Below are positions 1 through 64,000 of a stretch of DNA of 64,000 nt, in pieces. Below the pieces are notes generated by a model. It saw only the letters and a list, made by a program, of their open reading frames with translations, did no database searches and was not told the DNA's origin. The position numbers were made by a program, and so were the translations under genes. The DNA is from Actinomycetospora cinnamomea (lineage in GTDB: Bacteria; Actinomycetota; Actinomycetes; Mycobacteriales; Pseudonocardiaceae): positions 62,001 through 126,000 of the forward strand of contig NZ_QEKW01000007.1 in the NCBI RefSeq assembly GCF_003096675.1, written 5' to 3'. Positions within the stretch are counted from its first letter, which is position 1. Every line of letters starts with the position of its first letter.

Positions 1-80
1 ATCGGGCCGTACGGGTGCCAGACGTGGGCGCGGTCCTTCTCGCGGAGGGCGGCGGCGGGTGTCGTCGGGGCACCGGTCAT
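1..80 (-). CDS. bioA: BioA N-terminus (partial, cut by window edge)
   Basis: Reading leftward from an ATG at 80, the first 26 codons contain DRAHVWHPYGP. This matches the N-terminal region of adenosylmethionine-8-amino-7-oxononanoate aminotransferase, the PLP enzyme that makes 7,8-diaminopelargonate in biotin synthesis. The rest lies outside the window, so the active-site lysine cannot be seen. No clear Shine-Dalgarno sequence precedes the ATG. The gene diverges from the PaaX-type regulator at 174, so the roughly 90 bp between them must hold both promoters. The identity rests on one short motif; another class III aminotransferase is possible. Confidence 0.7.
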   Translation of the reverse strand, partial: MTGAPTTPAAALREKDRAHVWHPYGP

Positions 81-159
81 CGGCGCACCGTAGTCCCGGA
101 CCGGCCGGACGGCGTGGAGACCGCCCGGTCGGCCGGGAGGGACGGGCGCCCGCGAGCCC

Positions 160-165
160 TAGGAT
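160..165 (+). promoter_or_regulatory. Candidate -10 element for the PaaX-type gene (leaderless)
   Basis: TAGGAT fits the actinobacterial TANNNT -10 pattern and ends 8 nt before the ATG at 174. Transcription would start at or very near the start codon, giving a leaderless mRNA. There is no Shine-Dalgarno sequence in front of this ATG, and no good -35 is visible. Confidence 0.45.
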
Positions 166-173
166 CAGCGGCG

Positions 174-1022
174 ATGTCCACCGCCGACGAGAGCGCCCGC
201 CCCGACCCGTTCTCGCGGCGGCGCGAGGTCGCGGCCACGAGCGCGCGCTCGCTGCTCGTCACCGTGCTCGGCGAGATCGTGCTGCCCAGCGAGGGCCCGG
301 TGTGGACCCAGACCGTCGTCGACGTCCTCGGCCTCGTCGGGGTCGAGGAGAAGTCCGCCCGCCAGGCCCTGGCCCGCACGGCCGCCGACGGCATGCTGTC
401 CTCGGAGCGGGTCGGCCGGCGGGTCCGCTGGGACCTCACCCCGTGGGGCCGTCGGCTGCTGACCGAGGGCGCGGCGCGGATCTACGCGCACGGGCGGACC
501 CGACCGTCGTGGGACGGGCGCTGGCTGGTGCTCGTCGCCAGCGTCCCCGAGCAGCAGCGGGCGCACCGCCACCGGCTGCGCACCCGGCTGGCCTGGGCCG
601 GCCTCGGCTCGCCGGCCGCGGGCGTGTGGGTCTCCCCCGACACGGGGCGGCTCGACGAGGTCCGCGAAGTGCTCACCGAGACCGGCCCCGCGGACGCGCA
701 CCTGGTCACCGGCGAGTACCACGGGGGGCTCACGGTCGGCGAGCTCGCCGAGCGCGCCTGGGACCTGGGCGACCTGGAGGCGCGCTACGCGGCGTTCGTC
801 GAGCAGTTCGCCGACCTCGAGCCGGCCGACGACGCCGCGGTGCTCGCCGCGCAGATCCGGCTGGTGGACGCGTGGCGGCGCTTCCCGTTCCTCGACCCGG
901 GTCTGCCCGACGCACTGCTGCCGTCACCGTGGGTCGGGCACCGCGCGGCCGAGGTGTTCCACGGTCGCCACACGGCCTGGGCCGCCGGGGCGCTGCGCGC
1001 CGCGACGGCCCTGGGCCTGTGA
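174..1022 (+). CDS. PaaX family transcriptional regulator
   Basis: This 282-residue protein has the PaaX layout: an N-terminal winged helix-turn-helix (about residues 15-100), a central segment with WDGRWLVLV and a C-terminal helical domain ending in the conserved WRRFPFLDPGLPDALLP stretch. PaaX proteins repress phenylacetate and other aromatic catabolic genes and release DNA on binding an acyl-CoA ligand. No paa genes are visible here, so the target is unknown. The divergent bioA start and the convergent catabolic cluster, which ends 10 bp away, are the only local candidates. I chose the ATG at 174 because homology starts just after it and a -10 hexamer sits directly upstream; an upstream frame extension is arginine-rich and looks non-coding. 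Confidence 0.85.
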   Translation: MSTADESARPDPFSRRREVAATSARSLLVTVLGEIVLPSEGPVWTQTVVDVLGLVGVEEKSARQALARTAADGMLSSERVGRRVRWDLTPWGRRLLTEGAARIYAHGRTRPSWDGRWLVLVASVPEQQRAHRHRLRTRLAWAGLGSPAAGVWVSPDTGRLDEVREVLTETGPADAHLVTGEYHGGLTVGELAERAWDLGDLEARYAAFVEQFADLEPADDAAVLAAQIRLVDAWRRFPFLDPGLPDALLPSPWVGHRAAEVFHGRHTAWAAGALRAATALGL

Positions 1023-1032
1023 GACGAGCGCG

Positions 1033-2448
1033 TCACTCGGCCGTCGGCGTGCCCTCCGGCCGGACGCCGGCCTGGACCCAGATGGTCTTCGCGTTGACGA
1101 ACGACTGCGGGCCGAAGCTCGCGAGCTCGCGCCCGTAGCCGGAGTTCTTCGCCCCGCCGAACGGCACCTCGGGCGTCGACTCGGTGATCTTGTTGATGTA
1201 GACCATGCCCGACTCGACCTCGTTCGCGAAGCGCCACATCTCGTCCTCGTCGTTCGTCCAGGCGCTGCCGCCCAGCCCGAAGTCCGAGTCGTTGGCGATG
1301 CGGATCGCGTCGTCGGCGTCCCTCGCGCGGAACACCAGCGCGACCGGCCCGAACAGCTCCTCGGAGTAGGCGCGGGACTCCCGCGGGATGTCGGTGAGGA
1401 CCGTCGGCGGGTACCAGTTGCCGGGCCGGTCGAGGCGTTCGCCGCCGGTGAGCAGCCGCGCGCCCGCCTTGATCGAGTCTTGGACCTGCTCGTCGAGGTC
1501 GGTGACGCCGTTGCCCTGCGACATCGGCCCGAGGTCGGTGCCGGAGTCCATCGGGTCACCGATGGTCAGCGACTCCATCTTCTGCACGAGCTTCTGCGTG
1601 AACTCGTCGGCGATGTCCTGGTGGACGATGAACCGCTTGGCGTTGATGCAGGACTGTCCGTTGTTGAGCATCCGGCTCGACACCGCGGCGGTGACGGTGG
1701 AGTCCAGGTCGGCCGACGGCATGACGATGAACGGGTCGCTGCCACCCAGCTCGAGCACGCTGGTCTTGACGTTCTGCCCGGCTCGGGCGCCGACCTCCCG
1801 GCCCGCGGGCTCGCTGCCGGTGAGCGTCACGGCCCGCACGCGCGGGTCGTCGATGATCCCCTCGATGACCGAGGAGCCGACGAGCAGCGTCTGGAACGCG
1901 CCGTCCGGGAAGCCTGCGCGGGTCAGCACGTCCTCGATGGCCATGGCCACCTGCGGCACGTTCGACGCGTGCTTGAGCAGGCCCACGTTGCCGGCCATGA
2001 GCGCCGGCGCGGCGAAGCGCAGCACCTGCCAGAACGGGAAGTTCCACGGCATGATCGCCAGGACCGGCCCGAGCGGCTGATAGCGCGTGAGGATCCGCGC
2101 GTCCTCCGGCGCGTTCGCCGGCTTCGGCCACTCGACGTCGGCGAGGTCCTCGGCGGCGTGGTCGGCGTACCAGCGGCACCCCAGGGCGCATTTCGTCACC
2201 TCGGCCTTGGCCGCGGCGAAGGTCTTGCCCATCTCGAGGGTCGCGAGCTCGGCCAGCCGCTCGTTCTCCGCGTCGAAGATGTCGGCCGCGGCGCGCAGCC
2301 ACCGGGAGCGCTGCTCGAAGGTGGTGTCGCGGTAGGTCTGGAACGTGTCCCAGGCCCGCTGGAGCTTCTCCTCCAGCTGCTCGGAGGTGAGGGAGTCGAA
2401 CTCCTTGACCGTCTCCCCCGTCGCAGGATTGATCGTCGCGATGGCCAT
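1033..2448 (-). CDS. gabD: NAD(P)-dependent succinate-semialdehyde dehydrogenase family protein
   Basis: This 471-residue aldehyde dehydrogenase opens with IATINPATGE, typical of the SSADH/GabD branch. The catalytic glutamate is E233 in LELGGSDP and the nucleophile is C267 in NNGQSCIN; GSEPAG at 211-216 is the NAD(P)-binding turn. The family oxidises aldehydes, commonly succinate semialdehyde, to acids. It is the last gene of a leftward cluster with an amidohydrolase (39 nt upstream) and a class II aldolase, which suggests a small-molecule degradation pathway. Its stop lies 10 bp from the stop of the convergent PaaX-type regulator. The true aldehyde substrate cannot be settled from sequence. 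Confidence 0.85.
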   Translation of the reverse strand: MAIATINPATGETVKEFDSLTSEQLEEKLQRAWDTFQTYRDTTFEQRSRWLRAAADIFDAENERLAELATLEMGKTFAAAKAEVTKCALGCRWYADHAAEDLADVEWPKPANAPEDARILTRYQPLGPVLAIMPWNFPFWQVLRFAAPALMAGNVGLLKHASNVPQVAMAIEDVLTRAGFPDGAFQTLLVGSSVIEGIIDDPRVRAVTLTGSEPAGREVGARAGQNVKTSVLELGGSDPFIVMPSADLDSTVTAAVSSRMLNNGQSCINAKRFIVHQDIADEFTQKLVQKMESLTIGDPMDSGTDLGPMSQGNGVTDLDEQVQDSIKAGARLLTGGERLDRPGNWYPPTVLTDIPRESRAYSEELFGPVALVFRARDADDAIRIANDSDFGLGGSAWTNDEDEMWRFANEVESGMVYINKITESTPEVPFGGAKNSGYGRELASFGPQSFVNAKTIWVQAGVRPEGTPTAE

Positions 2449-2487
2449 ACCCCGGACTACCCGACGGGCCGCCCGCCGAACACGCGG

Positions 2488-3342
2488 TCAGACCCGTTGC
2501 GGCGGGATGTCCAGGCCCGGGTAGACGCGACGGGCGTGCTCGCCGAGCACGCCAGCGGTCAACTCGTCGTCGAGCCCGAGGGCGCGGACGGCGGCGATGT
2601 TGCGCGCGGGGTGGGCGGCCGGCGAGTCGGTGCCGAAGATCGCCTTGGGCGCCACGCGCTCGAACCCGAAGCGCTCGTAGTAGGAGGGCAGCTTGCGCGG
2701 CGGCAGGCCCGCGAGGTCGAGCCACAGGTCGTCGCGGGTCAGCGCCAGCGACGCGGCCGCCTCGTAGCTCCAGCCGCGCCCGCCGTGCGCGAGCACGACC
2801 GTCAGCCCCGGGAAGTCGCGCAGCACGTCGTCGAGCAGCACCGGGTCGCCGTACCGGGCGGTGGCGCCGGGGAAGTTCGACGGGCCGGTGTGCACGATGA
2901 CCGGCACGCCCCGCTCGAGGCACCGGGCGTACGCCGGGTAGAGCTGGGCGTCGTTCGGCGCGATCCCGGCGTGCACCGGGTGCACCTTGAGCGCCACCGC
3001 CCCGAGGTCGAGCTGGCGGTCGACCTCCCGGGCCACCGGGTGGTGCACGTGCGGGTTGACGTTGGCGACGATGCGGAAGCGTTCGGCGTCGGCGTCGACC
3101 AGCGGCAGCATGTCCTCGACCGTCTGCCAGCCCGTGGCCTTCGGCGAGTACTCGCAGAACAGCAGCACGCGGTCGACGCCGGCCGCGGCGAAGAACCCCG
3201 ACACCTTCTCGGGGATCGCCGCGCCGTCGCTGTCGTAGCAGGCCGCCCACTCGTCGACCGGCCCCGCCGGCCCGATCCACTGCTCCCACGGCACCTTGAG
3301 CCGGGCGAGGTGGGCGACGTGGACGTGGGCGTCGACGATCAC
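2488..3342 (-). CDS. Amidohydrolase family (TIM-barrel metal-dependent hydrolase)
   Basis: This 284-residue protein is of the amidohydrolase-2 type. Visible metal-site elements are the HVH pair at residues 6-8 (strand 1), KVHP near 119, VHTG near 151, LAHGG near 184 and the FGTDS aspartate motif near 238. Such enzymes hydrolyse or decarboxylate aromatic and carboxylic substrates. The start is a GTG directly followed by IVDAHVHV, which the family has at its extreme N-terminus. It lies 18 nt downstream of the class II aldolase gene and 39 nt upstream of the aldehyde dehydrogenase, so the three are probably co-transcribed. The substrate is unknown. Confidence 0.8.
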   Translation of the reverse strand: MIVDAHVHVAHLARLKVPWEQWIGPAGPVDEWAACYDSDGAAIPEKVSGFFAAAGVDRVLLFCEYSPKATGWQTVEDMLPLVDADAERFRIVANVNPHVHHPVAREVDRQLDLGAVALKVHPVHAGIAPNDAQLYPAYARCLERGVPVIVHTGPSNFPGATARYGDPVLLDDVLRDFPGLTVVLAHGGRGWSYEAAASLALTRDDLWLDLAGLPPRKLPSYYERFGFERVAPKAIFGTDSPAAHPARNIAAVRALGLDDELTAGVLGEHARRVYPGLDIPPQRV

Positions 3343-3360
3343 CGCCCGGACGCTACCGGG

Positions 3361-4221
3361 TCAGTCGAACAGATCCGGGTCGGTGCGCACGACCTCGTCC
3401 CACAGCGGCTGGAACGAGAACCAGCCGGCGTAGGCGGTGCCCGTCTGCTCGGCGGTGAACTTCGCGTTGACGTGGTCGATCTGCGTCGGCGTGCCCGCGG
3501 CCTCGGCGAGCAGCTGGGCCTGGCAGTTGCGCTCGGTGTTGACGAACCACCACGCCGCCTCGGCGACCGTCTGCCCGACGGTGAAGATGCCGTGGTTCTG
3601 GTGGAACACCATCTTGCGCCCGGCCAGCCCGGCCGCGAGCGCGCGCCCGACCTCGGGGTCGAGCACCACCGCGCCGCGGCCGTCGCTGACCACGCCGTGC
3701 TGCTCGTAGAGGGTGCACGCGTCCTGCGTGATCGGGTCGAGCGGGCGCCCGAGCGACGACCACGCCTTGCCGTACACCGAGTGCGCGTGCGCGGCGGCGA
3801 CGACGTCGGGGTGCGCGGCGTGGACCGCGGAGTGGATGACGAAGCCGGCCTGGTTCACCGGCCTGTCGCCGTGGACGACGTCGCCGTCGTGGTTCACCGC
3901 GATGAGGTCGGAGACCCGGATGTGCCGGAAGCTCATCCCGAACGGGTTGACCCAGAACAGGTGCGGGTCCTCGGGGTCACGCACGGTGATGTGTCCCGCG
4001 ATGCCCTCGCCGAACCCGAACCGGCCGAAGATGCGGAACGCGCCCGCCAACTGCTGCTTGCGGTGCAGCCGCTCCTCGGCACTCGTCGAGTGAGTGGGCG
4101 GCTGCGGCATCCGGATGCCCTGCTGAGCGGGACGGAAGCCGGGCATGTCGTCGATCGGGTCGCCGTCGATCGCGTCACCGTCGATCGGGGCGTTGCGGGC
4201 GTCGTGCACGGGCGCGGCCAT
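3361..4221 (-). CDS. Class II aldolase/adducin family protein
   Basis: This 286-residue protein has a class II aldolase fold. Candidate metal ligands are H145 and H147 in AAAHAHSVYGK and H210 in FHQNHGIF. WVNPFGMSF near residue 90 is the conserved substrate-loop region. Family members include fuculose-phosphate aldolase and hydroxy-acid decarboxylases; this long-N-terminus subgroup is often an orphan in catabolic clusters. The ATG at 4221 is preferred. The open frame continues another 61 codons upstream, but that part is arginine-rich and runs under the start of the next gene. It heads the cluster with the amidohydrolase and aldehyde dehydrogenase. Confidence 0.82.
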   Translation of the reverse strand: MAAPVHDARNAPIDGDAIDGDPIDDMPGFRPAQQGIRMPQPPTHSTSAEERLHRKQQLAGAFRIFGRFGFGEGIAGHITVRDPEDPHLFWVNPFGMSFRHIRVSDLIAVNHDGDVVHGDRPVNQAGFVIHSAVHAAHPDVVAAAHAHSVYGKAWSSLGRPLDPITQDACTLYEQHGVVSDGRGAVVLDPEVGRALAAGLAGRKMVFHQNHGIFTVGQTVAEAAWWFVNTERNCQAQLLAEAAGTPTQIDHVNAKFTAEQTGTAYAGWFSFQPLWDEVVRTDPDLFD

Positions 4222-4294
4222 GCCTCGACCGTGCGCCGCGCCACATGTCCCGGTCAAGAGCCGCCGCGACGAGGCGGCGGAGCCGACCACGCCG

Positions 4295-4681
4295 TCACCC
4301 GCCCGCCGTCTCCCACAGCCCGACCACGTTGCCCTCGGTGTCACGGAAGTACGCGGCGAAGCCCATCTCGCCCACCGGCTGCTTGGCGCCCAGGACCTCG
4401 CCACCGAACTCGGCCACCCGCTCGAGCGTCTCGTCGATGCTCGCGACGTCGACGACGATGACCGGGCTGCGGGGCTCGGTGTCGCCGCGGCGGAACATGC
4501 CGCCGTTGATGTACCCGGCCTCGCTCGGCGCCCCGTCCGCGGACACGGGGCCGCTCAGCGCGATCGTGTAGTCCATCTCCGGCATCGCCTGCAGGGTCCA
4601 CCGGAAGACCGACCCGTAGAACGCCTGCGCGCGCTCGCCGTCGTCGAACGGGACCTCGAAGTGCACCACCCGACCGCTCAT
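4295..4681 (-). CDS. VOC family (glyoxalase-fold) protein
   Basis: This 128-residue protein carries a vicinal-oxygen-chelate fold: HFEVPFDDGERAQAFYGSVFRW at the N-terminus and AYFRDTEGNVVGLWE at the C-terminus, with H7 and the last glutamate as possible metal ligands. Small stand-alone members are often uncharacterised dioxygenase- or glyoxalase-like enzymes. The ATG at 4681 is chosen because GGAGGAG lies just upstream of it. The gene sits between dnaE (19 nt upstream) and the aldolase gene. No function can be assigned beyond the fold. Confidence 0.8.
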   Translation of the reverse strand: MSGRVVHFEVPFDDGERAQAFYGSVFRWTLQAMPEMDYTIALSGPVSADGAPSEAGYINGGMFRRGDTEPRSPVIVVDVASIDETLERVAEFGGEVLGAKQPVGEMGFAAYFRDTEGNVVGLWETAGG

Positions 4682-4700
4682 CACCGCTCCTCCCGCGTGC

Positions 4701-7700
4701 TCAACCCAGACAGCGTGGCCCGAGCAGGGCCTTGAGGTCACCCATGAGCGCGCCCGAGTTGGTGACCTTGAGCCCGTCGTCGAGGCGCAGCACGTGGCTC
4801 GCCCCGTTGGCGGCGAGCAGCGTCAGGTGGACCTCGCTCGGGCCCGGGTGGGCGACGAGGACCTCCTTGAGCTTGCCGACCCGCTCGGGCGTGCACCGGG
4901 CGCTCTCGATGACGACCTTGACCGGCGCGCCGCCAACGCCCCCCGACAGGTCGGGCACCGCGAGGTCCTCGACGAACAGGCTCACGCGGTCGTCGCGCTT
5001 GTTGACCTTGCCCTTGACCAGCACGATCGCGTCCTCGGCGACGTCGATCGACACCGCGGCGTAGGTGCGCGGGAAGAACAGCACCTCGATGCCGCCGGCC
5101 AGGTCCTCGATCTGGGCCGACGCCCAGGGCTCGCCCTTCTTGTTCACCCGCCGGGTGACCGTGGCGAGGATGCCGCCGACCGTGACCGTGGCGCCCTCGG
5201 CCACGTCGCCCTCGAGGATCTTGGTGATCGGGGTGTCGGCGCGGCTGGCGAGGACCTGCTCGATGCCGTTGAGCGGGTGGCCCGAGACGTAGAGGCCGAG
5301 CATCTCCCGCTCGAGGGCGAGGCGGTGCTTCGGCTCCCACTCCCCCTCGGGCACCTTGACGTCGAACATCCCGGTCGTGTCCGCCTCGTCCGGCCCGTCG
5401 AAGCTCCCGAAGAGGTCGAACTGGCCGTCGGCCTCGGCCTTCTTCGTGGTCATCACGGCGTCGACGGCCTCGGCGTGCACCAGCGCGAGGCCCTTGCGGG
5501 GATGGCCCAACGAGTCGAAGGCGCCGGCTTTGATCAGCGACTCGACCGTCTTCTTGTTGCAGACCTGCTGCGGGACCTTGCGCAGGAAGTCGGAGAAGTC
5601 GGTGTAGGCGCCCTTCTCACGGCGCGCCTCGACGATGGCGTCGACGACGTTGGTGCCGACGTTGCGGATGGCGCCGAGGCCGAAGCGGATGTCGGCACCC
5701 ACCGGGGCGAAGTCGCGCACCGAGTCGTTGACGTCGGGCGGCAGCACCGTGATGCCGATCTTGCGGCACTCGGCGAGGTAGACGGCCGCCTTGTCCTTGT
5801 CGTCGCGCACGCTGGTGAGCAGCGCGGCCATGTACTCGGCGGGGTAGTTCGCCTTGAGGTAGGCCGTCCAGTACGACACGAGGCCGTAGCCCGCGGTGTG
5901 CGCGCGGTTGAAGGCGTAGTCGGAGAAGGGGACGAGGATGTCCCACAGCGTCTGGATCGCCTGCTGCGAGTAGCCGTTGGCCTTCATGCCCTCGGAGAAG
6001 GGCACGAACTCCTTGTCGAGGATCTCCTTCTTCTTCTTGCCCATCGCGCGGCGCAGCAGGTCGGCGGCGCCGAGCGAGTAGCCCGCGAGCTGCTGGGCGA
6101 TCGCCATGACCTGCTCCTGGTAGACGATCAGGCCGAACGTCTCGCCCAGGATCTCGGCCAGCGGCTCCGCCAGCTCCGGGTGGATGGGCTTGATCTCCTG
6201 CCGGCCGTTCTTGCGGTCGGCGTAGTCGTTGTGGGCGTTGGCGCCCATCGGACCGGGCCGGTAGAGCGCGAGGACCGCGGAGATGTCCTCGAACGTCGTC
6301 GGCACCATGCGGCGCAGGAGGTCGCGCATCGGGCCGCCGTCGAGCTGGAAGACGCCGAGCGTGTCGCCGCGGGCCAGCAGCTCGTAGGCCAGGGTGTCGT
6401 CGAGGCCCAGGTGGTCGAGGTCGAGCGGCGGCTTGCCGTTGAGCTCGATGTTGTGCAGCGCGTCGTCGATGACCGTGAGGTTGCGCAGGCCCAGGAAGTC
6501 CATCTTCAGCAGCCCGAGCGTCTCGCAGACGCCCATGTCGAACTGCGTGATGATCGCCCCGTCGGCCTCGCGGCGCTGGATCGGGATGACGTCGATCAGC
6601 GGGGTGCTCGACATGATCACGCCGGCGGCGTGGACGCCCCACTGGCGCTTGAGGCCCTCGAGGTCGCGGGCGGTGTCGACGATCTCCTTGACCTGCGGGT
6701 CGGCCTCGTAGAGGGCGCGGACCTCGGTGGCCTCGGAGTAGCGCTTGTGCCCCGGGTCGAAGATGCCCGAGAGCGGGATGTCCTTGCCCATGACCGCCGG
6801 CGGCATGGCCTTGGAGATGCGGTCGGCCACCGCGTAGCCGGGCTGGCCGTAGAGCACCCGCGCCGAGTCCTTGATCGCGGCCTTCGCCTTGATCGTCGAG
6901 TAGGTGATGATCTGGGCGATGCGGTCCTCGCCGTACTTCTCGGTGACGTACCGGATCATCTCGCCGCGCCGGCGCTCGTCGAAGTCGAGGTCGATGTCGG
7001 GCATCGACTTGCGCTCCGGGTTGAGGAACCGCTCGAAGATCAGGTTGTGCTTCACCGGGTCGAGGTCGGTGATGCCCAGCGCGTAGGCGATGAGGCAGCC
7101 GGCGGCGCTGCCACGGCCGGGTCCGACGCGGATGCCCACCGACTTGGCGTGCTGCACGAGGTCGGCCGTCACCAGGAAGTAGCCGGGGTAGCCCTTCTGG
7201 CAGATGACGTCGATCTCGTAGGCGGCCTGCTTGCGGTGGCCGTCGGGGACCTGCCCACCGAAGCGCTGGTTGAGCCCGCGCTCGACCTCCTTGACCAGCC
7301 AGCTCGCCTCGGTCTCGCCCTCGGGGACGGGCGCGCGCGGCATGAGGTCGCGGCCCTCGACGAACTCGACGTCGACCCGCTCGGCCACGGCCAGGGTGTT
7401 GTCGCACGCCTCGGGGAAGACGCCGTCCCACTGGGCGCGCATCTCCTGGGCGCTCTTGAGGTAGAAGTCCTGGGCGTCGAACCGGAAGCGGTTCGGGTCG
7501 TTCATCGTCTTGCCGGTCTGCACGCACAGCAGCACCTCGTGCGGCTTGGCGTCCTTGGCGTAGGTGTAGTGCAGGTCGTTGGTCGCCAGGCCCGGCAGGT
7601 CGAGCTTCTTCTTGAGGTCGTAGAGGTCGTCCCGGACCCGGCGCTCGATCTCGATGCCGTGGTCCATCAGCTCGCAGAAGAAGTTGTCCTCGCCGAAGAT

Positions 7701-8231
7701 GTCGCGGTAGTCGCTCGCGGCCTGGCAGGCACCGTCGAAGTCGCCGCGCTGGAGCAGGCGCTGGACCTCGCCCGACGGGCACCCGGTGGTCGCGATGATG
7801 CCCTTGCCGTAGGTCTCGAGCAGCTCGCGGTCCATGCGCGGCTTGTAGTAGTAGCCCTCGAGGCTGGCGAGGCTCGAGAGCCGGAAGAGGTTGTGCATCC
7901 CCTCGGTGTTCTCGGCCAGCAGCGTCATGTGGGTGTACATCTCGCCCGGGTTGTCGTCCGAGACGACCTGCCCGCCGAGCGTGGCCCGCTTGCGCTCGTG
8001 GCGGCTGCCCGGCGCGAGGTAGCCCTCCATGCCGATGATCGGCTTGACCCCGTGGGCCTGCGACTTCTTCCAGAACTCGTAGGCGCCGAACGTGTTGCCG
8101 TGGTCGGTCATCGCCAGGGCCGGCATGCCCATGCGCGCGGCCTCGGCGAACAGGTCGTCCAACCGCGCGGCACCGTCGAGCATCGAGAACTCGGTGTGCG
8201 TGTGCAGGTGGACGAACGAGTCGCCGGTCAC
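4701..8231 (-). CDS. dnaE: DNA polymerase III alpha subunit (replicative DnaE1 type)
   Basis: This 1176-residue replicative polymerase is close to the length of mycobacterial DnaE1. The N-terminal PHP domain keeps the metal-site [12 protein letters not shown] (H10, H12) and MTDHGN, so the built-in 3'-5' proofreading exonuclease known in actinobacterial DnaE1 is probably active. Palm catalytic residues are D412 and D414 in PDIDLDF and D578 in [15 protein letters not shown] (371-378) is the nucleotide-binding loop. A helix-hairpin-helix/OB region follows (about 900-1060). The start is a GTG at 8231, chosen because AGGAGG (8241-8246) lies 9 nt upstream and homology starts at once. It is leftward, with the VOC gene 19 nt downstream. 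Confidence 0.97.
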
Positions 8232-8240
8232 GTCGCGGGA

Positions 8241-8246
8241 CCTCCT
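8241..8246 (-). promoter_or_regulatory. dnaE: Shine-Dalgarno that fixes the dnaE GTG start
   Basis: AGGAGG on the minus strand lies 9 nt before GTG 8231, and no in-frame ATG lies near. It excludes the longer open frame, which runs to 8948 through non-coding sequence. A possible -10 (TACGCT, plus-strand 8316-8321) lies about 85 nt upstream of the start. Confidence 0.7.
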
Positions 8247-8474
8247 CGAAGCGCCGGGATCGGGTGCCGCCGAGCCGCCCCGGCAGGCGGGACGGGGGTC
8301 GGCGGGAGCGGGTCCAGCGTATCCGCGCCCCCCGACAGCGCCGCCCCTCCCCGCGACGCTCGATCGTCGTCGCTGGTCGTGTCCGGACCCTCGGCGTGTC
8401 GCCCGGATCCGGGCCCCGCCCCGCCCGCCCCAACCGTCACACGAGCCCCGGGGTCGGCGCACTCCGTGCGCGAG

Positions 8475-8517
8475 CAATGCGGCTTTGCTGGCGTCAGGCG
8501 CCAGGAACGCCGCGTTG
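8475..8517. repeat. Imperfect 19-bp palindrome (REP-like hairpin)
   Basis: Left arm 8475-8493 and right arm 8499-8517 match at 16 of 19 positions around a 5-nt loop (TCAGG). The arms contain AATGCGGC and GCCGCGTTG. It lies in the 449-bp gap between the dnaE start and the acidic orphan gene, and not directly after either stop. From memory it resembles short palindromes dispersed in intergenic DNA of Amycolatopsis-type genomes, which I cannot verify here. Confidence 0.5.
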
Positions 8518-8573
8518 ATCACGGGCGGAGTCGGCGAGGGTGCCGCCGGTGTCCGCGGGCCCGTCGTCGGGCT

Positions 8574-8634
8574 CGCGAGGGGCACGTCCGGCAGGTCGCC
8601 GAGCCTGTGGATCATGCGCGACGTGCCCCTCGCG
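8574..8634. terminator. 15-bp perfect inverted repeat downstream of the acidic orphan
   Basis: CGCGAGGGGCACGTC (8574-8588) is the exact reverse complement of 8620-8634, with a 31-nt loop that itself contains a small CAGG/CCTG hairpin. It begins 46 nt past the stop of the leftward gene 8681-9400, so an intrinsic-type terminator without a T-tract is the simplest reading. The rest of the 8250-8680 gap shows no gene. Confidence 0.5.
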
Positions 8635-8680
8635 TCGGCGCGGCCCGCCGCGCCGGCCTCGTCCGTCACCGCCGACGCGG

Positions 8681-9400
8681 TCACCGCCCGTGGAGGACCT
8701 CGCACCGCACCGCGTCGTCGACGGGCGCGAGCGCCAGGACCGCGGCCAGCAGCCAGAGGCGGGCAACGAGCACGTCGTCCGGGGTCCGGAGGAAGTCCTC
8801 CCGGAGCACCTCGGCGCCCGACGACCAAAGCACGCGCGCGGCGTCCTCCACGACCGGACCGCTCTCGCCGAGCACCTCGCGGACCCACGCGACGGCCCGG
8901 CGCGCCAGGTCCTCGTCCGGATGCCTCCGCCGTGCCTTCCCCAGCCACGAGTCGACGACGAGATCGACCAGGACGCGGTCCTGTGAGGGCCCCGGGAAGA
9001 GGTCCGCGAGCGCCGGAGGGCGGCGCAGCCCGGTGACGAACGCGCGGGCGATCTCGCCGTCACGCTGGTCGACCGTCTCCCCCAGCACGACGCGCACCCA
9101 ATCCCGGAGCAGCTCGAAGTCCTCGTCCGAGTCGTCCGAGTCGTCCGAGTCGTCCCAGTCGTCCTCGTCCGAGTCGTCCCACGCGTCGTCGGCCTCGTCC
9201 TCCCACGCGTCGTCGTCGAGACCCCCGACGATCCCGTCCAGGAGCGCACCCAGCCCCGGCGCGGCACCACCGCCGTCCCGGCGCCGCGCGACCGTCGACG
9301 CACGCCCGCGACGCGCCCCCCGCGGCGGCCGCGCCGCCACCCTGCGGCGCCTCCTGCGTGCCGCCGCCGTCCGCCGCTCGTCCCGCCTGCGCCTGCCCAT
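8681..9400 (-). CDS. Orphan protein with Arg-rich head and Asp/Ser acidic repeat
   Basis: I do not recognise this 239-residue protein. Residues 1-45 are strongly basic (runs of Arg). Residues about 60-95 are an acidic repeat built from [12 protein letters not shown] units. Residues about 96-239 look like an ordinary alpha-helical domain with regular [17 protein letters not shown] and [13 protein letters not shown] segments. No signal peptide or membrane segment is visible. The ATG at 9400 is chosen because AGGAGG lies 5 nt upstream. The acidic stretch is encoded by short DNA repeats around GTCCGAGTC (9115-9215), so its length may vary between strains. It stands alone between dnaE and dapA. 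Confidence 0.7.
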
Positions 9401-9458
9401 CGCTCCTCCTCGGGGTCGTCCCGAGTCCGGAGGATGCGCCACACCCCCGACAGCGCCC

Positions 9459-10301
9459 CTACAGCAACCCGACGCCCGCCAGCGCCGCGCGGACGACCTC
9501 GCGCTCGTGCTCGTCGGCCTCGACGAGCGGCAGGCGCAGGCCCCCGACGCGGTGGCCGAGGAGCTCGAGCGCCGCCTTCACGGGGATGGGGTTGGTGGTC
9601 ACGCCCAGGGCATCGAAGACCGGCTTGAGCGCGGCCTCGATCTCGGCGCGCTGGTCGGGCTCGTCGACCATCCGGCGCATCTCGGGGCCCACGACGTGAC
9701 TGGCGACGAGGATGCCGCCGCAGCCGCCCATCGCGAGCACGGAGCCGAACAGGTCGTCGTTGCCCGCGTAGACGCCCAGCCCGTCGACCGGCGCCAGGTT
9801 CGCGTTGTTGGCCTGCTTGACGTAGTCGATCCGCTCGATCTGGGCGAGCTCGGCGAGCAGGTCGTTGGGCAGGTCGACCACCACCCGGGAAGGGATGTTG
9901 TAGAGCACCACGGGCTTGTCGGTGGCGCGCGCGACCTCGCGGTAGTGCGCGAGCACGCCCCGCCGGTTGGGCTTGTTGTAGTACGGCGTCACCGACAGGA
10001 TCGCGTCGGCGCCGAGCTCCGTGGCCCGCTCGGTCATCTCGCAGGCGTGGCGGGTGTCGTTCGAGCCGGTGGAGGCGACGATCGTGGCGCCGGCCGGGCG
10101 GTGCTCGACGGCCAGCTCGACGAGGCGCAGGTGCTCCTCGGTGGACAGCGTCGAGGCCTCGCCCGTCGTCCCGCACACCACGAGCCCGTCGGAGCCGTTC
10201 GCGTACAGGTGGCCCATGAGGTCGACGAACGCGGCCTCGTCGACCGAGCCGTCGGCGGCGAACGGCGTGACGATGGCGGTGAGGACGGCACCGAGGGTCA
10301 T
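9459..10301 (-). CDS. dapA: 4-hydroxy-tetrahydrodipicolinate synthase (DapA)
   Basis: This 280-residue enzyme of the class I aldolase TIM-barrel family condenses pyruvate and aspartate semialdehyde in the lysine/meso-DAP pathway, feeding the peptidoglycan genes further along. The Schiff-base lysine is K162 in DYVKQA, the catalytic tyrosine Y134 in LYNIPSR, and CGTTGE near 44-48 is the substrate-binding motif; numbering is close to E. coli DapA. The ATG at 10301 is preferred over a GTG 18 nt upstream because TLGAVLTAIVTPF starts right after it, as in the family. It lies 33 nt downstream of the cupin gene. Confidence 0.92.
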   Translation of the reverse strand: MTLGAVLTAIVTPFAADGSVDEAAFVDLMGHLYANGSDGLVVCGTTGEASTLSTEEHLRLVELAVEHRPAGATIVASTGSNDTRHACEMTERATELGADAILSVTPYYNKPNRRGVLAHYREVARATDKPVVLYNIPSRVVVDLPNDLLAELAQIERIDYVKQANNANLAPVDGLGVYAGNDDLFGSVLAMGGCGGILVASHVVGPEMRRMVDEPDQRAEIEAALKPVFDALGVTTNPIPVKAALELLGHRVGGLRLPLVEADEHEREVVRAALAGVGLL

Positions 10302-10334
10302 GCCTGCAGGTTGCCCCACGGCACGGGTCCGGGT

Positions 10335-10715
10335 CTACGCCGGGTCGGGTCCGTCGACGTTGATCGTGGGCGGACCGGAGCCCGCGCGCCCGATGACCGC
10401 GGTCGAGCGCTCGCCCGTCGGGTTCGACTCGCGGTGGACGGTGTGCGGGGGGACGCGCAGGAAGTCGCCGGGCCCGGCCTCGACGGCGTCGCCGCCGCCG
10501 GGGCCGAACTCGAGGCGCATGGCGCCGCGCACGACGTAGAGGCTGGTCTCGTGCTCGCCGTGGTGGTGCCACCCCGATGAGGCGCCGGGCTCGGTGTGCA
10601 CCAGGCCCGCCCACAGCGCCTGCGAGGAGAACGCCACCTGCCGCTGCATCCCGGGGGTTGGGTCGCCCTCGGCCAGCTCCGGTCCACGGAAGACCTCGAC
10701 GGGTTCGCTGCTCAC
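10335..10715 (-). CDS. Cupin-domain protein
   Basis: This 126-residue single-domain cupin has motif 1 as WHHHGEHETSLYVVRG (two to three histidines plus Glu, the usual metal ligands) and motif 2 as PPHTVHRESN. Such proteins range from small dioxygenases and isomerases to metal-binding regulators. I chose GTG 10715, because the only upstream ATG (10751) lies inside the hairpin that ends the mdh transcript. The gene precedes dapA by 33 nt and may be transcribed with it. There is no substrate clue. Confidence 0.75.
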   Translation of the reverse strand: MSSEPVEVFRGPELAEGDPTPGMQRQVAFSSQALWAGLVHTEPGASSGWHHHGEHETSLYVVRGAMRLEFGPGGGDAVEAGPGDFLRVPPHTVHRESNPTGERSTAVIGRAGSGPPTINVDGPDPA

Positions 10716-10725
10716 GGCGACGAGT

Positions 10726-10765
10726 GTGCGTGCTTTCCCGCGCCAGGGCACGGGAAAGCACGCAC
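10726..10765 (-). terminator. 15-bp perfect hairpin after mdh
   Basis: GTGCGTGCTTTCCCG (10726-10740) pairs exactly with 10751-10765 around a 10-nt loop. It begins 11 nt past the mdh stop (10777) on the same strand and is not followed by a T-run, as is common for actinobacterial terminators. It separates mdh from the cupin-dapA pair. Confidence 0.7.
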
Positions 10766-10776
10766 CAGAGCGAAGC

Positions 10777-13296
<2,520 letters not shown>

Positions 13297-13305
13297 TCAC
13301 AGCCC

Positions 13306-14064
13306 TCACGGCGGGGGCACCGGGCCGTCGTCGGGGACGGGACCGACGGTCTCCGGCGGGTCGCGCCCGTCGTCGGTCTGCTCGGGGAGCAGCGGCGACA
13401 CCGCGAGCGCACCGATGCGCGCCCCGGGCGGGGCCACCTCGACGGCACGCACGCCCGGCCGGGCCGTGAGCGCGGGTACCCCGGGCCGACCGGCCGGATC
13501 GATCTCGACGACGGCGGCCACGATGCACGCGCAGCCCGCCGCCAACCGCGCGGATTCGGTGGCGGCCACCGTCGCCGGCCGGCCCTGCCCCGTGCGGGCC
13601 AGCTCGCCCGCCCGGTTGGCCGCCTGGGTCTCGGCGAGGCGCAGCGCGGTCGCGAGGTCGACGGCGCCGGTGTCGTCCACCGAGACGCGACGCAACGCGG
13701 TCTGCACCCGCGGCAGCGGCACCCGGAAGACCGCCTCCCGGACACCGACTCCCGCGAGCGCCGCGGCGGCGCCGGCCGGGTCCTGCCCGGTCGTGAACGC
13801 CACCAGCGCCGGCCGCGGCCCGGGCGGGCCCGGCGGCACGGTGCGGGCGCGTCCCAGGTAGCCCGCGACGGTCTCGCCGGCCCCGGGACCCAACCGGGTC
13901 GCGTCGGTGCTGCCCGTCCCCTCCCCCGGCGCGCTCGAGGACCCGGCCACCCACGCGGTCGCCAGCGCCACCACGAGGACGACGGCCAGCACGACCGCCA
14001 CGGTCGGCCATCGCAGCAGGGGCCCGTCGTCGTCCTCGTCGTCGGGCTCGTCGGGCGTGGTCAG
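13306..14064 (-). CDS. Orphan single-pass membrane protein (start uncertain)
   Basis: This is an unrecognised protein. It has an acidic cytoplasmic head ([10 protein letters not shown]), one membrane helix ([23 protein letters not shown]) and an extracellular alanine-rich domain of about 170 residues with a CAC motif in [16 protein letters not shown]. No ATG, GTG or TTG lies between the upstream ATG at 14181, which would give a 291-residue form overlapping rluD by 120 bp, and the membrane helix. The position that fits the local pattern is a CTG at 14064 overlapping the rluD stop as CTGA. The end is certain; the start is an inference. It is last in the antiporter-lspA-rluD chain. Confidence 0.6.
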
Positions 14065-14996
14065 CTCGCCGCCCGCAGGTTCTCCAGGGCCGTCGCCAGG
14101 TCGGCGGGAGGCTCGCTGGTGTACTCCACCCAGCGCCCGTCGGCGGGGTGGTGGAAGCCGAGGCGGTGGGCGTGCAGCCACTGGCGGGTCAGGCCCAGCT
14201 GCCGGGCGAGCACGGGATCGGCGCCATAGGTGAGGTCGCCGACGCAGGGGTGGCGCACCGCGGAGAAGTGCACGCGGATCTGGTGGGTCCGCCCGGTCTC
14301 CAGCTCCACCTCGAGCAGCGACGCGGCCCGGAACGCCTCCACCGTGCGGTAGTGCGTGACGCTGGGCCGCCCGTCGCGGACGACGGCGAACTTCCAGTCC
14401 TGCTTCGGGTGACGGTCGATGGGGGCATCGATCGTGCCCTCGCTCGGGTCCGGGTGGCCCTGGACGACCGCGAGGTAGACCTTCGCCACGGTCCGCTCGC
14501 GGAAGGCCGCCTTCAGCACCGAGTAGGCCCGCTCGGACTTGGCCACCACCATGACGCCGGTGGTGCCGGCGTCGAGGCGGTGCACGACGCCCTGGCGCTC
14601 GGCCGCCCCGCTCGTGGCGATCCGGATGCCCAGCGCCGCGAGCCCGGCGACGACCGTGGGGCCCGCCCAGCCCGGGCTCGGGTGCACGGCCACGCCGACG
14701 GGCTTGTCGACGACGACGATCTCGTCGTCCTCGTGCAGCACCACGAGGCCCTCGACGGCCTCCGCCGTGATGATGCCGCCCCCGCCCGCCTCCGCCGGCT
14801 CGGGCAGCTCGACCTCGAGCCAGGCGCCCGCCACGAGCCGGTCGGACTTGCCGGCCGCCACCCCGTCGACGCGCACCGCCCCGTCGGCGGCGAGCTCGGC
14901 CACGACCGTGCGGGACAGGCCGAGCATCCGCGAGAGCCCCGCGTCGAGGCGCATCCCGTCGAGGCCGTCGGGCACGGGCAGGGTGCGCAGGCTCAC
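14061..14996 (-). CDS. rluD: RluD/RluA-family 23S rRNA pseudouridine synthase
   Basis: This 311-residue enzyme has an N-terminal S4 RNA-binding domain (about 14-65) and a catalytic domain carrying HRLDAGTTG with catalytic D142. [26 protein letters not shown] is the typical RluA/RluD entry strand. It isomerises uridines in large-subunit rRNA. The GTG start at 14996 overlaps the lspA stop as GTGA, so translation is probably coupled. The rluD-lspA pairing is conserved in many bacteria, which supports both calls. Which uridine is modified cannot be told from sequence. Confidence 0.92.
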
Positions 14997-15565
14997 GGGC
15001 GCTCCTCCCCCGCCCGCGTCCCGTCGAGGTCGCGGCCCAGCAGCGCGAGCAGCACGAGGACGACCCCGCCGACGGTGATCGCCGAGTCGGCGACGTTGAA
15101 CACCGGGAACCAGCCCACCGAGACGAAGTCGACGACGTGGCCCTGCAGCGGTCCGGGACCGCGGAAGAAGCGGTCGACGAGGTTGCCCAGGGCCCCGCCG
15201 AGCACCAGGCCCAGCGCCAGCGCCCAGCCCCGCGAGCGCAGCCGCCGGGCGAACCGCACGATGCCGACGACCACGGCCAGCGCCACCAGGGTCAGCACCC
15301 AGGTCAGGCCGGTGGCCAGCGAGAACGCGGCGCCGGGGTTGCGGACGAGCGTGAAGGAGACCAGGTCGCCGATCAGCGGCACGCGCTCGCCGTCGCGCAA
15401 CCAGGACACCATGACGATCTTGGTGACGAGGTCGAGGACGATCACGACGGCCGCGATGGCGACGAGCAGGCCGAGCTGCTTCGGGGGCTGCTCGGCGGGA
15501 GGCGCCGTGTCACGGTCGGGCCCACTGTCCGATCCGCTCTCCGGCTCGGTGGGTGCGCTGCTCAC
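14993..15565 (-). CDS. lspA: Lipoprotein signal peptidase II
   Basis: This 190-residue four-helix membrane aspartyl protease removes signal peptides from prolipoproteins (for example the LppM-type lipoprotein at 44441). The catalytic aspartates are D131 in [10 protein letters not shown] and D160 in [17 protein letters not shown] near 74-82 is conserved. The first 30 residues are a polar, acidic extension not needed for activity. The GTG start at 15565 overlaps the upstream antiporter stop as GTGA. Confidence 0.95.
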
Positions 15566-17277
15566 CGTCCCATCGTCCCAGCTCCCGAGTCCTCGTCCGC
15601 CGCCCCGCCCGCCGGACGGGATGCGGTGTCGTCCACGCTCCCCTCGTCCGTGCCGTCGCCGGTCCGGCGAGGCGGGGGGCGGCGCTCGACGGCGGGCGGG
15701 GCGGGTGGCCGCGGCCCCGTGACGGTCGGGCCGTCGTCACGGACCGGCGCGGGGCGGGGCGTCGCCCGCGACGACCCCCGCAGCGCGGGCGTCCCGCCGG
15801 TGTCGCCGTGCCAGCGGGCCAGCCGCCCCGACCGGTCGACGGAGCGCAGTCGCTCCTCCGCCGCCTCCCGTGCGGTCTCCGTGGTGACGACGAGGAGCTG
15901 GTCGCCCTCCTGGATCCGGCTCTCGCCCTGCGGGGTGAAGCTCGTGCCGCCACGGACGACAAGGCTCAGCCCCGAGCCCTCGGGCAGCCGCAGCTCACGG
16001 ACGTAGACGCCGTGGAGGCGCGAGCCCTCGGGCACGGTCATCTGCAGCAGGTCGGCGCGCAGGCTCTCCAGGGGCGCGGCGTCGACCTCGATCTGCTCGA
16101 CCCGCGAGTCGCCCGCCAGCCCGAGGGTGCGCGCGACCAGCGGCAGCGTCGTGCCCTGCACGAGAACGAGCACCACGACGAGCACGAAGACCACGTCGAC
16201 GAGCCGGCCCGCGCCCGGGACGCCCTCGGTCAGCGGGACGAGGGCGAGCACGATGGGTACGGCGCCGCGCAGCCCCGCCCAGGACAGGAACACCTGCTCG
16301 CGCCAGGGCACGCGGAAGCCGATCGCCGCCGCGACGACCGACAGCGGCCGCGCCGCGAACACCAGCACCGCGCCGGCGATGAGGCCGGGCACGAGCGCCT
16401 CGCCGAGACGTCCCGGGGAGACGTAGAGCCCGAGCAGCACGAAGAGCCCGATCTGGGCGAGCCAGCCCAGGCCCTCGGCGAACGAGCGGGTGCCCTCGCG
16501 GTGCGGGAGCGTGGAGTTGCCGAGCACGAGCGCGGCGACGTAGGTGGCGAGCAGGCCCGAGGCGTGCGCGAGCTGCGCGGAGGCGTACGCGACGATGCAG
16601 ACCGCGAGCGTGGCGAGGGGGTAGAGCCCTGTCGCGGGGAGCGCCGCCCGCCGCAGCCCCGCCGCCCCGAGCCGCCCGAGCACGATGCCGATCAGCGCGC
16701 CGAGGACGAGCTCGTAGACCACGAGCAGGGGGTCGAGCCAGCTCAGTGCAGCGGTGGACGACAGCAGCACGACGGCGAGGAAGACCGGGGCGTCGTTGAG
16801 CCCCGACTCGAGCTCGAGCGAGCCGACCAGGCGCCCGCCGAGGCCCATGTTGCGCAGCACGCTGAACACCGCGGCCGCGTCGGTCGACGACAGCACCGCG
16901 CCCCAGAGGAACGCGATCCGCGCGTCGAGACCGAGCAGCGCCCAGAGCGCGAGCCCGGTGACGCCGATGCTCACCGCCACGGCCACGGTCGAGAGCGCGA
17001 CACCCAGCCCGAGCGCCGGACGCACCGTCGACCAGCGGGTGGAGAGCCCGCCGTCGGCGAGGATCAGCACGAGCGCCGCGATCCCGAGCGCCTGCGTGAG
17101 CGCGGCGTCGTCGAACTCGATGCCCAGGCCCGACTCGCCGAGCGCGACGCCGATCGCGAGGTAGATCAGCAGCGACGGGAGCCCGACCCGCGTGGAGAGC
17201 CGGACCGCGAGCACGGCGACGAGCACGACCGCCGCGCCGGCCCCGAGCAGGAGGGGCAGCTGGTCCACGCCTCGCAC
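15562..17277 (-). CDS. NhaP2-type K+/H+ antiporter with TrkA-C domain
   Basis: This 571-residue member of the cation:proton antiporter-1 family has about 12 membrane helices (residues 5-395). [13 protein letters not shown] and [17 protein letters not shown] carry the conserved transport-site acids. A cytosolic TrkA-C (RCK-C) domain follows (about 405-490, [25 protein letters not shown]...EGDQLLVV), then a disordered Pro/Arg tail. NhaP2 antiporters export K+ or Na+ in exchange for H+, gated by the TrkA-C ligand. The GTG at 17277 has GGAGGGGGTG upstream, and a TAGGGT hexamer (17302-17307, minus) is a plausible -10. It heads the chain with lspA, rluD and the orphan membrane protein. Confidence 0.88.
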
Positions 17278-17365
17278 CCCCTCCAGCCCACGGAGGGGAC
17301 GACCCTAGCGACCGTCGGCGCCCGGGAACGCCCTGGATCTCCGGCCGGTGAGCCGGTTCACGGCG

Positions 17366-18721
17366 TCAGCGGCGGCTGTCGGCCCCGCGCGACGCGCTCA
17401 GCGCCGCCACCGGCGTGCACCAGGAGCAGCCGGTGAAGCCGAGCTCCAGCGCCTCCGACGCCGGCAGCGGGATGACCTCGCGGCCGTAGAGGTAGCTGCA
17501 GCGCCCGAGGTGGAACAGCGGTTCCTCGTCGATGACGAGCACCTCGTCGTCGAGTCCGGCGACGGCCTGCCGGGTGGTGTCGTCGACGGGCTCCTCCTCC
17601 GGCTGCGACGCCGGGGGCGGGGGCGGCGGAGCGGCGCCGGCCGGTCCGCCGGGCGCGGCGCCGGGGCCGCCGGGCGGCGGCCCGGCCGGCGGGCGGCCCG
17701 GGCCCTGGCCCTGGCCCGCGGGCGGGCCGCCGGGGCCCTGTCCCTGGGCGGTGGGACCCTGACCTGCGGGCGGCTGACCTGCCGGGCCCTGGGAGCGCGC
17801 ACCGTCCCCGGCGGCCGGGACGGACGAGGCGCCCGCGGCTGCGTCACCGGGGACCTGGCGCATGCGCGCGAGGTCGCTCACGTCCAGCCGGGTGGTGGGC
17901 GCGTCGCCGCCGTCGGCGCCGGAGGTCCCGCGCGGCGGGGCGGAGGAGGCGCCGGCCGTGGAGGTCGCCGTGGTCGCCGCGGCGCTCGCGGCTCCGCCGA
18001 GACGGGCCTCGGCGGGCGTTCCCGGCAGCGGCAGCATCCCCAGCAGCCGGGCGCCCTGCGGCGCACCCGCGACGCGGGAGGACTCCGGGCCCGGCCGTGC
18101 GGCGGTGCTGGCCCAGCGGGAGCCGGCCGAGGTACCCGAGCTCCCCGTCCCGCCGCCGCTCGCGGCCGCCGCACCACCGGCGGCCCCGGCTGCGGCGCCG
18201 ACGCCCGCCGCCGAGGAGCCCTCGCTCCCGGCGCGCCCGCGCCCGTGAGCGGCGCCCTGCCCGTCCTGCGGGGCGCCCGGACCGCGGCCCGGTCCACCCG
18301 CGCCGCCAGGAGCCCCCGGAGGCCGCCCCGGCGGCGGACCGCTCGGCGGCGACGTCGGGCCACCGCCCGCGGTCGCCCCGACGCTCGTCGTCGCCTCCGG
18401 GGAGCCCGGGCCCGAGGAGTAGGGACCCGGGGTGGACCCGGAGGCCGGCGACAGGGGCGGCGGGGTGGCCGCCGGCGACGGGCCCGAGGACGCCGAGGAC
18501 TCCGGGGCCTCGGAGGACTCCGGGGCCTCGGAGGACGGGGTCGCGGGGCGACGTGCCTCGCGCTCACGCCGACGTCGGCGGACGACGTCGGCGATCAGCA
18601 GGGCCGCGGCGAGCACGCTGGCGACGACGGAGCCCCAGGCCCACGTCGCCACCGAGGTGACGACCGCGACCACGAGGAGCCCGAAGGCGACCAGCACGCA
18701 GAGCAGGACGAGGAGCAGCAC
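17366..18721 (-). CDS. Low-complexity membrane protein with conserved Cys-containing C-terminus
   Basis: This 451-residue protein of unknown function has two N-terminal membrane helices (about 1-25 and 29-46) followed by RRRRREREARR. A long Gly/Pro/Ala/Ser-rich disordered region fills roughly residues 55-385. The last 65 residues are ordered and contain HLGRCSYLYGREVIPLP and GFTGCSWCTP, with three cysteines that could bind metal or form disulfides. Position between wag31 and the antiporter suggests a cell-envelope or polar-growth role, but that is context only. The GTG at 18721 is preceded by AAGGG. Confidence 0.72.
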   Translation of the reverse strand: MLLLVLLCVLVAFGLLVVAVVTSVATWAWGSVVASVLAAALLIADVVRRRRREREARRPATPSSEAPESSEAPESSASSGPSPAATPPPLSPASGSTPGPYSSGPGSPEATTSVGATAGGGPTSPPSGPPPGRPPGAPGGAGGPGRGPGAPQDGQGAAHGRGRAGSEGSSAAGVGAAAGAAGGAAAASGGGTGSSGTSAGSRWASTAARPGPESSRVAGAPQGARLLGMLPLPGTPAEARLGGAASAAATTATSTAGASSAPPRGTSGADGGDAPTTRLDVSDLARMRQVPGDAAAGASSVPAAGDGARSQGPAGQPPAGQGPTAQGQGPGGPPAGQGQGPGRPPAGPPPGGPGAAPGGPAGAAPPPPPPASQPEEEPVDDTTRQAVAGLDDEVLVIDEEPLFHLGRCSYLYGREVIPLPASEALELGFTGCSWCTPVAALSASRGADSRR

Positions 18722-18795
18722 GATCGGACCCTTGTGTCAGGGCCACGAGCCCGCACCGACCCCGGAGGACCGGCGCGGGCCGCGCGGCGCGTCCG

Positions 18796-19746
18796 TCAGC
18801 TGCCGGCTTCGGCGCGCGAGCCGTAGCCGCTGGTGGCGTAGCCGGCGCTGCCGTTGCGGGCGTTGTCCGACGGTGCGGCCGAGCCACGGCCCTCGAGGTC
18901 GCGCAGCTGCGACTCGAGGTAGGTCTTGAGACGGGTGCGGTACTCGCGCTCGAAGGTGCGCAGCTCGTCGATCTTCTTCTCGAGCCCGCCCTTCTGCTGC
19001 TCGATGAGGCTGATCGTCTCGTTGTGCTTGCGCTGCGCGTCGCGCTCGAGGGTCGAGGCCTTGTCGCGCGCCTGCCGCTCCAGCGTCTCGGCGCGGGTGC
19101 GCGCGTCGTTCAGCATCGTCTCGGCGCGGGTGCGCGCCTCGTTGACCATGCTGTCGGACTTGGTGCGCGCTTCGGAGAGCAGCTGCTCGGACTTGGTGCG
19201 CGCGTCCGTGAGCATCCCGTCCGCCTCGGACTTGGCCTCGGCGGTGAGCCGGTCGGCCATCTCCTGGGCGAGCCCGAGGACCTTGGCGGCCTGCACGTGG
19301 TGGTCGCCACCGGCGGCGGCGGCCGTCTGGTTCTGGTCCGGCATCCCGAACGGCGGCGGCACGACGGCCTGCTGCGTCTGGGTCGTCTGCGGCTGGGGCT
19401 GCTGCGCCGGCATCGGCTGCTGCACGGTGCGCGGGGCGTCCTCCATTGGGCGGCTCGGCGGCGGAGCCGTCACCTGGGTGGCGGGACCGGAGCCCTGACC
19501 CTGCGACGAGCTCTGCGACGAGGCGGCCTTGCTGCGCGCGTCGTCGAGGTCGGCGTGGGCGGTCGAGAGCTGCTGCTCGAGCTGCTCGACCTGCTCCCGG
19601 AGGTCGTTGTTCTCCTCCAGCAGGCGACCGAGCTCGGCTTCGACGAGGTCGAGGAACGCGTCGACCTCGTCCTCGTTATAGCCCCTCTTCCCGATCGGCG
19701 GCTTGCTGAACGCGACGTTGTGAACGTCGGCAGGGGTCAGCGGCAT
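18796..19746 (-). CDS. wag31: DivIVA/Wag31 polar-growth scaffold
   Basis: This 316-residue DivIVA homologue starts [37 protein letters not shown]. It carries the membrane-binding N-terminal domain (1-60) and a coiled coil (about 30-65), then a Gln/Pro-rich linker (75-140). A long second coiled coil with repeated ARTKSE/ARTRAE heptads (about 155-265) follows. Wag31 forms polar assemblies that direct peptidoglycan synthesis and is a kinase target in mycobacteria. The ATG at 19746 is preceded by GAGGAGA (19751-19757). Its usual partner yggT is absent from the upstream gap. Confidence 0.96.
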
Positions 19747-20202
19747 CGGATCTCCTCAAGCACTCCTCGGCTGCGGAACCCCAGGTACCTCGGGCTCTTC
19801 GAGCTCCGCCGCCCGCAGAGTACGACCTCTGCGAGCGCCAGAACCATAATGGACGGGTCCAGTGACGCGCTCCCCTCGACGCCCGAATGGTGACGCAGCG
19901 CCACGGGAGAGCCCCCCGAAACCCACAGACCTACCGATCGTCGAGCCGGTGAGCGATCCGCCGGTCGGGTCGTGACGGTCCGTGTCCCTCTACGTGCGGT
20001 GACAGGAAGGGATCCGGGGACGGCCGGGGCCGCGGGCCGGGGCGCGGCACGCTCGGCGCACGGGGAGGGCCACCCGGCGCGCCACGCCGTCGGTCGCCCG
20101 ATCGGCCGCATTCCGCCCGCACGGACGCGCGGTCGGACACGCCGCGTCCCCCTCATCGTCTGCGCGCCCGCGAGCGTGACACGTGACGGCTCGGTGATCG
20201 TC
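19747..20202. other. 456-bp gap between sepF and wag31, without yggT
   Basis: In related genomes a small hydrophobic YggT-family gene lies here. In this window the minus-strand frames give only arginine- and proline-rich translations without membrane helices, so no yggT can be called. On the minus strand, TACTCT and CATTAT about 90 and 110 nt before the wag31 ATG are possible -10 elements for its own promoter. No convincing RNA structure is seen. Confidence 0.6.
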
Positions 20203-21084
20203 TCAGGAGGTCGAGGCGTAGTTCTTCTCGGCCAGCTTGCGCCGGTCCGAGGCGGAGACCTCGACGTTCGGCGGTGAGAGCAAGAACACCCGGTTCGTGA
20301 CCTTCTCGATCGAGCCGCGCAGGGCGAAGGCGAGGCCGGCGGCGAAGTCGACGAGGCGCTTGGCCGCCGCGTCGTCCATCTCGGTCAGGTTGATGATCAC
20401 CGGGATGCCGTCGCGGTAACGCTCACCGATGACACGGGCCTCGTTGTAGCTCTTGGGCTGCAGCGAGGTGATCTCGGCCGGGGCACTGACCGGGTCGGGC
20501 TCGGCCTGGGCCGGGACGCTGCCGCCGGGGCCCAGCGCGGGCACCGAGGTCGAGCCGGACGACGAGGCGGCGGTGCCCGACGACCCCGACGACCCGGAGG
20601 ACCCCGACGATCCGCTCGACGACCCGCTCGACGACACCGAGGACAGCGACGGTGGCGTGCGGGGCGTGGTGGGGCGCACCGAGGTGTGGCTCGGGCCGGT
20701 GTTGGCCGCCCAGCTGCGGCCGCGGCCCGCGCGGGGCACCGTCTCGGTGGCCGGCTCCTCGTCGCGACGGACCTCGGTGACCTCGGGGTCACGCGGACGC
20801 GGCGTGCGCCGGTCCCGGTCGTCGTACCGGTCGTAGCGGTCCGGCCGGTCCTCGTCGGCGTACCGCGAGCGGGGCCGCTCGTACGAGGACTCGTCGTAGC
20901 GGTCGTACCGGCTGTCGTAGCGGTCGTCGTAACGGTCGGCGCCGTAGCGGTGCCGGTCCGAGGAGTGGCGGTCGGCCGCGTGCCGGTCACGGGCGTCGTA
21001 GCGGTCGTCGTATCCGTCGTACGAGTCCAGTTCGTCGGCCGGGACCATGCCGAAGTACGCCTTCACCCGGTGCAGAGTGGTCAT
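20203..21084 (-). CDS. sepF: Cell division protein SepF
   Basis: This 293-residue protein has an N-terminal amphipathic membrane anchor ([13 protein letters not shown]) and a long repetitive linker. Residues about 20-95 are dense in YDDRYD/RYDRYD units and residues about 145-180 are a Ser-Gly run. The C-terminal SepF domain (about 205-293, [22 protein letters not shown]...) is the part that binds the FtsZ tail. SepF tethers FtsZ to the membrane and is essential in actinobacteria lacking FtsA. The ATG at 21084 is preceded by AGGGAGAAGG. The linker is unusually charged. A -10-like TAGCGT sits about 75 nt upstream. Confidence 0.94.
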
Positions 21085-21167
21085 GGCCTTCTCCCTGTCC
21101 GACGGGACCCCTCGCACCATCCGGCCCGTGAGTCACATCCGTGTCGTTCACTCACACGGAACGCTAG

Positions 21168-21893
21168 CTACCGTCGGCCGAGCAACGCCGTACCGACACG
21201 CACGCACGTGGACCCGTGTGCCACGGCCGCCTCGAGATCCCCCGACATGCCCGCCGACAGCGTCGTCGCGTGCGGGTGGGCCACCCGTACCCGCTGCGCC
21301 ACCTCCCACACCGTGGCGAACGCCTCCTCCGGCGCGACGTCCTGCGGGGCCACGGTCATCACCCCGCCGAGGTGCAGGTGGGCGCAGCCGGCGACCCGGT
21401 CGGCCAGCGCCGGCACCTCCGCGACCGGTGCTCCTCCGCGGCCGGGGTCGGCGTCGACGCTCACCTGGACCAGCACCTCGAGCGCATCGGTCCGCTCCCC
21501 CGCGTCCACGGCCTTCGCCGCCGCCGACTCCAGGGCGTCGACGAGGCGTGCGGAGTCGACCGAGTCCACCGCATGCGCCCAGCGCACGAGGCTGCGGGCC
21601 TTGTTGCGCTGCAGCCGGCCCACGACGTGCCAGCGCGCGACGGCGTCGGGGCGCAGCGCCGAGAGCTCGGCGGCCTTCGCCGCGCCCTCCTGCTCCTTGT
21701 TCTCCCCGAAGGCGTCGAGGCCGAGGTCGGTGAGCAGCGCGACGTCGGACGCGGGCCAGGTCTTGGTGACCGCGAGCAGCCGGACCTCGCCGGCGTCGCG
21801 GCCCGCGGCGCGGGCGGCCGCGGCGAGGCGCTCGCGTACCGCGGCAAGGGCCTCGGCCAGCTCGGCCCGCCGATCGTCCTGCGGTGCGGTCAC
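21168..21893 (-). CDS. YggS family PLP-binding homeostasis protein
   Basis: This 241-residue fold-type III PLP protein has the lysine that binds pyridoxal phosphate as K44 in LLAVTKTWP; the phosphate-site sequence SAGMSGDLEAAVAHGST lies at the C-terminus. YggS/PLPBP proteins buffer free PLP and have no enzymatic activity of their own. The start is GTG 21893, which overlaps the pgeF stop as GTGA; a longer frame reaching 21986 would overlap pgeF. It is part of the ftsZ-pgeF-yggS-sepF order conserved in actinobacteria. Confidence 0.92.
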   Translation of the reverse strand: MTAPQDDRRAELAEALAAVRERLAAAARAAGRDAGEVRLLAVTKTWPASDVALLTDLGLDAFGENKEQEGAAKAAELSALRPDAVARWHVVGRLQRNKARSLVRWAHAVDSVDSARLVDALESAAAKAVDAGERTDALEVLVQVSVDADPGRGGAPVAEVPALADRVAGCAHLHLGGVMTVAPQDVAPEEAFATVWEVAQRVRVAHPHATTLSAGMSGDLEAAVAHGSTCVRVGTALLGRR

Positions 21894-22711
21894 GGCCGGG
21901 CGTACTCCCACCACGTCACGGCGGCGAGGCGTCCGGTCGGTTGCGCGCGACGGTGGCTGAACAGCTGGTCGTCCTCGAAGGTGCACCGCGCGTCGGTGTC
22001 GACACGCGTGACCCCGAGCGCGGCGAGCCGGCGGCGCAGGCCCGCCCGCAGGTCCAGCCCGGGCGTGCCGACGCGCGTGGTGGAGGCACTGCCGGGCAGG
22101 GCCGCCTCGACCTCGTCACGCATCTCCGCGGGGACCTCGTAGCACCCGCCGCACACCGCGGGCCCGAGCAGCACCTCGACGTCCGGGATCTCCGCGCCCA
22201 GCGCCGTCATCGCGGCGAGCGTCCGGTCCAGGACGCCGTCCGCGGCGCCGCGGCGCCCGGCGTGGGCGGCGGCCACCACCCCGGCGACCGGGTCGCCGAG
22301 CAGCAGGGGCACGCAGTCGGCGACGACGACCGCCAGCGCGAGTCGGGGCCGGTCGGTGACGAGCGCGTCCGCGGTCGGCGTGTCCTGCGCCGGGTCGGAG
22401 ACGACGGCGACGTCGGTGCCGTGCACCTGGTGCATCCAGGCCACCCGCTCCGGGCCGAGGCCGATGCCCTCGCCGAGCCGGCGGCGGTTGGCCGCGACGG
22501 CGGCGGGGTCGTCGCCGACGTGGTCGCCGAGGTTGAACGCGTCGAACGGCGGGGCGGACCGCCCGCCGGCGCGCGTGGTCACGACACGGCGGATGCGGGC
22601 GGGCGGGCGGGCGGCGCGGGGGACGTCGGGCCCGGAGGCGCCGGGGGCAGCCGCGTGCCCGACGGTGCGGCTCTGCCCCTCGGTGTGCTCCCCTGATGCT
22701 GCGCGTCCCAC
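21890..22711 (-). CDS. pgeF: Peptidoglycan editing factor PgeF (YfiH/DUF152 family)
   Basis: This 273-residue protein has the laccase-domain motifs of PgeF: HQVHGTDV (His), VVVADCVPLLL (Cys) and AAHAGRRGAADGVL (His), which together form the metal/active site. PgeF hydrolyses UDP-MurNAc-L-Ser precursors so that Ala, not Ser, enters the stem peptide, so its place in the cell-wall cluster makes sense. The GTG at 22711 lies 5 nt past the ftsZ stop. The first 40 residues are low-complexity. It is coupled by GTGA to yggS. Confidence 0.9.
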   Translation of the reverse strand: MGRAASGEHTEGQSRTVGHAAAPGASGPDVPRAARPPARIRRVVTTRAGGRSAPPFDAFNLGDHVGDDPAAVAANRRRLGEGIGLGPERVAWMHQVHGTDVAVVSDPAQDTPTADALVTDRPRLALAVVVADCVPLLLGDPVAGVVAAAHAGRRGAADGVLDRTLAAMTALGAEIPDVEVLLGPAVCGGCYEVPAEMRDEVEAALPGSASTTRVGTPGLDLRAGLRRRLAALGVTRVDTDARCTFEDDQLFSHRRAQPTGRLAAVTWWEYARP

Positions 22712-22716
22712 GCCCC

Positions 22717-24048
22717 TCAGCGTCTCATGAAGGACGGGACGTCGACGTCGTCCTCGTCCCCGCTGCGGGCGGCGGGGGCCTCGCGGGGGGCCGAGGTCTC
22801 GGCCGCCGGACGCTCCGCGGAATCGCTCGCCGGCGTGCTGCCGGCCGGCGCGGGGGCCGGGGTGGACGGAGCCGCGGGGTCCGGCGCCGCGGCCGGGGCG
22901 GCCGGGCGCTCCACCGACGAGCGCTCCACCGCCGGGGCCTGCGGCACGGTCGGGGCCGCCGACACGGCCGGCGTGGGCCCGCCCGCGTCGGCGCGGCCCG
23001 CGCCGTTGCCCGAGCGTTGCACCTGCCCGGCCTGCGCCGACACCGTCGAGGACGCCGCCCCCGAGCCCAGCGCGTGCGGCTCGAGCTTCTTGTGGGTGGG
23101 CGATCCGGAGTCGAAGCCGGCGGCGATGACGGTGACGCGGACCTCGTCGCCCAGGGAGTCGTCGATGACCGTCCCGAAGATGATGTTGGCCTCGGGGTGC
23201 GCGGCCTCCTGGACCAGCGAGGCCGCCTCGTTGATCTCGAAGAGGCCGAGGTCGGATCCGCCGGCGATCGAGAGCAGCACGCCGTACGCGCCATCCATGC
23301 TCGCCTCGAGCAGGGGCGAGTTGATGGCCTTGCCCGCGGCCTCCACCGAGCGGTTCTCGCCCCGCGCGGCGCCGATGCCCATCAAGGCGCTGCCCGCCCC
23401 GGACATGACACTCTTGACGTCGGCGAAGTCGAGGTTGATCAGACCGGGCGTGGTGATGAGGTCGGTGATGCCCTGGACACCGGAGAGCAGCACCTCGTCC
23501 GCGCTGCGGAAGGCGTCCATGAGGCTCAGCCCCACGTCGCCGAGCTGCAGCAGCCGGTCGTTGGGGATGACGATGAGCGTGTCGCACTCGTTGCGCAGCT
23601 CGGTGATGCCGTTCTCGGCCTGCGTCGCGCGCCGCTTGCCCTCGAAGTTGAAGGGCCGCGTCACGACACCGATGGTCAGGGCGCCGAGCTTGCGGGCGAT
23701 GCTCGCGACCACCGGAGCGCCGCCGGTGCCCGTGCCGCCGCCCTCGCCCGCGGTGACGAAGACCATGTCGGCGCCCTTGAGGACCTCCTCGATCTCCTCG
23801 CGGTGGTCCTCGGCGGCACGCCGGCCCACGTCCGGGGCCGCGCCGGCACCGAGGCCGCGGGTGAGCTCGCGGCCGACGTCGAGCTTGACGTCGGCGTCGG
23901 ACATGAGCAGGGCCTGGGCGTCGGTGTTCACCGCGATGAACTCGACACCCTTGAGGCCGACCTCGATCATGCGGTTGACGGCGTTGACGCCGCCGCCACC
24001 GATGCCGACCACCTTGATCACGGCGAGGTAGTTGTGCGGGGGCGTCAT
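22717..24048 (-). CDS. ftsZ: Cell division protein FtsZ
   Basis: This 443-residue tubulin-like GTPase has the signature GGGTGTG at 103-109 and the T7 synergy loop [11 protein letters not shown]. The core ends near residue 315. A Pro/Ala/Ser-rich linker of about 115 residues then precedes the conserved tail [10 protein letters not shown], the docking site for SepF and FtsW. It polymerises at midcell to form the Z-ring. The ATG at 24048 is chosen because [20 protein letters not shown] is the family start, with AAAGGCGG upstream. The 238-bp upstream gap contains a palindrome (24107-24131) and presumably ftsZ-specific promoters. Confidence 0.98.
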
Positions 24049-24106
24049 GGATCCGCCTTTCGAGCTGGGGCTGGGCGACGGTCGTCGTCGGGGTCCGGCG
24101 TGTCGC

Positions 24107-24131
24107 AACCCTCGACCTCAGCTCGAGGTTT
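24107..24131. promoter_or_regulatory. Palindrome upstream of ftsZ
   Basis: AACCCTCGA (24107-24115), a 7-nt loop, then TCGAGGTTT (24123-24131), matching at 8 of 9 positions. It lies 59-83 nt before the ftsZ ATG. The same arms, with the same loop length, recur at 24255-24279. The spacing fits either an operator or an mRNA-leader hairpin. A GATAAA hexamer overlaps its upstream edge. Confidence 0.5.
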
Positions 24132-24254
24132 ATCGTGAGGGGTGCCAGCGACGTGCGCACGGTAGGCAGGCGCGGCACGGCATTTCCACGAGGCGCGCCG
24201 GGCGTGTCGCACCTGGTCCTCAGCCACTCGGCGGGCGGTCGTCACGCAGGCGGG

Positions 24255-24279
24255 AACCCTCGACGAGCGCTCGAGGGTT
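24255..24279 (-). terminator. Hairpin just after ftsQ (AACCCTCGA/TCGAGGGTT)
   Basis: This is a perfect 9-bp inverted repeat with a 7-nt loop, starting 8 nt past the ftsQ stop on the same strand and followed by a short purine/pyrimidine tract. It could attenuate read-through from the mur genes into ftsZ. Its arms are the same as those of the element upstream of ftsZ. Confidence 0.55.
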
Positions 24280-24286
24280 TGCGGTG

Positions 24287-25174
24287 TCAGCGCACCACGG
24301 CCAGGTCCGGGGTGGACACGTCGTAGACCGAGCCCGGCCGGGTGAGCAGCGCGGAGAGCACCGCGGCCTTGCGCTCGTTGTCCGCGTCGGCGCCCCAGCG
24401 GACCTCGCGGTTCCCCCTGAGCACGAAGGAGACGTCGAAGCGGCCGTGGGCGCGCACCTCCAGGACGTCGGCACGCAGGGCCGGGGGCAGCGCGACGACC
24501 ACGTCGGCCGCCGCCCGGGTGGCGGCCTCGTCCGGGGACGGGAGGACCCCCGGCGGCAGCATGAGCAGCGGGACGCCCGCGGGTCGCTCCGCGATCGTGC
24601 GGTAGCCGAAGCCGGTGCGGTCGACGAGCAGCACCCCGCCGGGGGCGTGCACGGCGAGCACCGGTTCGCGCTCGGCGACGGTGACGACGAGCGTGCCCGG
24701 CCAGTCGCGGGACACGTCCACCGACGCGGTCCGCGGGAGGGTCCGCACCCGCTCGGCCACGTCGTCGCCGTCGAGCCAGAGCAGCGAGGTCCCCGGGGCG
24801 ACGGCGGTCGCGGTCCGCACGGCCTCGACCTGGTCGGGAGCCGCGCCGACGACCTGCACCTCCCGGACGTCGAGCAGCGGCGAGAAGACGGTGAGGTACA
24901 CGAGGGCGGCGGCGACGAGGACGCCGACGACCAGCCCGACCCACAGACGTCGGCGCCGGCGGCCGGGACCCGGTCGCGCACCCCGGGCGACGCGGCGTGT
25001 CCGGCCCGGGGATCCCGCCGCGGCCCCGGCCGGCCGTGCGCCCGCGGCGCCGGAGGGGCGCCCGCGGCCCTCGCGGTCGGGACGGTCCGCCCGGTCGGCG
25101 TGCTCGCGGCGGCCCGCCCGTCCCGACCGGCCCGCCCGCTCGCGGCGTCCGGTGGGGCGGGCGGAGCCCGTCAC
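24287..25174 (-). CDS. ftsQ: Cell division protein FtsQ
   Basis: This 295-residue bitopic divisome protein has a basic, Gly/Arg-rich cytoplasmic tail (1-85) and one membrane helix ([21 protein letters not shown]). A POTRA domain starts at [12 protein letters not shown], and a beta domain follows with [23 protein letters not shown]. It bridges early and late divisome members. The GTG at 25174 overlaps the murC stop as GTGA, so it is translated from the mur operon. The cytoplasmic tail is longer than in E. coli but usual for actinobacteria. Confidence 0.93.
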
Positions 25175-26742
25175 CGCGGCGCGTTCCCGGCAGCCCCGGA
25201 GCCGCCCGGCACGCCCGGCCCCTCGGGGCCGGCCGGAGCGTCGGGCTCCGCCGCTCCCGGTGTCCCGGCGTGCGCGGCGTGGTCGGCGCGGCGCTCGAGC
25301 TCGGAGATCACCTCGGGACCGAGGACGGTGATGTCGCCCGCGCCCATCGTCACGACGAGGTCGCCGGGCCGCGCGAGGTCGGCCAGCAGCGCCGGCACCT
25401 GGCCCCACGACGGCTCGTAGTGCACGCGCTCGGGCGGCAGGGTCAGCTGGCGGGCGATGAGCTCGCCGTTGACGCCCGGCTCCGGCTGCTCGCGGGCGCC
25501 GTAGACGTCGAGCACGACGACCTCGTCGGCCAGCGACAGGGCGGCGCCGAACTCGGCGGCGAAGTCGCGGGTGCGCGAGTACAGGTGCGGCTGGAAGGCC
25601 ACGATCAGCCGGCCCGATCCCCCGAGCACCGGGCGGGCGGCGCGCAGCTGGGCGGCGACCTTGGTGGGTGCGTGCGCGTAGTCGTCGTACACCCGCACCC
25701 CGTCGGCCGTCCCGCGGTACTCGAAGCGCCGCCGCACCCCGTCGAACCCGGCGAGGCCGCCGAGCAGCCCTTCGAGCGGCGCGCCGAGGTCGAGGCCGGC
25801 GAGCAGGGCGGCGCAGGCGTTGAGGGCCTGGTGCTCGCCGGGGACGCCGAGACGCAGCTCGACGTCCTGGCCGGCCACGTGCAGGCGCAGCACGCCGGTC
25901 GAGCCCTCGGCGCGGTAGTCGAGCACGCGCGCGTCCTCGGGCCCGCCCGCGGCGCGCCCGTAGCGCCGCACCCGCACCCCGGCGGCCTGCGCCCGGTCGC
26001 CGAGCGCGGCCGCACCCGGGTCGTCGGCGCACACGACCAGCGCCCCGCCGGCCTCGATCCGCGCGGCGAAGGCGTCGAACACCGCGACGTAGGCGTCGGC
26101 GGTGCCGTGGTGGTCGAGATGGTCGGGCTCGACGTTGGTCACGATGGCCACGGCCGGCGAGTAGGCCAGGAACGAGCCGTCGCTCTCGTCGGCCTCGGCG
26201 ACGAACACGTCGCCCAGCCCGTGGTGCGCGCTCGACCCCGACGCCAGCAGATCGCCGCCGATCATGAACGACGGGTCCTCGCCGCAGGCCTGCAGCGCCA
26301 CGACCAGCATCGACGTCGTCGACGTCTTCCCCGCGCTGCCCGAGACGCAGGCGGCGCGGTGGTCGGCCATGAGCTCGGCGAGCACCGCGGACCGGTGCAG
26401 CACGGGGATCCCGCGCGCCGCCGCCTCGACCAGCTCGGGGTTGTCGGGATCGGCCTGGTGCACGGCCTTGGTGGTGACGAGGCAGGTCGGTCCGCCGGGC
26501 AGCAGGTCGAGGTTGTGCGCGTCGTGGCCGACGGCCACCTCGGCACCCAGGGTGCGCAGCGCGAGCACCGCGCGGGAGTCCTTGGCGTCCGAGCCGGACA
26601 CCATCGCCCCGCGGGCGAGCAGGATGCGGGCGATCCCGCTCATCGCCGCGCCGCCCGCCCCGATGAAGTGCACCCGGGACAGCAGCCGTGGCAGGGGCGG
26701 CACGCCGGCGTCCGTCCCTGCCTGTTCCGTCTGCTGCGTCAT
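25171..26742 (-). CDS. murC: UDP-N-acetylmuramate--L-alanine ligase (MurC)
   Basis: This 523-residue Mur ligase adds L-Ala to UDP-MurNAc. The N-terminal Rossmann part has [19 protein letters not shown], and the ATP loop is [13 protein letters not shown] near 132-144. [13 protein letters not shown] and [11 protein letters not shown] are the metal and substrate motifs. The usual MurC P-loop is GTHGKTTT; here the His is Ala and two Thr are Ser, an oddity worth checking. A disordered Pro/Gly tail of about 45 residues follows. The ATG at 26742 overlaps the murG stop as ATGA. Confidence 0.94.
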
Positions 26743-27887
26743 CCCGCGTTCCTCCCCGTCGCGCCGGCGGTGCGTCCGCCGCGGTGCGCCGCCACCTCGA
26801 GCACCGTCCGCGCCAGTGTCTCGTCCGCCCCCGCGTGGCCCGAACGCCGGGCCGCCGCCGCGGCGGCGGCCAGCCGGTCGGGGTCGCCGACGAGACCCGT
26901 GACCAGCTCCACGACCCGCTCACCGGTGAGGTCGGCGTCGCGCACCAGCATCCCGCCGCCGGCGTCGACCACCGGACGGGCGTTGAGCTCCTGCTCGCCG
27001 TTGCCGTGCGGCAGGGGCACGTAGATCGCGGGGAGCCCGACCGTGGAGACCTCGGCGACGGTCATGGCGCCGGCCCGGCACAGGGCGACGTCCGCGGCGG
27101 CGTACGCGAGGTCCATGCGCTCGAGGTAGGGCACGGGCACGTAGGGCGGGTGGGACCGGGGCAGCGCCTCCACGGTCGGCGCGTGCGTCGGTCCGTGGGC
27201 GTGCAGCACCGACACCCCGGCCTCGGCCAGCGCCGGGACCGCGGCGGACACGGCCTCGTTCAGCGAGCGCGCCCCCTGCGAGCCCCCGAAGACGAGCAGC
27301 ACCGGGGCCTGCGGGTCGAGGCCGAAGTGCTCGCGGGCCTGCGCACGCAGCCCGGCGCGGTCGAGGTCGGTGATGGCCTCGCGCAGCGGAATGCCGATGA
27401 CGCGCGCGCCGGCCAGGCCGCTGCCGGGCACCGCGGCGAGGACCTCGCGGGCGAGGCGGGCGCCGACCTTGTTCGCCACCCCCGCGCGCGCGTTGGCCTC
27501 GTGCACGACGATCGGCAGCCGCAGCGACGCCGCCGCCAGGTACGCCGGCAGCGCCACGTAGCCGCCGAACCCGACCACCACGTCGGCGCCGACGTCGCGC
27601 AGCACCCGCCGCGTGTGGCGCACCGAGCGCACGACCCGGTAGGGCAGCCGGGCCAGGTCCGCGTTCGGCTTGCGGGGCAGCGGCACCGGGGGGATCAGCT
27701 CGAGCGGGTAGCCGCGGGCCGGGATGAGGCGGGTGTCCAGCCCCCGCTCGGTGCCCAGCGCCGTCACGCGAGCATCGGGCCGCAGCCGCCGGACCGCGTC
27801 CGCGGTGGCCAGGGCCGGCTCGACGTGGCCGGCGCTGCCGCCGCCGGCCACCACCACCGAGAGCCCACCGGTTCCCCTGTCCGTCAT
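26739..27887 (-). CDS. murG: UDP-GlcNAc transferase MurG (lipid I to lipid II)
   Basis: This 382-residue GT-B enzyme (GT28) has the N-terminal [17 protein letters not shown] loop, a slight variant of the common [21 protein letters not shown] and [12 protein letters not shown] lie in the N-domain. The donor-site [18 protein letters not shown] and [24 protein letters not shown] lie in the C-domain. It adds GlcNAc to lipid I at the inner face of the membrane. Its stop overlaps the murC start (ATGA); ftsW ends 19 nt upstream. Confidence 0.95.
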
Positions 27888-27906
27888 GCCCCCATCCTCC
27901 GGGGGC

Positions 27907-29214
27907 TCACCGACCGCGGTCGCGGGGGGTCGGCCGGTCGGTCGCGGCCGCGCGGGGCAGCGACGGCTCGGGCAGGCCGAGGACCCGGGCGAGGCGACCC
28001 TGGCCGTGGGCGCGCAGGGCGGCGGCGGCCTCGGGCTCGTGGCGGGCGAAGTTGGCGAGTAGGCCGCCGGAGAGCAGCGCGAGCGCGAGCGACGTGCCGC
28101 CGGCGGACACCAGCGGCAGCGGGATGCCGGTCACGGGCAGCAGGCCGACGACGTAACCGATGTTGATGCAGGCCTGCGCGACCAGCCAGACCGTCAACGT
28201 CGCGGCCACGACGCGCATCCAGGGGTCGGCGCTGCGGGCGGCGATGCGCAGGCCCACGTAGGCCAGCGTCGCGAACAGCGCGATCACCGCGCCCGCCCCG
28301 ACGAACCCGAGCTCCTCGCCGATGATCGCGAAGATGAAGTCGTTGTCGGCGTTGGGCAGGTAGTCCCACTTCGCGCGTCCCTGCCCGAGCCCGGCGCCGA
28401 ACAGCCCGCCGTCGGCCAGCGAGTACAGCGATTGGCGCGCCTGGTAGGCGGGGCCGAGGGGGTCGGCCTCGTCCGGGTTGAGGAAGGCGGTGATGCGGCT
28501 CTGGCGGTAGGTCGCGACCGTGCCGAGCACCACCGAGGCCACGACGCCGGAGGAGACGATGAACGCCATCAATCCGAGCGGCGCGCAGGCGAACCACAGC
28601 AGGGCGAAGACGATGATCATCAGCGAGACGGTGGTGCCGAGGTCGGGCTGGGCGAGCACGAGGGCCAGCACCAGCAGGGACACCGGCAGCAGCGGCATGA
28701 GCGCGGCCCGCCAGGTCCGTGGGTGGGGCCGATGCCGCACGAGGACGTGCGCGCCCCACAGCGCCAGAGCGATCTTGGTGAGCTCCGAGGGCTGCAGCGA
28801 CAGCCCGGCGACGCGGAACCAGCTGCGGGAGCCGTTGATCGTCGCGCCGAGCCCGGGTACGAGCACGAGCACGAGCAGGACCAGGCAGCCCGCGAGCAGC
28901 CACGGGCTGGCCGCGCGCAGCTTGCGTGGCGGGATCTTCAGGCCGAGCCAGAACAGGACGAGCCCGATGACCGCGAACGCGGCCTGGCGCGCGAACACCC
29001 CGTACGACGACCCGCCCGCGGCGTACGCCGACACCGCCGACGCCGAAAGCACCATGACCAGCCCCAGCGCCGTGAGCAGCCCGAACACCGCGAGCACGAG
29101 GTGCAGCGAGGTCAGCGGCCGCTCGAGCCACTGGTGCAGCGCACCCCGCAGCGCGGCCACCGGCCCGGGGCGCCGGGACGGGCGGGAGGCCCGGTCCCGC
29201 GCCGGCGCGCTCAC
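27907..29214 (-). CDS. ftsW: Septal SEDS glycosyltransferase FtsW
   Basis: This 435-residue polytopic protein has about ten membrane helices, with SEDS-family motifs [32 protein letters not shown] and the C-terminal [19 protein letters not shown]. It polymerises lipid II glycan strands at the septum together with FtsI (34966). The N-terminus is a short basic tail. The GTG at 29214 overlaps the murD stop as GTGA. Confidence 0.95.
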
Positions 29215-30698
29215 GCCGAGCCGTTCGCGGTGCCCGTCGTGATGCGGGGATCGGGTGGTGTGACCGCGCCGTGCGGGCCCACCCCGCCCGCCACGGCGCG
29301 CGCGGCGGCGGCGAAGGCCTCGCCCCGGGCGGCGTAGTCGCGGAACATGTCCATCGACGCCGCGGCCGGCGCGAGGAGCACGGTGTCGCCGGGGTGCGCC
29401 AGGGAGGCGGCCGCCCGCGCCGCCCGCAGCATGCCGCCGTCGGCGGAGTCAGGGTCGCTCGCGGTGTCCACGGCGCCATCGTCGCCCCCGCCCACGTCGA
29501 GGACGGGGACCTCGGGGGCGTGTCGCGCGAGCGCGGCGGCCACGCGGTCACGGTCGCGGCCCAGGACGACGGCGCCGGCGAGGCGGGCGCGGTGCGCGAC
29601 GACGAGGTCGGCGACGTCGGCGCCCTTGAGCAGCCCGCCGGCCACCCACACCACCCGCGGGTGCGCGGCCAGCGACGCGGCGGCGGCGTGCGGGTTGGTC
29701 GCCTTGGAGTCGTCGACCCAGCGCACCCCGCCGGCCTCGGCGACCACGGCCCCGCGGTGCGCGCCCGGCGCCACCGTGCGCAGCCCCGCGGCCACGGCCT
29801 CCGGCGCCACCCCGTGGGCCCGGGCCAGCGCCGCCGCGGCCAGGGCGTTCGCCTCCCCCGGCGGGCCCGGCGGGGCGACGTCGGTGACGGCGGCGAGCGC
29901 GACCGAGTCGCCGAACGCCCGGTCCACCAGCCACCCGTCGACGATCCCGAGCTCGCCCGGTCCCGGCTCGCCGCGGGTGAAGCCGACGTGCCGCGGGGCG
30001 GGCGCCGCGATGAGCAGGGCGGCGGCCTCGCGGTCGTCGAGGCCCGCGACCGCGATCTCGCCCCGCAGCACCCGCGCCTTCGCCGCGCCGTAGGCGGCCA
30101 TGGAGCCATGCCAGTCCAGGTGGTCCTCGGCGAGGTTGAGCACCGCTCCCGCGAACGGGCGCACCGACGGCGACCACTCGAGCTGGAAGCTGGACAGCTC
30201 CACCGCGAGGACCCGGTGCCCGGCGCGCAGGGCGTCCACGACGGGCAGGCCGATGTTCCCGCAGGCGACGGTGTCCTCGCCCGCCGCGCGCAGGATCGCC
30301 TCGAGCATCGTGGTGGTGGTGGTCTTGCCGTTGGTGCCCGTGACCGCGAGCCAGCGGGGCGGCCCGTCCGGGCACACCGCGGGGTCGTCGCCCAGCCACC
30401 ACGCGAGCTCGGGCTCGCCGACCATCGGCACGCCGGCCTCCCGCGCGGCGAGCGCCAGCGGGGAGTCGGTGCGGAACCCGGGGCTGGTCACGACGAGGTC
30501 GGGACGATCCGTGCCCTCGGGCAGCGCCGTCAGCTCCCGCGTGCGCGCCACCGGCCGGTCGCCCAGCGTCTCGAGCTGGGCTGGGTCGCCGTCGGCGACG
30601 GTCACCGTCGCGCCGAGGTGGAGCAGCACGTCGACGACCGAGACCCCGGTACGGCGCGCGCCGGCCACGAGGACGTGGCGGTCGTGCCAGCTAACCAC
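29211..30698 (-). CDS. murD: UDP-MurNAc-L-Ala--D-Glu ligase (MurD)
   Basis: This 495-residue Mur ligase has the N-domain [20 protein letters not shown] loop [28 protein letters not shown] in the central domain and [13 protein letters not shown] near the C-domain junction. It adds D-glutamate to UDP-MurNAc-L-Ala. The start is GTG 30698, which overlaps the mraY stop (TAG) by 8 bp. A C-terminal extension beyond the family core is short and Gly/Pro-rich. Confidence 0.94.
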
Positions 30699-31758
30699 CC
30701 GAGGCCGCCAACCATTCGCTGTAGAACAGGCCCAGCCCCAGCGCGCAGCAGATCGCCGCCAGCAGCCAGAACCGGATGATCACCGTGGTCTCGGCCCAGC
30801 CGGCGAGCTCGAAGTGGTGGTGGAACGGGGCCATGCGGAACGGTCGCCGTCGCGTCGTGCGGAACACGGCGACCTGCAGCACCACCGACAGCGCCTCGAC
30901 CACGAACACGCCGCCCAGCACCACGAGCAGCAGCTCCGTGCGCGTCACCATCGACAGGCCCGCGAACAGGCCGCCCAGCGCGAGCGAGCCGGTGTCACCC
31001 ATGAAGATCCTCGCGGGCGCGGCGTTCCACCAGAGGAACCCGATGCAGGCCCCCATCGCCGCCGCGGCCACGAGCGTGACGTCGAGCGGGTCGCGGACCT
31101 GGTAGCACCCCGCCTCGATCTGCATGCCGCAGGCGTTGCGGAACTGCCAGAACGACACGATCAGGTAGGTCGCCAGCACCATCGCCGACGTGCCGGCGGC
31201 GAGGCCGTCGAGCCCGTCGGTGAGGTTCACGGCGTTCGACCAGGCCGTCACCACGAGGTAGCAGAAGACGACGAACCCGACCGCGCCGAGGCTGACCACC
31301 GCGATGTCGCGGACGAACGAGAGGTTGGGGGACGCCGGGGTCAGCCCCTGTTCGTCCGGGAACTGCAGCGCGAGCACGCCGAACAGCACCGCGGTGACGA
31401 ACTGGCCGACGAGTTTCGCGGTCTTGTTCAGCCCGAGGTTGCGCTGTCGGCGGATCTTGATGAAGTCGTCGAGGAAGCCCACGACCCCCAACGACGTCAT
31501 GAGCATGAGGACCAGCAGGCCGGACACGGAGATCGCGACGTCGCCGACGAGGTGCGCGGTGAGGTACCCGGCCCACACCGCGGTGAGGATGGCGACGCCG
31601 CCCATGGTCGGCGTGCCCCGCTTGCCGCGGTGGCTCTGCGGCCCCTCCTCGCGGATCTCCTGGCCGAACCCCTGCTTGATGAACAGCCGGATCACGTACG
31701 GGGTCAGCAGGATCGACACGGCCAGCGCGACCCCCGCCGCGACCAGCACGCCCCTCAT
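30691..31758 (-). CDS. mraY: Phospho-MurNAc-pentapeptide transferase (MraY/MurX)
   Basis: This 355-residue ten-helix enzyme makes lipid I from UDP-MurNAc-pentapeptide and polyprenyl phosphate. The catalytic aspartate pair is in GFLDDFIK, the nucleotide-binding region in [27 protein letters not shown] holds the third acidic site, and [14 protein letters not shown] is the conserved cytoplasmic HHH loop. The ATG at 31758 overlaps the murF stop as ATGA. Confidence 0.96.
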
Positions 31759-33230
31759 CGGGCTCCTCCCCCGTTGACCAGGGTCTCCGCGACCCGCTCC
31801 AGCCCCGCGGATCGCGACGCCTTCACCAGTACGACGTCGCCGGGCGCGACGCCCTCGGCCACCACCGCGGCGGCCGCCGCAGCGTCGCGCACCAGCTGCG
31901 CGTCGACCCCGGCCTCCGCCGCCGCCGCGTGCAGCCGGGTGGCCGCGTCGTCCGTGTCGTCCGTGTCGCCCGAGCCGACCACCACGAGGCGGTCGACCCC
32001 GGTGCGGGCGACCTCGCGCCCGATCTCGGTGTGCGCCTGCGGGGCGTCCTCGCCGAGCTCGGCCATGACGCCGAGGACGGCCGTGTGCCGCCCGCCCATC
32101 GAGCGCAGCGTCGCCAGCGCGGCGCGCATCGACTCCGGGTTGGCGTTGTAGGCGTCGTTGAGCACCCGGACCCCGTCGGGGCGCTCCGTGAGCTCCATGC
32201 GCCAGCGCGAGCGCGGGATCGCCGCGCCCAGGCGCTCGGCCACCGTGGCGACGTCCAGCCCCGCCTCGAGGGCCACCGCCGCGGCGGCGACGGCGTTGTC
32301 GACGTGGTGGGCGCCGTGCAGTGCCAGCGTCACTGGCGCCTCGCCGGCGGGAGCGACCAGGCGGAACGACGCGCGCCCGGTGTCGTCGAGGGTGACGTCG
32401 GCGGCGCGCACCTCGGCCTCCGGCGCCCGCCCGGCGTGCACGACGCGGGCGTCGGTGCGCTGTGCCATCGCGGCCACCACCGGGTCGTCGGCCCCGAGGA
32501 CGGCGACACCGCCCGCCTCACCGGCCGGCAGCGCCTCCACCAGCTCGCCCTTGGCCTGCGCGATCGCCTCCCGCGAGCCGAACTCGCCGAGGTGCGCGGA
32601 TCCGACGTTGAGCACCACCCCGATCCGCGGCGGGGCGACGCGGCAGAGCGCGGCGACGTGGCCGCGGTTGCGGGCGGAGAGCTCGAGCACGAGGTGGCGC
32701 GTGCTCCGCGTGGCGCGCAGGGCGGTCCACGGGTGGCCGAGCTCGTTGTTGAACGACCCGGGCGGGGCGACGGTCTCCCCCGCACCCTCGAGCAGGTGGG
32801 CGACGAGGTCCTTGGTCGAGGTCTTGCCCGATGACCCGGTGATCCCCACGACCAGCAGCCCGTCCGCCACGAGGGTGTCGACGACGTGGCGCGCGAGCTG
32901 GGCCAGCGCCGCGAGCACCCCGGCTCCGGCGCCCTCGCGGTCGGCGGCGAGGACGTAGGAGCCCGGCACCGACTCGACCGGCGGGACGATCACGGTGGGC
33001 GCCCCGCCCACCTCCCGCGCGGCGAGCACCCCCACGGCACCCGCGCCCACCGCGGCGCCGACGAAGTCGTGCCCGTCGACCCGCTCGCCGGGCAGGGCCA
33101 CGAAGAGCCCGCCGGGGGTGACCGCGCGGCTGTCGAACTCGACCGTGCCGGTGACGCGCTCGTCCCCCGTCGCGCCGTGCAGCCACCCGCCGGTGAGGCG
33201 GGCGACGTCGGCGAGGGTCAGCTCGATCAC
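31755..33230 (-). CDS. murF: UDP-MurNAc-tripeptide--D-Ala-D-Ala ligase (MurF)
   Basis: This 491-residue Mur ligase has N-domain [28 protein letters not shown] loop [27 protein letters not shown], and the C-domain [15 protein letters not shown]. It adds the D-Ala-D-Ala dipeptide to complete the muropeptide precursor. The start is GTG 33230, overlapping the murE stop as GTGA. The longer frame upstream runs under murE and is rejected. Confidence 0.95.
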
Positions 33231-34867
33231 GCGGGACCACCGGCTCGCAGGGCGCGCTCGAGCTCCTCGGAGTCCGAGAACGGCAGCTTCTCGTCGCCGA
33301 CCTGCTGGCCGGTCTCGTGGCCCTTGCCGGCCACGACCACGACGTCGCCGGGACGCGCCTCGGCCACGGCGGCACCGATCGCCGCGCGGCGGTCGCCGAT
33401 CTCGTCGACCACCGCGCCGGACACCTCGCGGGCGCCCTCCAGCACCTCCGCCCGGATCGCGGCCGGGTCCTCGCTGCGCGGGTTGTCGTCGGTGACCCAC
33501 AGGTGGTCCGAGAGCTGGGCGGCCAGCCGGCCCATCACCGGGCGCTTGGCGCGGTCGCGGTCGCCGCCGCAGCCCAGCACCGTGAGCACCTGGCCCTCGG
33601 TCTGCGCCCGCAGCGTCTCGAGCAGTGCGGCGACGGCGGCGGGCTTGTGCGCGTAGTCGACGACGGCGAGGAAGGGCTGGCCGGCCTCGATCCGCTGCAT
33701 CCGCCCCGGCACCCGGACCTCGGCCAGCCCGCGGACGAGCGCGGCCGGGTCGTGGCCCGCCGCCTGCCCGCAGGCCAGGGCGAGCAGCGCGTTGGTCACG
33801 TTGAAGGCGCCGGGCAGGCGCAGCATCGCGGGCAGGGTGAGCCCGTCGGGCCCGTGCACGGTGAAGCGCTGGGTGCCGTCGGGCAGCGCGACGACGTCCT
33901 CGGCGCGCCAGTCGGCGTCGGGGGCGCCGACGGTGATGGTCCTGTTCTCGCCGCCCACGCGCACCAGCCGGCGGCCCCAGGCGGAGTCGACGCACACGAC
34001 CTCGCGTGCCGAGCGCCCGTCGAACAGCTGCGCCTTGGCCGCGAAGTAGTCCTCCATGTCGGCGTGGAAGTCGAGGTGCTCCGCCGAGAGGTTGGTGAAC
34101 GCGCCGACCGCAAACCGGGTGCCGCCCACGCGGCCGAGCGCCAGGGCGTGGCTGGAGACCTCCATGGCCACGTGGGTCGCGCCCTCGTCGGTCATCGTCG
34201 CGAGCAGGGCCTGCAGGTCGGGCGCTTCCGGCGTGGTGAACGCGCTCGGCAGCCGGCGCCCGGCCAGGCGCGTCTCCACCGTGCCGATGAGCCCGGTGCG
34301 CGCGCCGGCGGCGGCCAGCGCCGCCTCGAGCAGGTAGACCGAGGTCGTCTTGCCGCTGGTGCCGGTGACGCCGAGGACGTCGAGGCGGGCGGAGGGATCG
34401 CCGTAGACGCGGGCGGCGGCGGGCCCGAGGGCCTGGCGCGGGTCGGCGTGCACGAGCACCGGGACACCGGTCCCCTGCAGCGTCGCGCGCCCCGCACCGG
34501 CCGCGTCGGTGAGCACGGCCGCCGCGCCGCGGGACAGCGCCTCGGCCGCGAAGTCGGCCCCGTGGGCCCGCGCGCCGGGCAGCGCGGCGAACAGATCGCC
34601 GGGCCGCACCTCGTGGGCCCGCAGGGTGGCCCCGGTGACCTGCGCGGTGTCGTCGCCGCGGAGCTCCACCGGGCCGTCGTCGGGCCGGGCCTCCTGCACG
34701 CGGGCGACCACCTCGGTGATCGTCACCGGCGCCGTCCGGGCGGGCCGCAGCGGGCCCTCGACGCGCTGGTCACGGCCGTTCGGGGAGCCGACGGCGACCG
34801 CGCCGCGGGTGACTCCGGCGGCGGTCCCGTCGGAGCTGTCCTCGGTCCTCGGCGGTGCGGCTGGCAC
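33227..34867 (-). CDS. murE: UDP-MurNAc-tripeptide synthetase (MurE, meso-DAP type)
   Basis: This 546-residue Mur ligase has ATP loop VTGTSGKTTS (167-176), a TTPEAPDLQ UDP-sugar site, SAEHLDFHADMEDYFAAKAQLF, and the C-domain DNPRSEDP. The DNPR motif is the established marker of enzymes that add meso-diaminopimelate, so the peptidoglycan is predicted to be DAP-type, consistent with dapA in the window. The start is GTG 34867. The first 45 residues are a low-complexity extension. It lies about 100 nt downstream of ftsI, the largest gap inside the run. Confidence 0.95.
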   Translation of the reverse strand: MPAAPPRTEDSSDGTAAGVTRGAVAVGSPNGRDQRVEGPLRPARTAPVTITEVVARVQEARPDDGPVELRGDDTAQVTGATLRAHEVRPGDLFAALPGARAHGADFAAEALSRGAAAVLTDAAGAGRATLQGTGVPVLVHADPRQALGPAAARVYGDPSARLDVLGVTGTSGKTTSVYLLEAALAAAGARTGLIGTVETRLAGRRLPSAFTTPEAPDLQALLATMTDEGATHVAMEVSSHALALGRVGGTRFAVGAFTNLSAEHLDFHADMEDYFAAKAQLFDGRSAREVVCVDSAWGRRLVRVGGENRTITVGAPDADWRAEDVVALPDGTQRFTVHGPDGLTLPAMLRLPGAFNVTNALLALACGQAAGHDPAALVRGLAEVRVPGRMQRIEAGQPFLAVVDYAHKPAAVAALLETLRAQTEGQVLTVLGCGGDRDRAKRPVMGRLAAQLSDHLWVTDDNPRSEDPAAIRAEVLEGAREVSGAVVDEIGDRRAAIGAAVAEARPGDVVVVAGKGHETGQQVGDEKLPFSDSEELERALRAGGPA

Positions 34868-34965
34868 GGTCGCGAAGGCTACTCACCGTCCCCTCGGCCT
34901 CCTCGCAGGGCCTGTGGCCTGCACGGGCCCGCTCGGGGCGCCGGCTCCGTCCCGCGGCGTGCAGC

Positions 34966-36879
34966 TCAGGGCAGCGTCAGCGGGACGACGCGCGGCGGCG
35001 CGGTCGACACCGGCACGGCACCGTGCTGGGCCAGGTAGGCGCCGATGTCGTGGAACAACGGGGCCGCCGAGTCGCCGCCCGGCGGGCGGTCGAGCATGAG
35101 CGCGACGACGTACCGCGGGTCCTGCGCGGGGAGCATCCCGGCGAACGTGATCCAGTAGTCCGACTGCGAGTAGCAGCCGCAGCCCGGGTCGACCTGCTGG
35201 GCCGTGCCCGTCTTGCCCGCTACCGGGTAGCCCGGGATCGCCGCGTCCGGTCCGGTACCGCGGTCGTCGCCGCGCCCGTCCTGGGTGACCGACTGCAGCA
35301 TGTCCCGCAGCGTGCGCGCCGTCTCGGGGCTCATCGCCCGGACGCCTTCCGGCACCGGCGCGGGGCTGCGCACGCCGTCGGCGCCGACCTCGGCCTCCAC
35401 CACCCGCGGCGGCACGCGCACGCCGTCGTTGGCGACCGCCTGGTACATGCTCGCCATCTGCAGCGTCGTCATCGACAGGCCCTGCCCGATCGGCAGGTTG
35501 CCGAACGTCGAGCCCGACCAGTCCTCCCGCGACGGCACCGACCCGGAGCTCTCGCCCGGCAGCTCGATCCCCGTGCGCGTGCCGACGCCGAGGGCCTCGA
35601 GCATCGAGGCGAAGCGTTCGGGCCCCACGCGCTGTGCGGTCATCAGCGTGCCGACGTTGGACGAACGCCCGAGCACGCCGTTCAGCGTCATCCGGATCGT
35701 CCCGTGCGACCAGGCGTCGCTGATCGTGCGGTCGGCGACGCGGATGCTGCCGGGCACCTCGAGCACGTCCTCGGGGCGGGCCAGCCCCGCCTCGAGCGCC
35801 GCGGCCATCGTCACGATCTTGTTCACCGAGCCCGGCTCGAACGGCGACGTCACCGAGGGGTTGCTCAGCTGGGCGCCCGGCGCACCCGGCGCGGCCGGGT
35901 TGAACGAGCCGGAGTTGGCCATCGAGAGCACCTGGCCCGTGTGGGCGTCGAGCACCACCGCACTGCCGCTGCGGGCGCCGACCCGCGCGGTGTAGTCGCG
36001 CAGGCGCTGCTCCACGGCGTACTGCAGATCCGCGTCGAGCGTGAGCACGACGTCGCGTCCCGCCTGGGCGGGCTGCTCGGCACGGGTGGTGCCGGGGATG
36101 ACGGCGTCGCTGCCCTCGGCGGTGTCGACCACGCGGAAGCCGTCGGTGCCGGCGAGGGTGGAGTCGAGCGCGCTCTCCAGCCCGATCGAACCTCGGATCT
36201 TCTGGCGGTCCATGTTCCAGGACGCGGTGCCGACGACCGTCGCCGCGACGTCGCCCGCCGGGTACTGACGCGACTCGCGGTCCTCCTCGGCGATCTCGGG
36301 GAACTCCTCGCGCACCTGCCGCGCGGCCCCCGGGTCGACCAGCGGGGCCAGCACGACGTACGAGCGGTCCGAGGTGAGCGCTGCGAAGATCGGGCCGGGG
36401 TCGACCCCGAGGATCCGGCCCATGCCGAGGGCGATGGCCGACTTGCGCTGCTCCGGGGTCGGCGCGCCGGGCTGGGCGCGCACCGCCGGGTCGTTCCAGT
36501 CCTCGGTGATGCGCCGCGGGTTCGCGACCAGCGCCTTCGCCTCGACGCTGAACGCGAGCGGGGTGCCGTAGCGGTCGAGGATCGCGCCGCGCTCGGCGGG
36601 TACGACCAGCCTGGTGGTGCGCTGGCGAGCCGCGTCGTCGGACAGCTCGCCCGCGCGCAGGCCCTGGACCTCGACGAGCTTCACCGTGCACAGCAGCAGC
36701 ACGACGATGAGCAGCACGCGGCCGACGCGCAGGCGACGCCGCGGGTCGGGCGGTCGGGGCGCGGGACGGCGTGCGGGTCCCCGGGGAGGCGGCGGGGGCG
36801 ACGGCCGGCGCCCGCCGGGCCCCCGGACGCCGTGCGCCCGCGAGGGCGGGCGGCTCAGGGTCGCCGGGCCGCGGGGCAT
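34966..36879 (-). CDS. ftsI: Septal transpeptidase FtsI/PbpB (class B PBP)
   Basis: This 637-residue class B penicillin-binding protein has a Pro/Arg-rich cytoplasmic tail (1-50), a membrane helix (VGRVLLIVVLLLCTVKLV), a dimerisation domain and a transpeptidase domain. That domain carries S351-V-N-K354, S406-S-N and K556-T-G. It cross-links septal peptidoglycan with FtsW and is a beta-lactam target. The ATG at 36879 overlaps the upstream stop as TGATG. The long basic tail is usual for actinobacterial PbpB. Confidence 0.95.
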   Translation of the reverse strand: MPRGPATLSRPPSRAHGVRGPGGRRPSPPPPPRGPARRPAPRPPDPRRRLRVGRVLLIVVLLLCTVKLVEVQGLRAGELSDDAARQRTTRLVVPAERGAILDRYGTPLAFSVEAKALVANPRRITEDWNDPAVRAQPGAPTPEQRKSAIALGMGRILGVDPGPIFAALTSDRSYVVLAPLVDPGAARQVREEFPEIAEEDRESRQYPAGDVAATVVGTASWNMDRQKIRGSIGLESALDSTLAGTDGFRVVDTAEGSDAVIPGTTRAEQPAQAGRDVVLTLDADLQYAVEQRLRDYTARVGARSGSAVVLDAHTGQVLSMANSGSFNPAAPGAPGAQLSNPSVTSPFEPGSVNKIVTMAAALEAGLARPEDVLEVPGSIRVADRTISDAWSHGTIRMTLNGVLGRSSNVGTLMTAQRVGPERFASMLEALGVGTRTGIELPGESSGSVPSREDWSGSTFGNLPIGQGLSMTTLQMASMYQAVANDGVRVPPRVVEAEVGADGVRSPAPVPEGVRAMSPETARTLRDMLQSVTQDGRGDDRGTGPDAAIPGYPVAGKTGTAQQVDPGCGCYSQSDYWITFAGMLPAQDPRYVVALMLDRPPGGDSAAPLFHDIGAYLAQHGAVPVSTAPPRVVPLTLP

Positions 36880-37646
36880 CAGTCGCCCGCCGTGGAGGCG
36901 GCAGCAGCGTCGTCGGCGGGGGGCGCGTCGGCGGCACCGTCGGCGGCATCGTCGGCGGCACCGTCGGCCGCATCGCCGGTGGCGGGGGCCTCGGCGGCGG
37001 ACGCGGCGTCGGGCGTGGTCGCCGCCGCGGCGGCGTCGGGCGTGGTGTCGGGGACGGCGACGAGCTGGTCCTCGGCCGCCGCGGCTCCCGCAGGTGCCGG
37101 GGCGGGCCGGCCGTCGGTGGCCGCCTGGGCACCGTTGTTCGTGGCCACCGGCGGCACCGGGGCGGCGGGCGCCGGGGGCGGTGCGATCGCCTCGGCCGGG
37201 CGGGGGTCGCCGATGACCTGCGTCGTCCCGTCCGGCGCCACCAGCAGCACCGCCGGCTCCCCCGCGGGCACCATTCCCTGCGCCCGCGCCGCCGCCGCGA
37301 GCGCCGGTGCCGACTGCGCCGCCTCGACGTCGCGGTGCAGGCGCTCGCTCTGCTCGGACAGGTCGCGGGCGACCTGCCGTGCCTCGTCGAGGCGGTAGGA
37401 GTCGGCGGCCGCGGCCGTCGAGAGCCACAGGGTCGCCACCAGGCCGCCCGTGAGCAGCACCATGATCAGCAGGACGAAGGGCGCGGTCCCCCGGGTGTCG
37501 CCGGTGGTCGCGGGCCTCGTCGCCGTCGTGGGTCCGGCCGCGGGCCGGGCGGTCGTCGACGGGCGGCGCGACGGCGCGGTGTCCCGGCGCGCGGGCGCGG
37601 TCACGGTCCGGGTGCCGGTCCGGGGCTCGCTCAGGGTCGCGGTCAC
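36879..37646 (-). CDS. FtsL-like bitopic protein of the dcw cluster
   Basis: This 255-residue protein occupies the ftsL position between rsmH and ftsI. It has a Thr/Arg-rich cytoplasmic part, one membrane helix (about 56-78, [23 protein letters not shown]) and a short coiled coil (about 82-110) with [15 protein letters not shown], the pattern of actinobacterial FtsL. The last 100 residues are an Ala/Pro/Asp low-complexity tail ([14 protein letters not shown]) exposed outside. FtsL scaffolds FtsQ and FtsI/FtsW. The GTG at 37646 overlaps the rsmH stop as GTGA. Confidence 0.82.
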
Positions 37647-38632
37647 GCCGCCTCCCGCACTCGTTCCGCGGCCCGCAGCCGCACCGACGCCGCCCTCGGG
37701 TTGGCGGCGATCTCGTCGTCGTCGGCCTTCTCCGCGCCCCGGGTGAGCAGGCGCAGCTCGGGCTCGTCCTCGGGGCGCACGACCGGCATGTCCGGTGGCG
37801 CCTTCGAACGGCTGTGCTCGGCGAGTGCACGCTTGACGATGCGGTCCTCGAGGGACTGGTACGACAGGACGACCACCCGGCCGCCGACCGCCAGCGCGCG
37901 CACCGCGGCCGGCACGGCGGCGGCCACCGCGTCGAGCTCGCGGTTGACCTCCACCCGCAGCGCCTGGAAGGTGCGCTTCGCCGGGTGCCCGCCGGTGCGT
38001 CGGGCGGCGGCCGGGATGGCGTCCTCGAGGAGGGCGACGAGCTCCGCGCTGGTGCGCAACGGAGCCCGCCGCCGGGCCCGCACGACGGCCTCGACGATGC
38101 GTCGGGCCGCGCGCTCCTCGCCGTAGTCGTGGAGCACCCGGATCAGCTCGCCCGGGGCGTAGGTGTTGAGCACGTCGGCCGCCGTCGGGCCCGTGCTCGG
38201 GTCCATCCGCATGTCCAGCGGGGCGTCGCGGGCGTAGGAGAAGCCGCGGTCGTCCTCGTCGAGCTGCATCGACGAGACACCGAGGTCGAAGAGGACCCCG
38301 TGGACCGTGGCATAGCCGAGATCGTCGAGGACCTCGGGGAGCGCGTCGAAGACGGCGTGCACGAGATGGGTGCGGTCGGCGTGGGGCGCGAGGCGCTGCT
38401 CGGCGAGGCGCAACGCCGAGACGTCACGGTCAACACCCACAAGAGTGAGTCTCGAGTGCCGAGAAAGCAGCGCGGCGGAGTGGCCGCCCGCCCCCAGGGT
38501 GGCGTCGACGAGGACGGCGTCGCGGTCGGCGAGCGCGGGCTCGAACAGGGCGAGGACGCGGTTGAGCAGGACGGGGACGTGGCGCCGGCCGTCGTCGGGG
38601 GTGGCGGAGTCGTCCGCGTGCTGCTCGTCCAC
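37643..38632 (-). CDS. rsmH: 16S rRNA (cytosine-1402-N4) methyltransferase RsmH
   Basis: This 329-residue SAM-dependent methyltransferase (MraW) has the N-terminal [16 protein letters not shown] loop [30 protein letters not shown] and [19 protein letters not shown], all diagnostic. It methylates C1402 of 16S rRNA. The start is GTG 38632 behind GGAGGGGTGGG. It is the second gene of the mraZ-led cluster, 207 bp downstream of mraZ. Confidence 0.96.
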
Positions 38633-38839
38633 CCCACCCCTCCACCGACTCGTCGCGTCGCGCCGCCGTGCGGCCCGTCCGTCCTGCGCCCGATGCCGTC
38701 ACGTCCCGGCCCGCAGATCGACGGACCTGGCGCCGGGGAAGGTGCGCCAGGGCCGTCGCCCTGCGGACCGGGGCCTCACGGCACCCGGCCGGGCGTCCTC
38801 GCGGGACGCCCCGTGTTCGTGTTGTCGGTGCGGTCGGCG

Positions 38840-39271
38840 TCAGAAGACGCCGGGCAGCACTTCCTGCTGGGCCTGCGCGTAGCCGGCCTCGTGCTCGTCC
38901 TGGTACCGCGCCCAGGCCTCGCTGTCCCAGATCTCGAGGCGGTTGACCGCCCCGATGACCGTGCACTCCTTGCCGAGCCCGGCGTAGCGCCGCAGCTCGG
39001 CCGCGATCGGGATGCGGCCCTGGGAATCGGGGCGCTGCTCGTCCGTGCCGGCGAACAGGTAGCGCTGGTACGCGCGCACCCGCTCGTCGGTGAACGGCGC
39101 CTCGGCCACCTTGCGGGCCATCTGCTCGAACTCGTCCCGGGGGAACACGTAGAGGCAGTGGTCCTGGCCCTTCGTGATCATCAACCCCCCTGCGAGCTCG
39201 TCCCGGTACTTGGCGGGCAGGGTCAACCTGCCCTTGTCGTCCAACCGCGGGGTGTGGGTGCCGAGGAACAC
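38840..39271 (-). CDS. mraZ: Transcriptional regulator MraZ
   Basis: This 143-residue protein, the usual length, has two SpoVT/AbrB-like half-domains: [25 protein letters not shown] near the start and [25 protein letters not shown] in the second half, each with the DxxGR motif. MraZ forms rings and binds TGGGN repeats to repress its own dcw operon. The start is GTG 39271 behind GGGGAGG; a longer frame to 39328 would cover the operator and is rejected. Four matching boxes overlap its promoter. Confidence 0.96.
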
Positions 39272-39302
39272 GGCCCGCACCTCCCCGGTGAGGCCCCGTC
39301 CG

Positions 39303-39345
39303 CCCCACTGCTCACCACCATACCCCACACTCCCCCACAGCCAAA
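39303..39345 (-). promoter_or_regulatory. mraZ: mraZ promoter with four MraZ boxes at 10-bp spacing
   Basis: On the minus strand, TTTGGC (39340-39345) and TATGGT (39317-39322) are 17 bp apart, a reasonable sigma-A promoter. TGGGG occurs at 39333-39337, 39323-39327 and 39303-39307, and TGGTG at 39313-39317, so boxes recur every 10 bp across the spacer, the -10 and the start point. This is the known architecture of MraZ autorepression. The leader to GTG 39271 would be about 40 nt. Confidence 0.8.
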
Positions 39346-39401
39346 CCGTCCTGCGGGCGAGGAGACCCCCGATCGGGGCAGTTCTCCCAGGTCAGGACCG
39401 G

Positions 39402-39416
39402 TGGGGAGAAGTGGGG
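39402..39416 (+). promoter_or_regulatory. Two further TGGGG boxes, opposite orientation
   Basis: TGGGGAGAAG is followed by TGGGGAAGC, so the boxes start at 39402 and 39412, again 10 bp apart but on the plus strand. They lie about 57 bp upstream of the mraZ -35. They may be an auxiliary MraZ site. Confidence 0.4.
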
Positions 39417-39559
39417 AAGCTCGAGCCCGAGCGTGACGCGGACGACCGTGGCGATCACGTCGACACGCCGGTCCCCGGCTCCCCCACCGTCCTCACGCCG
39501 GTCGAGCAGGGCCCTGGCCTGCGACGGAGCAGCCCCCGCGCCCGGACGTGGGCCTGGAG

Positions 39560-39647
39560 TGGGGCGGGGTGGGGGCGCTCGTGGGGCGGGGTGGGGGCGC
39601 TCGTGGGGCGGGGTGGGGGCGCCGGTGGGGCGGGGTGGGGGCGCCGG
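39560..39647 (+). repeat. Four 22-bp G-rich tandem repeats
   Basis: Units run 39560-39581, 39582-39603, 39604-39625 and 39626-39647. Units 1 and 2 are identical; units 3 and 4 are identical to each other and differ only at the last bases (GCCGG for GCTCG). Each unit holds TGGGG, CGGGG and TGGGGG, so TGGGG boxes recur at alternating 10- and 12-bp steps on the plus strand. The array could be an MraZ-box cluster, a G-quadruplex former, or a variable-number repeat. Confidence 0.9.
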
Positions 39648-39722
39648 TGGTCAGGGAGGCCCCGGCGGTCGCCCAGGAGATCGACACCGACCGCATGCGT
39701 TCCTCGATGCCGACCCGGGGAT

Positions 39723-39776
39723 CACCAGGCCCGTGCCGCGCGCCCGGAGATCGACATCCACCGCACGGGCCTGGTG
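39723..39776. repeat. 14-bp perfect inverted repeat with internal direct repeat copy
   Basis: CACCAGGCCCGTGC (39723-39736) is the reverse complement of 39763-39776, with a 26-nt loop. The loop carries GGAGATCGACA (39746-39756), which also occurs at 39676-39686. No gene covers it. It follows the 22-bp array and precedes the DUF3040 terminator. Confidence 0.6.
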
Positions 39777-39802
39777 CTCACCGCGGGCAGCCCCCATAAC
39801 GA

Positions 39803-39839
39803 CGACGCGCCGCCGACCCGGCGGGTCGACGGCGCGTCG
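39803..39839 (-). terminator. Terminator of the DUF3040 gene
   Basis: CGACGCGCCG at the left and CGGCGCGTCG at the right are the ends of an 18-bp near-perfect palindrome (39803-39820 with 39822-39839, 17 of 18 pairs). It starts about 20 nt past the stop of the leftward DUF3040 gene. Confidence 0.65.
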
Positions 39840-39858
39840 CGAGACGAGTGGCGGGGGG

Positions 39859-40254
39859 CTACTCCTGCTCGAAGCGGCGGCGGAAGCGCTCCTCCATGCG
39901 GGAGGTGAAGCGGCTGCGCTCCTTCTCGGTCGCCGCACCCTGGGCGGCTCCCTCGGCTGCGGCGGCTTCCTTCTTGCGCGCGCCGAACGACGTGATCGCG
40001 AGGACGGCACCGCCGAACATCGCGAGGAAGCCCACCACGCTGACCACGATGCCCACCGTGGACGAACTGAAGACGACGCCCAGCACCAGCATCACGACGC
40101 CGATCACGAAGAGCGCGATGCCCTGGATACGGCGCCGACGCGACGGACGTCGGAGCTTGCCTCCCCGAACCGTGGACGCGAACTTCGGGTCCTCGTCGTA
40201 GAGAGCGCGCTCGATCTGCTCGAGCAGTCGCTGCTCGTGCTCGGAGAGCGGCAT
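39859..40254 (-). CDS. DUF3040 membrane protein (Rv2169c-like)
   Basis: This 131-residue protein starts PLSEHEQRLLEQIERALYDEDPKFAS, the DUF3040 signature, followed by a basic stretch (KLRRPSRRRR). Two membrane helices follow (about 43-63 and 66-87), then a charged tail ending MEERFRRRFEQE. Function is unknown; the gene is a constant neighbour of mraZ in actinobacteria. The ATG at 40254 has AGGAG upstream. Leftward, it sits between the repeat-rich mraZ upstream region and the dinB remnant. Confidence 0.9.
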   Translation of the reverse strand: MPLSEHEQRLLEQIERALYDEDPKFASTVRGGKLRRPSRRRRIQGIALFVIGVVMLVLGVVFSSSTVGIVVSVVGFLAMFGGAVLAITSFGARKKEAAAAEGAAQGAATEKERSRFTSRMEERFRRRFEQE

Positions 40255-40499
40255 GGTTCTCCTCCGGCACCGGAATGGAAGTACGCCCGACCAGGGGAGG
40301 TCCGGCGGGCATCGTCGTGATGTCCCACGACCATCGTACGAGTCCGTCGTCGGTCCCACTACCCGGACCGGCGTGTTGCGGTCGCGATCATCCGTTCGGC
40401 TCCGGTCGCGAAGCTGCACGAGGAGCACCCCGCTGCGCTCGGTGATCGCGACGCGCCGGATCGGCGGCCTCGGCGGGGGACCCTGCGCGGGCCGCATCG

Positions 40500-40844
40500 C
40501 GATCACCCAGCAGGGTCGCCGGAGGGAGCTCCTGCGACGCCGGAGCGGTGTCACGCCTGGTCAGCGGCATGTCAGCGGCATGCTCGGCGTGGGACCACCC
40601 GTGATCGGGCTCGCCGGGGAGGATCTGTTCGGGCGCGCGGCCGGCCGACCCGAGGTCCTCGACCCGCACACCGACCAGCCGCACCGGCGGGTCTCCCACC
40701 GAGCGCGTCGTGGAGATCGGCCGCGGTGGCGTGCGGGTCCCGGGCGAGGTCGGCGAGCGCGGCAGGGTGCGCGTGCGTGTGATCGTGGTGAAGTTCGGCG
40801 GACCTGATCTCGAGCGCCACTGCTCGCGCATCCCGTGGTGGCAC
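40500..40844 (-). pseudogene. dinB: Remnant of a DNA polymerase IV gene (dinB), 3' part only
   Basis: The minus strand encodes pieces of the DinB little-finger region in alternating frames. These are ARAVALEIRSA (40829-40797), FTTITRTRTLP (40792-40760, shifted), ALADLARDPHATAADLHDALG (40760-40698, shifted back) and GDPPVRLVGVRVEDLG followed by EPDHGWSHAEHAAD (from 40696, shifted again). Together they read like the end of an actinobacterial DinB, but at least three frameshifts break it. The polymerase domain is gone, because the next gene's stop lies 38 bp upstream. In related genomes dinB often sits next to the DUF3040 gene, which supports decay in place. Confidence 0.65.
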
Positions 40845-40881
40845 GGCATCCGCGGTGCGGCCGTCGAGGCGCGAAGGCGGC

Positions 40882-41634
40882 TCAGACCGGCCGACGGGCG
40901 AGCACGTGCAGGCTGGAGGCCATGTCGCGCAGCGGTGGCGTGCCGGCGGCGATGTCCTCGAGCTCGGCGAGAGCGTCGGGCGGGCCGCCGCCGGGCTCGA
41001 CCACCCCGTCGGGCACGAGATCGGCCAGTACCCGGTGCCCCTGCACCCGCTCGACGGCGAGCCGGCCGTCGACCTCGACCAGCGTGCGGATCTCCTCGAC
41101 GTCCATCCGCCGGCGCAGCGGGTCGTCGGGACCCCAGCGCCCGGCGGGGTCGACGAGCAGGCGCCGCGCCTCGGTCAGCCGCCCCGCCACGACGCGCGAG
41201 AGCACGGCGGCGAAGCGGCCCGCGACCAGCAGCGACACCGCCGCGCCGGGTGCGGCCGCGGCAGCGAGGGCGCGGCACGCCTCGGCCGGGTCGTCAACGT
41301 ACTCGAGCAGCCCGTGCCCCAGCACGAGGTCGGCCTGTGCGTCGGCGACCGCGTCGGCCAGCGCGTCGACGTCGCCCTGCACGGCCCGCACCCCGCCGGC
41401 GACGCCGGCGTCGCGGGCGCGGCTGCGCAGCACCGCGAGCGCGTTCGCGCTGGAGTCCACGACGGTGACCTCGCAGCCGTCGGCGGCCAGGGGCACCGCC
41501 CACGTGCCACTGCCGCCGCCGACGTCGAGCACGCGCGGGGCCGCGCCGCCGCGCCGGGCGCGGGCGGCGGTGAGCTCGACCCGCAACGTGCGCGCGACGA
41601 CGTCGACCGGGGCGAACGACGGAGCACGGCTCAC
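40882..41634 (-). CDS. Class I SAM-dependent methyltransferase
   Basis: This 250-residue Rossmann methyltransferase has SAM motif I as VLDVGGGSGTWAVPLAADG, the acidic residue of motif II in VTVVDSSANAL, GDVDAL as motif III and LVLGHGLLEYVDDP as motif IV. The substrate is unknown. The GTG at 41634 is chosen because homology begins near residue 10. It diverges from the ParA-type gene at 41735, with the dinB remnant just downstream. Confidence 0.85.
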   Translation of the reverse strand: MSRAPSFAPVDVVARTLRVELTAARARRGGAAPRVLDVGGGSGTWAVPLAADGCEVTVVDSSANALAVLRSRARDAGVAGGVRAVQGDVDALADAVADAQADLVLGHGLLEYVDDPAEACRALAAAAAPGAAVSLLVAGRFAAVLSRVVAGRLTEARRLLVDPAGRWGPDDPLRRRMDVEEIRTLVEVDGRLAVERVQGHRVLADLVPDGVVEPGGGPPDALAELEDIAAGTPPLRDMASSLHVLARRPV

Positions 41635-41722
41635 CGCGACACCGTAGAACGTCCGAGGGGTGCGCGGTGCGCGGGCGCACCGACTCACTGGTCCGGCTCC
41701 GGCGGGCTGCGCGTCCGGCCGG

Positions 41723-41728
41723 TAGGTT
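41723..41728 (+). promoter_or_regulatory. Candidate -10 of the ParA-type gene (leaderless)
   Basis: TAGGTT ends 6 nt before the GTG at 41735, so transcription should start on the start codon. No Shine-Dalgarno sequence is present. Confidence 0.5.
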
Positions 41729-41734
41729 CCCCCC

Positions 41735-42574
41735 GTGCACGTCACGGGGGTCCTCAGCCTCAAGGGCGGGGTCGGCAAGACGACCGTCGTGCTGGGCCTG
41801 GCCGGGTCCGCCCTGCGGGTCGGCCTGCGCACGCTCGTGGTGGATCTCGACCCGCAGGGCAACGCGACCACCGCGCTGGAGCCGGGGCCCACCGAGACGA
41901 CGATCGCCCAGGCGATGGAGCGGCCCTCGGCGGCGCTCCTGGCCTCGTCGATCGCCCAGAGCGCCTGGGGCGAGGAGGTCGACGTCCTCGTCGGCTCCGA
42001 GGACGTCGAGCGCCACAACCACCCGGACCCCAACTCCCAGCGCCTGGGTCGGCTCGCGCGCCTGCTGGCCGCCCTCCCCCGCGACGACGAGGCCGCGACG
42101 GCGACGGGCCTGGCGAAGTACGACCTCGTGCTGATCGACTGCCCGCCCTCGCTCGGCCAGCTGACCCGCTCGGCGCTGGTGGCCGTCGACCGGGCCGTGC
42201 TGGTGACCGAACCGACGATCTTCGCCGTGTCCGGCGTGCAGCGGGCCTTCGAGGCGGTGCAGGCCGAGCGCGAGCACAACCCCGACCTGCAGCCCCTCGG
42301 TGTGCTCATCAACCGCTACCGCACGCGCTCCGCCGAGCACGAGTTCCGGGTCGGCGAGCTGCGGGAGCTCTTCGGCCCCCTCGTGCTCTCCGGCGTCCTG
42401 CCCGACCGCAGCGCGATCCAGCAGGCCCAGGGCGCCGGCGTGCCCATCCAGCGGTGGGACACCCCGGGCGCCCGGGAGATCTCCGGCCAGTTCGACTCCC
42501 TGCTCGGGCGGATCGTGCGCTCGCGCGCCGCCCGCTCGCACCGCGCCCGGGCCCGCCAGGTGCCCGACGCCTGA
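41735..42574 (+). CDS. ParA/MinD-family ATPase
   Basis: This 279-residue deviant-Walker ATPase has KGGVGKTT at 10-17, VVDLDPQGNATTAL (Walker A' region) and DLVLIDCPPSLGQLTRSAL (Walker B). ParA proteins segregate or position cargo on the nucleoid. No parB or parS site accompanies it, so this is an orphan of the type found beside the dcw cluster, not the chromosomal soj. The start is GTG 41735 with a -10 directly upstream. It converges on the HEPN gene (stop to stop 22 bp). Confidence 0.88.
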   Translation: MHVTGVLSLKGGVGKTTVVLGLAGSALRVGLRTLVVDLDPQGNATTALEPGPTETTIAQAMERPSAALLASSIAQSAWGEEVDVLVGSEDVERHNHPDPNSQRLGRLARLLAALPRDDEAATATGLAKYDLVLIDCPPSLGQLTRSALVAVDRAVLVTEPTIFAVSGVQRAFEAVQAEREHNPDLQPLGVLINRYRTRSAEHEFRVGELRELFGPLVLSGVLPDRSAIQQAQGAGVPIQRWDTPGAREISGQFDSLLGRIVRSRAARSHRARARQVPDA

Positions 42575-42596
42575 CCCACGTGACGCGCCCGACGGC

Positions 42597-43148
42597 TCAG
42601 CGCCCCCGCCCCGCCACCGTCCGGGTGACCAGGGCGAGGAACAGGTCGGCCTGACGGACCATGTCGTCGGCGTCGCGCTGGGACACCCTGCCCCGCACTC
42701 CGGCCTCGACTGCGGACCGTGTCGCCGAGTGCGCCGCGAAGAACGCCGCCCACTCGCCGTACTCGGGCGCCACGGACGCGAGCAGGGTCCACGCGTCGGT
42801 GGGGCGGGGCGAGCGCTTGGAGCGGGCGCGCAGCGCGAGCACGGCCGCCGCCGCCCGCAGCGCCCCGAGGTGCGCGGAGCGGAAACGCTCGGCCGGGTCG
42901 CCCTCGGCCTGCGCGGCCCGCAGCTCGTCGCGGGCGGCACCGAGCAGCTGCACCACCGTGCGCGAGGGCGGCGGGGCGGGCGGGGCCGGGGGTCCGGCTG
43001 CACGCGCGGTGGCCCCGCGCGTGGCCGACCGCGTCCGGGCGGCGGGCACCGCGGGCCGCGCGGCGGAGGACCCGCGGCCGGGGTCGGCGTCGGACGGGTC
43101 GGTCGGCGTGGTGTCGAACAGGCCGGGCATGGCGAGGGCGCTGGTCAC
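42597..43148 (-). CDS. SAV_6107-type HEPN domain protein
   Basis: This 183-residue protein has a variable Pro/Ala-rich head (1-70) and an alpha-helical domain from VVQLLGAARDELRAAQAEGDPAERFRSAHLGALRAAAAVLALR. It matches the SAV_6107 HEPN family. The classical HEPN RNase motif (RxxxxH) is represented only loosely (RFRSAH). HEPN proteins are often ribonucleases or nucleotide-binding partners. The GTG at 43148 has GAGGAG upstream. It lies 34 nt downstream of the DUF6504-like gene, so it is probably co-transcribed from the SOS-box promoter region. Confidence 0.75.
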   Translation of the reverse strand: MTSALAMPGLFDTTPTDPSDADPGRGSSAARPAVPAARTRSATRGATARAAGPPAPPAPPPSRTVVQLLGAARDELRAAQAEGDPAERFRSAHLGALRAAAAVLALRARSKRSPRPTDAWTLLASVAPEYGEWAAFFAAHSATRSAVEAGVRGRVSQRDADDMVRQADLFLALVTRTVAGRGR

Positions 43149-43182
43149 GGGAGATCTCCTCGGGTTCGCGTGTCGGGCGGGG

Positions 43183-43476
43183 TCAGGCGCCGGCCCAGCG
43201 CAGGTCCCACACGCCGGGCCCCGAGCGCATGCGCAGGACGAACTCGCCCGGCGGCAGGTGTGGCTCGTCGGACCGGCGCGCGAGGACACGCCAGCAGCGG
43301 CAGCGGTCGCCCCCCACCGGCATGGCCGACAGGAACGGCCACCGGGACTCCTCGATCCAGCGCTCGCGCACCTCGGTGACCAGGTAGTGACTGTCACGCC
43401 GGTTGGGCCGGCGATGGAACTCGACGGGGTCCCCGTCCGCGCAGCGGACCTGGACCGGCGAGGGACTGCGCACCAC
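43183..43476 (-). CDS. Small DUF6504-like protein, candidate SOS gene
   Basis: This 97-residue basic protein has PVEFHRRPNRRDSHYLVTEVRERWIEESRWPF in the middle and GEFVLRMRSGPGVWDLRWAG at the end, a pattern I associate with DUF6504, a domain seen near or fused to Y-family polymerases in actinobacteria. The function is unknown. The first of two GTG codons (43476) is chosen because GGAGGA lies 6 nt upstream. A perfect LexA palindrome lies 130 bp upstream with a strong hairpin between. The HEPN gene follows 34 nt downstream. Confidence 0.65.
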   Translation of the reverse strand: MVRSPSPVQVRCADGDPVEFHRRPNRRDSHYLVTEVRERWIEESRWPFLSAMPVGGDRCRCWRVLARRSDEPHLPPGEFVLRMRSGPGVWDLRWAGA

Positions 43477-43562
43477 GATGCGTCCTCCACGGGCGGGCTC
43501 GTGCTCCTCGACCCGTGGCCCGGGCCGAGCGGATGCCTGCCACCGTGGGGAGCCGGCGGCGT

Positions 43563-43603
43563 GCCCGGGCGGCGGGACGCTTCCCCCGTCCCGCCGCCCG
43601 GGC
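43563..43603. repeat. 17-bp perfect hairpin in the DUF6504 leader
   Basis: GCCCGGGCGGCGGGACG (43563-43579) pairs exactly with 43587-43603 around a 7-nt loop. It lies between the SOS box and the DUF6504-like start and would sit at the 5' end of that transcript. It could be a terminator/attenuator for transcripts in either direction. Confidence 0.7.
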
Positions 43604-43605
43604 CA

Positions 43606-43621
43606 TCGAACAGGTGTTCGA
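43606..43621. promoter_or_regulatory. LexA (SOS) box
   Basis: TCGAACAGGTGTTCGA is a perfect match to the actinobacterial SOS consensus TCGAAC-N4-GTTCGA. On the minus strand TTGACG (43653-43658) and TTCACT (43630-43635), 17 bp apart, form a candidate promoter whose start point would fall next to this box. LexA would then block the leftward DUF6504-HEPN transcript. The rightward GNAT gene starts 138 bp away and is less likely to be the target. Confidence 0.75.
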
Positions 43622-43758
43622 TGCGGACCAGTGAACCCGCTCGCCGCGGGGCCGTCAAGTCGGTCCGGGACGGACACGCGAGGAACCCACCGGAGGACCA
43701 CACCGGCGGGCGGGCGGAGCCGGGTGGACCGCTCGGCGCGACGTGGTGTGATGAGCGT

Positions 43759-44394
43759 GTGACCGCCGCGCCCGCCCGCGCCTCCGTCGTCGACCTGACG
43801 CCCGAGGACCTCGCGGTGCGGCTCGACGAGGCGCTGACCGTCTACGTCCGCGCGATGGGCTACCCGGCGGGCACGGTGCGGCAGCGCCGCCCGATGTGGG
43901 TGGAGCACTCGCGGCGCGCGGGCTGGCACGCGGTCGGCGCGTTCGGCCCCGACCGGTCGCTGTGGGGCATCGCCTACGGCTACCCGGGCGCGCGCGGCCA
44001 GTGGTGGTTCGAGGAGGTGCGCCGTGGTCTGCTCGCGGCCGGCGACCACGGCCGCGAGCTGGCGGGGACCGTGCTCGAGGACTACTTCGAGCTCACCGAG
44101 CTGCACGTGCGCCCGGACGTCCAGGGCGACGGCATCGGCGAGGCCCTCGCGCGGCGGCTGCTGACCCGCCCCACTGACCGCCACGTCCTGCTCTCGACCC
44201 CGGAGGCCGAGCACCCGACACGCGCCTGGTCGCTGTATCGGCGCCTGGGCTTCCGCGACCTCCTGCGCCACCACCGTTTCACCAGCGACCCGCGGCCCTT
44301 CGCCGTCCTCGGCCGCGAGCTCCCGCTCGACCCGCCGCACACCCCGGTCCCGGCCCCGGCCCGCGGGGGCGCCGTGCCGTGGGGCCGCACCTGA
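43759..44394 (+). CDS. GNAT acetyltransferase (Rv2170-like)
   Basis: This 211-residue N-acetyltransferase has the acetyl-CoA-binding strand-helix LTELHVRPDVQGDGIGEALARRLL (motif A, Q-x-x-G-x-G/A) and the C-terminal ARAWSLYRRLGFRD-like motif B (TRAWSLYRRLGFRD). Rv2170 of M. tuberculosis sits in the same place, next to lppM, and has been described as a protein lysine acetyltransferase; the substrate here is unknown. The start is GTG 43759. A -10-like TGTGAT sits 6 nt upstream. Confidence 0.85.
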   Translation: MTAAPARASVVDLTPEDLAVRLDEALTVYVRAMGYPAGTVRQRRPMWVEHSRRAGWHAVGAFGPDRSLWGIAYGYPGARGQWWFEEVRRGLLAAGDHGRELAGTVLEDYFELTELHVRPDVQGDGIGEALARRLLTRPTDRHVLLSTPEAEHPTRAWSLYRRLGFRDLLRHHRFTSDPRPFAVLGRELPLDPPHTPVPAPARGGAVPWGRT

Positions 44395-44440
44395 CCGGCG
44401 CCCGGCCACCGCCGTCGGGGGCGCCTGGCACCATGCGCGG

Positions 44441-45178
44441 GTGCCCGCGATCCCCCGTCCCGCCCCGATCGAGGCCGCCGACACCCCGCGAGGACCGGGG
44501 CGACCGGAGCGGCCGGGACGCCGTCGGCACCTCGTGCTCCTGGCCGTGATGCTGGCCCTGGTGGGCCTGCTGGGCACGGGCTGCGTCCGGGTGCGCGCCG
44601 GCATGGCCGTCTCCCCGGACGACCGGGTCTCCGGCGTGGTCGACATCGCGACCCCGGACGGCGCGCCGGCCGGGCAGGGCCCGCCGCTGCAGGTGCCCGA
44701 CGACCTCAGCGGCGACGTCAGCGTCGAGCGGTACGAGCAGGACGGCTACATCGGCTCGCGGGTGAGCTTCGAGGACCTGTCGTTCGACGAGGTCACGCGC
44801 GTGCTGCCGTCCATCAGCCCCACGAGCACGCAGGCGATCCGAGTGCAGATGCGCCGCGCGGGCGACCGCGTGGTCGTCAGCGGCCAGGTCGACCTGACGC
44901 GCGTCGCCCCCGAGAGCTCCGACGTGCAGCTCAAGATGGCGTTCCCGGGCACGATCCGGCAGACCGACGGCACCGCGGCCCAGGGCGTCATCACCTGGAC
45001 GTTCCAGCCCGGCACCGTCACCGACGTCAACGCCGTCGTCGAGTACCCCGACCCCAACGCCCCGTCGTGGATCGCCTGGTCGCTGCTCCTGCTGCTCGTC
45101 GTCGGCGTGGCGGCCGCGATCGTCTTCCTCCTGGCCGCGGCGTCCCGCACGGAGCCCCGCACGCGCGCCCGCCGCTGA
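44441..45178 (+). CDS. lppM: LppM family lipoprotein
   Basis: This 245-residue secreted protein has a basic head, a hydrophobic signal (LVLLAVMLALVGLLGTGC) with lipidation cysteine C48, a beta-rich LppM domain (50-205) and a C-terminal membrane helix (SWIAWSLLLLLVVGVAAAIVFLL). The lipobox is GTGC with Gly instead of Leu at -3, so processing may be inefficient. Mycobacterial LppM affects phosphoinositol-mannoside traffic and phagosome blocking. The GTG at 44441 is preceded by CACCAT at -10 distance. A hairpin overlaps its stop. Confidence 0.85.
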   Translation: MPAIPRPAPIEAADTPRGPGRPERPGRRRHLVLLAVMLALVGLLGTGCVRVRAGMAVSPDDRVSGVVDIATPDGAPAGQGPPLQVPDDLSGDVSVERYEQDGYIGSRVSFEDLSFDEVTRVLPSISPTSTQAIRVQMRRAGDRVVVSGQVDLTRVAPESSDVQLKMAFPGTIRQTDGTAAQGVITWTFQPGTVTDVNAVVEYPDPNAPSWIAWSLLLLLVVGVAAAIVFLLAAASRTEPRTRARR

Positions 45179-45198
45179 CGCGCACGGTCAGCGGCGGG
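45168..45198. terminator. Bidirectional terminator lppM/metF
   Basis: CCCGCCGCTGAC (45168-45179) pairs exactly with 45187-45198 around a 7-nt loop. It overlaps the lppM stop codon and lies 10 nt past the metF stop, so one stem can serve both convergent genes. Confidence 0.7.
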
Positions 45199-45207
45199 GC
45201 ACGCGGC

Positions 45208-46095
45208 TCAGCTCCCGGGGCGCGCCGCGATGCCGAGGCGCTGGACGACGTCCACGACGGCGGGCGAGCGGTTCATGCTGATGTAGTGGATGTTCTCGAC
45301 GCCCTCGTCGAACATCCGCTGCGACAGCTCGACGCAGAGGTCGATGCCGGCCTCGCGGTAGCCCGTCGCGTCCTCGGCCAGCGGCTCGAGCCTCTCGAGC
45401 ATCGCCGCCGGCAGCGGCGCGCCCGAGAAGTCGGCGCCGCGCTCGGCCGACCTCGGGGTGGTGACGGGCATGAGCCCCGGCATGATCGGGATCTCGCAGC
45501 CCGCCGCGGCGATGCGGTCGCGCATCCGCAGGAACTGGTCGGCGTCGTAGAACATCTGGGTGATCGCGAACTCGGCGCCCGCCTTCACCTTTTGGATGAA
45601 GTAGCGGGTGTCGGTGTCCTCGTCGACCGACCGCGGGTGCAGGTACGGGAAGGCGGCCACGCCGACGCAGAAGTCACCGAGCCGGCGCACCATGTGCACG
45701 AGCTCCTCGGTGTAGCTCAGGCCCGCGGGGTGCGGCACCCAGTCCGCGTCCTTGTCGCCGGGGGGGTCACCCCGGATCGCGAGGACGTTGCTGATGCCCG
45801 CCGCCAGGTAGGACCCGATCACCTGGCGGAGGTCCTCCAGCGAGGCGTCCACCGCCGTGAGGTGGGCCATCGCCGTGAGGGTGGTGTCGGTGGCGATGCG
45901 CCCGGTCGTCCGGATCGTGCGGTCCCGGCTCGAGCCGCCGGCGCCGTAGGTGACCGAGACGAAGGCCGGGTCGAGTGGCTCGAGGTCGCGGATGGTCCGC
46001 CACAGGGTGGCCTCGCCCTCGTCGTTCTTGGGAGGGAAGAACTCCACAGAGAACGTGGGCACCCCGCGCTGGATGCGCTCCGTCACAGTAGCCAT
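45208..46095 (-). CDS. metF: 5,10-methylenetetrahydrofolate reductase (MetF)
   Basis: This 295-residue FAD TIM-barrel enzyme has the N-terminal FSVEFFPPKNDEGEATLW (catalytic Glu region), FVSVTYGAGGSSRDRT, NVLAIRGDPP and FAITQMFYDADQF. It reduces methylene-THF to methyl-THF for methionine synthesis. The corresponding M. tuberculosis gene is Rv2172c. The ATG at 46095 lies 6 nt past a TAGGGT -10, so the mRNA is probably leaderless. It diverges from the GGPP synthase gene. Confidence 0.93.
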   Translation of the reverse strand: MATVTERIQRGVPTFSVEFFPPKNDEGEATLWRTIRDLEPLDPAFVSVTYGAGGSSRDRTIRTTGRIATDTTLTAMAHLTAVDASLEDLRQVIGSYLAAGISNVLAIRGDPPGDKDADWVPHPAGLSYTEELVHMVRRLGDFCVGVAAFPYLHPRSVDEDTDTRYFIQKVKAGAEFAITQMFYDADQFLRMRDRIAAAGCEIPIMPGLMPVTTPRSAERGADFSGAPLPAAMLERLEPLAEDATGYREAGIDLCVELSQRMFDEGVENIHYISMNRSPAVVDVVQRLGIAARPGS

Positions 46096-46101
46096 CCGGC
46101 G

Positions 46102-46107
46102 ACCCTA
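46102..46107 (-). promoter_or_regulatory. metF: Candidate -10 of metF (leaderless)
   Basis: TAGGGT on the minus strand ends 6 nt before the ATG at 46095. No ribosome-binding site lies in front of metF. Confidence 0.5.
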
Positions 46108-46180
46108 CGGTGACGGGGCGTCCGTCCGGAGGTCCGATGTGACCGGGACCGCCCGATCAGCCGGGTACGCCGAGCGGCCC

Positions 46181-46186
46181 TACGCT
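46181..46186 (+). promoter_or_regulatory. Candidate -10 of the carotenoid operon
   Basis: TACGCT would give a start point near 46193 and a leader of about 35 nt that contains GGAGGG (46212-46217), so this operon, unlike metF, would be translated from a normal leader. Confidence 0.4.
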
Positions 46187-46227
46187 CTCCTTCCGGGCAC
46201 GGCACCCGTCCGGAGGGATGAACGCGC

Positions 46228-47406
46228 ATGACGGTCGGCGGAGCCTCGACGACGGCGGACGCCGGTCCCCGCGACCCGTTCGGCGACGCCGAGCAGGACG
46301 TCCTGACCAGCGAGGACGGCACCTTCGAGACCGTCGCCGCCCTGGAGCACGACCTGCCGGCGGCCGTCCACGCGGATCTCGCCGACTACCTCGCCGGGCG
46401 CCGGCGCGGTTGCCTCGACGTGGCCGAGGAGTTCGCCGGCGCCGTCGACGACCTCACACGCTTCGTCCTCGCGGGCGGCAAGCGCCTGCGCCCGACGTTC
46501 GCGTGGTGGGGCTGGCGGGCCGCCGGAGGGTTCGAGGCCCCCGCGTCGGTGCTCCGGGCGGTGAGCGCGCTGGAGCTGATCCAGGGCTGCGCGCTCGTCC
46601 ACGACGACCTCATCGACGACTCGGCCACCCGTCGCGGTGAGCCGACCGTGCACGCGCGGTGGGCGTCCCGGCACACCGACGCCTCCTGGGCCGGCGACCC
46701 GACGCGCTTCGGTGCCGCGGTGGCGATCCTGCTGGGCGACGTGGCGCTGGCCTGGGCGGACGACATGCTCCACGAGTCCGGCCTCGACGCCGCCGCGCTG
46801 GCCCGCGCCCGTCCCGTGTGGCGCGCGATGCGCACGGAGGTCCTCGGGGGCCAGTTCCTCGACGTCCAGGGCCACGCGTCGTCGGACTCCCGCCCCGAGA
46901 CGGCGCTGCGGATCAGCCGCTACAAGACGGCGGCGTACACCGTCGAGCGTCCCCTGCACCTCGGGGCCGCGCTCGCCGACGCCGACGACGCCACGATCAG
47001 CGCGCTGCGCCGTTACGGCACCGACCTCGGCATCGCCTTCCAGCTGCGCGACGACGTGCTCGGCGTGTTCGGCGACCCGGCCGTCACCGGCAAGCCCGCG
47101 GGCGACGATCTGCGCGAGGGTAAGCTGACCCTCCTCGTCGCCCTGTCCCGCGCCCACCCCGACCACCGCACCGCCGCCGTCGTCGAGCGCGCGGTCGGCG
47201 ACCCCGACCTCGACGCGGCCGGGGTCGACGCGGCCCGGGAGGCGCTGGTCGCCCTCGGGGTCGTCGACGACGTCGAGCGCCGGATCGCCGAGCTGACCGC
47301 GTCCGCGCTCGACGCGGTGCGCGGCCCCGACGCCCCCGCTCTGACCGCGCCCGCCCCCGAGCGGCTCGCCGACCTGGCCGTCGCGGCCACCCGGCGAGCC
47401 CGCTGA
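46228..47406 (+). CDS. idsA: Polyprenyl diphosphate synthase (GGPP synthase type)
   Basis: This 392-residue trans-prenyltransferase has the first Asp-rich motif DDLID at 126-130 and the second DDVLG at 275-279. GGKRLRPTF (83-91) binds the isoprenyl substrate. It elongates farnesyl to geranylgeranyl diphosphate. Its position next to metF is that of idsA2 in M. tuberculosis. With crtI and crtB following at 25 and 4 nt gaps, its product probably feeds phytoene synthesis (a crtE role). The ATG at 46228 has GGAGGG upstream. Confidence 0.9.
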   Translation: MTVGGASTTADAGPRDPFGDAEQDVLTSEDGTFETVAALEHDLPAAVHADLADYLAGRRRGCLDVAEEFAGAVDDLTRFVLAGGKRLRPTFAWWGWRAAGGFEAPASVLRAVSALELIQGCALVHDDLIDDSATRRGEPTVHARWASRHTDASWAGDPTRFGAAVAILLGDVALAWADDMLHESGLDAAALARARPVWRAMRTEVLGGQFLDVQGHASSDSRPETALRISRYKTAAYTVERPLHLGAALADADDATISALRRYGTDLGIAFQLRDDVLGVFGDPAVTGKPAGDDLREGKLTLLVALSRAHPDHRTAAVVERAVGDPDLDAAGVDAAREALVALGVVDDVERRIAELTASALDAVRGPDAPALTAPAPERLADLAVAATRRAR

Positions 47407-47431
47407 CCCCCGCGAGAGGCCACCGACCGAC

Positions 47432-48931
47432 GTGACCCGCACCGTCCAGTCCCCCAGCGACCACGTCGTCGTCGTCGGCGCCGGCCTCGCCGGGCTCGCC
47501 ACGGCGCTGCACCTGCTCGGCGCCGGGCGCCGGGTCACGGTCGTCGAGCGCGACCCCACTCCGGGCGGCCGCGCGGGACGCCTCGACCTGGACGGCGCGG
47601 GCGGTACCTTCCGCCTCGACACCGGCCCGACGGTCATCACGATGCCCGAGCTGGTCGAGGAGGCCCTCGCCGCGGTCGGCGAGAAGCTCGGCGACCGGCT
47701 CGAGCTGATCGATCTCCACCCCGCCTACCACGCGCGCTTCGCCGACGGCAGCGCCATCGACGTGCACACCGACCCGGGCGCGATGGAGCAGGAGATCCGG
47801 GAGAAGGTCTCGGCCGCCGACGCGGAGGGCTACCGGCGCCTGCGGGCCTGGCTCACCGAGCTCTACCGGGTGCAGATGGCGACGTTCATCGACGCCAACT
47901 TCGACTCCCCGCTCGACGTCCTCTCCCCCGACCTCGCCCGGTTGGCCACCCTCGGCGGGTTCGGGCGGCTCGGCCCGCGGATCGGGAGGTTTCTCGCCGA
48001 CGAGCGCCTGCGCCGCATCTTCTCGTTCCAGGCGCTGTACGCGGGCGTGCCGCCGGCCCGGGCGCTCGCCGCGTACGCCGTCATCGCCTACATGGACACG
48101 ATCGCGGGCGTGACGTTCCCCGTGGGCGGGGTGCGGGCGCTGCCCCAGGCGCTCGCCGACGCCGCCGCCGACGCGGGCGCCGAGTTCCGCTACGGCACCA
48201 CGGTCACCGGGCTCGAGCGTTCGGCCGGGCGGGTCCGCGCGGTGCGCACCGTGCCCACCGCCGACCCGGGCGCCGACGGCGACCGCCTGGCCGCCGACGC
48301 CGTCGTCCTGTCCGTCGACCTCCCCGCCGCCCACGCGCTGCTCGGGCGCACGCCGCGGCGGGCGGTGCCGCTGCGCTGGTCGCCCTCGGCGTTCGTCTGG
48401 CACGCGGGCGTGCCCGCGGGGACGGGGTTGGGCCACCATACGATCTCGTTCGGCGACGCGTGGGCGAGCACGTTCGACGAGATCATCACCGAGGGGAGGC
48501 TGATGTCCGACCCGTCGCTGCTCGTCACGCACCCGACCGCGACCGACCCGTCGCTGGCCCCGGAGGGCCACGAGCTGCTGAGCGTGCTCGCGCCCTGCCC
48601 GAACACCGAGGTCGGGCCCTTCGACTGGGACCGCATCGGCCCCCGCTACCGCGAGGAGTTGGGCGGGGTTCTCGCCGGGCGGGGCATCGAGCTCGGGGAT
48701 CCGGTCGTCGAGCACACCATCTCCCCCGCCGACTGGTCCGACCTCGGGCTGGCGGCGGGCACCCCGTTCTCCGCCGCGCACACGTTCGCCCAGACCGGTC
48801 CGTTCCGGTCGGGCAACCTCGTGCGCGGCGAGGGCAACGTCGTGCTCGCCGGGTGCGGGACGACCCCGGGCGTCGGCGTCCCCACCGTCCTCGTCTCGGG
48901 CAAGCTGGCCGCCGCGCGGATCACGGGGTGA
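47432..48931 (+). CDS. crtI: Phytoene desaturase (CrtI)
   Basis: This 499-residue FAD-dependent desaturase has the dinucleotide loop [30 protein letters not shown] (11-40), GGRAGRL, and the CrtI C-terminal signature [19 protein letters not shown]...[25 protein letters not shown]. It introduces double bonds into phytoene, usually to lycopene. The start is GTG 47432, 25 nt after the prenyltransferase stop. It ends 4 nt before crtB. No cyclase or hydroxylase lies alongside, so the end pigment cannot be read from this window. Confidence 0.93.
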
Positions 48932-48935
48932 GCCG

Positions 48936-49892
48936 GTGAGCGAGCTCGACGCCGCGGGCATCACCGACCCGGCCCTGCGCGAGGCCTACACGACGTGCCG
49001 CGCGCTCAACGCCGCCCACGGCCGCACCTACTTCCTGGCCACGCGCCTGCTCGCGCCCGCCCAGCGGCCCGCGATCCACGCCCTCTACGGGTTCGCGCGC
49101 ATGGCCGACGACGTCGTCGACGACCCGGACGCCGACGCCTCGCCGACCGCGGTCGCCGCGCGGCTCGAGGAGGTCCGCGCCCGCATGCGCCGCGGACTCG
49201 ACGGCACCGACCCGCGGACGCTGGTGGCCGAGGGCGAACCGGTGGTCGCGGCGCTGGCGGACACCGTGGCGCGCCACGGCATCGAGCACCGCCACCTCGA
49301 GGACTTCATGGACTCGATGGCCATGGACCTCACCGTCACCGACTACCCGACCTTCGACGACCTCGCCCGCTACGTGCACGGCTCGGCGGCGGTCATCGGG
49401 CTGCAGGTGCTCCCGGTGCTCGGGACGGTCGGTCCGCGCGAGGAGGCCGAGCCCTACGCCGCCGACCTCGGGGTCGCGTTCCAGGTGACCAACTTCCTGC
49501 GCGACGTCGGCGAGGACCTCGACCGCGGCCGCGTCTACCTCCCGCACGCCGAGCTCGCCGCGTTCGGCGTCGACCGCGACCTGCTCACGTGGTGCCGCGC
49601 CCGCGGGCACACCGACGCGCGCGTGCGCCGGGCGTTGGCCCACCTCGTGGCCCGCACCCGGGCGGTCTACCGGCGCGCCGATCAGGGGATCGCCCTGCTC
49701 CACCCCGTCTCGCGGCCCTGCGTGCGCACCGCCCGCGTGCTCTACGGCGGCATCCTCGACGAGATCGTCGCCGCCGACTACGACGTGCTGCGCCGCCGGG
49801 TCGCGGTCGGCAACGGCCGGCGCGCCGCCGTGGCGCTGCCCCACCTCGCACGGGCCGTCGGCACCCGGTGGCGCCGGCGCGTCGTGGCGTGA
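48936..49892 (+). CDS. crtB: Phytoene synthase (CrtB)
   Basis: This 318-residue squalene/phytoene synthase has the first Asp-rich region [12 protein letters not shown] and the second [18 protein letters not shown], both needed for head-to-head condensation of two GGPP molecules. The start is GTG 48936, 4 nt past the crtI stop. Its stop overlaps the following CxxC gene as GTGA. Together with the prenyltransferase and CrtI it gives a complete GGPP-to-lycopene-type route. Confidence 0.93.
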
Positions 49893-50266
49893 CGCTCGTC
49901 CTCGGCGTCGACGCCGCCTGCGGACGCTGCCGGGCCGTGGGCGCGACGGTCGCGCAGGCGGTCGGGTCGGTGGGCCCGGAACTCGAGGTGCTGCCGCTGG
50001 CCGACTACCGGGTGCGCGACTGGTGCGCCGAGGCCGGCGTCGCCGGGGACGTGCCGACGCTGCTGGAGATCGTGCCCACCGACGGCGCCGACCGCATCCG
50101 CGCCTGGACCGGCCCGGCGCTGGCCGCGGCGCTCGTGCGCCGGCTCGGCGTGCGGCGTGCCGCCCGGCTGGCGGGGGCCCTCCGGGCCCACGGCGTGCTG
50201 GGGGCCGCGGCGAAGGGCGTGCTACCGGGACCGCTCAGAAGGCCATCGCCTGGGCCCGGCGCTTGA
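49889..50266 (+). CDS. Thioredoxin-fold CxxC protein of the crt operon
   Basis: This 125-residue protein starts [17 protein letters not shown], with a C11-G-R-C14 redox pair after the first strand. PTLLEIV lies later where a thioredoxin fold has its cis-Pro. The last 40 residues are basic and Ala-rich. The GTG start overlaps the crtB stop (GTGA), so it is translated with the carotenoid genes. It may reduce or protect a partner, but no function is known. The 3' end overlaps the convergent Rv2175c-like gene by 32 bp. Confidence 0.72.
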
Positions 50267-50603
50267 CCTCGCGCCCGCGGTCGGAGCGCAGCGCGTCGAT
50301 CGGGGTGCCGGGCAGCGAGTCGTCGTCGGCGAAGAGCCAGCGCAGGATCTCCGCGTCGGCGTAGCCCCCGTCGCGCAGCACCTGGATGGTGCCGGGCAGG
50401 CCCTTGACCACACCCTCGGCGACGAGGAAGGCGGCGGGCACGAGCCAGCGGTCGCCCTCCCGGACCCCCAGCAGCTGCCCCTGTTTGATCATCTGGCTGA
50501 CGCGCGTGCGGGGCACGCCGAGGCGCTCGGCGACCTGGGCGAGCGTGACGACCTCGACGTCGTGGCCCACGACGGCGGCGATGGACTCGGTCACGCGCGT
50601 CAC
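50235..50603 (-). CDS. Rv2175c-like winged-helix DNA-binding protein
   Basis: This 122-residue protein has a helix-turn-helix VTLAQVAERLGVPRTRVSQMIKQGQLLGVREGDRWLVP (about 23-60). The conserved tail is VVKGLPGTIQVLRDGGYADAEILRWLFADDDSLPGTPIDALR. In M. tuberculosis Rv2175c is a DNA-binding substrate of PknL, encoded next to it. The start GTG 50603 is chosen because it overlaps the upstream hydrolase stop as GTGA; the next GTG is at 50594. Residues VTRVTES near the start contain candidate phospho-threonines. Confidence 0.88.
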   Translation of the reverse strand: MTRVTESIAAVVGHDVEVVTLAQVAERLGVPRTRVSQMIKQGQLLGVREGDRWLVPAAFLVAEGVVKGLPGTIQVLRDGGYADAEILRWLFADDDSLPGTPIDALRSDRGREVKRRAQAMAF

Positions 50604-51297
50604 TGTGCCAGAGGGGGCGTCCCTCCGGGTGCGTCCAGCCCCTCCCGCACCAGCACGTCGGGCCGGGCGAGGGCGATGAGGTGCCCGCCGGGCAGCACGA
50701 CGGGCTCGACGCCGGCGCGCCCGCGGGCCAGGCGGACCTGGAAGTCGGCGGGGAAGAAGCGGTCGTCGCGGCCGACCACCACGGTCACGGGCACCTCCGG
50801 CCACGCCGGCAGCGACCAGCCGTCGGTGAAGGGCCGGTCGGACTGGTCGCGCTGGTGCGCCGCGCCCGCGGCCACGACCTCCGGCGGGACGTCGTGGAGG
50901 AACTCGTGGCCGGGTCGAAGCCGGCCTCCTCCCGGCCCGCCGCGCGGACGGCGGCCTCCTTGGCCTCCCGGTGCCCTGAGCGCGTCCACCACTGTCCCGG
51001 CGTCTCGCCGACGGCCGGGATCATGGCGTTGACCAGGACCACCCGCTCCACGGGCCTCCGCCGGGCCACCTCCACCGCGGTGAACCCGCCCAGCGACTGG
51101 CCGACCACCACGGGGTCGGACCGGTCGCCCAGCGCGGCGAGGGCGACCTCGGCGTAGCGCTCGATGCCCGCGGTCGGGTCCTCCGCGGGCAGGTCGACGG
51201 CGATCGCCTCGTCGCCGCGCGCGGCGAGGATCTCGATCACCCGGTGCCAGTACCAGCCCGCCCCACCGGCTCCGGGCAGCAGCAGCCACGTCGTCAC
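50600..51297 (-). pseudogene. Alpha/beta hydrolase with a frameshift
   Basis: The 5' half reads WLLLPGAGGAGWYWHRV...VVGQSLGGFTAVEVA, with the nucleophile elbow GQSLGG, up to EEAGFDP near 50912. The 3' half continues in another frame as HEFLHDVPPEVVAAG...VTVVVGRDDRFFP...VVLPGGHLIALARP, with the catalytic Asp (GRDDRF) and His (GGHLIA). One base missing near 50908-50914, in a GC-rich run, would explain the break. It is either a recent pseudogene or a sequencing error. The GTG start is 51297; the stop overlaps the Rv2175c-like start. Confidence 0.75.
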
Positions 51298-51378
51298 GGG
51301 CGCCACCGTAGAGCTCCTCACCCGTCCGGGGTGCCGCGCGTCGGGCGCGAGGATCCGCCCAGGTCACCGCGGTCCTCG

Positions 51379-51384
51379 TAGCAT
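51379..51384 (+). promoter_or_regulatory. pknL: Candidate -10 of pknL (leaderless)
   Basis: TAGCAT ends 6 nt before the ATG at 51391. No Shine-Dalgarno sequence lies between them. Confidence 0.5.
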
Positions 51385-51390
51385 CGGGCC

Positions 51391-52656
51391 ATGGCCGCAC
51401 CCACCGTCCACCCCGCGGGGACGGTGCTCGAGGGCCGCTACCGCGTGGACGGGCTGCTGGCGCGCGGCGGGATGTCGGTGGTGCACCGGGGTTCCGACCT
51501 GCGCCTCGACCGGCCCGTCGCGATCAAGATCCTCGACCGCACGCTCGCCGCCGACCCGGCCTTCGTGCGGCGCTTCGAGCGCGAGGCGCGGGCGGCGGCC
51601 CGCCTGGCCCACCCCGGGGTCGTCGCCGTCCACGACCAGGGGCGCGACCCCGACGGCACCGTCTTCCTCGTCCTCGAGCTGGTCGAGGGCGGGACCCTGC
51701 GCGACGTGCTGCGCGACGAGGGGCGGCTGCACCCGGCGACGGCGTTGACGGTGGCCGAGCAGGTGGTCACCGCGCTGCAGGTCGCGCACGACCGCGGCCT
51801 GGTCCACCGCGACGTCAAGCCCGAGAACGTGCTCGTCGGCCTGGACGGAACGGTCAAGGTCGCCGACTTCGGTCTGGTCGCCGCGGCGTGGGAGACCGAC
51901 GGTGCCGACGACCCCGAGGGAAACGGGGAGATGGTGCTCGGCACCGTGGCGTACCTGGCGCCCGAGCAGGTCGCCGAGGGCCGGGCCGACGCGCGCAGCG
52001 ACCTCTACGCCGCGGGCGTCGTCCTGTTCGAGCTGCTCACCGGCGCCCCGCCCCACGGCGGGGAGGACGCCGTCACCGTCGCGCGCCGCCACGTGCACTC
52101 CGACGTGCCGCCGCCCTCGGCCCTGGTCGGCGGCATCCCGCGCGCGCTCGACCGGCTGGTGCTGGCCGCGACCAGCCGTGACCCCGAGGCGCGACTCGCA
52201 GACGCCGGCGCCTTCCTCGCCGCCGCGCGGGGCGTGCGCATCGACGCCGACCTGCCCTTCCACCCCGTCCCGCCGCCGCGGCGACGCGCCGGGAGCGCGG
52301 GATCCCGGCCGCTGCGCGGAACGCGCCTGCTCGACCTCGACGAGGGGCCGGGCGACCCGCCGCGCCGCGGGCCGTGGGACGACCTCGACGAGGACCTCGA
52401 GGAAGAGGCGGACCTCGACGACCTCGCGGAGGACGAGCCCGAGGACGAGCCCGAGGACGACGGGCCCGCCCGGACGGGCCGCCGCGGCCGCCGCAGCCCC
52501 GACGCGCCGGTGGACGACGTCGACGTGGCCATCGAGACCATCGAACGCCGGCGCGCCCGCGCCCGGTCCCGGCGCCTGCTCGCGGCCTGGTTGGTGCTGG
52601 TCAGCGCCGCGACCGTCGCCGCGGGCGCCGCGGGGTGGGGGCTGGGCCTGCCCTGA
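51391..52656 (+). CDS. pknL: Ser/Thr protein kinase PknL
   Basis: This 421-residue receptor-type kinase has the Gly-rich loop LLARGGMSVVHRG, ATP lysine K46 (VAIKIL), catalytic HRDVKPEN with D141, DFG at 159-161 and the activation segment with GTVAYLAPEQV. A juxtamembrane stretch (about 320-355) is very acidic (DLDEDLEEEADLDDLAEDEPEDEPEDD split by short gaps). A membrane helix ends the protein, with no PASTA or other sensor domain, as in mycobacterial PknL. The Rv2175c-like protein encoded nearby is its likely substrate. Confidence 0.88.
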   Translation: MAAPTVHPAGTVLEGRYRVDGLLARGGMSVVHRGSDLRLDRPVAIKILDRTLAADPAFVRRFEREARAAARLAHPGVVAVHDQGRDPDGTVFLVLELVEGGTLRDVLRDEGRLHPATALTVAEQVVTALQVAHDRGLVHRDVKPENVLVGLDGTVKVADFGLVAAAWETDGADDPEGNGEMVLGTVAYLAPEQVAEGRADARSDLYAAGVVLFELLTGAPPHGGEDAVTVARRHVHSDVPPPSALVGGIPRALDRLVLAATSRDPEARLADAGAFLAAARGVRIDADLPFHPVPPPRRRAGSAGSRPLRGTRLLDLDEGPGDPPRRGPWDDLDEDLEEEADLDDLAEDEPEDEPEDDGPARTGRRGRRSPDAPVDDVDVAIETIERRRARARSRRLLAAWLVLVSAATVAAGAAGWGLGLP

Positions 52657-52682
52657 TCGCGCCTACCTGCGCCGACCCGCGC

Positions 52683-54146
<1,464 letters not shown>

Positions 54147-54665
54147 TCACGTCCCGGTGGGGTCCTCCCCACCGTGCAGACGCCGCCAGTGGGCGTCGAT
54201 GACCCGCCACCGGGCGAGGTTGTGGCGGGCGTCGGCCAGCGCGTCATGCGCGTCGGCCGGCGGCGTCGGTAGCTCGGGGCGGCCCACGTCCTCCCACCGC
54301 TGGCGCAGGTCGCGGGTGAAGCGCGGCAGCGCCCGCGGGAGGTCCGGCATGGCTCCCCACAGCTGGGCGATCGCGACATGGTCGTAGGCGGCGTACCAGG
54401 CCCACAGCTCGGCGGGGCCCTCGCCGGCGGTGACGAACTCGTAGAACGCCTCGCGGATGGCCAGCCGGCTGCGCCACGCCGGGTCCGACATCGGGGGCAG
54501 CTTGTCGAGGACGTTGCGGCGCACCCACGGGCCGGCCCGCATCGGGTCGAACTGGGTGGAGATCGCGTAGAACTCGCGGCCCTGCTCGTCGACCGCGCCG
54601 AGCGACACCAGCTCGATGGTGGTCCCGTCCTCGATGAACTCGCAGTCGTAGAAGTACCGGGCCAC
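54147..54665 (-). CDS. Rv2179c-type 3'-5' exoribonuclease
   Basis: This 172-residue DEDDh-type exonuclease has the Asp/Glu pair D7 and E9 in YFYDCEF, D95 in AAYDHVA, and H140 with D145 in ADAHDALADARHN, the four acids and the His expected for two-metal catalysis. Rv2179c was shown to be an RNase with specificity for 3' overhangs, preferring adenylated ends. The GTG at 54665 has a possible -10 (GACAAT) 6 nt upstream. It lies between the DAHP synthase and acyltransferase genes. Confidence 0.88.
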   Translation of the reverse strand: MARYFYDCEFIEDGTTIELVSLGAVDEQGREFYAISTQFDPMRAGPWVRRNVLDKLPPMSDPAWRSRLAIREAFYEFVTAGEGPAELWAWYAAYDHVAIAQLWGAMPDLPRALPRFTRDLRQRWEDVGRPELPTPPADAHDALADARHNLARWRVIDAHWRRLHGGEDPTGT

Positions 54666-54691
54666 GCCTCCATTGTCGCGTCACGCGCAGG

Positions 54692-55384
54692 TCAGGCCGC
54701 CTCCGGGGCCTCCTGCTCCTTCTTCGCGGTGCTGGCGTAGACGTCGACGTACTCCTGCTCCGAGAGCACCCGGATCGCGTCCATGACCTCGTCGGTGATC
54801 GCCCGCTCGACCTGCCGGTCGTCGGTGATGCCGTGGTAGCGGGAGAAGTCGAGGGGGGCGCCGATGCGGATCCCGATCCGGTGGGGCCGCCAGAACCGGG
54901 AGCCCACGGGGTTGGCCTTGTCCGTGTCGATCATCGCGACGGGGACGACGGGCACGCCCGCCTCGAGCGCCATGCGCGCCACCCCGGTCCGGCCCTTGTA
55001 GAGACGGCCGTCGGGCGAGCGCGTGCCCTCCGGGTAGATGCCGAACAGCCGGCCCTCGCGCAGCACCCCGATCCCCGTGTCCAGCGCGGCCCGCGCGGCG
55101 CGCCCGTTGCCCCGCTCGATCGGGATCTGGCCCATGCCCGTGAAGAACCAGCGCTTGAGCGTGCCGACCACCCCGGGCTGGGTGAAGTACTCGGCCTTGG
55201 CGGGAAAGGACATCCGCCGCGGCACCATCAGCGGCAGCACGAACGAGTCGATCACCGCCAGGTGGTTCGACGCGACCAGCGCCCCGCCGCGGCGCGGGAG
55301 GTGCTGAGCTCCCTCGACCCGCGGCCGGAACGCCACGCGCATGAGGGGTCCGAGCAGCACCCACTTCATCAGCCAGTACAGCAC
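54692..55384 (-). CDS. 1-acyl-sn-glycerol-3-phosphate acyltransferase (PlsC family, Rv2182c-like)
   Basis: This 230-residue acyltransferase has motif I SNHLAVIDS (H-x4-D, catalytic), GQIPIERGN, motif III IYPEGTRSPDG and motif IV VPVVPVAMI. It makes phosphatidic acid for membrane lipids. The start is GTG 55384. A -10-like TACCCT (minus, 55422-55427) would give a roughly 30-nt leader with GAGGAG. It diverges from the hydrolase at 55996; the mycobacterial neighbour Rv2183c is not seen. Confidence 0.88.
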   Translation of the reverse strand: MLYWLMKWVLLGPLMRVAFRPRVEGAQHLPRRGGALVASNHLAVIDSFVLPLMVPRRMSFPAKAEYFTQPGVVGTLKRWFFTGMGQIPIERGNGRAARAALDTGIGVLREGRLFGIYPEGTRSPDGRLYKGRTGVARMALEAGVPVVPVAMIDTDKANPVGSRFWRPHRIGIRIGAPLDFSRYHGITDDRQVERAITDEVMDAIRVLSEQEYVDVYASTAKKEQEAPEAA

Positions 55385-55995
55385 CGCGCGCTCCCGTCCC
55401 GTGCTCCTCGACCGGGGGGTCAGGGTAGGCCCGGAGTCGGGCGACGACGACCCCTCGACGCGCCGCGCGGCGTCGAGCAGTGGTACGCGCCCGCCGCCCG
55501 GTGCGGACCCCCCGGTGCTCGAGGCGCCGAGAACCGTGTGGGGGGTCCTGCCCCGCCACGACCTCCTCGCCGCGCCCGCGGAGCTCGGGCGCGTGTGCTG
55601 CCGGCGTGGCTCCCCGGCCTCCGGTGACGAAGTCCGCGATAGGCGCGGACGTCGTCACCGAGGTGTCACGCGCCCGGCGCCGCGCACAGCACCAGCAGCA
55701 GCACCGGCCCGCCCCGACGCCCTGGAGCCCGCGTCGGCGTCATGCCCCCGGGGGCGGCCCCCGGCGCCGTCGAGGCGCACCACGGGTGCGCCGCCGTGAT
55801 GGTGTCACCTGCACCCACCCGGGGGCTCCACGGGAGGACCCCGCCGCGACCGCCGCGCGCCCGTCCGGACCAGCGTGCGGACCGCCCGGCGCGCCGGGCC
55901 CCCCGCCGCGTGACCCGACCGTGTGGGACGTGCCACGATGGGGTTCTCCCACCGCTCCCCGCCCCTTCGTCCGAGTGCGCGATCCGGAGGACCAC
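55385..55995. other. 611-bp divergent gap with two hairpins
   Basis: No gene is called. CTCGACGC (55454-55461) pairs with 55470-55477. GGACCCCCC (55505-55513) pairs with 55540-55548, and the inner bases GGT-CTCG and CGAG-ACC extend that stem. Upstream genes on both sides point away, so these stems are not terminators of known genes. A 25-residue hydrophobic frame at about 55666-55742 is too short to call. Confidence 0.55.
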
Positions 55996-56808
55996 GTGCC
56001 CGTCATGCCCGGAGCCGAGCCCTTCGCCTCCGACCCCGGCGACGGCTCGCGGGAGATCGGCGTGGTGCTCAGCCACGGACTCACGGGCACGCCCCAGAGC
56101 ATGCGGGCGTGGGGGGAGCACCTGGCCGCCCACGGCATCGGAGTCCGCGGGCCGCGGCTGCCGGGGCACGGCACCCGGTGGCAGGACCTCAACCGCACCC
56201 GCTGGCCCGACTGGTACGCCACCGTCGAGCGCGCGGTCGACGAACTGCGCGGCGAGTACCGCTCGGTCTTCGTCTTCGGCCAGTCGATGGGCGGCACCCT
56301 GACGCTGCGCCTCGCCCAGGAGCGGGGCGACGACCTCGCCGGCATCGCGCTGGTCAACCCGTCGGTGACGACGCTGCGCCGCGACGCCGCGGTCGCGCCG
56401 TACATCCAGTGGCTGGTGCCCTGGGTGCCCGGCGTGGCCAACGACATCAAGAAGCCGGGGGTCACCGAGCTGGCCTACGACCGGCTGCCCACCCGCGCGG
56501 CGGTCTCGCTCACGGCCCTCTGGCGGCTGGTCCGGGCCGAGCTCGACCGGGTGCGCTGCCCGGTGCTGCTCTTCCGCTCCCCCAGCGACCACGTGGTCGA
56601 GCCGCTGAGCAGCGAGCTCGTGCTCTCCGGCATCGGCTCGGACGACGTCACCGACGTCGTGCTCGCCGACAGCCACCACGTGGCCACCCTCGACAACGAC
56701 GCCCCGACGATCTTCGCCGACAGCGTGGCGTTCGTCCGCCGTGTGCACGCCGCCCGCACCGGCAACCCCGCCGACCCCGCCGGCTCCATCCCAGGGACAC
56801 CCGCATGA
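55996..56808 (+). CDS. Alpha/beta hydrolase (carboxylesterase/monoglyceride lipase type)
   Basis: This 270-residue hydrolase is of the Est30 type. VVLSHGLTGTPQSM forms the oxyanion region, the nucleophile is S97 in FVFGQSMGGTL, the acid is in LFRSPSDHVVEP and the His is in LADSHHVATLDND. Substrates are probably short acyl esters or monoglycerides. GTG 55996 is chosen over ATG 56005 because GGAGG (55986-55990) lies 5 nt before it. Its stop overlaps the next gene as ATGA. Confidence 0.87.
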   Translation: MPVMPGAEPFASDPGDGSREIGVVLSHGLTGTPQSMRAWGEHLAAHGIGVRGPRLPGHGTRWQDLNRTRWPDWYATVERAVDELRGEYRSVFVFGQSMGGTLTLRLAQERGDDLAGIALVNPSVTTLRRDAAVAPYIQWLVPWVPGVANDIKKPGVTELAYDRLPTRAAVSLTALWRLVRAELDRVRCPVLLFRSPSDHVVEPLSSELVLSGIGSDDVTDVVLADSHHVATLDNDAPTIFADSVAFVRRVHAARTGNPADPAGSIPGTPA

Positions 56809-57482
56809 CGCCGCCCGATCCGGACGACACCCGACCCGACCCCGGCCCCGACAGCGGCCGTCCCGACTCCGCGCGCCCCGACACGGCCCGCTCCCAGAGC
56901 GGATCGGAGCCGACGGGGCCCGACGACTCCCGCCGTCCCGGCCTGCCCGACGACATCGACGCGGCCTTCGCCTCGATCGTCGCCGACTGGGCGGCGGCCG
57001 GGGCGCCGCGCTGGCCCGACGAGCCGTTCGACCCCGACGTCCGTCGCGAGGACGGCCCCTCGTCCGGCCTCGGTACCGCGACGCCGCCCGGCGGCGCGGA
57101 GCTCGGCTCGCAGGGCACCGACCTGTCGCCCGCCCCGCCGGCCCCGCCCGCCCCGCGGCCCCAGGGCGAGGTGCGCCCCACGCCGCCGGTGCCCCCGAAG
57201 CCCCCGGCGGCGCGGCCGACCCCGCCGCCCGAGGACGAGCACTTCGTGCCGCCCGAGCCGCCGCCGCTGCCGCGCCTGGGTCTGAGCAGCATGCTCGGGC
57301 TCGGCATGCTCGTGATCGGTGTCGTGCTGCTCGCCGTGCCCGGGCTGCTGGGCGGCCCGGTGGGTCTCGGCATCGTCCCGGGCCTGCTGGCCATGACCGC
57401 CGGCCTCGGCTGGCTCGTGTTCGGGCTGCGCCGCGGCCGCGACGAGGGCACGCACGGCTCGGACGACGGCGCCGTCCTCTAA
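56805..57482 (+). CDS. Proline-rich membrane protein of unknown function
   Basis: This 225-residue protein has an Asp/Pro/Ser-rich head with a short ordered stretch (LPDDIDAAFASIVADWAAAGAPRWPDEPFDPD, about 47-80) and a Pro-rich linker (about 108-150). Two membrane helices at the C-terminus (MLGLGMLVIGVVLLAVPGLLG and GIVPGLLAMTAGLGWLVFGL) end in RRGRDEGTHGSDDGAVL. It is coupled to the hydrolase by an ATGA overlap, so the two may act together at the membrane. It converges on the ROK kinase with 16 bp between stops. Confidence 0.78.
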   Translation: MTPPDPDDTRPDPGPDSGRPDSARPDTARSQSGSEPTGPDDSRRPGLPDDIDAAFASIVADWAAAGAPRWPDEPFDPDVRREDGPSSGLGTATPPGGAELGSQGTDLSPAPPAPPAPRPQGEVRPTPPVPPKPPAARPTPPPEDEHFVPPEPPPLPRLGLSSMLGLGMLVIGVVLLAVPGLLGGPVGLGIVPGLLAMTAGLGWLVFGLRRGRDEGTHGSDDGAVL

Positions 57483-57498
57483 CCCCGGCTGGCTCCGG

Positions 57499-58440
57499 CT
57501 AGCTCCACCCGCGTTCCCGCGCGTCGATCGCCGCGCCGACCATGCCGGCGCGGCCTCCGAGCATCGCCGGGTGCACGGCGGCCAGGCGTCGGTGTCGCCC
57601 GCCGGTGACGTCCTCGACGTACCGCCGGCGGGCACGCTCGAGGTAGAGGTCGGCCGACGCGGACACCTCGCCGCCCACGACGACGACATCGGGATCGAAC
57701 ACGTCGGCGACCAGGGCCAGCGCCTGGCCCAGCCAGTCGGCGAACTCGTCGACCACCCGGCACGCGAGCTCGTCGCCCTGCTCGGCGGCCCGGGCGACGT
57801 CGCGGCCGGTGATCGGCTGGGCGCGCTCCCACGGGGCGCGCAACAGGGAGAAGTCGTCGGTGGCGTTGACCAGCTCCTCCGCCGAGCGGCCGAGCGCGGT
57901 GCCGCTGCAGTAGCGCTCGAGACAGCCGCGCTTGCCGCACGGGCAGGGCCGGCCGTCACGGACGACGGTGAGGTGCCCGAGCTCCGGGGCGACGCCGTGG
58001 GCACCGCGGAACACGGTGCCGTCGAGGAGCAGCGCCGCCCCGATCCCGGTACCCAGCGCCACGAGCACCGCCACCGACGCCCCGGCGGCCGCGCCCACCC
58101 GGTGCTCGGCGAGACCCGCGGCGTTGGCGTCGTGCTCGAGGACCACGGGCAGCCCGAGGCGTGCGGCGAGCCGGTCGGCGACCGGGTCGTCGCGCCACGG
58201 CAGGTGCGCGCCGAAGGCGACGGTGCGCCGGTCGGGGTCGACGAAGCCGGCGACCGCCAGCCCCACCGCCGCCACCGGGTGGCCGGCGCCGAGCCGGCCG
58301 ACGAGCCCGGCGACCGCGTCGTCGAGCGCGTCCGGGTCGTCCGCGGTGGGAGCCGACGCCTCGGCGAGGACCGTGCCCTCGCCGTCCACCACCCCGGCGC
58401 GCACGGAGGTCCCGCCGACGTCGACGCCGACGGTCAGCAC
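57499..58440 (-). CDS. ROK family glucokinase
   Basis: This 313-residue sugar kinase has the N-terminal phosphate loop VGVDVGGTSVRAGVVD, LEHDANAAGLAEH with the catalytic Asp, VALGTGIGAALLLDG, and the ROK zinc motif CPCGKRGCLERYCSG. It phosphorylates glucose or a related hexose, most likely a glucokinase. The start is GTG 58440, overlapping the upstream stop by 7 bp. It is the last gene of the leftward SRPBCC-ArsA-DUF-ROK run. Confidence 0.88.
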   Translation of the reverse strand: MLTVGVDVGGTSVRAGVVDGEGTVLAEASAPTADDPDALDDAVAGLVGRLGAGHPVAAVGLAVAGFVDPDRRTVAFGAHLPWRDDPVADRLAARLGLPVVLEHDANAAGLAEHRVGAAAGASVAVLVALGTGIGAALLLDGTVFRGAHGVAPELGHLTVVRDGRPCPCGKRGCLERYCSGTALGRSAEELVNATDDFSLLRAPWERAQPITGRDVARAAEQGDELACRVVDEFADWLGQALALVADVFDPDVVVVGGEVSASADLYLERARRRYVEDVTGGRHRRLAAVHPAMLGGRAGMVGAAIDARERGWS

Positions 58441-59342
58441 GAGGCGCCGCTGTCGGGGCCCTCGGCGCCGTCCCGTCGGGGTGGGCGGCGGATCGCGATC
58501 CGCTGCACCGAGGGGCGCGCGGTGCCGCCGGACGCGGGGGGCGCGACGCGGGCACCCCGCGCCGGCCGCGCCGCTCGCGGGGCTTCCGGGGCGGGATCGG
58601 GCGGCGCGCCCGTCGGCGGGACCTCCGTCGTCCCGTCCGTGCCGGGGACGCCCAGCCCGCGGAAGGCGGCGGAGCGGGGCGAGGCCCGCCGGACCGGTGG
58701 CCGGCGCCGCCCACCCGCGGACGGCGGTCCGGGCGGCTCGGCGGTGGCGTCGGCGCCGGGCGCGCCGGTGGCGTCGGAAGTGGCGTCGGAAGTGGCGTCG
58801 GCGGTGGCGTCGGCGGTGGGCGCGTCGTCCGTCGGGACCGCGTGCTCGTCCCGGGGCGCGGCGGCGTCCTGCGGCTCCTCGCGCGCCGCGGCCTGTGTGG
58901 CGGGCGGCCCCGTGCCCCAGCCGTCCCACGCGCCCCACTCGGGCGGCCAGCCCGGCGGGGGCCCGGGATCGCCGCCCGGCGGCGGCGTGGGGTGGGCCGT
59001 GGACGTCGGAGTGTGGTGCGCGTGGCCCGGGTCCTGGTGGGCCTGGACCATGAGCCGCAGCAGCGCCATGACGCCCGAGGCGTGCTCGGCGAGGCGGGCG
59101 GTCAGCTCGGGCTGCTCCCCGCGCAGGGCGGCGACGAGCGCGCAGAGCGGACACCACGTGCACGGCCCGGCGCTCTGAGCGGGGCGAGGACCCGGCGCGC
59201 CGGGGGCACGGTCCACCCGCGTGCCCAGCCAGTCCAGCAGCGCGGACGCCGTGGCGCGCGCCTCCTCGGTCAGCCGCTCCTGCGCGGCGCGACCGGCGTC
59301 CCCGGCGGCGTCGCTCGACCCGCCCCCCTGCGGCCCGCTCAC
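58434..59342 (-). CDS. Conserved protein with CxxCxxC motif and low-complexity tail
   Basis: This 302-residue protein has an ordered N-terminal part (about 20-115) with RLTEEARATASALLDWLGTRV, a Cys cluster CTWCPLC in SAGPCTWCPLCALVAALRG, and LTARLAEHASGVMALLRLMVQ. The remaining 180 residues are Pro/Ala/Asp-rich, including ADATADATSDATSDAT repeats. The Cys cluster may bind zinc. The GTG at 59342 overlaps the ArsA-type stop as GTGA and its own stop overlaps the ROK kinase start, so all three are tightly coupled. I suspect the DUF5304 family. Function unknown. Confidence 0.75.
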   Translation of the reverse strand: MSGPQGGGSSDAAGDAGRAAQERLTEEARATASALLDWLGTRVDRAPGAPGPRPAQSAGPCTWCPLCALVAALRGEQPELTARLAEHASGVMALLRLMVQAHQDPGHAHHTPTSTAHPTPPPGGDPGPPPGWPPEWGAWDGWGTGPPATQAAAREEPQDAAAPRDEHAVPTDDAPTADATADATSDATSDATGAPGADATAEPPGPPSAGGRRRPPVRRASPRSAAFRGLGVPGTDGTTEVPPTGAPPDPAPEAPRAARPARGARVAPPASGGTARPSVQRIAIRRPPRRDGAEGPDSGASC

Positions 59343-60571
59343 CGCATCCACACGGCGGGATCGGGGCGGAAGACGACGGACAGCACGTCCTCCTCCAGAT
59401 CGGCACCCGTCACCTCGCAACGGCGCAGGACCGGGGGCAGCGCGACCGCGCGGCGCCGGCCGTCGACGGTGACGGCGAGCTCGTCGCCGATCCGCGCGAG
59501 GTCCACCGCCGCGTCGCCGATGCCGACGACGTGCAGGTCGAGCACGAACTCGCTGTCCGGCGCCGTGCCGACGCCGCCGGTGCGCCGCACCGCGACCAGG
59601 GCGCGCCCGACCGGTCCGTCGAGCGGGTCGTCACCCCCGTAGATGACCTCGGCCAGCTCGGCCAGCGCCTCGACGCCCACCGGCTCGCCGGCCTCGTGCG
59701 GCACGCGACGCACCGGGACGTCGCCGCCGACGCCCGACAGCTCGGCGAGCACCGCCTCCTGCTCCTCACGTCGAGCCCGCACCCACGACGCAGCGGGGCC
59801 GCGACCATGGCCGGCGTCGGGCACCAGGCGGTTGGCGACGATGCCGTCGACGTGCAGGCCGTGCAGAGCCAGCGCGGTCAGCGTGCGGCGGGTCTCGGCC
59901 GCCACGACGCGCTCAGGGGTGAGCACGAGGCGGATCGTCGTGGTGCGGTGGTCGGCGAGCAGGTCGCGCAGGCCGGCGAGCTGCTCGGCCAGGCGCGAGA
60001 GCGACGCCGCGGCGGTGTCCCACTTCGCGACCGTCGCGCTGCTGCCGGCGAGGCCCGCGAGGACCCCCCGCACGGCGCGGCGGTGGGCCGGGAACAGCCG
60101 CTCGAGGTAGGAGCCGAGCGCCTCGGGCAGGGCCAGCAGGCGCAGGGTCTCGGCGGTGGGCCCGCAGTCGACGACGACGACCTCCCAGGGGCCGTCGACG
60201 GTCGCGCGGCGCACGTCCTCGAGGGCGAGCAGCTCCTCCACGCCGGGCAGGACGGTCAGCTCGTCGGCGACCATCTCGTCGACGCCGGCGCCTGCGAGCA
60301 GCGTGCGCAGCTGGGCGCGCAGCGGCTCCCACGCGTCGTCGACGAGCGCGCGGGTGTCGATGTGGGCGGCGAACAGCCCGGGATACGCGCGCGGCGCCAC
60401 CTCCACCGGCGTGCCGTCGAGGCGGGCGGCGAACGCGTCACCGAGCGAGTGGGCGGGATCGGCCGACAGGACGAGCACCTTGCGCCCGCCGCGGGCGAGC
60501 GCGACCGCCGTCGCCGCCGCCGCGGTCGTCTTGCCGACGCCGCCCTTGCCCGTGAACAGCAGGACCCGCAC
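59339..60571 (-). CDS. ArsA-type ATPase (Rv2184c-like)
   Basis: This 410-residue ATPase of the ArsA/Get3 class has the deviant Walker A FTGKGGVGKTTAAAATA (6-22), switch I VLSADPAHSLGDAF and VVVVDCGPTAETLRLL (Walker B/switch II). It is monomeric with one P-loop. No arsenite-efflux gene is near, and the family member at this locus in mycobacteria is of unknown role. The GTG at 60571 abuts the SRPBCC stop (TGAGTG). Confidence 0.85.
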   Translation of the reverse strand: MRVLLFTGKGGVGKTTAAAATAVALARGGRKVLVLSADPAHSLGDAFAARLDGTPVEVAPRAYPGLFAAHIDTRALVDDAWEPLRAQLRTLLAGAGVDEMVADELTVLPGVEELLALEDVRRATVDGPWEVVVVDCGPTAETLRLLALPEALGSYLERLFPAHRRAVRGVLAGLAGSSATVAKWDTAAASLSRLAEQLAGLRDLLADHRTTTIRLVLTPERVVAAETRRTLTALALHGLHVDGIVANRLVPDAGHGRGPAASWVRARREEQEAVLAELSGVGGDVPVRRVPHEAGEPVGVEALAELAEVIYGGDDPLDGPVGRALVAVRRTGGVGTAPDSEFVLDLHVVGIGDAAVDLARIGDELAVTVDGRRRAVALPPVLRRCEVTGADLEEDVLSVVFRPDPAVWMR

Positions 60572-61000
60572 TCAGCCCTCCACGCGCCGCTTCAGTCCCG
60601 TCAGCGCTTGATCCATGATCCGCTTCTCGGCCCGGCGCTTGAGGAGGCCCGGCAGGGGCACTGCGAGGTCCACCGAGAGCGTATAGGTGACCTCGGTGGC
60701 GCTGCCGTCCTCCGACAGGCGGTACCGGCCGCGCTGGGAGCGCTGCATCTGCCCGGAGACGAGGTCCCACGTGACGCCGTCGTCCACCCAGTCGTAGGCC
60801 AGCACGTAGGTGTCCTTGATCGGCCCAGCGTCGAGGGAGAACCGGACCTGCTCGGGGCGGCCCTCGTCGTCGTGGGTCAGCACGCTGGCCGAGGTGATCG
60901 CGTCCGCCCACTCGGGGTAGCGCTCGAAGTCGGCGATGACCCCGAGCACGTCGGACGCCGGCGCCGCGATCGTGATGGATTGGGTCGACTCGTCGGCCAT
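60572..61000 (-). CDS. SRPBCC/polyketide-cyclase-fold protein (Rv2185c-like)
   Basis: This 142-residue START-like helix-grip protein starts ADESTQSITIAAPASDVLGVIADFERYPEWADAI, with an internal hydrophobic pocket expected for a lipid or cofactor. The C-terminus KRRAEKRIMDQALTGLKRRVEG is a basic helix. It matches Rv2185c in position and kind. The ATG at 61000 lies 8 nt past TAGCCT (minus, 61009-61014), a likely -10, so the operon with the ArsA-type gene may start leaderless. Confidence 0.87.
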   Translation of the reverse strand: MADESTQSITIAAPASDVLGVIADFERYPEWADAITSASVLTHDDEGRPEQVRFSLDAGPIKDTYVLAYDWVDDGVTWDLVSGQMQRSQRGRYRLSEDGSATEVTYTLSVDLAVPLPGLLKRRAEKRIMDQALTGLKRRVEG

Positions 61001-61085
61001 GGCGGCAGAGGCTACCGCCGGGGCGGTGCCGGGCGGCACGCGCGGTGCGCCCGGCCCCGTGCGGCGTGACGACGCCCTCAGCAGG

Positions 61086-61496
61086 TCACGCGAACGTGAT
61101 CGGGCCCTCGTCGGGGTGCGCCGGCGGCACGCCCGGCGGGCGGCCCGCCTCCAGCCGGTCCTTGAGCGCGAACGCGAGGACCTTGGCCGCCCGCTGGCGT
61201 CGTTGGGCCTCGCGGGTCGCCGCCCGCCGCCCGAGCGGGGCGCCGACCGGGTCGACACGCAGGAACCAGTGCAGCACCGTGCCGTCCCCGACGGCCTCCA
61301 GCCACACCTCCATGCTCCCGCGCCAGGCGTCACCCACCACGCTCCACCGCACGCCCTGGGGTCCGCGATCGGCGAACACCCGCAGGTCGAGGTCCGGCCA
61401 GAGGCGGCGCCACCGCGCCGGGTCCGCGAACTCCCGGGCCAGCCGCTCGGGGGGCACCGCGAGGAAGGTCTCGTCCACCACGTCCACCGCCGCCAC
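61086..61496 (-). CDS. Second SRPBCC-fold protein (Rv2186c-like)
   Basis: This 136-residue protein starts AAVDVVDETFLAVPPERLAREFADPARWRRLWPDLDLRVF and contains WRGSMEVWLEAVGDGTVLHWFLRVDP, a helix-grip layout like its neighbour. A basic segment (RRAATREAQRRQRAAK) follows. Function unknown. The GTG at 61496 is the first start in frame after the divergent region. It ends 85 bp upstream of the other SRPBCC gene and diverges from fadD15. Confidence 0.78.
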   Translation of the reverse strand: MAAVDVVDETFLAVPPERLAREFADPARWRRLWPDLDLRVFADRGPQGVRWSVVGDAWRGSMEVWLEAVGDGTVLHWFLRVDPVGAPLGRRAATREAQRRQRAAKVLAFALKDRLEAGRPPGVPPAHPDEGPITFA

Positions 61497-61594
61497 ACAC
61501 CCAGCGTGACAGGCTCTCCCCCGCGGACACGCGTCCGGCCGGTTGACCGATTCGTCCGGCTACTTGGAGGTAGTGGACCCGCGCGGGACGCGAC

Positions 61595-61600
61595 TAAGGT
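61595..61600 (+). promoter_or_regulatory. Candidate -10 of fadD15
   Basis: TAAGGT would give a start near 61607 and a 38-nt leader that carries AGGAGTGGAGAGAG before the ATG at 61645. This makes a normal leader, unlike the leaderless genes nearby. Confidence 0.45.
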
Positions 61601-61644
61601 CACGCCGGAACGCAGCGAGGCGCCCGGGGCAGGAGTGGAGAGAG

Positions 61645-63438
<1,794 letters not shown>

Positions 63439-63446
63439 CGTCCGTG

Positions 63447-63469
63447 GCAGCGAACGCGCTGTTCGCTGC
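63447..63469. terminator. Terminator between fadD15 and the glycosyltransferase
   Basis: GCAGCGAA (63447-63454) pairs with TTCGCTGC (63462-63469) around a 7-nt loop and is followed by TTCT. It lies 8 nt past the fadD15 stop and 23 nt past the convergent gene's stop. Confidence 0.65.
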
Positions 63470-63492
63470 TTCTATGCGTTCGAAGTCCCCGT

Positions 63493-64000
63493 TCACGCGC
63501 GGGCGAGGGCGCGGAGGCGGGCGGCGCGGGCCTCCCAGGTCCAGTCGGCGCGCATCCACCGACGCCCGACCGCGCCCATCGCACGGGCGGAGTCGGGGTC
63601 GGCGAGGAGGTCGGCGAGGGTGTCGGCGACGTCGGTGGGGTCGCGGCCGTCGACGAGGCGGCCGGTCTCCCCCGGTCGGATGGTCTCGGGCGCGCCACCC
63701 GACCGCCCCGCGATGACGGGCACGCCGGTCGCCTGGGCCTCGAGCAGGACGATCCCGAGCCCCTCGACATCGAGGCCCCCGCCGAGCGTGCGACAGGGCA
63801 GCGCCGACACGTCACCGGCGGCGTGGTGGGCCGGCACCTCGTCGGGGGTCATCGGCCCGGTGAACACGACGTGGTCGGCGACGCCGTGGGCCTTGGCGAG
63901 GCGGCGCAGCCGATCGCGATCGGGTCCGTCGCCGGCGACCACGAGCGCCGCGCCGGCCACCGCCGAGCGCAGCCGCGGGAGCGCGGCGATCAGCACGTCC
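63493..64000 (-). CDS. GT4 glycosyltransferase, C-terminal part (PimB'-like, partial)
   Basis: The gene runs off the right edge, so only the C-terminal 169 residues are visible. They form the nucleotide-sugar-binding half of a GT-B enzyme: VVAGDGPDRDRLRRLA, VVFTGPMTPDEV and EGLGIVLLEAQATGVPVIAGRSGGAPE with the E-x7-E of family GT4. The neighbour of fadD15 in M. tuberculosis is pimB' (Rv2188c), the mannosyltransferase for phosphatidylinositol mannosides. Family is firm; the exact substrate is inferred from position. Confidence 0.85.
   Translation of the reverse strand, partial: DVLIAALPRLRSAVAGAALVVAGDGPDRDRLRRLAKAHGVADHVVFTGPMTPDEVPAHHAAGDVSALPCRTLGGGLDVEGLGIVLLEAQATGVPVIAGRSGGAPETIRPGETGRLVDGRDPTDVADTLADLLADPDSARAMGAVGRRWMRADWTWEARAARLRALARA

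Follow-up and report, generated by a model that had tools for sequence, protein, structure and literature searches.

The locus lies on the minus strand of the window, the term used here for the whole 64-kb stretch of the Actinomycetospora cinnamomea genome that was analysed. It begins with a putative promoter (43630–43658), read from the sequence as a -35 hexamer TTGACG (43658–43653) and a -10 hexamer TTCACT (43635–43630) separated by a 17-nt spacer, followed by a LexA (SOS) box, TCGAACACCTGTTCGA (43606–43621), which is a perfect match to TCGAACNNNNGTTCGA. Two leader hairpins come next. The first, P1 (43563–43603), has arms at 43603–43587 and 43579–43563 that form 17 perfect pairs in a covarying stem closed by the loop GGGGAAG (43586–43580), and the second, P2 (43540–43559; CCGCCG-GCUCCCCA-CGGUGG), lies inside a conserved block at 43560–43534. 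The ribosome-binding region CCGTGGAGGA (43483–43492), which pairs with the loop and 3′ arm of P2 in the predicted fold, precedes a 97-aa gene with a GTG start (43183–43476) whose product, itself below Pfam detection, is assigned to DUF6504 by profile-profile comparison only. After a gap of 34 nt follows a gene for a 183-aa protein (42597–43148) belonging to Pfam HEPN_SAV_6107 (PF18726; E 2.6e-33; 114.9 bits against a curated cut-off of 27.2). The box, the hexamers, the 17-bp hairpin and both genes were all found where the initial annotation had placed them.

Adjoining the HEPN gene and facing it is a plus-strand gene for a ParA-like ATPase (41735–42571), which, being on the opposite strand, is outside the HEPN operon. 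The 3′ part of a dinB-type gene was located on the minus strand at approximately 40388–40873 by alignment to the loci of relatives (L279–L281). Genomes, contigs, loci, genera and families are referred to below by G, C, L, g and f numbers where they have to be told apart.

Conservation of the LexA box and the promoter

The perfect form of the box, CGAACNNNNGTTCG, occurs once in the window, at 43606–43621, and perfect 16-mers number nine in the 5.97-Mb genome, where 53 sites with at most one mismatch compare with 9 for a reversed control pattern. Other perfect boxes adjoin genes for DUF3072, DUF222 and radical SAM proteins, and on contig C10 a further one adjoins a gene with no Pfam assignment that has an IMS match downstream of it. 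We take these box-adjoining genes to resemble the mycobacterial SOS regulon (13E12, Rv2578c and imuA′-imuB). The radical SAM gene next to a perfect box (L022, contig C3 near 198636) is interrupted by an insert that weakly resembles the intein splicing domain (E 0.0045).

A consensus sigma-70 scan of the locus found no promoter, and the promoter call therefore rests on the conservation of the -35 and -10 hexamers in 16 of 17 Actinomycetospora loci (L001–L017), L007 being the exception. The incomplete 310-contig assembly G007 has kept the leader and not the promoter. The box itself is perfect in 18 of 19 loci (L001–L019), with variation in its 4-base spacer.

The HEPN gene was found in 107 of 120 relatives, and the region upstream of it was compared in 106 loci of the order, G004 being left out because it is at a contig edge. 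A perfect box is present in 92 of these, a box with one mismatch in 12 and one with two mismatches in the remaining 2 (G007 and G109). In 46 genomes of the same family as A. cinnamomea, outside genera g1 and g5, the box lies only 184–412 nt before the HEPN domain. HEPN matches above the cut-off are found in 16 of 246 genomes of a sample of the phylum, and in three of these, from families f19 and f20, a LexA box precedes DUF6504, which in turn precedes HEPN; the box is perfect in two of them and has a single mismatch in the third. The proposal that the operon is under LexA is strongly backed by this pattern at the level of sequence. Conservation of the box holds through the order, 104 of 106 loci having no more than one mismatch in it, and does not extend to the Streptomyces orthologues, which have no perfect box.

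In a Streptomyces-rich set of named HEPN loci (the best 80 of 560), none of the Streptomyces-type loci has a perfect LexA box and one, L222, has a box with one mismatch; seven HEPN loci of family f18 have at least 2 mismatches. A different, putatively damage-responsive element is found in this set. The known RecA-NDp motif was used as the consensus for the scans, and its half TTGTCRGTG is perfect in 60 of the 68 loci of the Streptomyces-rich set that were used for this count, and in none of 62 control stretches. Allowing up to two mismatches, the complete motif was detected in 25 of 106 Mycobacteriales promoters and in approximately 1% of control windows. In the Streptomyces-type promoters (L211–L278) TTGTCAGTG is kept, and the -10 element mostly begins with CA and not TA. 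The element given for PafBC in PMC8151990 is TGTCGG-N10-TA-N3-T. TTGTCRGTG-N8-TANNNT is missing from the window promoter, in which the best match has 6 mismatches. Conservation of the box and of RecA-NDp promoters suggests that the HEPN gene is damage-controlled in most lineages sampled, and this control appears to be exerted via LexA, PafBC or both. It seems that LexA maintains the damage control of both genes in one group, and that a PafBC-type promoter does so in Streptomyces.

A PF18726 gene was also recovered from Corynebacterium glutamicum in a control search, and from the gene order it may be cg2381. PMC5055667 assigns the latter, whose function is unknown, to the LexA regulon and tabulates a rise with ciprofloxacin (3.86).

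A leader RNA with two hairpins

The hairpin reported in the initial annotation is real and conserved, and proved to be half of a pair with complementary loops. P1, scored as present when at least 9 of 12 pairs form, was detected in 75 of 106 leaders from 7 families, and P2 in 56 leaders from 6 families. P1 is missing in 31 leaders, including every examined leader of f2, f3, f4 and f16, and 19 of the 75 leaders with P1 have no P2. Because P1 was collected by the exact loop GGGGAAG, and P2 by a search for CTTCC[CT]C or either of two variants in which 4 or more of 6 pairs had to form, the constancy of both loops in these counts is by construction. The counts that are free of a preset motif are the 7-mer rankings alone. 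GGGGAAG is the commonest 7-mer, occurring in 78 of 104 leaders, or 62 of 88 when the genus Actinomycetospora is removed. In the sequence that follows P1, the 7-mer seen most often is its exact complement, CTTCCCC (22 of 46 genera); CTTCC[CT]C is found there in 24 of 46 genera against 0.66 in shuffles.

The stems vary in a manner that retains pairing. Over the 12-bp stem of P1 in the 78 leaders with GGGGAAG, a set that includes three weak stems (G041, G066 and G116) that are not in the count of 75, 92.3% of cells are paired, compared with 68% (maximum 73%) when the arms are swapped between leaders, and at least one double change was found at every pair. P1 and P2 were examined together in 42 of the 56 cores, after removal of 13 same-genus rows and of L131 (G058), in which P2 is weak (4 of 6 pairs). 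In this alignment, 91.3% of cells are paired against a shuffled mean of 76.4% and 37–57% in slid controls, and double changes are seen in 106 cells, where shuffling gives 29.4 on average. The possibility that the palindrome acts as DNA was rejected, as G-U accounts for 84 and A-C for 9 of the 936 cells of P1; the excess of G-U points to an RNA of the minus strand. A leader peptide was also considered and rejected: a 70-aa frame starts inside the LexA box, and few aligned relatives have an ATG there.

The leader of the window folds 4.0 sd better than dinucleotide shuffles. A covariance model of the leader, run with the stricter filters of Infernal, gave a single match per genome in 51 of the 120 genomes, and 49 of these matches are, by their coordinates, upstream of HEPN. 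The other two (G039 and G052; loci L197 and L198) lie behind a LexA box where HEPN is truncated or missing. Rfam searches of the leader region at E up to 10 returned five matches, all far below threshold, and those of ten related loci returned none. Over the whole window, the only match reaching the gathering score was the mraW RNA motif (RF01746; 55.3 bits; 38693–38783, minus strand). As nothing on the P1/P2 leader was found in the open literature searched or in Rfam, it is apparently an undescribed two-hairpin RNA that has been widely conserved. Three loci (L103, L085 and L084, in G102, G110 and G130) have a further element, GGUGCG..UCGACCCYCGYG, placed after the box and ahead of P1 or of the gene.

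Two simpler roles for P1 can be weighed against these features. The initial annotation suggested that the hairpin attenuates basal read-through from the LexA promoter, and a very stable hairpin close downstream of the start would suit that role. However, no terminator-like site was detected on either strand in 43100–43760 and there is no U-tract; attenuation also leaves the second, complementary hairpin and the conserved block unexplained. Since P1 has a partner hairpin whose loop complements its own, and since no terminator-like site is present, this suggestion is left unsupported and is considered very unlikely, and a role in translation fits better. Alternatively, the leader may be no more than a 5′ structure that stabilises the mRNA, with no regulatory switch. 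A strong 5′ hairpin alone would explain the conserved stem, but a loop that recurs over 7 families and a second loop complementary to it would be needless for stability alone, making this reading unlikely.

The DUF6504-like and HEPN proteins and their polymerase neighbours

The 97-aa protein had no match in a Pfam search at E up to 1 and so does not reach the PF20114 cut-off. However, hhalign against ten proteins that all match PF20114 gave a probability of 94.2% (E 1.2e-7), and the position of the gene between the LexA box and HEPN corresponds to that in other families, a PF20114 gene being the immediate upstream neighbour of HEPN in genomes from f5, f9, f10, f13, f14 and f16. The assignment to DUF6504 is based on this match together with the gene position. 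Relatives of the 97-aa protein itself were found in 19 of 150 genomes (17 of Actinomycetospora and 2 of genus g5), and the search of those 150 genomes found none in genera other than g1 and g5. In Pseudonocardia eucalypti (L209), at a locus with a LexA box and no P1/P2 leader, a DUF6504-like gene was spotted by eye. PF20114 matches are present in 89 of the 246 genomes of the phylum sample and in the Caulobacter vibrioides control. Scanning the genome contigs for DUF6504 and searching PDB sequences returned nothing useful, and a plasmid search with the DUF6504 protein gave one weak match, in Nonomuraea.

Polymerase genes are frequent neighbours. Among the 30 best-scoring DUF6504 loci from those 89 genomes, one of which (L302) is at a contig edge, a LexA box with no more than one mismatch is found in the 320 nt upstream in 26, and a dnaE-type gene in the 1.5 kb downstream in 23. 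Of six DUF6504 loci examined over a longer stretch, four have a PolY gene further on. The gene order in f19 and f20 is box, DUF6504, HEPN, dnaE. Partial neighbouring proteins from three of these loci were matched by models for DNA polymerase III alpha and for error-prone polymerase, and it was only with the longer piece of L300 that the latter scored best. The match to the error-prone model and the LexA box are the grounds on which the neighbouring polymerases are called DnaE2-like here, and this label should be read as provisional. Thirty HEPN loci of the order were compared. HEPN is followed on its own strand by a dnaE-type gene in all three loci of f10 and all four of f16, single loci of f9 and f7 contain a PolY gene, and neither polymerase is found within 1.5 kb of HEPN in 21, including all 11 loci of the family to which A. 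cinnamomea belongs. A dnaE gene is also near HEPN in four non-Streptomyces loci (L213, L216, L260 and L261).

A dinB remnant had been noted 2–3 kb from the operon in the window. Its place aligns with a dinB-type (IMS) gene that is free of stops downstream in G002, G004 and G005 (3 of 7 genus genomes), and about 0.8 kb of the stretch present in these relatives is missing near 40873, indicating that dinB is broken in the window. The remnant itself, however, has no family match. The association of relatives of both genes with dnaE or dinB-type genes in several lineages supports the earlier description of the pair as a DNA-damage-induced module and sharpens it. The DUF6504-like and HEPN proteins would on this evidence be accessory factors of DnaE2/DinB-type polymerases, and the two unnamed genes become candidate members of the accessory set of these polymerases in actinobacteria.

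For the DUF6504-like protein, a more specific role is suggested by ImuA-ImuB-DnaE2 cassettes and their variants, which include a stand-alone ImuB-C in operons with PolY and/or DnaE2 (PMC6511836). These cassettes are often LexA-linked and combine a small predicted beta protein with PolY and/or DnaE2, as the DUF6504 relatives upstream of dnaE-type genes with a LexA box do. The window differs in having an additional HEPN gene, no adjacent polymerase gene and a broken dinB. The DUF6504-like protein is likely to be related to the C-terminal module of ImuB as a stand-alone form; comparison with the C-terminus of the ImuB of the genus itself gave a probability of 3.3% (E 0.013), and a link in sequence was not found by this route.

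The initial annotation suggested that the HEPN protein might be an RNase, and this reading is not supported. The HEPN survey (PMC3710099) enters SAV_6107 as "No" under "Conservation of Rx4-6H"; according to it, the catalytic motif is located where helix 3 ends. An R-x4-H close to the start of the HEPN domain is present in 63 of 106 sequences, with Y in place of H in 22 and another residue or no match to the pattern in 21. Judged from these sequences, the protein is probably non-catalytic, and the dnaE or dinB-type genes adjoining DUF6504 and HEPN point to translesion synthesis and not to an RNase. An SOS-induced, toxin-like module, with a catalytic or RNA-binding HEPN protein and DUF6504 as its partner, was also considered. 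It draws on the HEPN fold, on the mention in the same survey (PMC3710099) that absence of the motif does not preclude toxicity of a HEPN protein and that HEPN toxins paired with ParA/Soj-like ATPases are described elsewhere, a ParA-like gene adjoining HEPN here, and on the resemblance of damage-plus-leader control to that of the SOS toxin TisB (PMC8145889). TisB/IstR-1 of Escherichia coli likewise combines SOS transcription with translational control, but there is no membrane peptide here and the genes and the structure are different. The strand of the ParA-like gene, the entry for SAV_6107 together with the Y in 22 sequences, and the polymerases that are the neighbours in other lineages all argue against a toxin, which is regarded as quite improbable.

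A word search for HEPN in the text of the mutasome paper (PMC6511836) gave zero mentions, and no mention of DUF6504 was found in the open literature searched. What is already in print is the stand-alone ImuB-C with DnaE2 and LexA control of cg2381, a gene that may be the HEPN orthologue. With no record of the leader in the literature or Rfam, nor of DUF6504 or of HEPN in the mutasome, the leader RNA and the link of HEPN to SOS mutagenesis are what is new here, within the reach of these searches.

A possible translational switch in the leader

In the minimum-energy fold for the window, P1 is kept and UCCCCACGG of P2 is predicted to pair with CCGUGGAGGA at the ribosome-binding site, and the alignment of the genus predicts the same pairing. 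In 30 leaders the P2 arm pairs with its own ribosome-binding site at -14.9 kcal/mol, compared with -13.8 with swapped sites, and 6 of 2000 shuffles were as good; this comparison used 30 of 44 rows (2 of the 16 same-genus rows) and is uncontrolled for relatedness. The fit is poor in some leaders, and both sides are C- or G-rich by nature. The P2 arm is the best partner of the ribosome-binding site within the leader in 34 of 56, a count for which start codons were called crudely and are wrong for some leaders. As P2 is complementary to both the P1 loop and the ribosome-binding site, its loop has two competing partners.

The preferred mechanism for the leader, which is unproven, is a translational switch. 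LexA on the box at the transcription start would block transcription until DNA damage removes it. The mRNA would then begin with the two-hairpin leader, in which the P1 loop GGGGAAG and the P2 loop CUUCCCC are complementary. In the off-state the loop and 3′ arm of P2 would pair with the ribosome-binding site, and in the on-state the P1 loop would capture the P2 loop in a kissing interaction, allowing for production of the DUF6504-like relative of the ImuB C-terminal module, which is thought to contact DnaE2, and of the likely non-catalytic HEPN protein. The broader reading, that the operon responds to DNA damage and belongs to the SOS-mutagenesis (translesion synthesis) set, with control at two levels, by LexA and by a translational switch in the leader, and with products that are accessory factors, is considered moderately probable. 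The narrower proposal that a kissing-loop leader, with P1 in seven actinobacterial families and both hairpins in six, gates the translation of SOS-mutagenesis genes behind a LexA promoter is put forward tentatively. Because the loops do not vary, hardly any covariation speaks for the kissing itself. Tandem hairpins with conserved kissing loops upstream of the ribosome-binding site are known from the guanidine-II (mini-ykkC) riboswitch, from which the window leader differs in its loops (GGGGAAG/CUUCCCC), in having no Rfam match at threshold and in having no known ligand.

Kissing cannot be the whole function of P1, since 19 leaders have P1 and no P2, and P1 must act otherwise in those leaders. 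P1 may instead be a binding site for a protein, perhaps a product of the operon in an autoregulatory circuit, or for a small RNA that acts in trans and contains CUUCCCC, with P2 a lineage-specific addition. The presence of the stem in those 19 leaders, in which the same loop was the search key, and the wider distribution of P1 (75 of 106) than of P2 (56) are consistent with this. However, the complement in the P2 loop is far above chance, and two genomes keep the leader where HEPN is truncated or gone, which argues against autoregulation by HEPN unless the loss is recent. A binding site is accordingly a possible but somewhat doubtful explanation.

LexA and protein turnover are regarded as the main controls of SOS mutagenesis. 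With a structured leader conserved on them, SOS-mutagenesis genes would have additional control at the level of RNA, and the translational switch, if it operates, would be a second checkpoint on SOS mutagenesis, possibly one that senses a ligand or a trans partner. In family f10, this leader stands at the front of an operon in which a dnaE-type gene follows.
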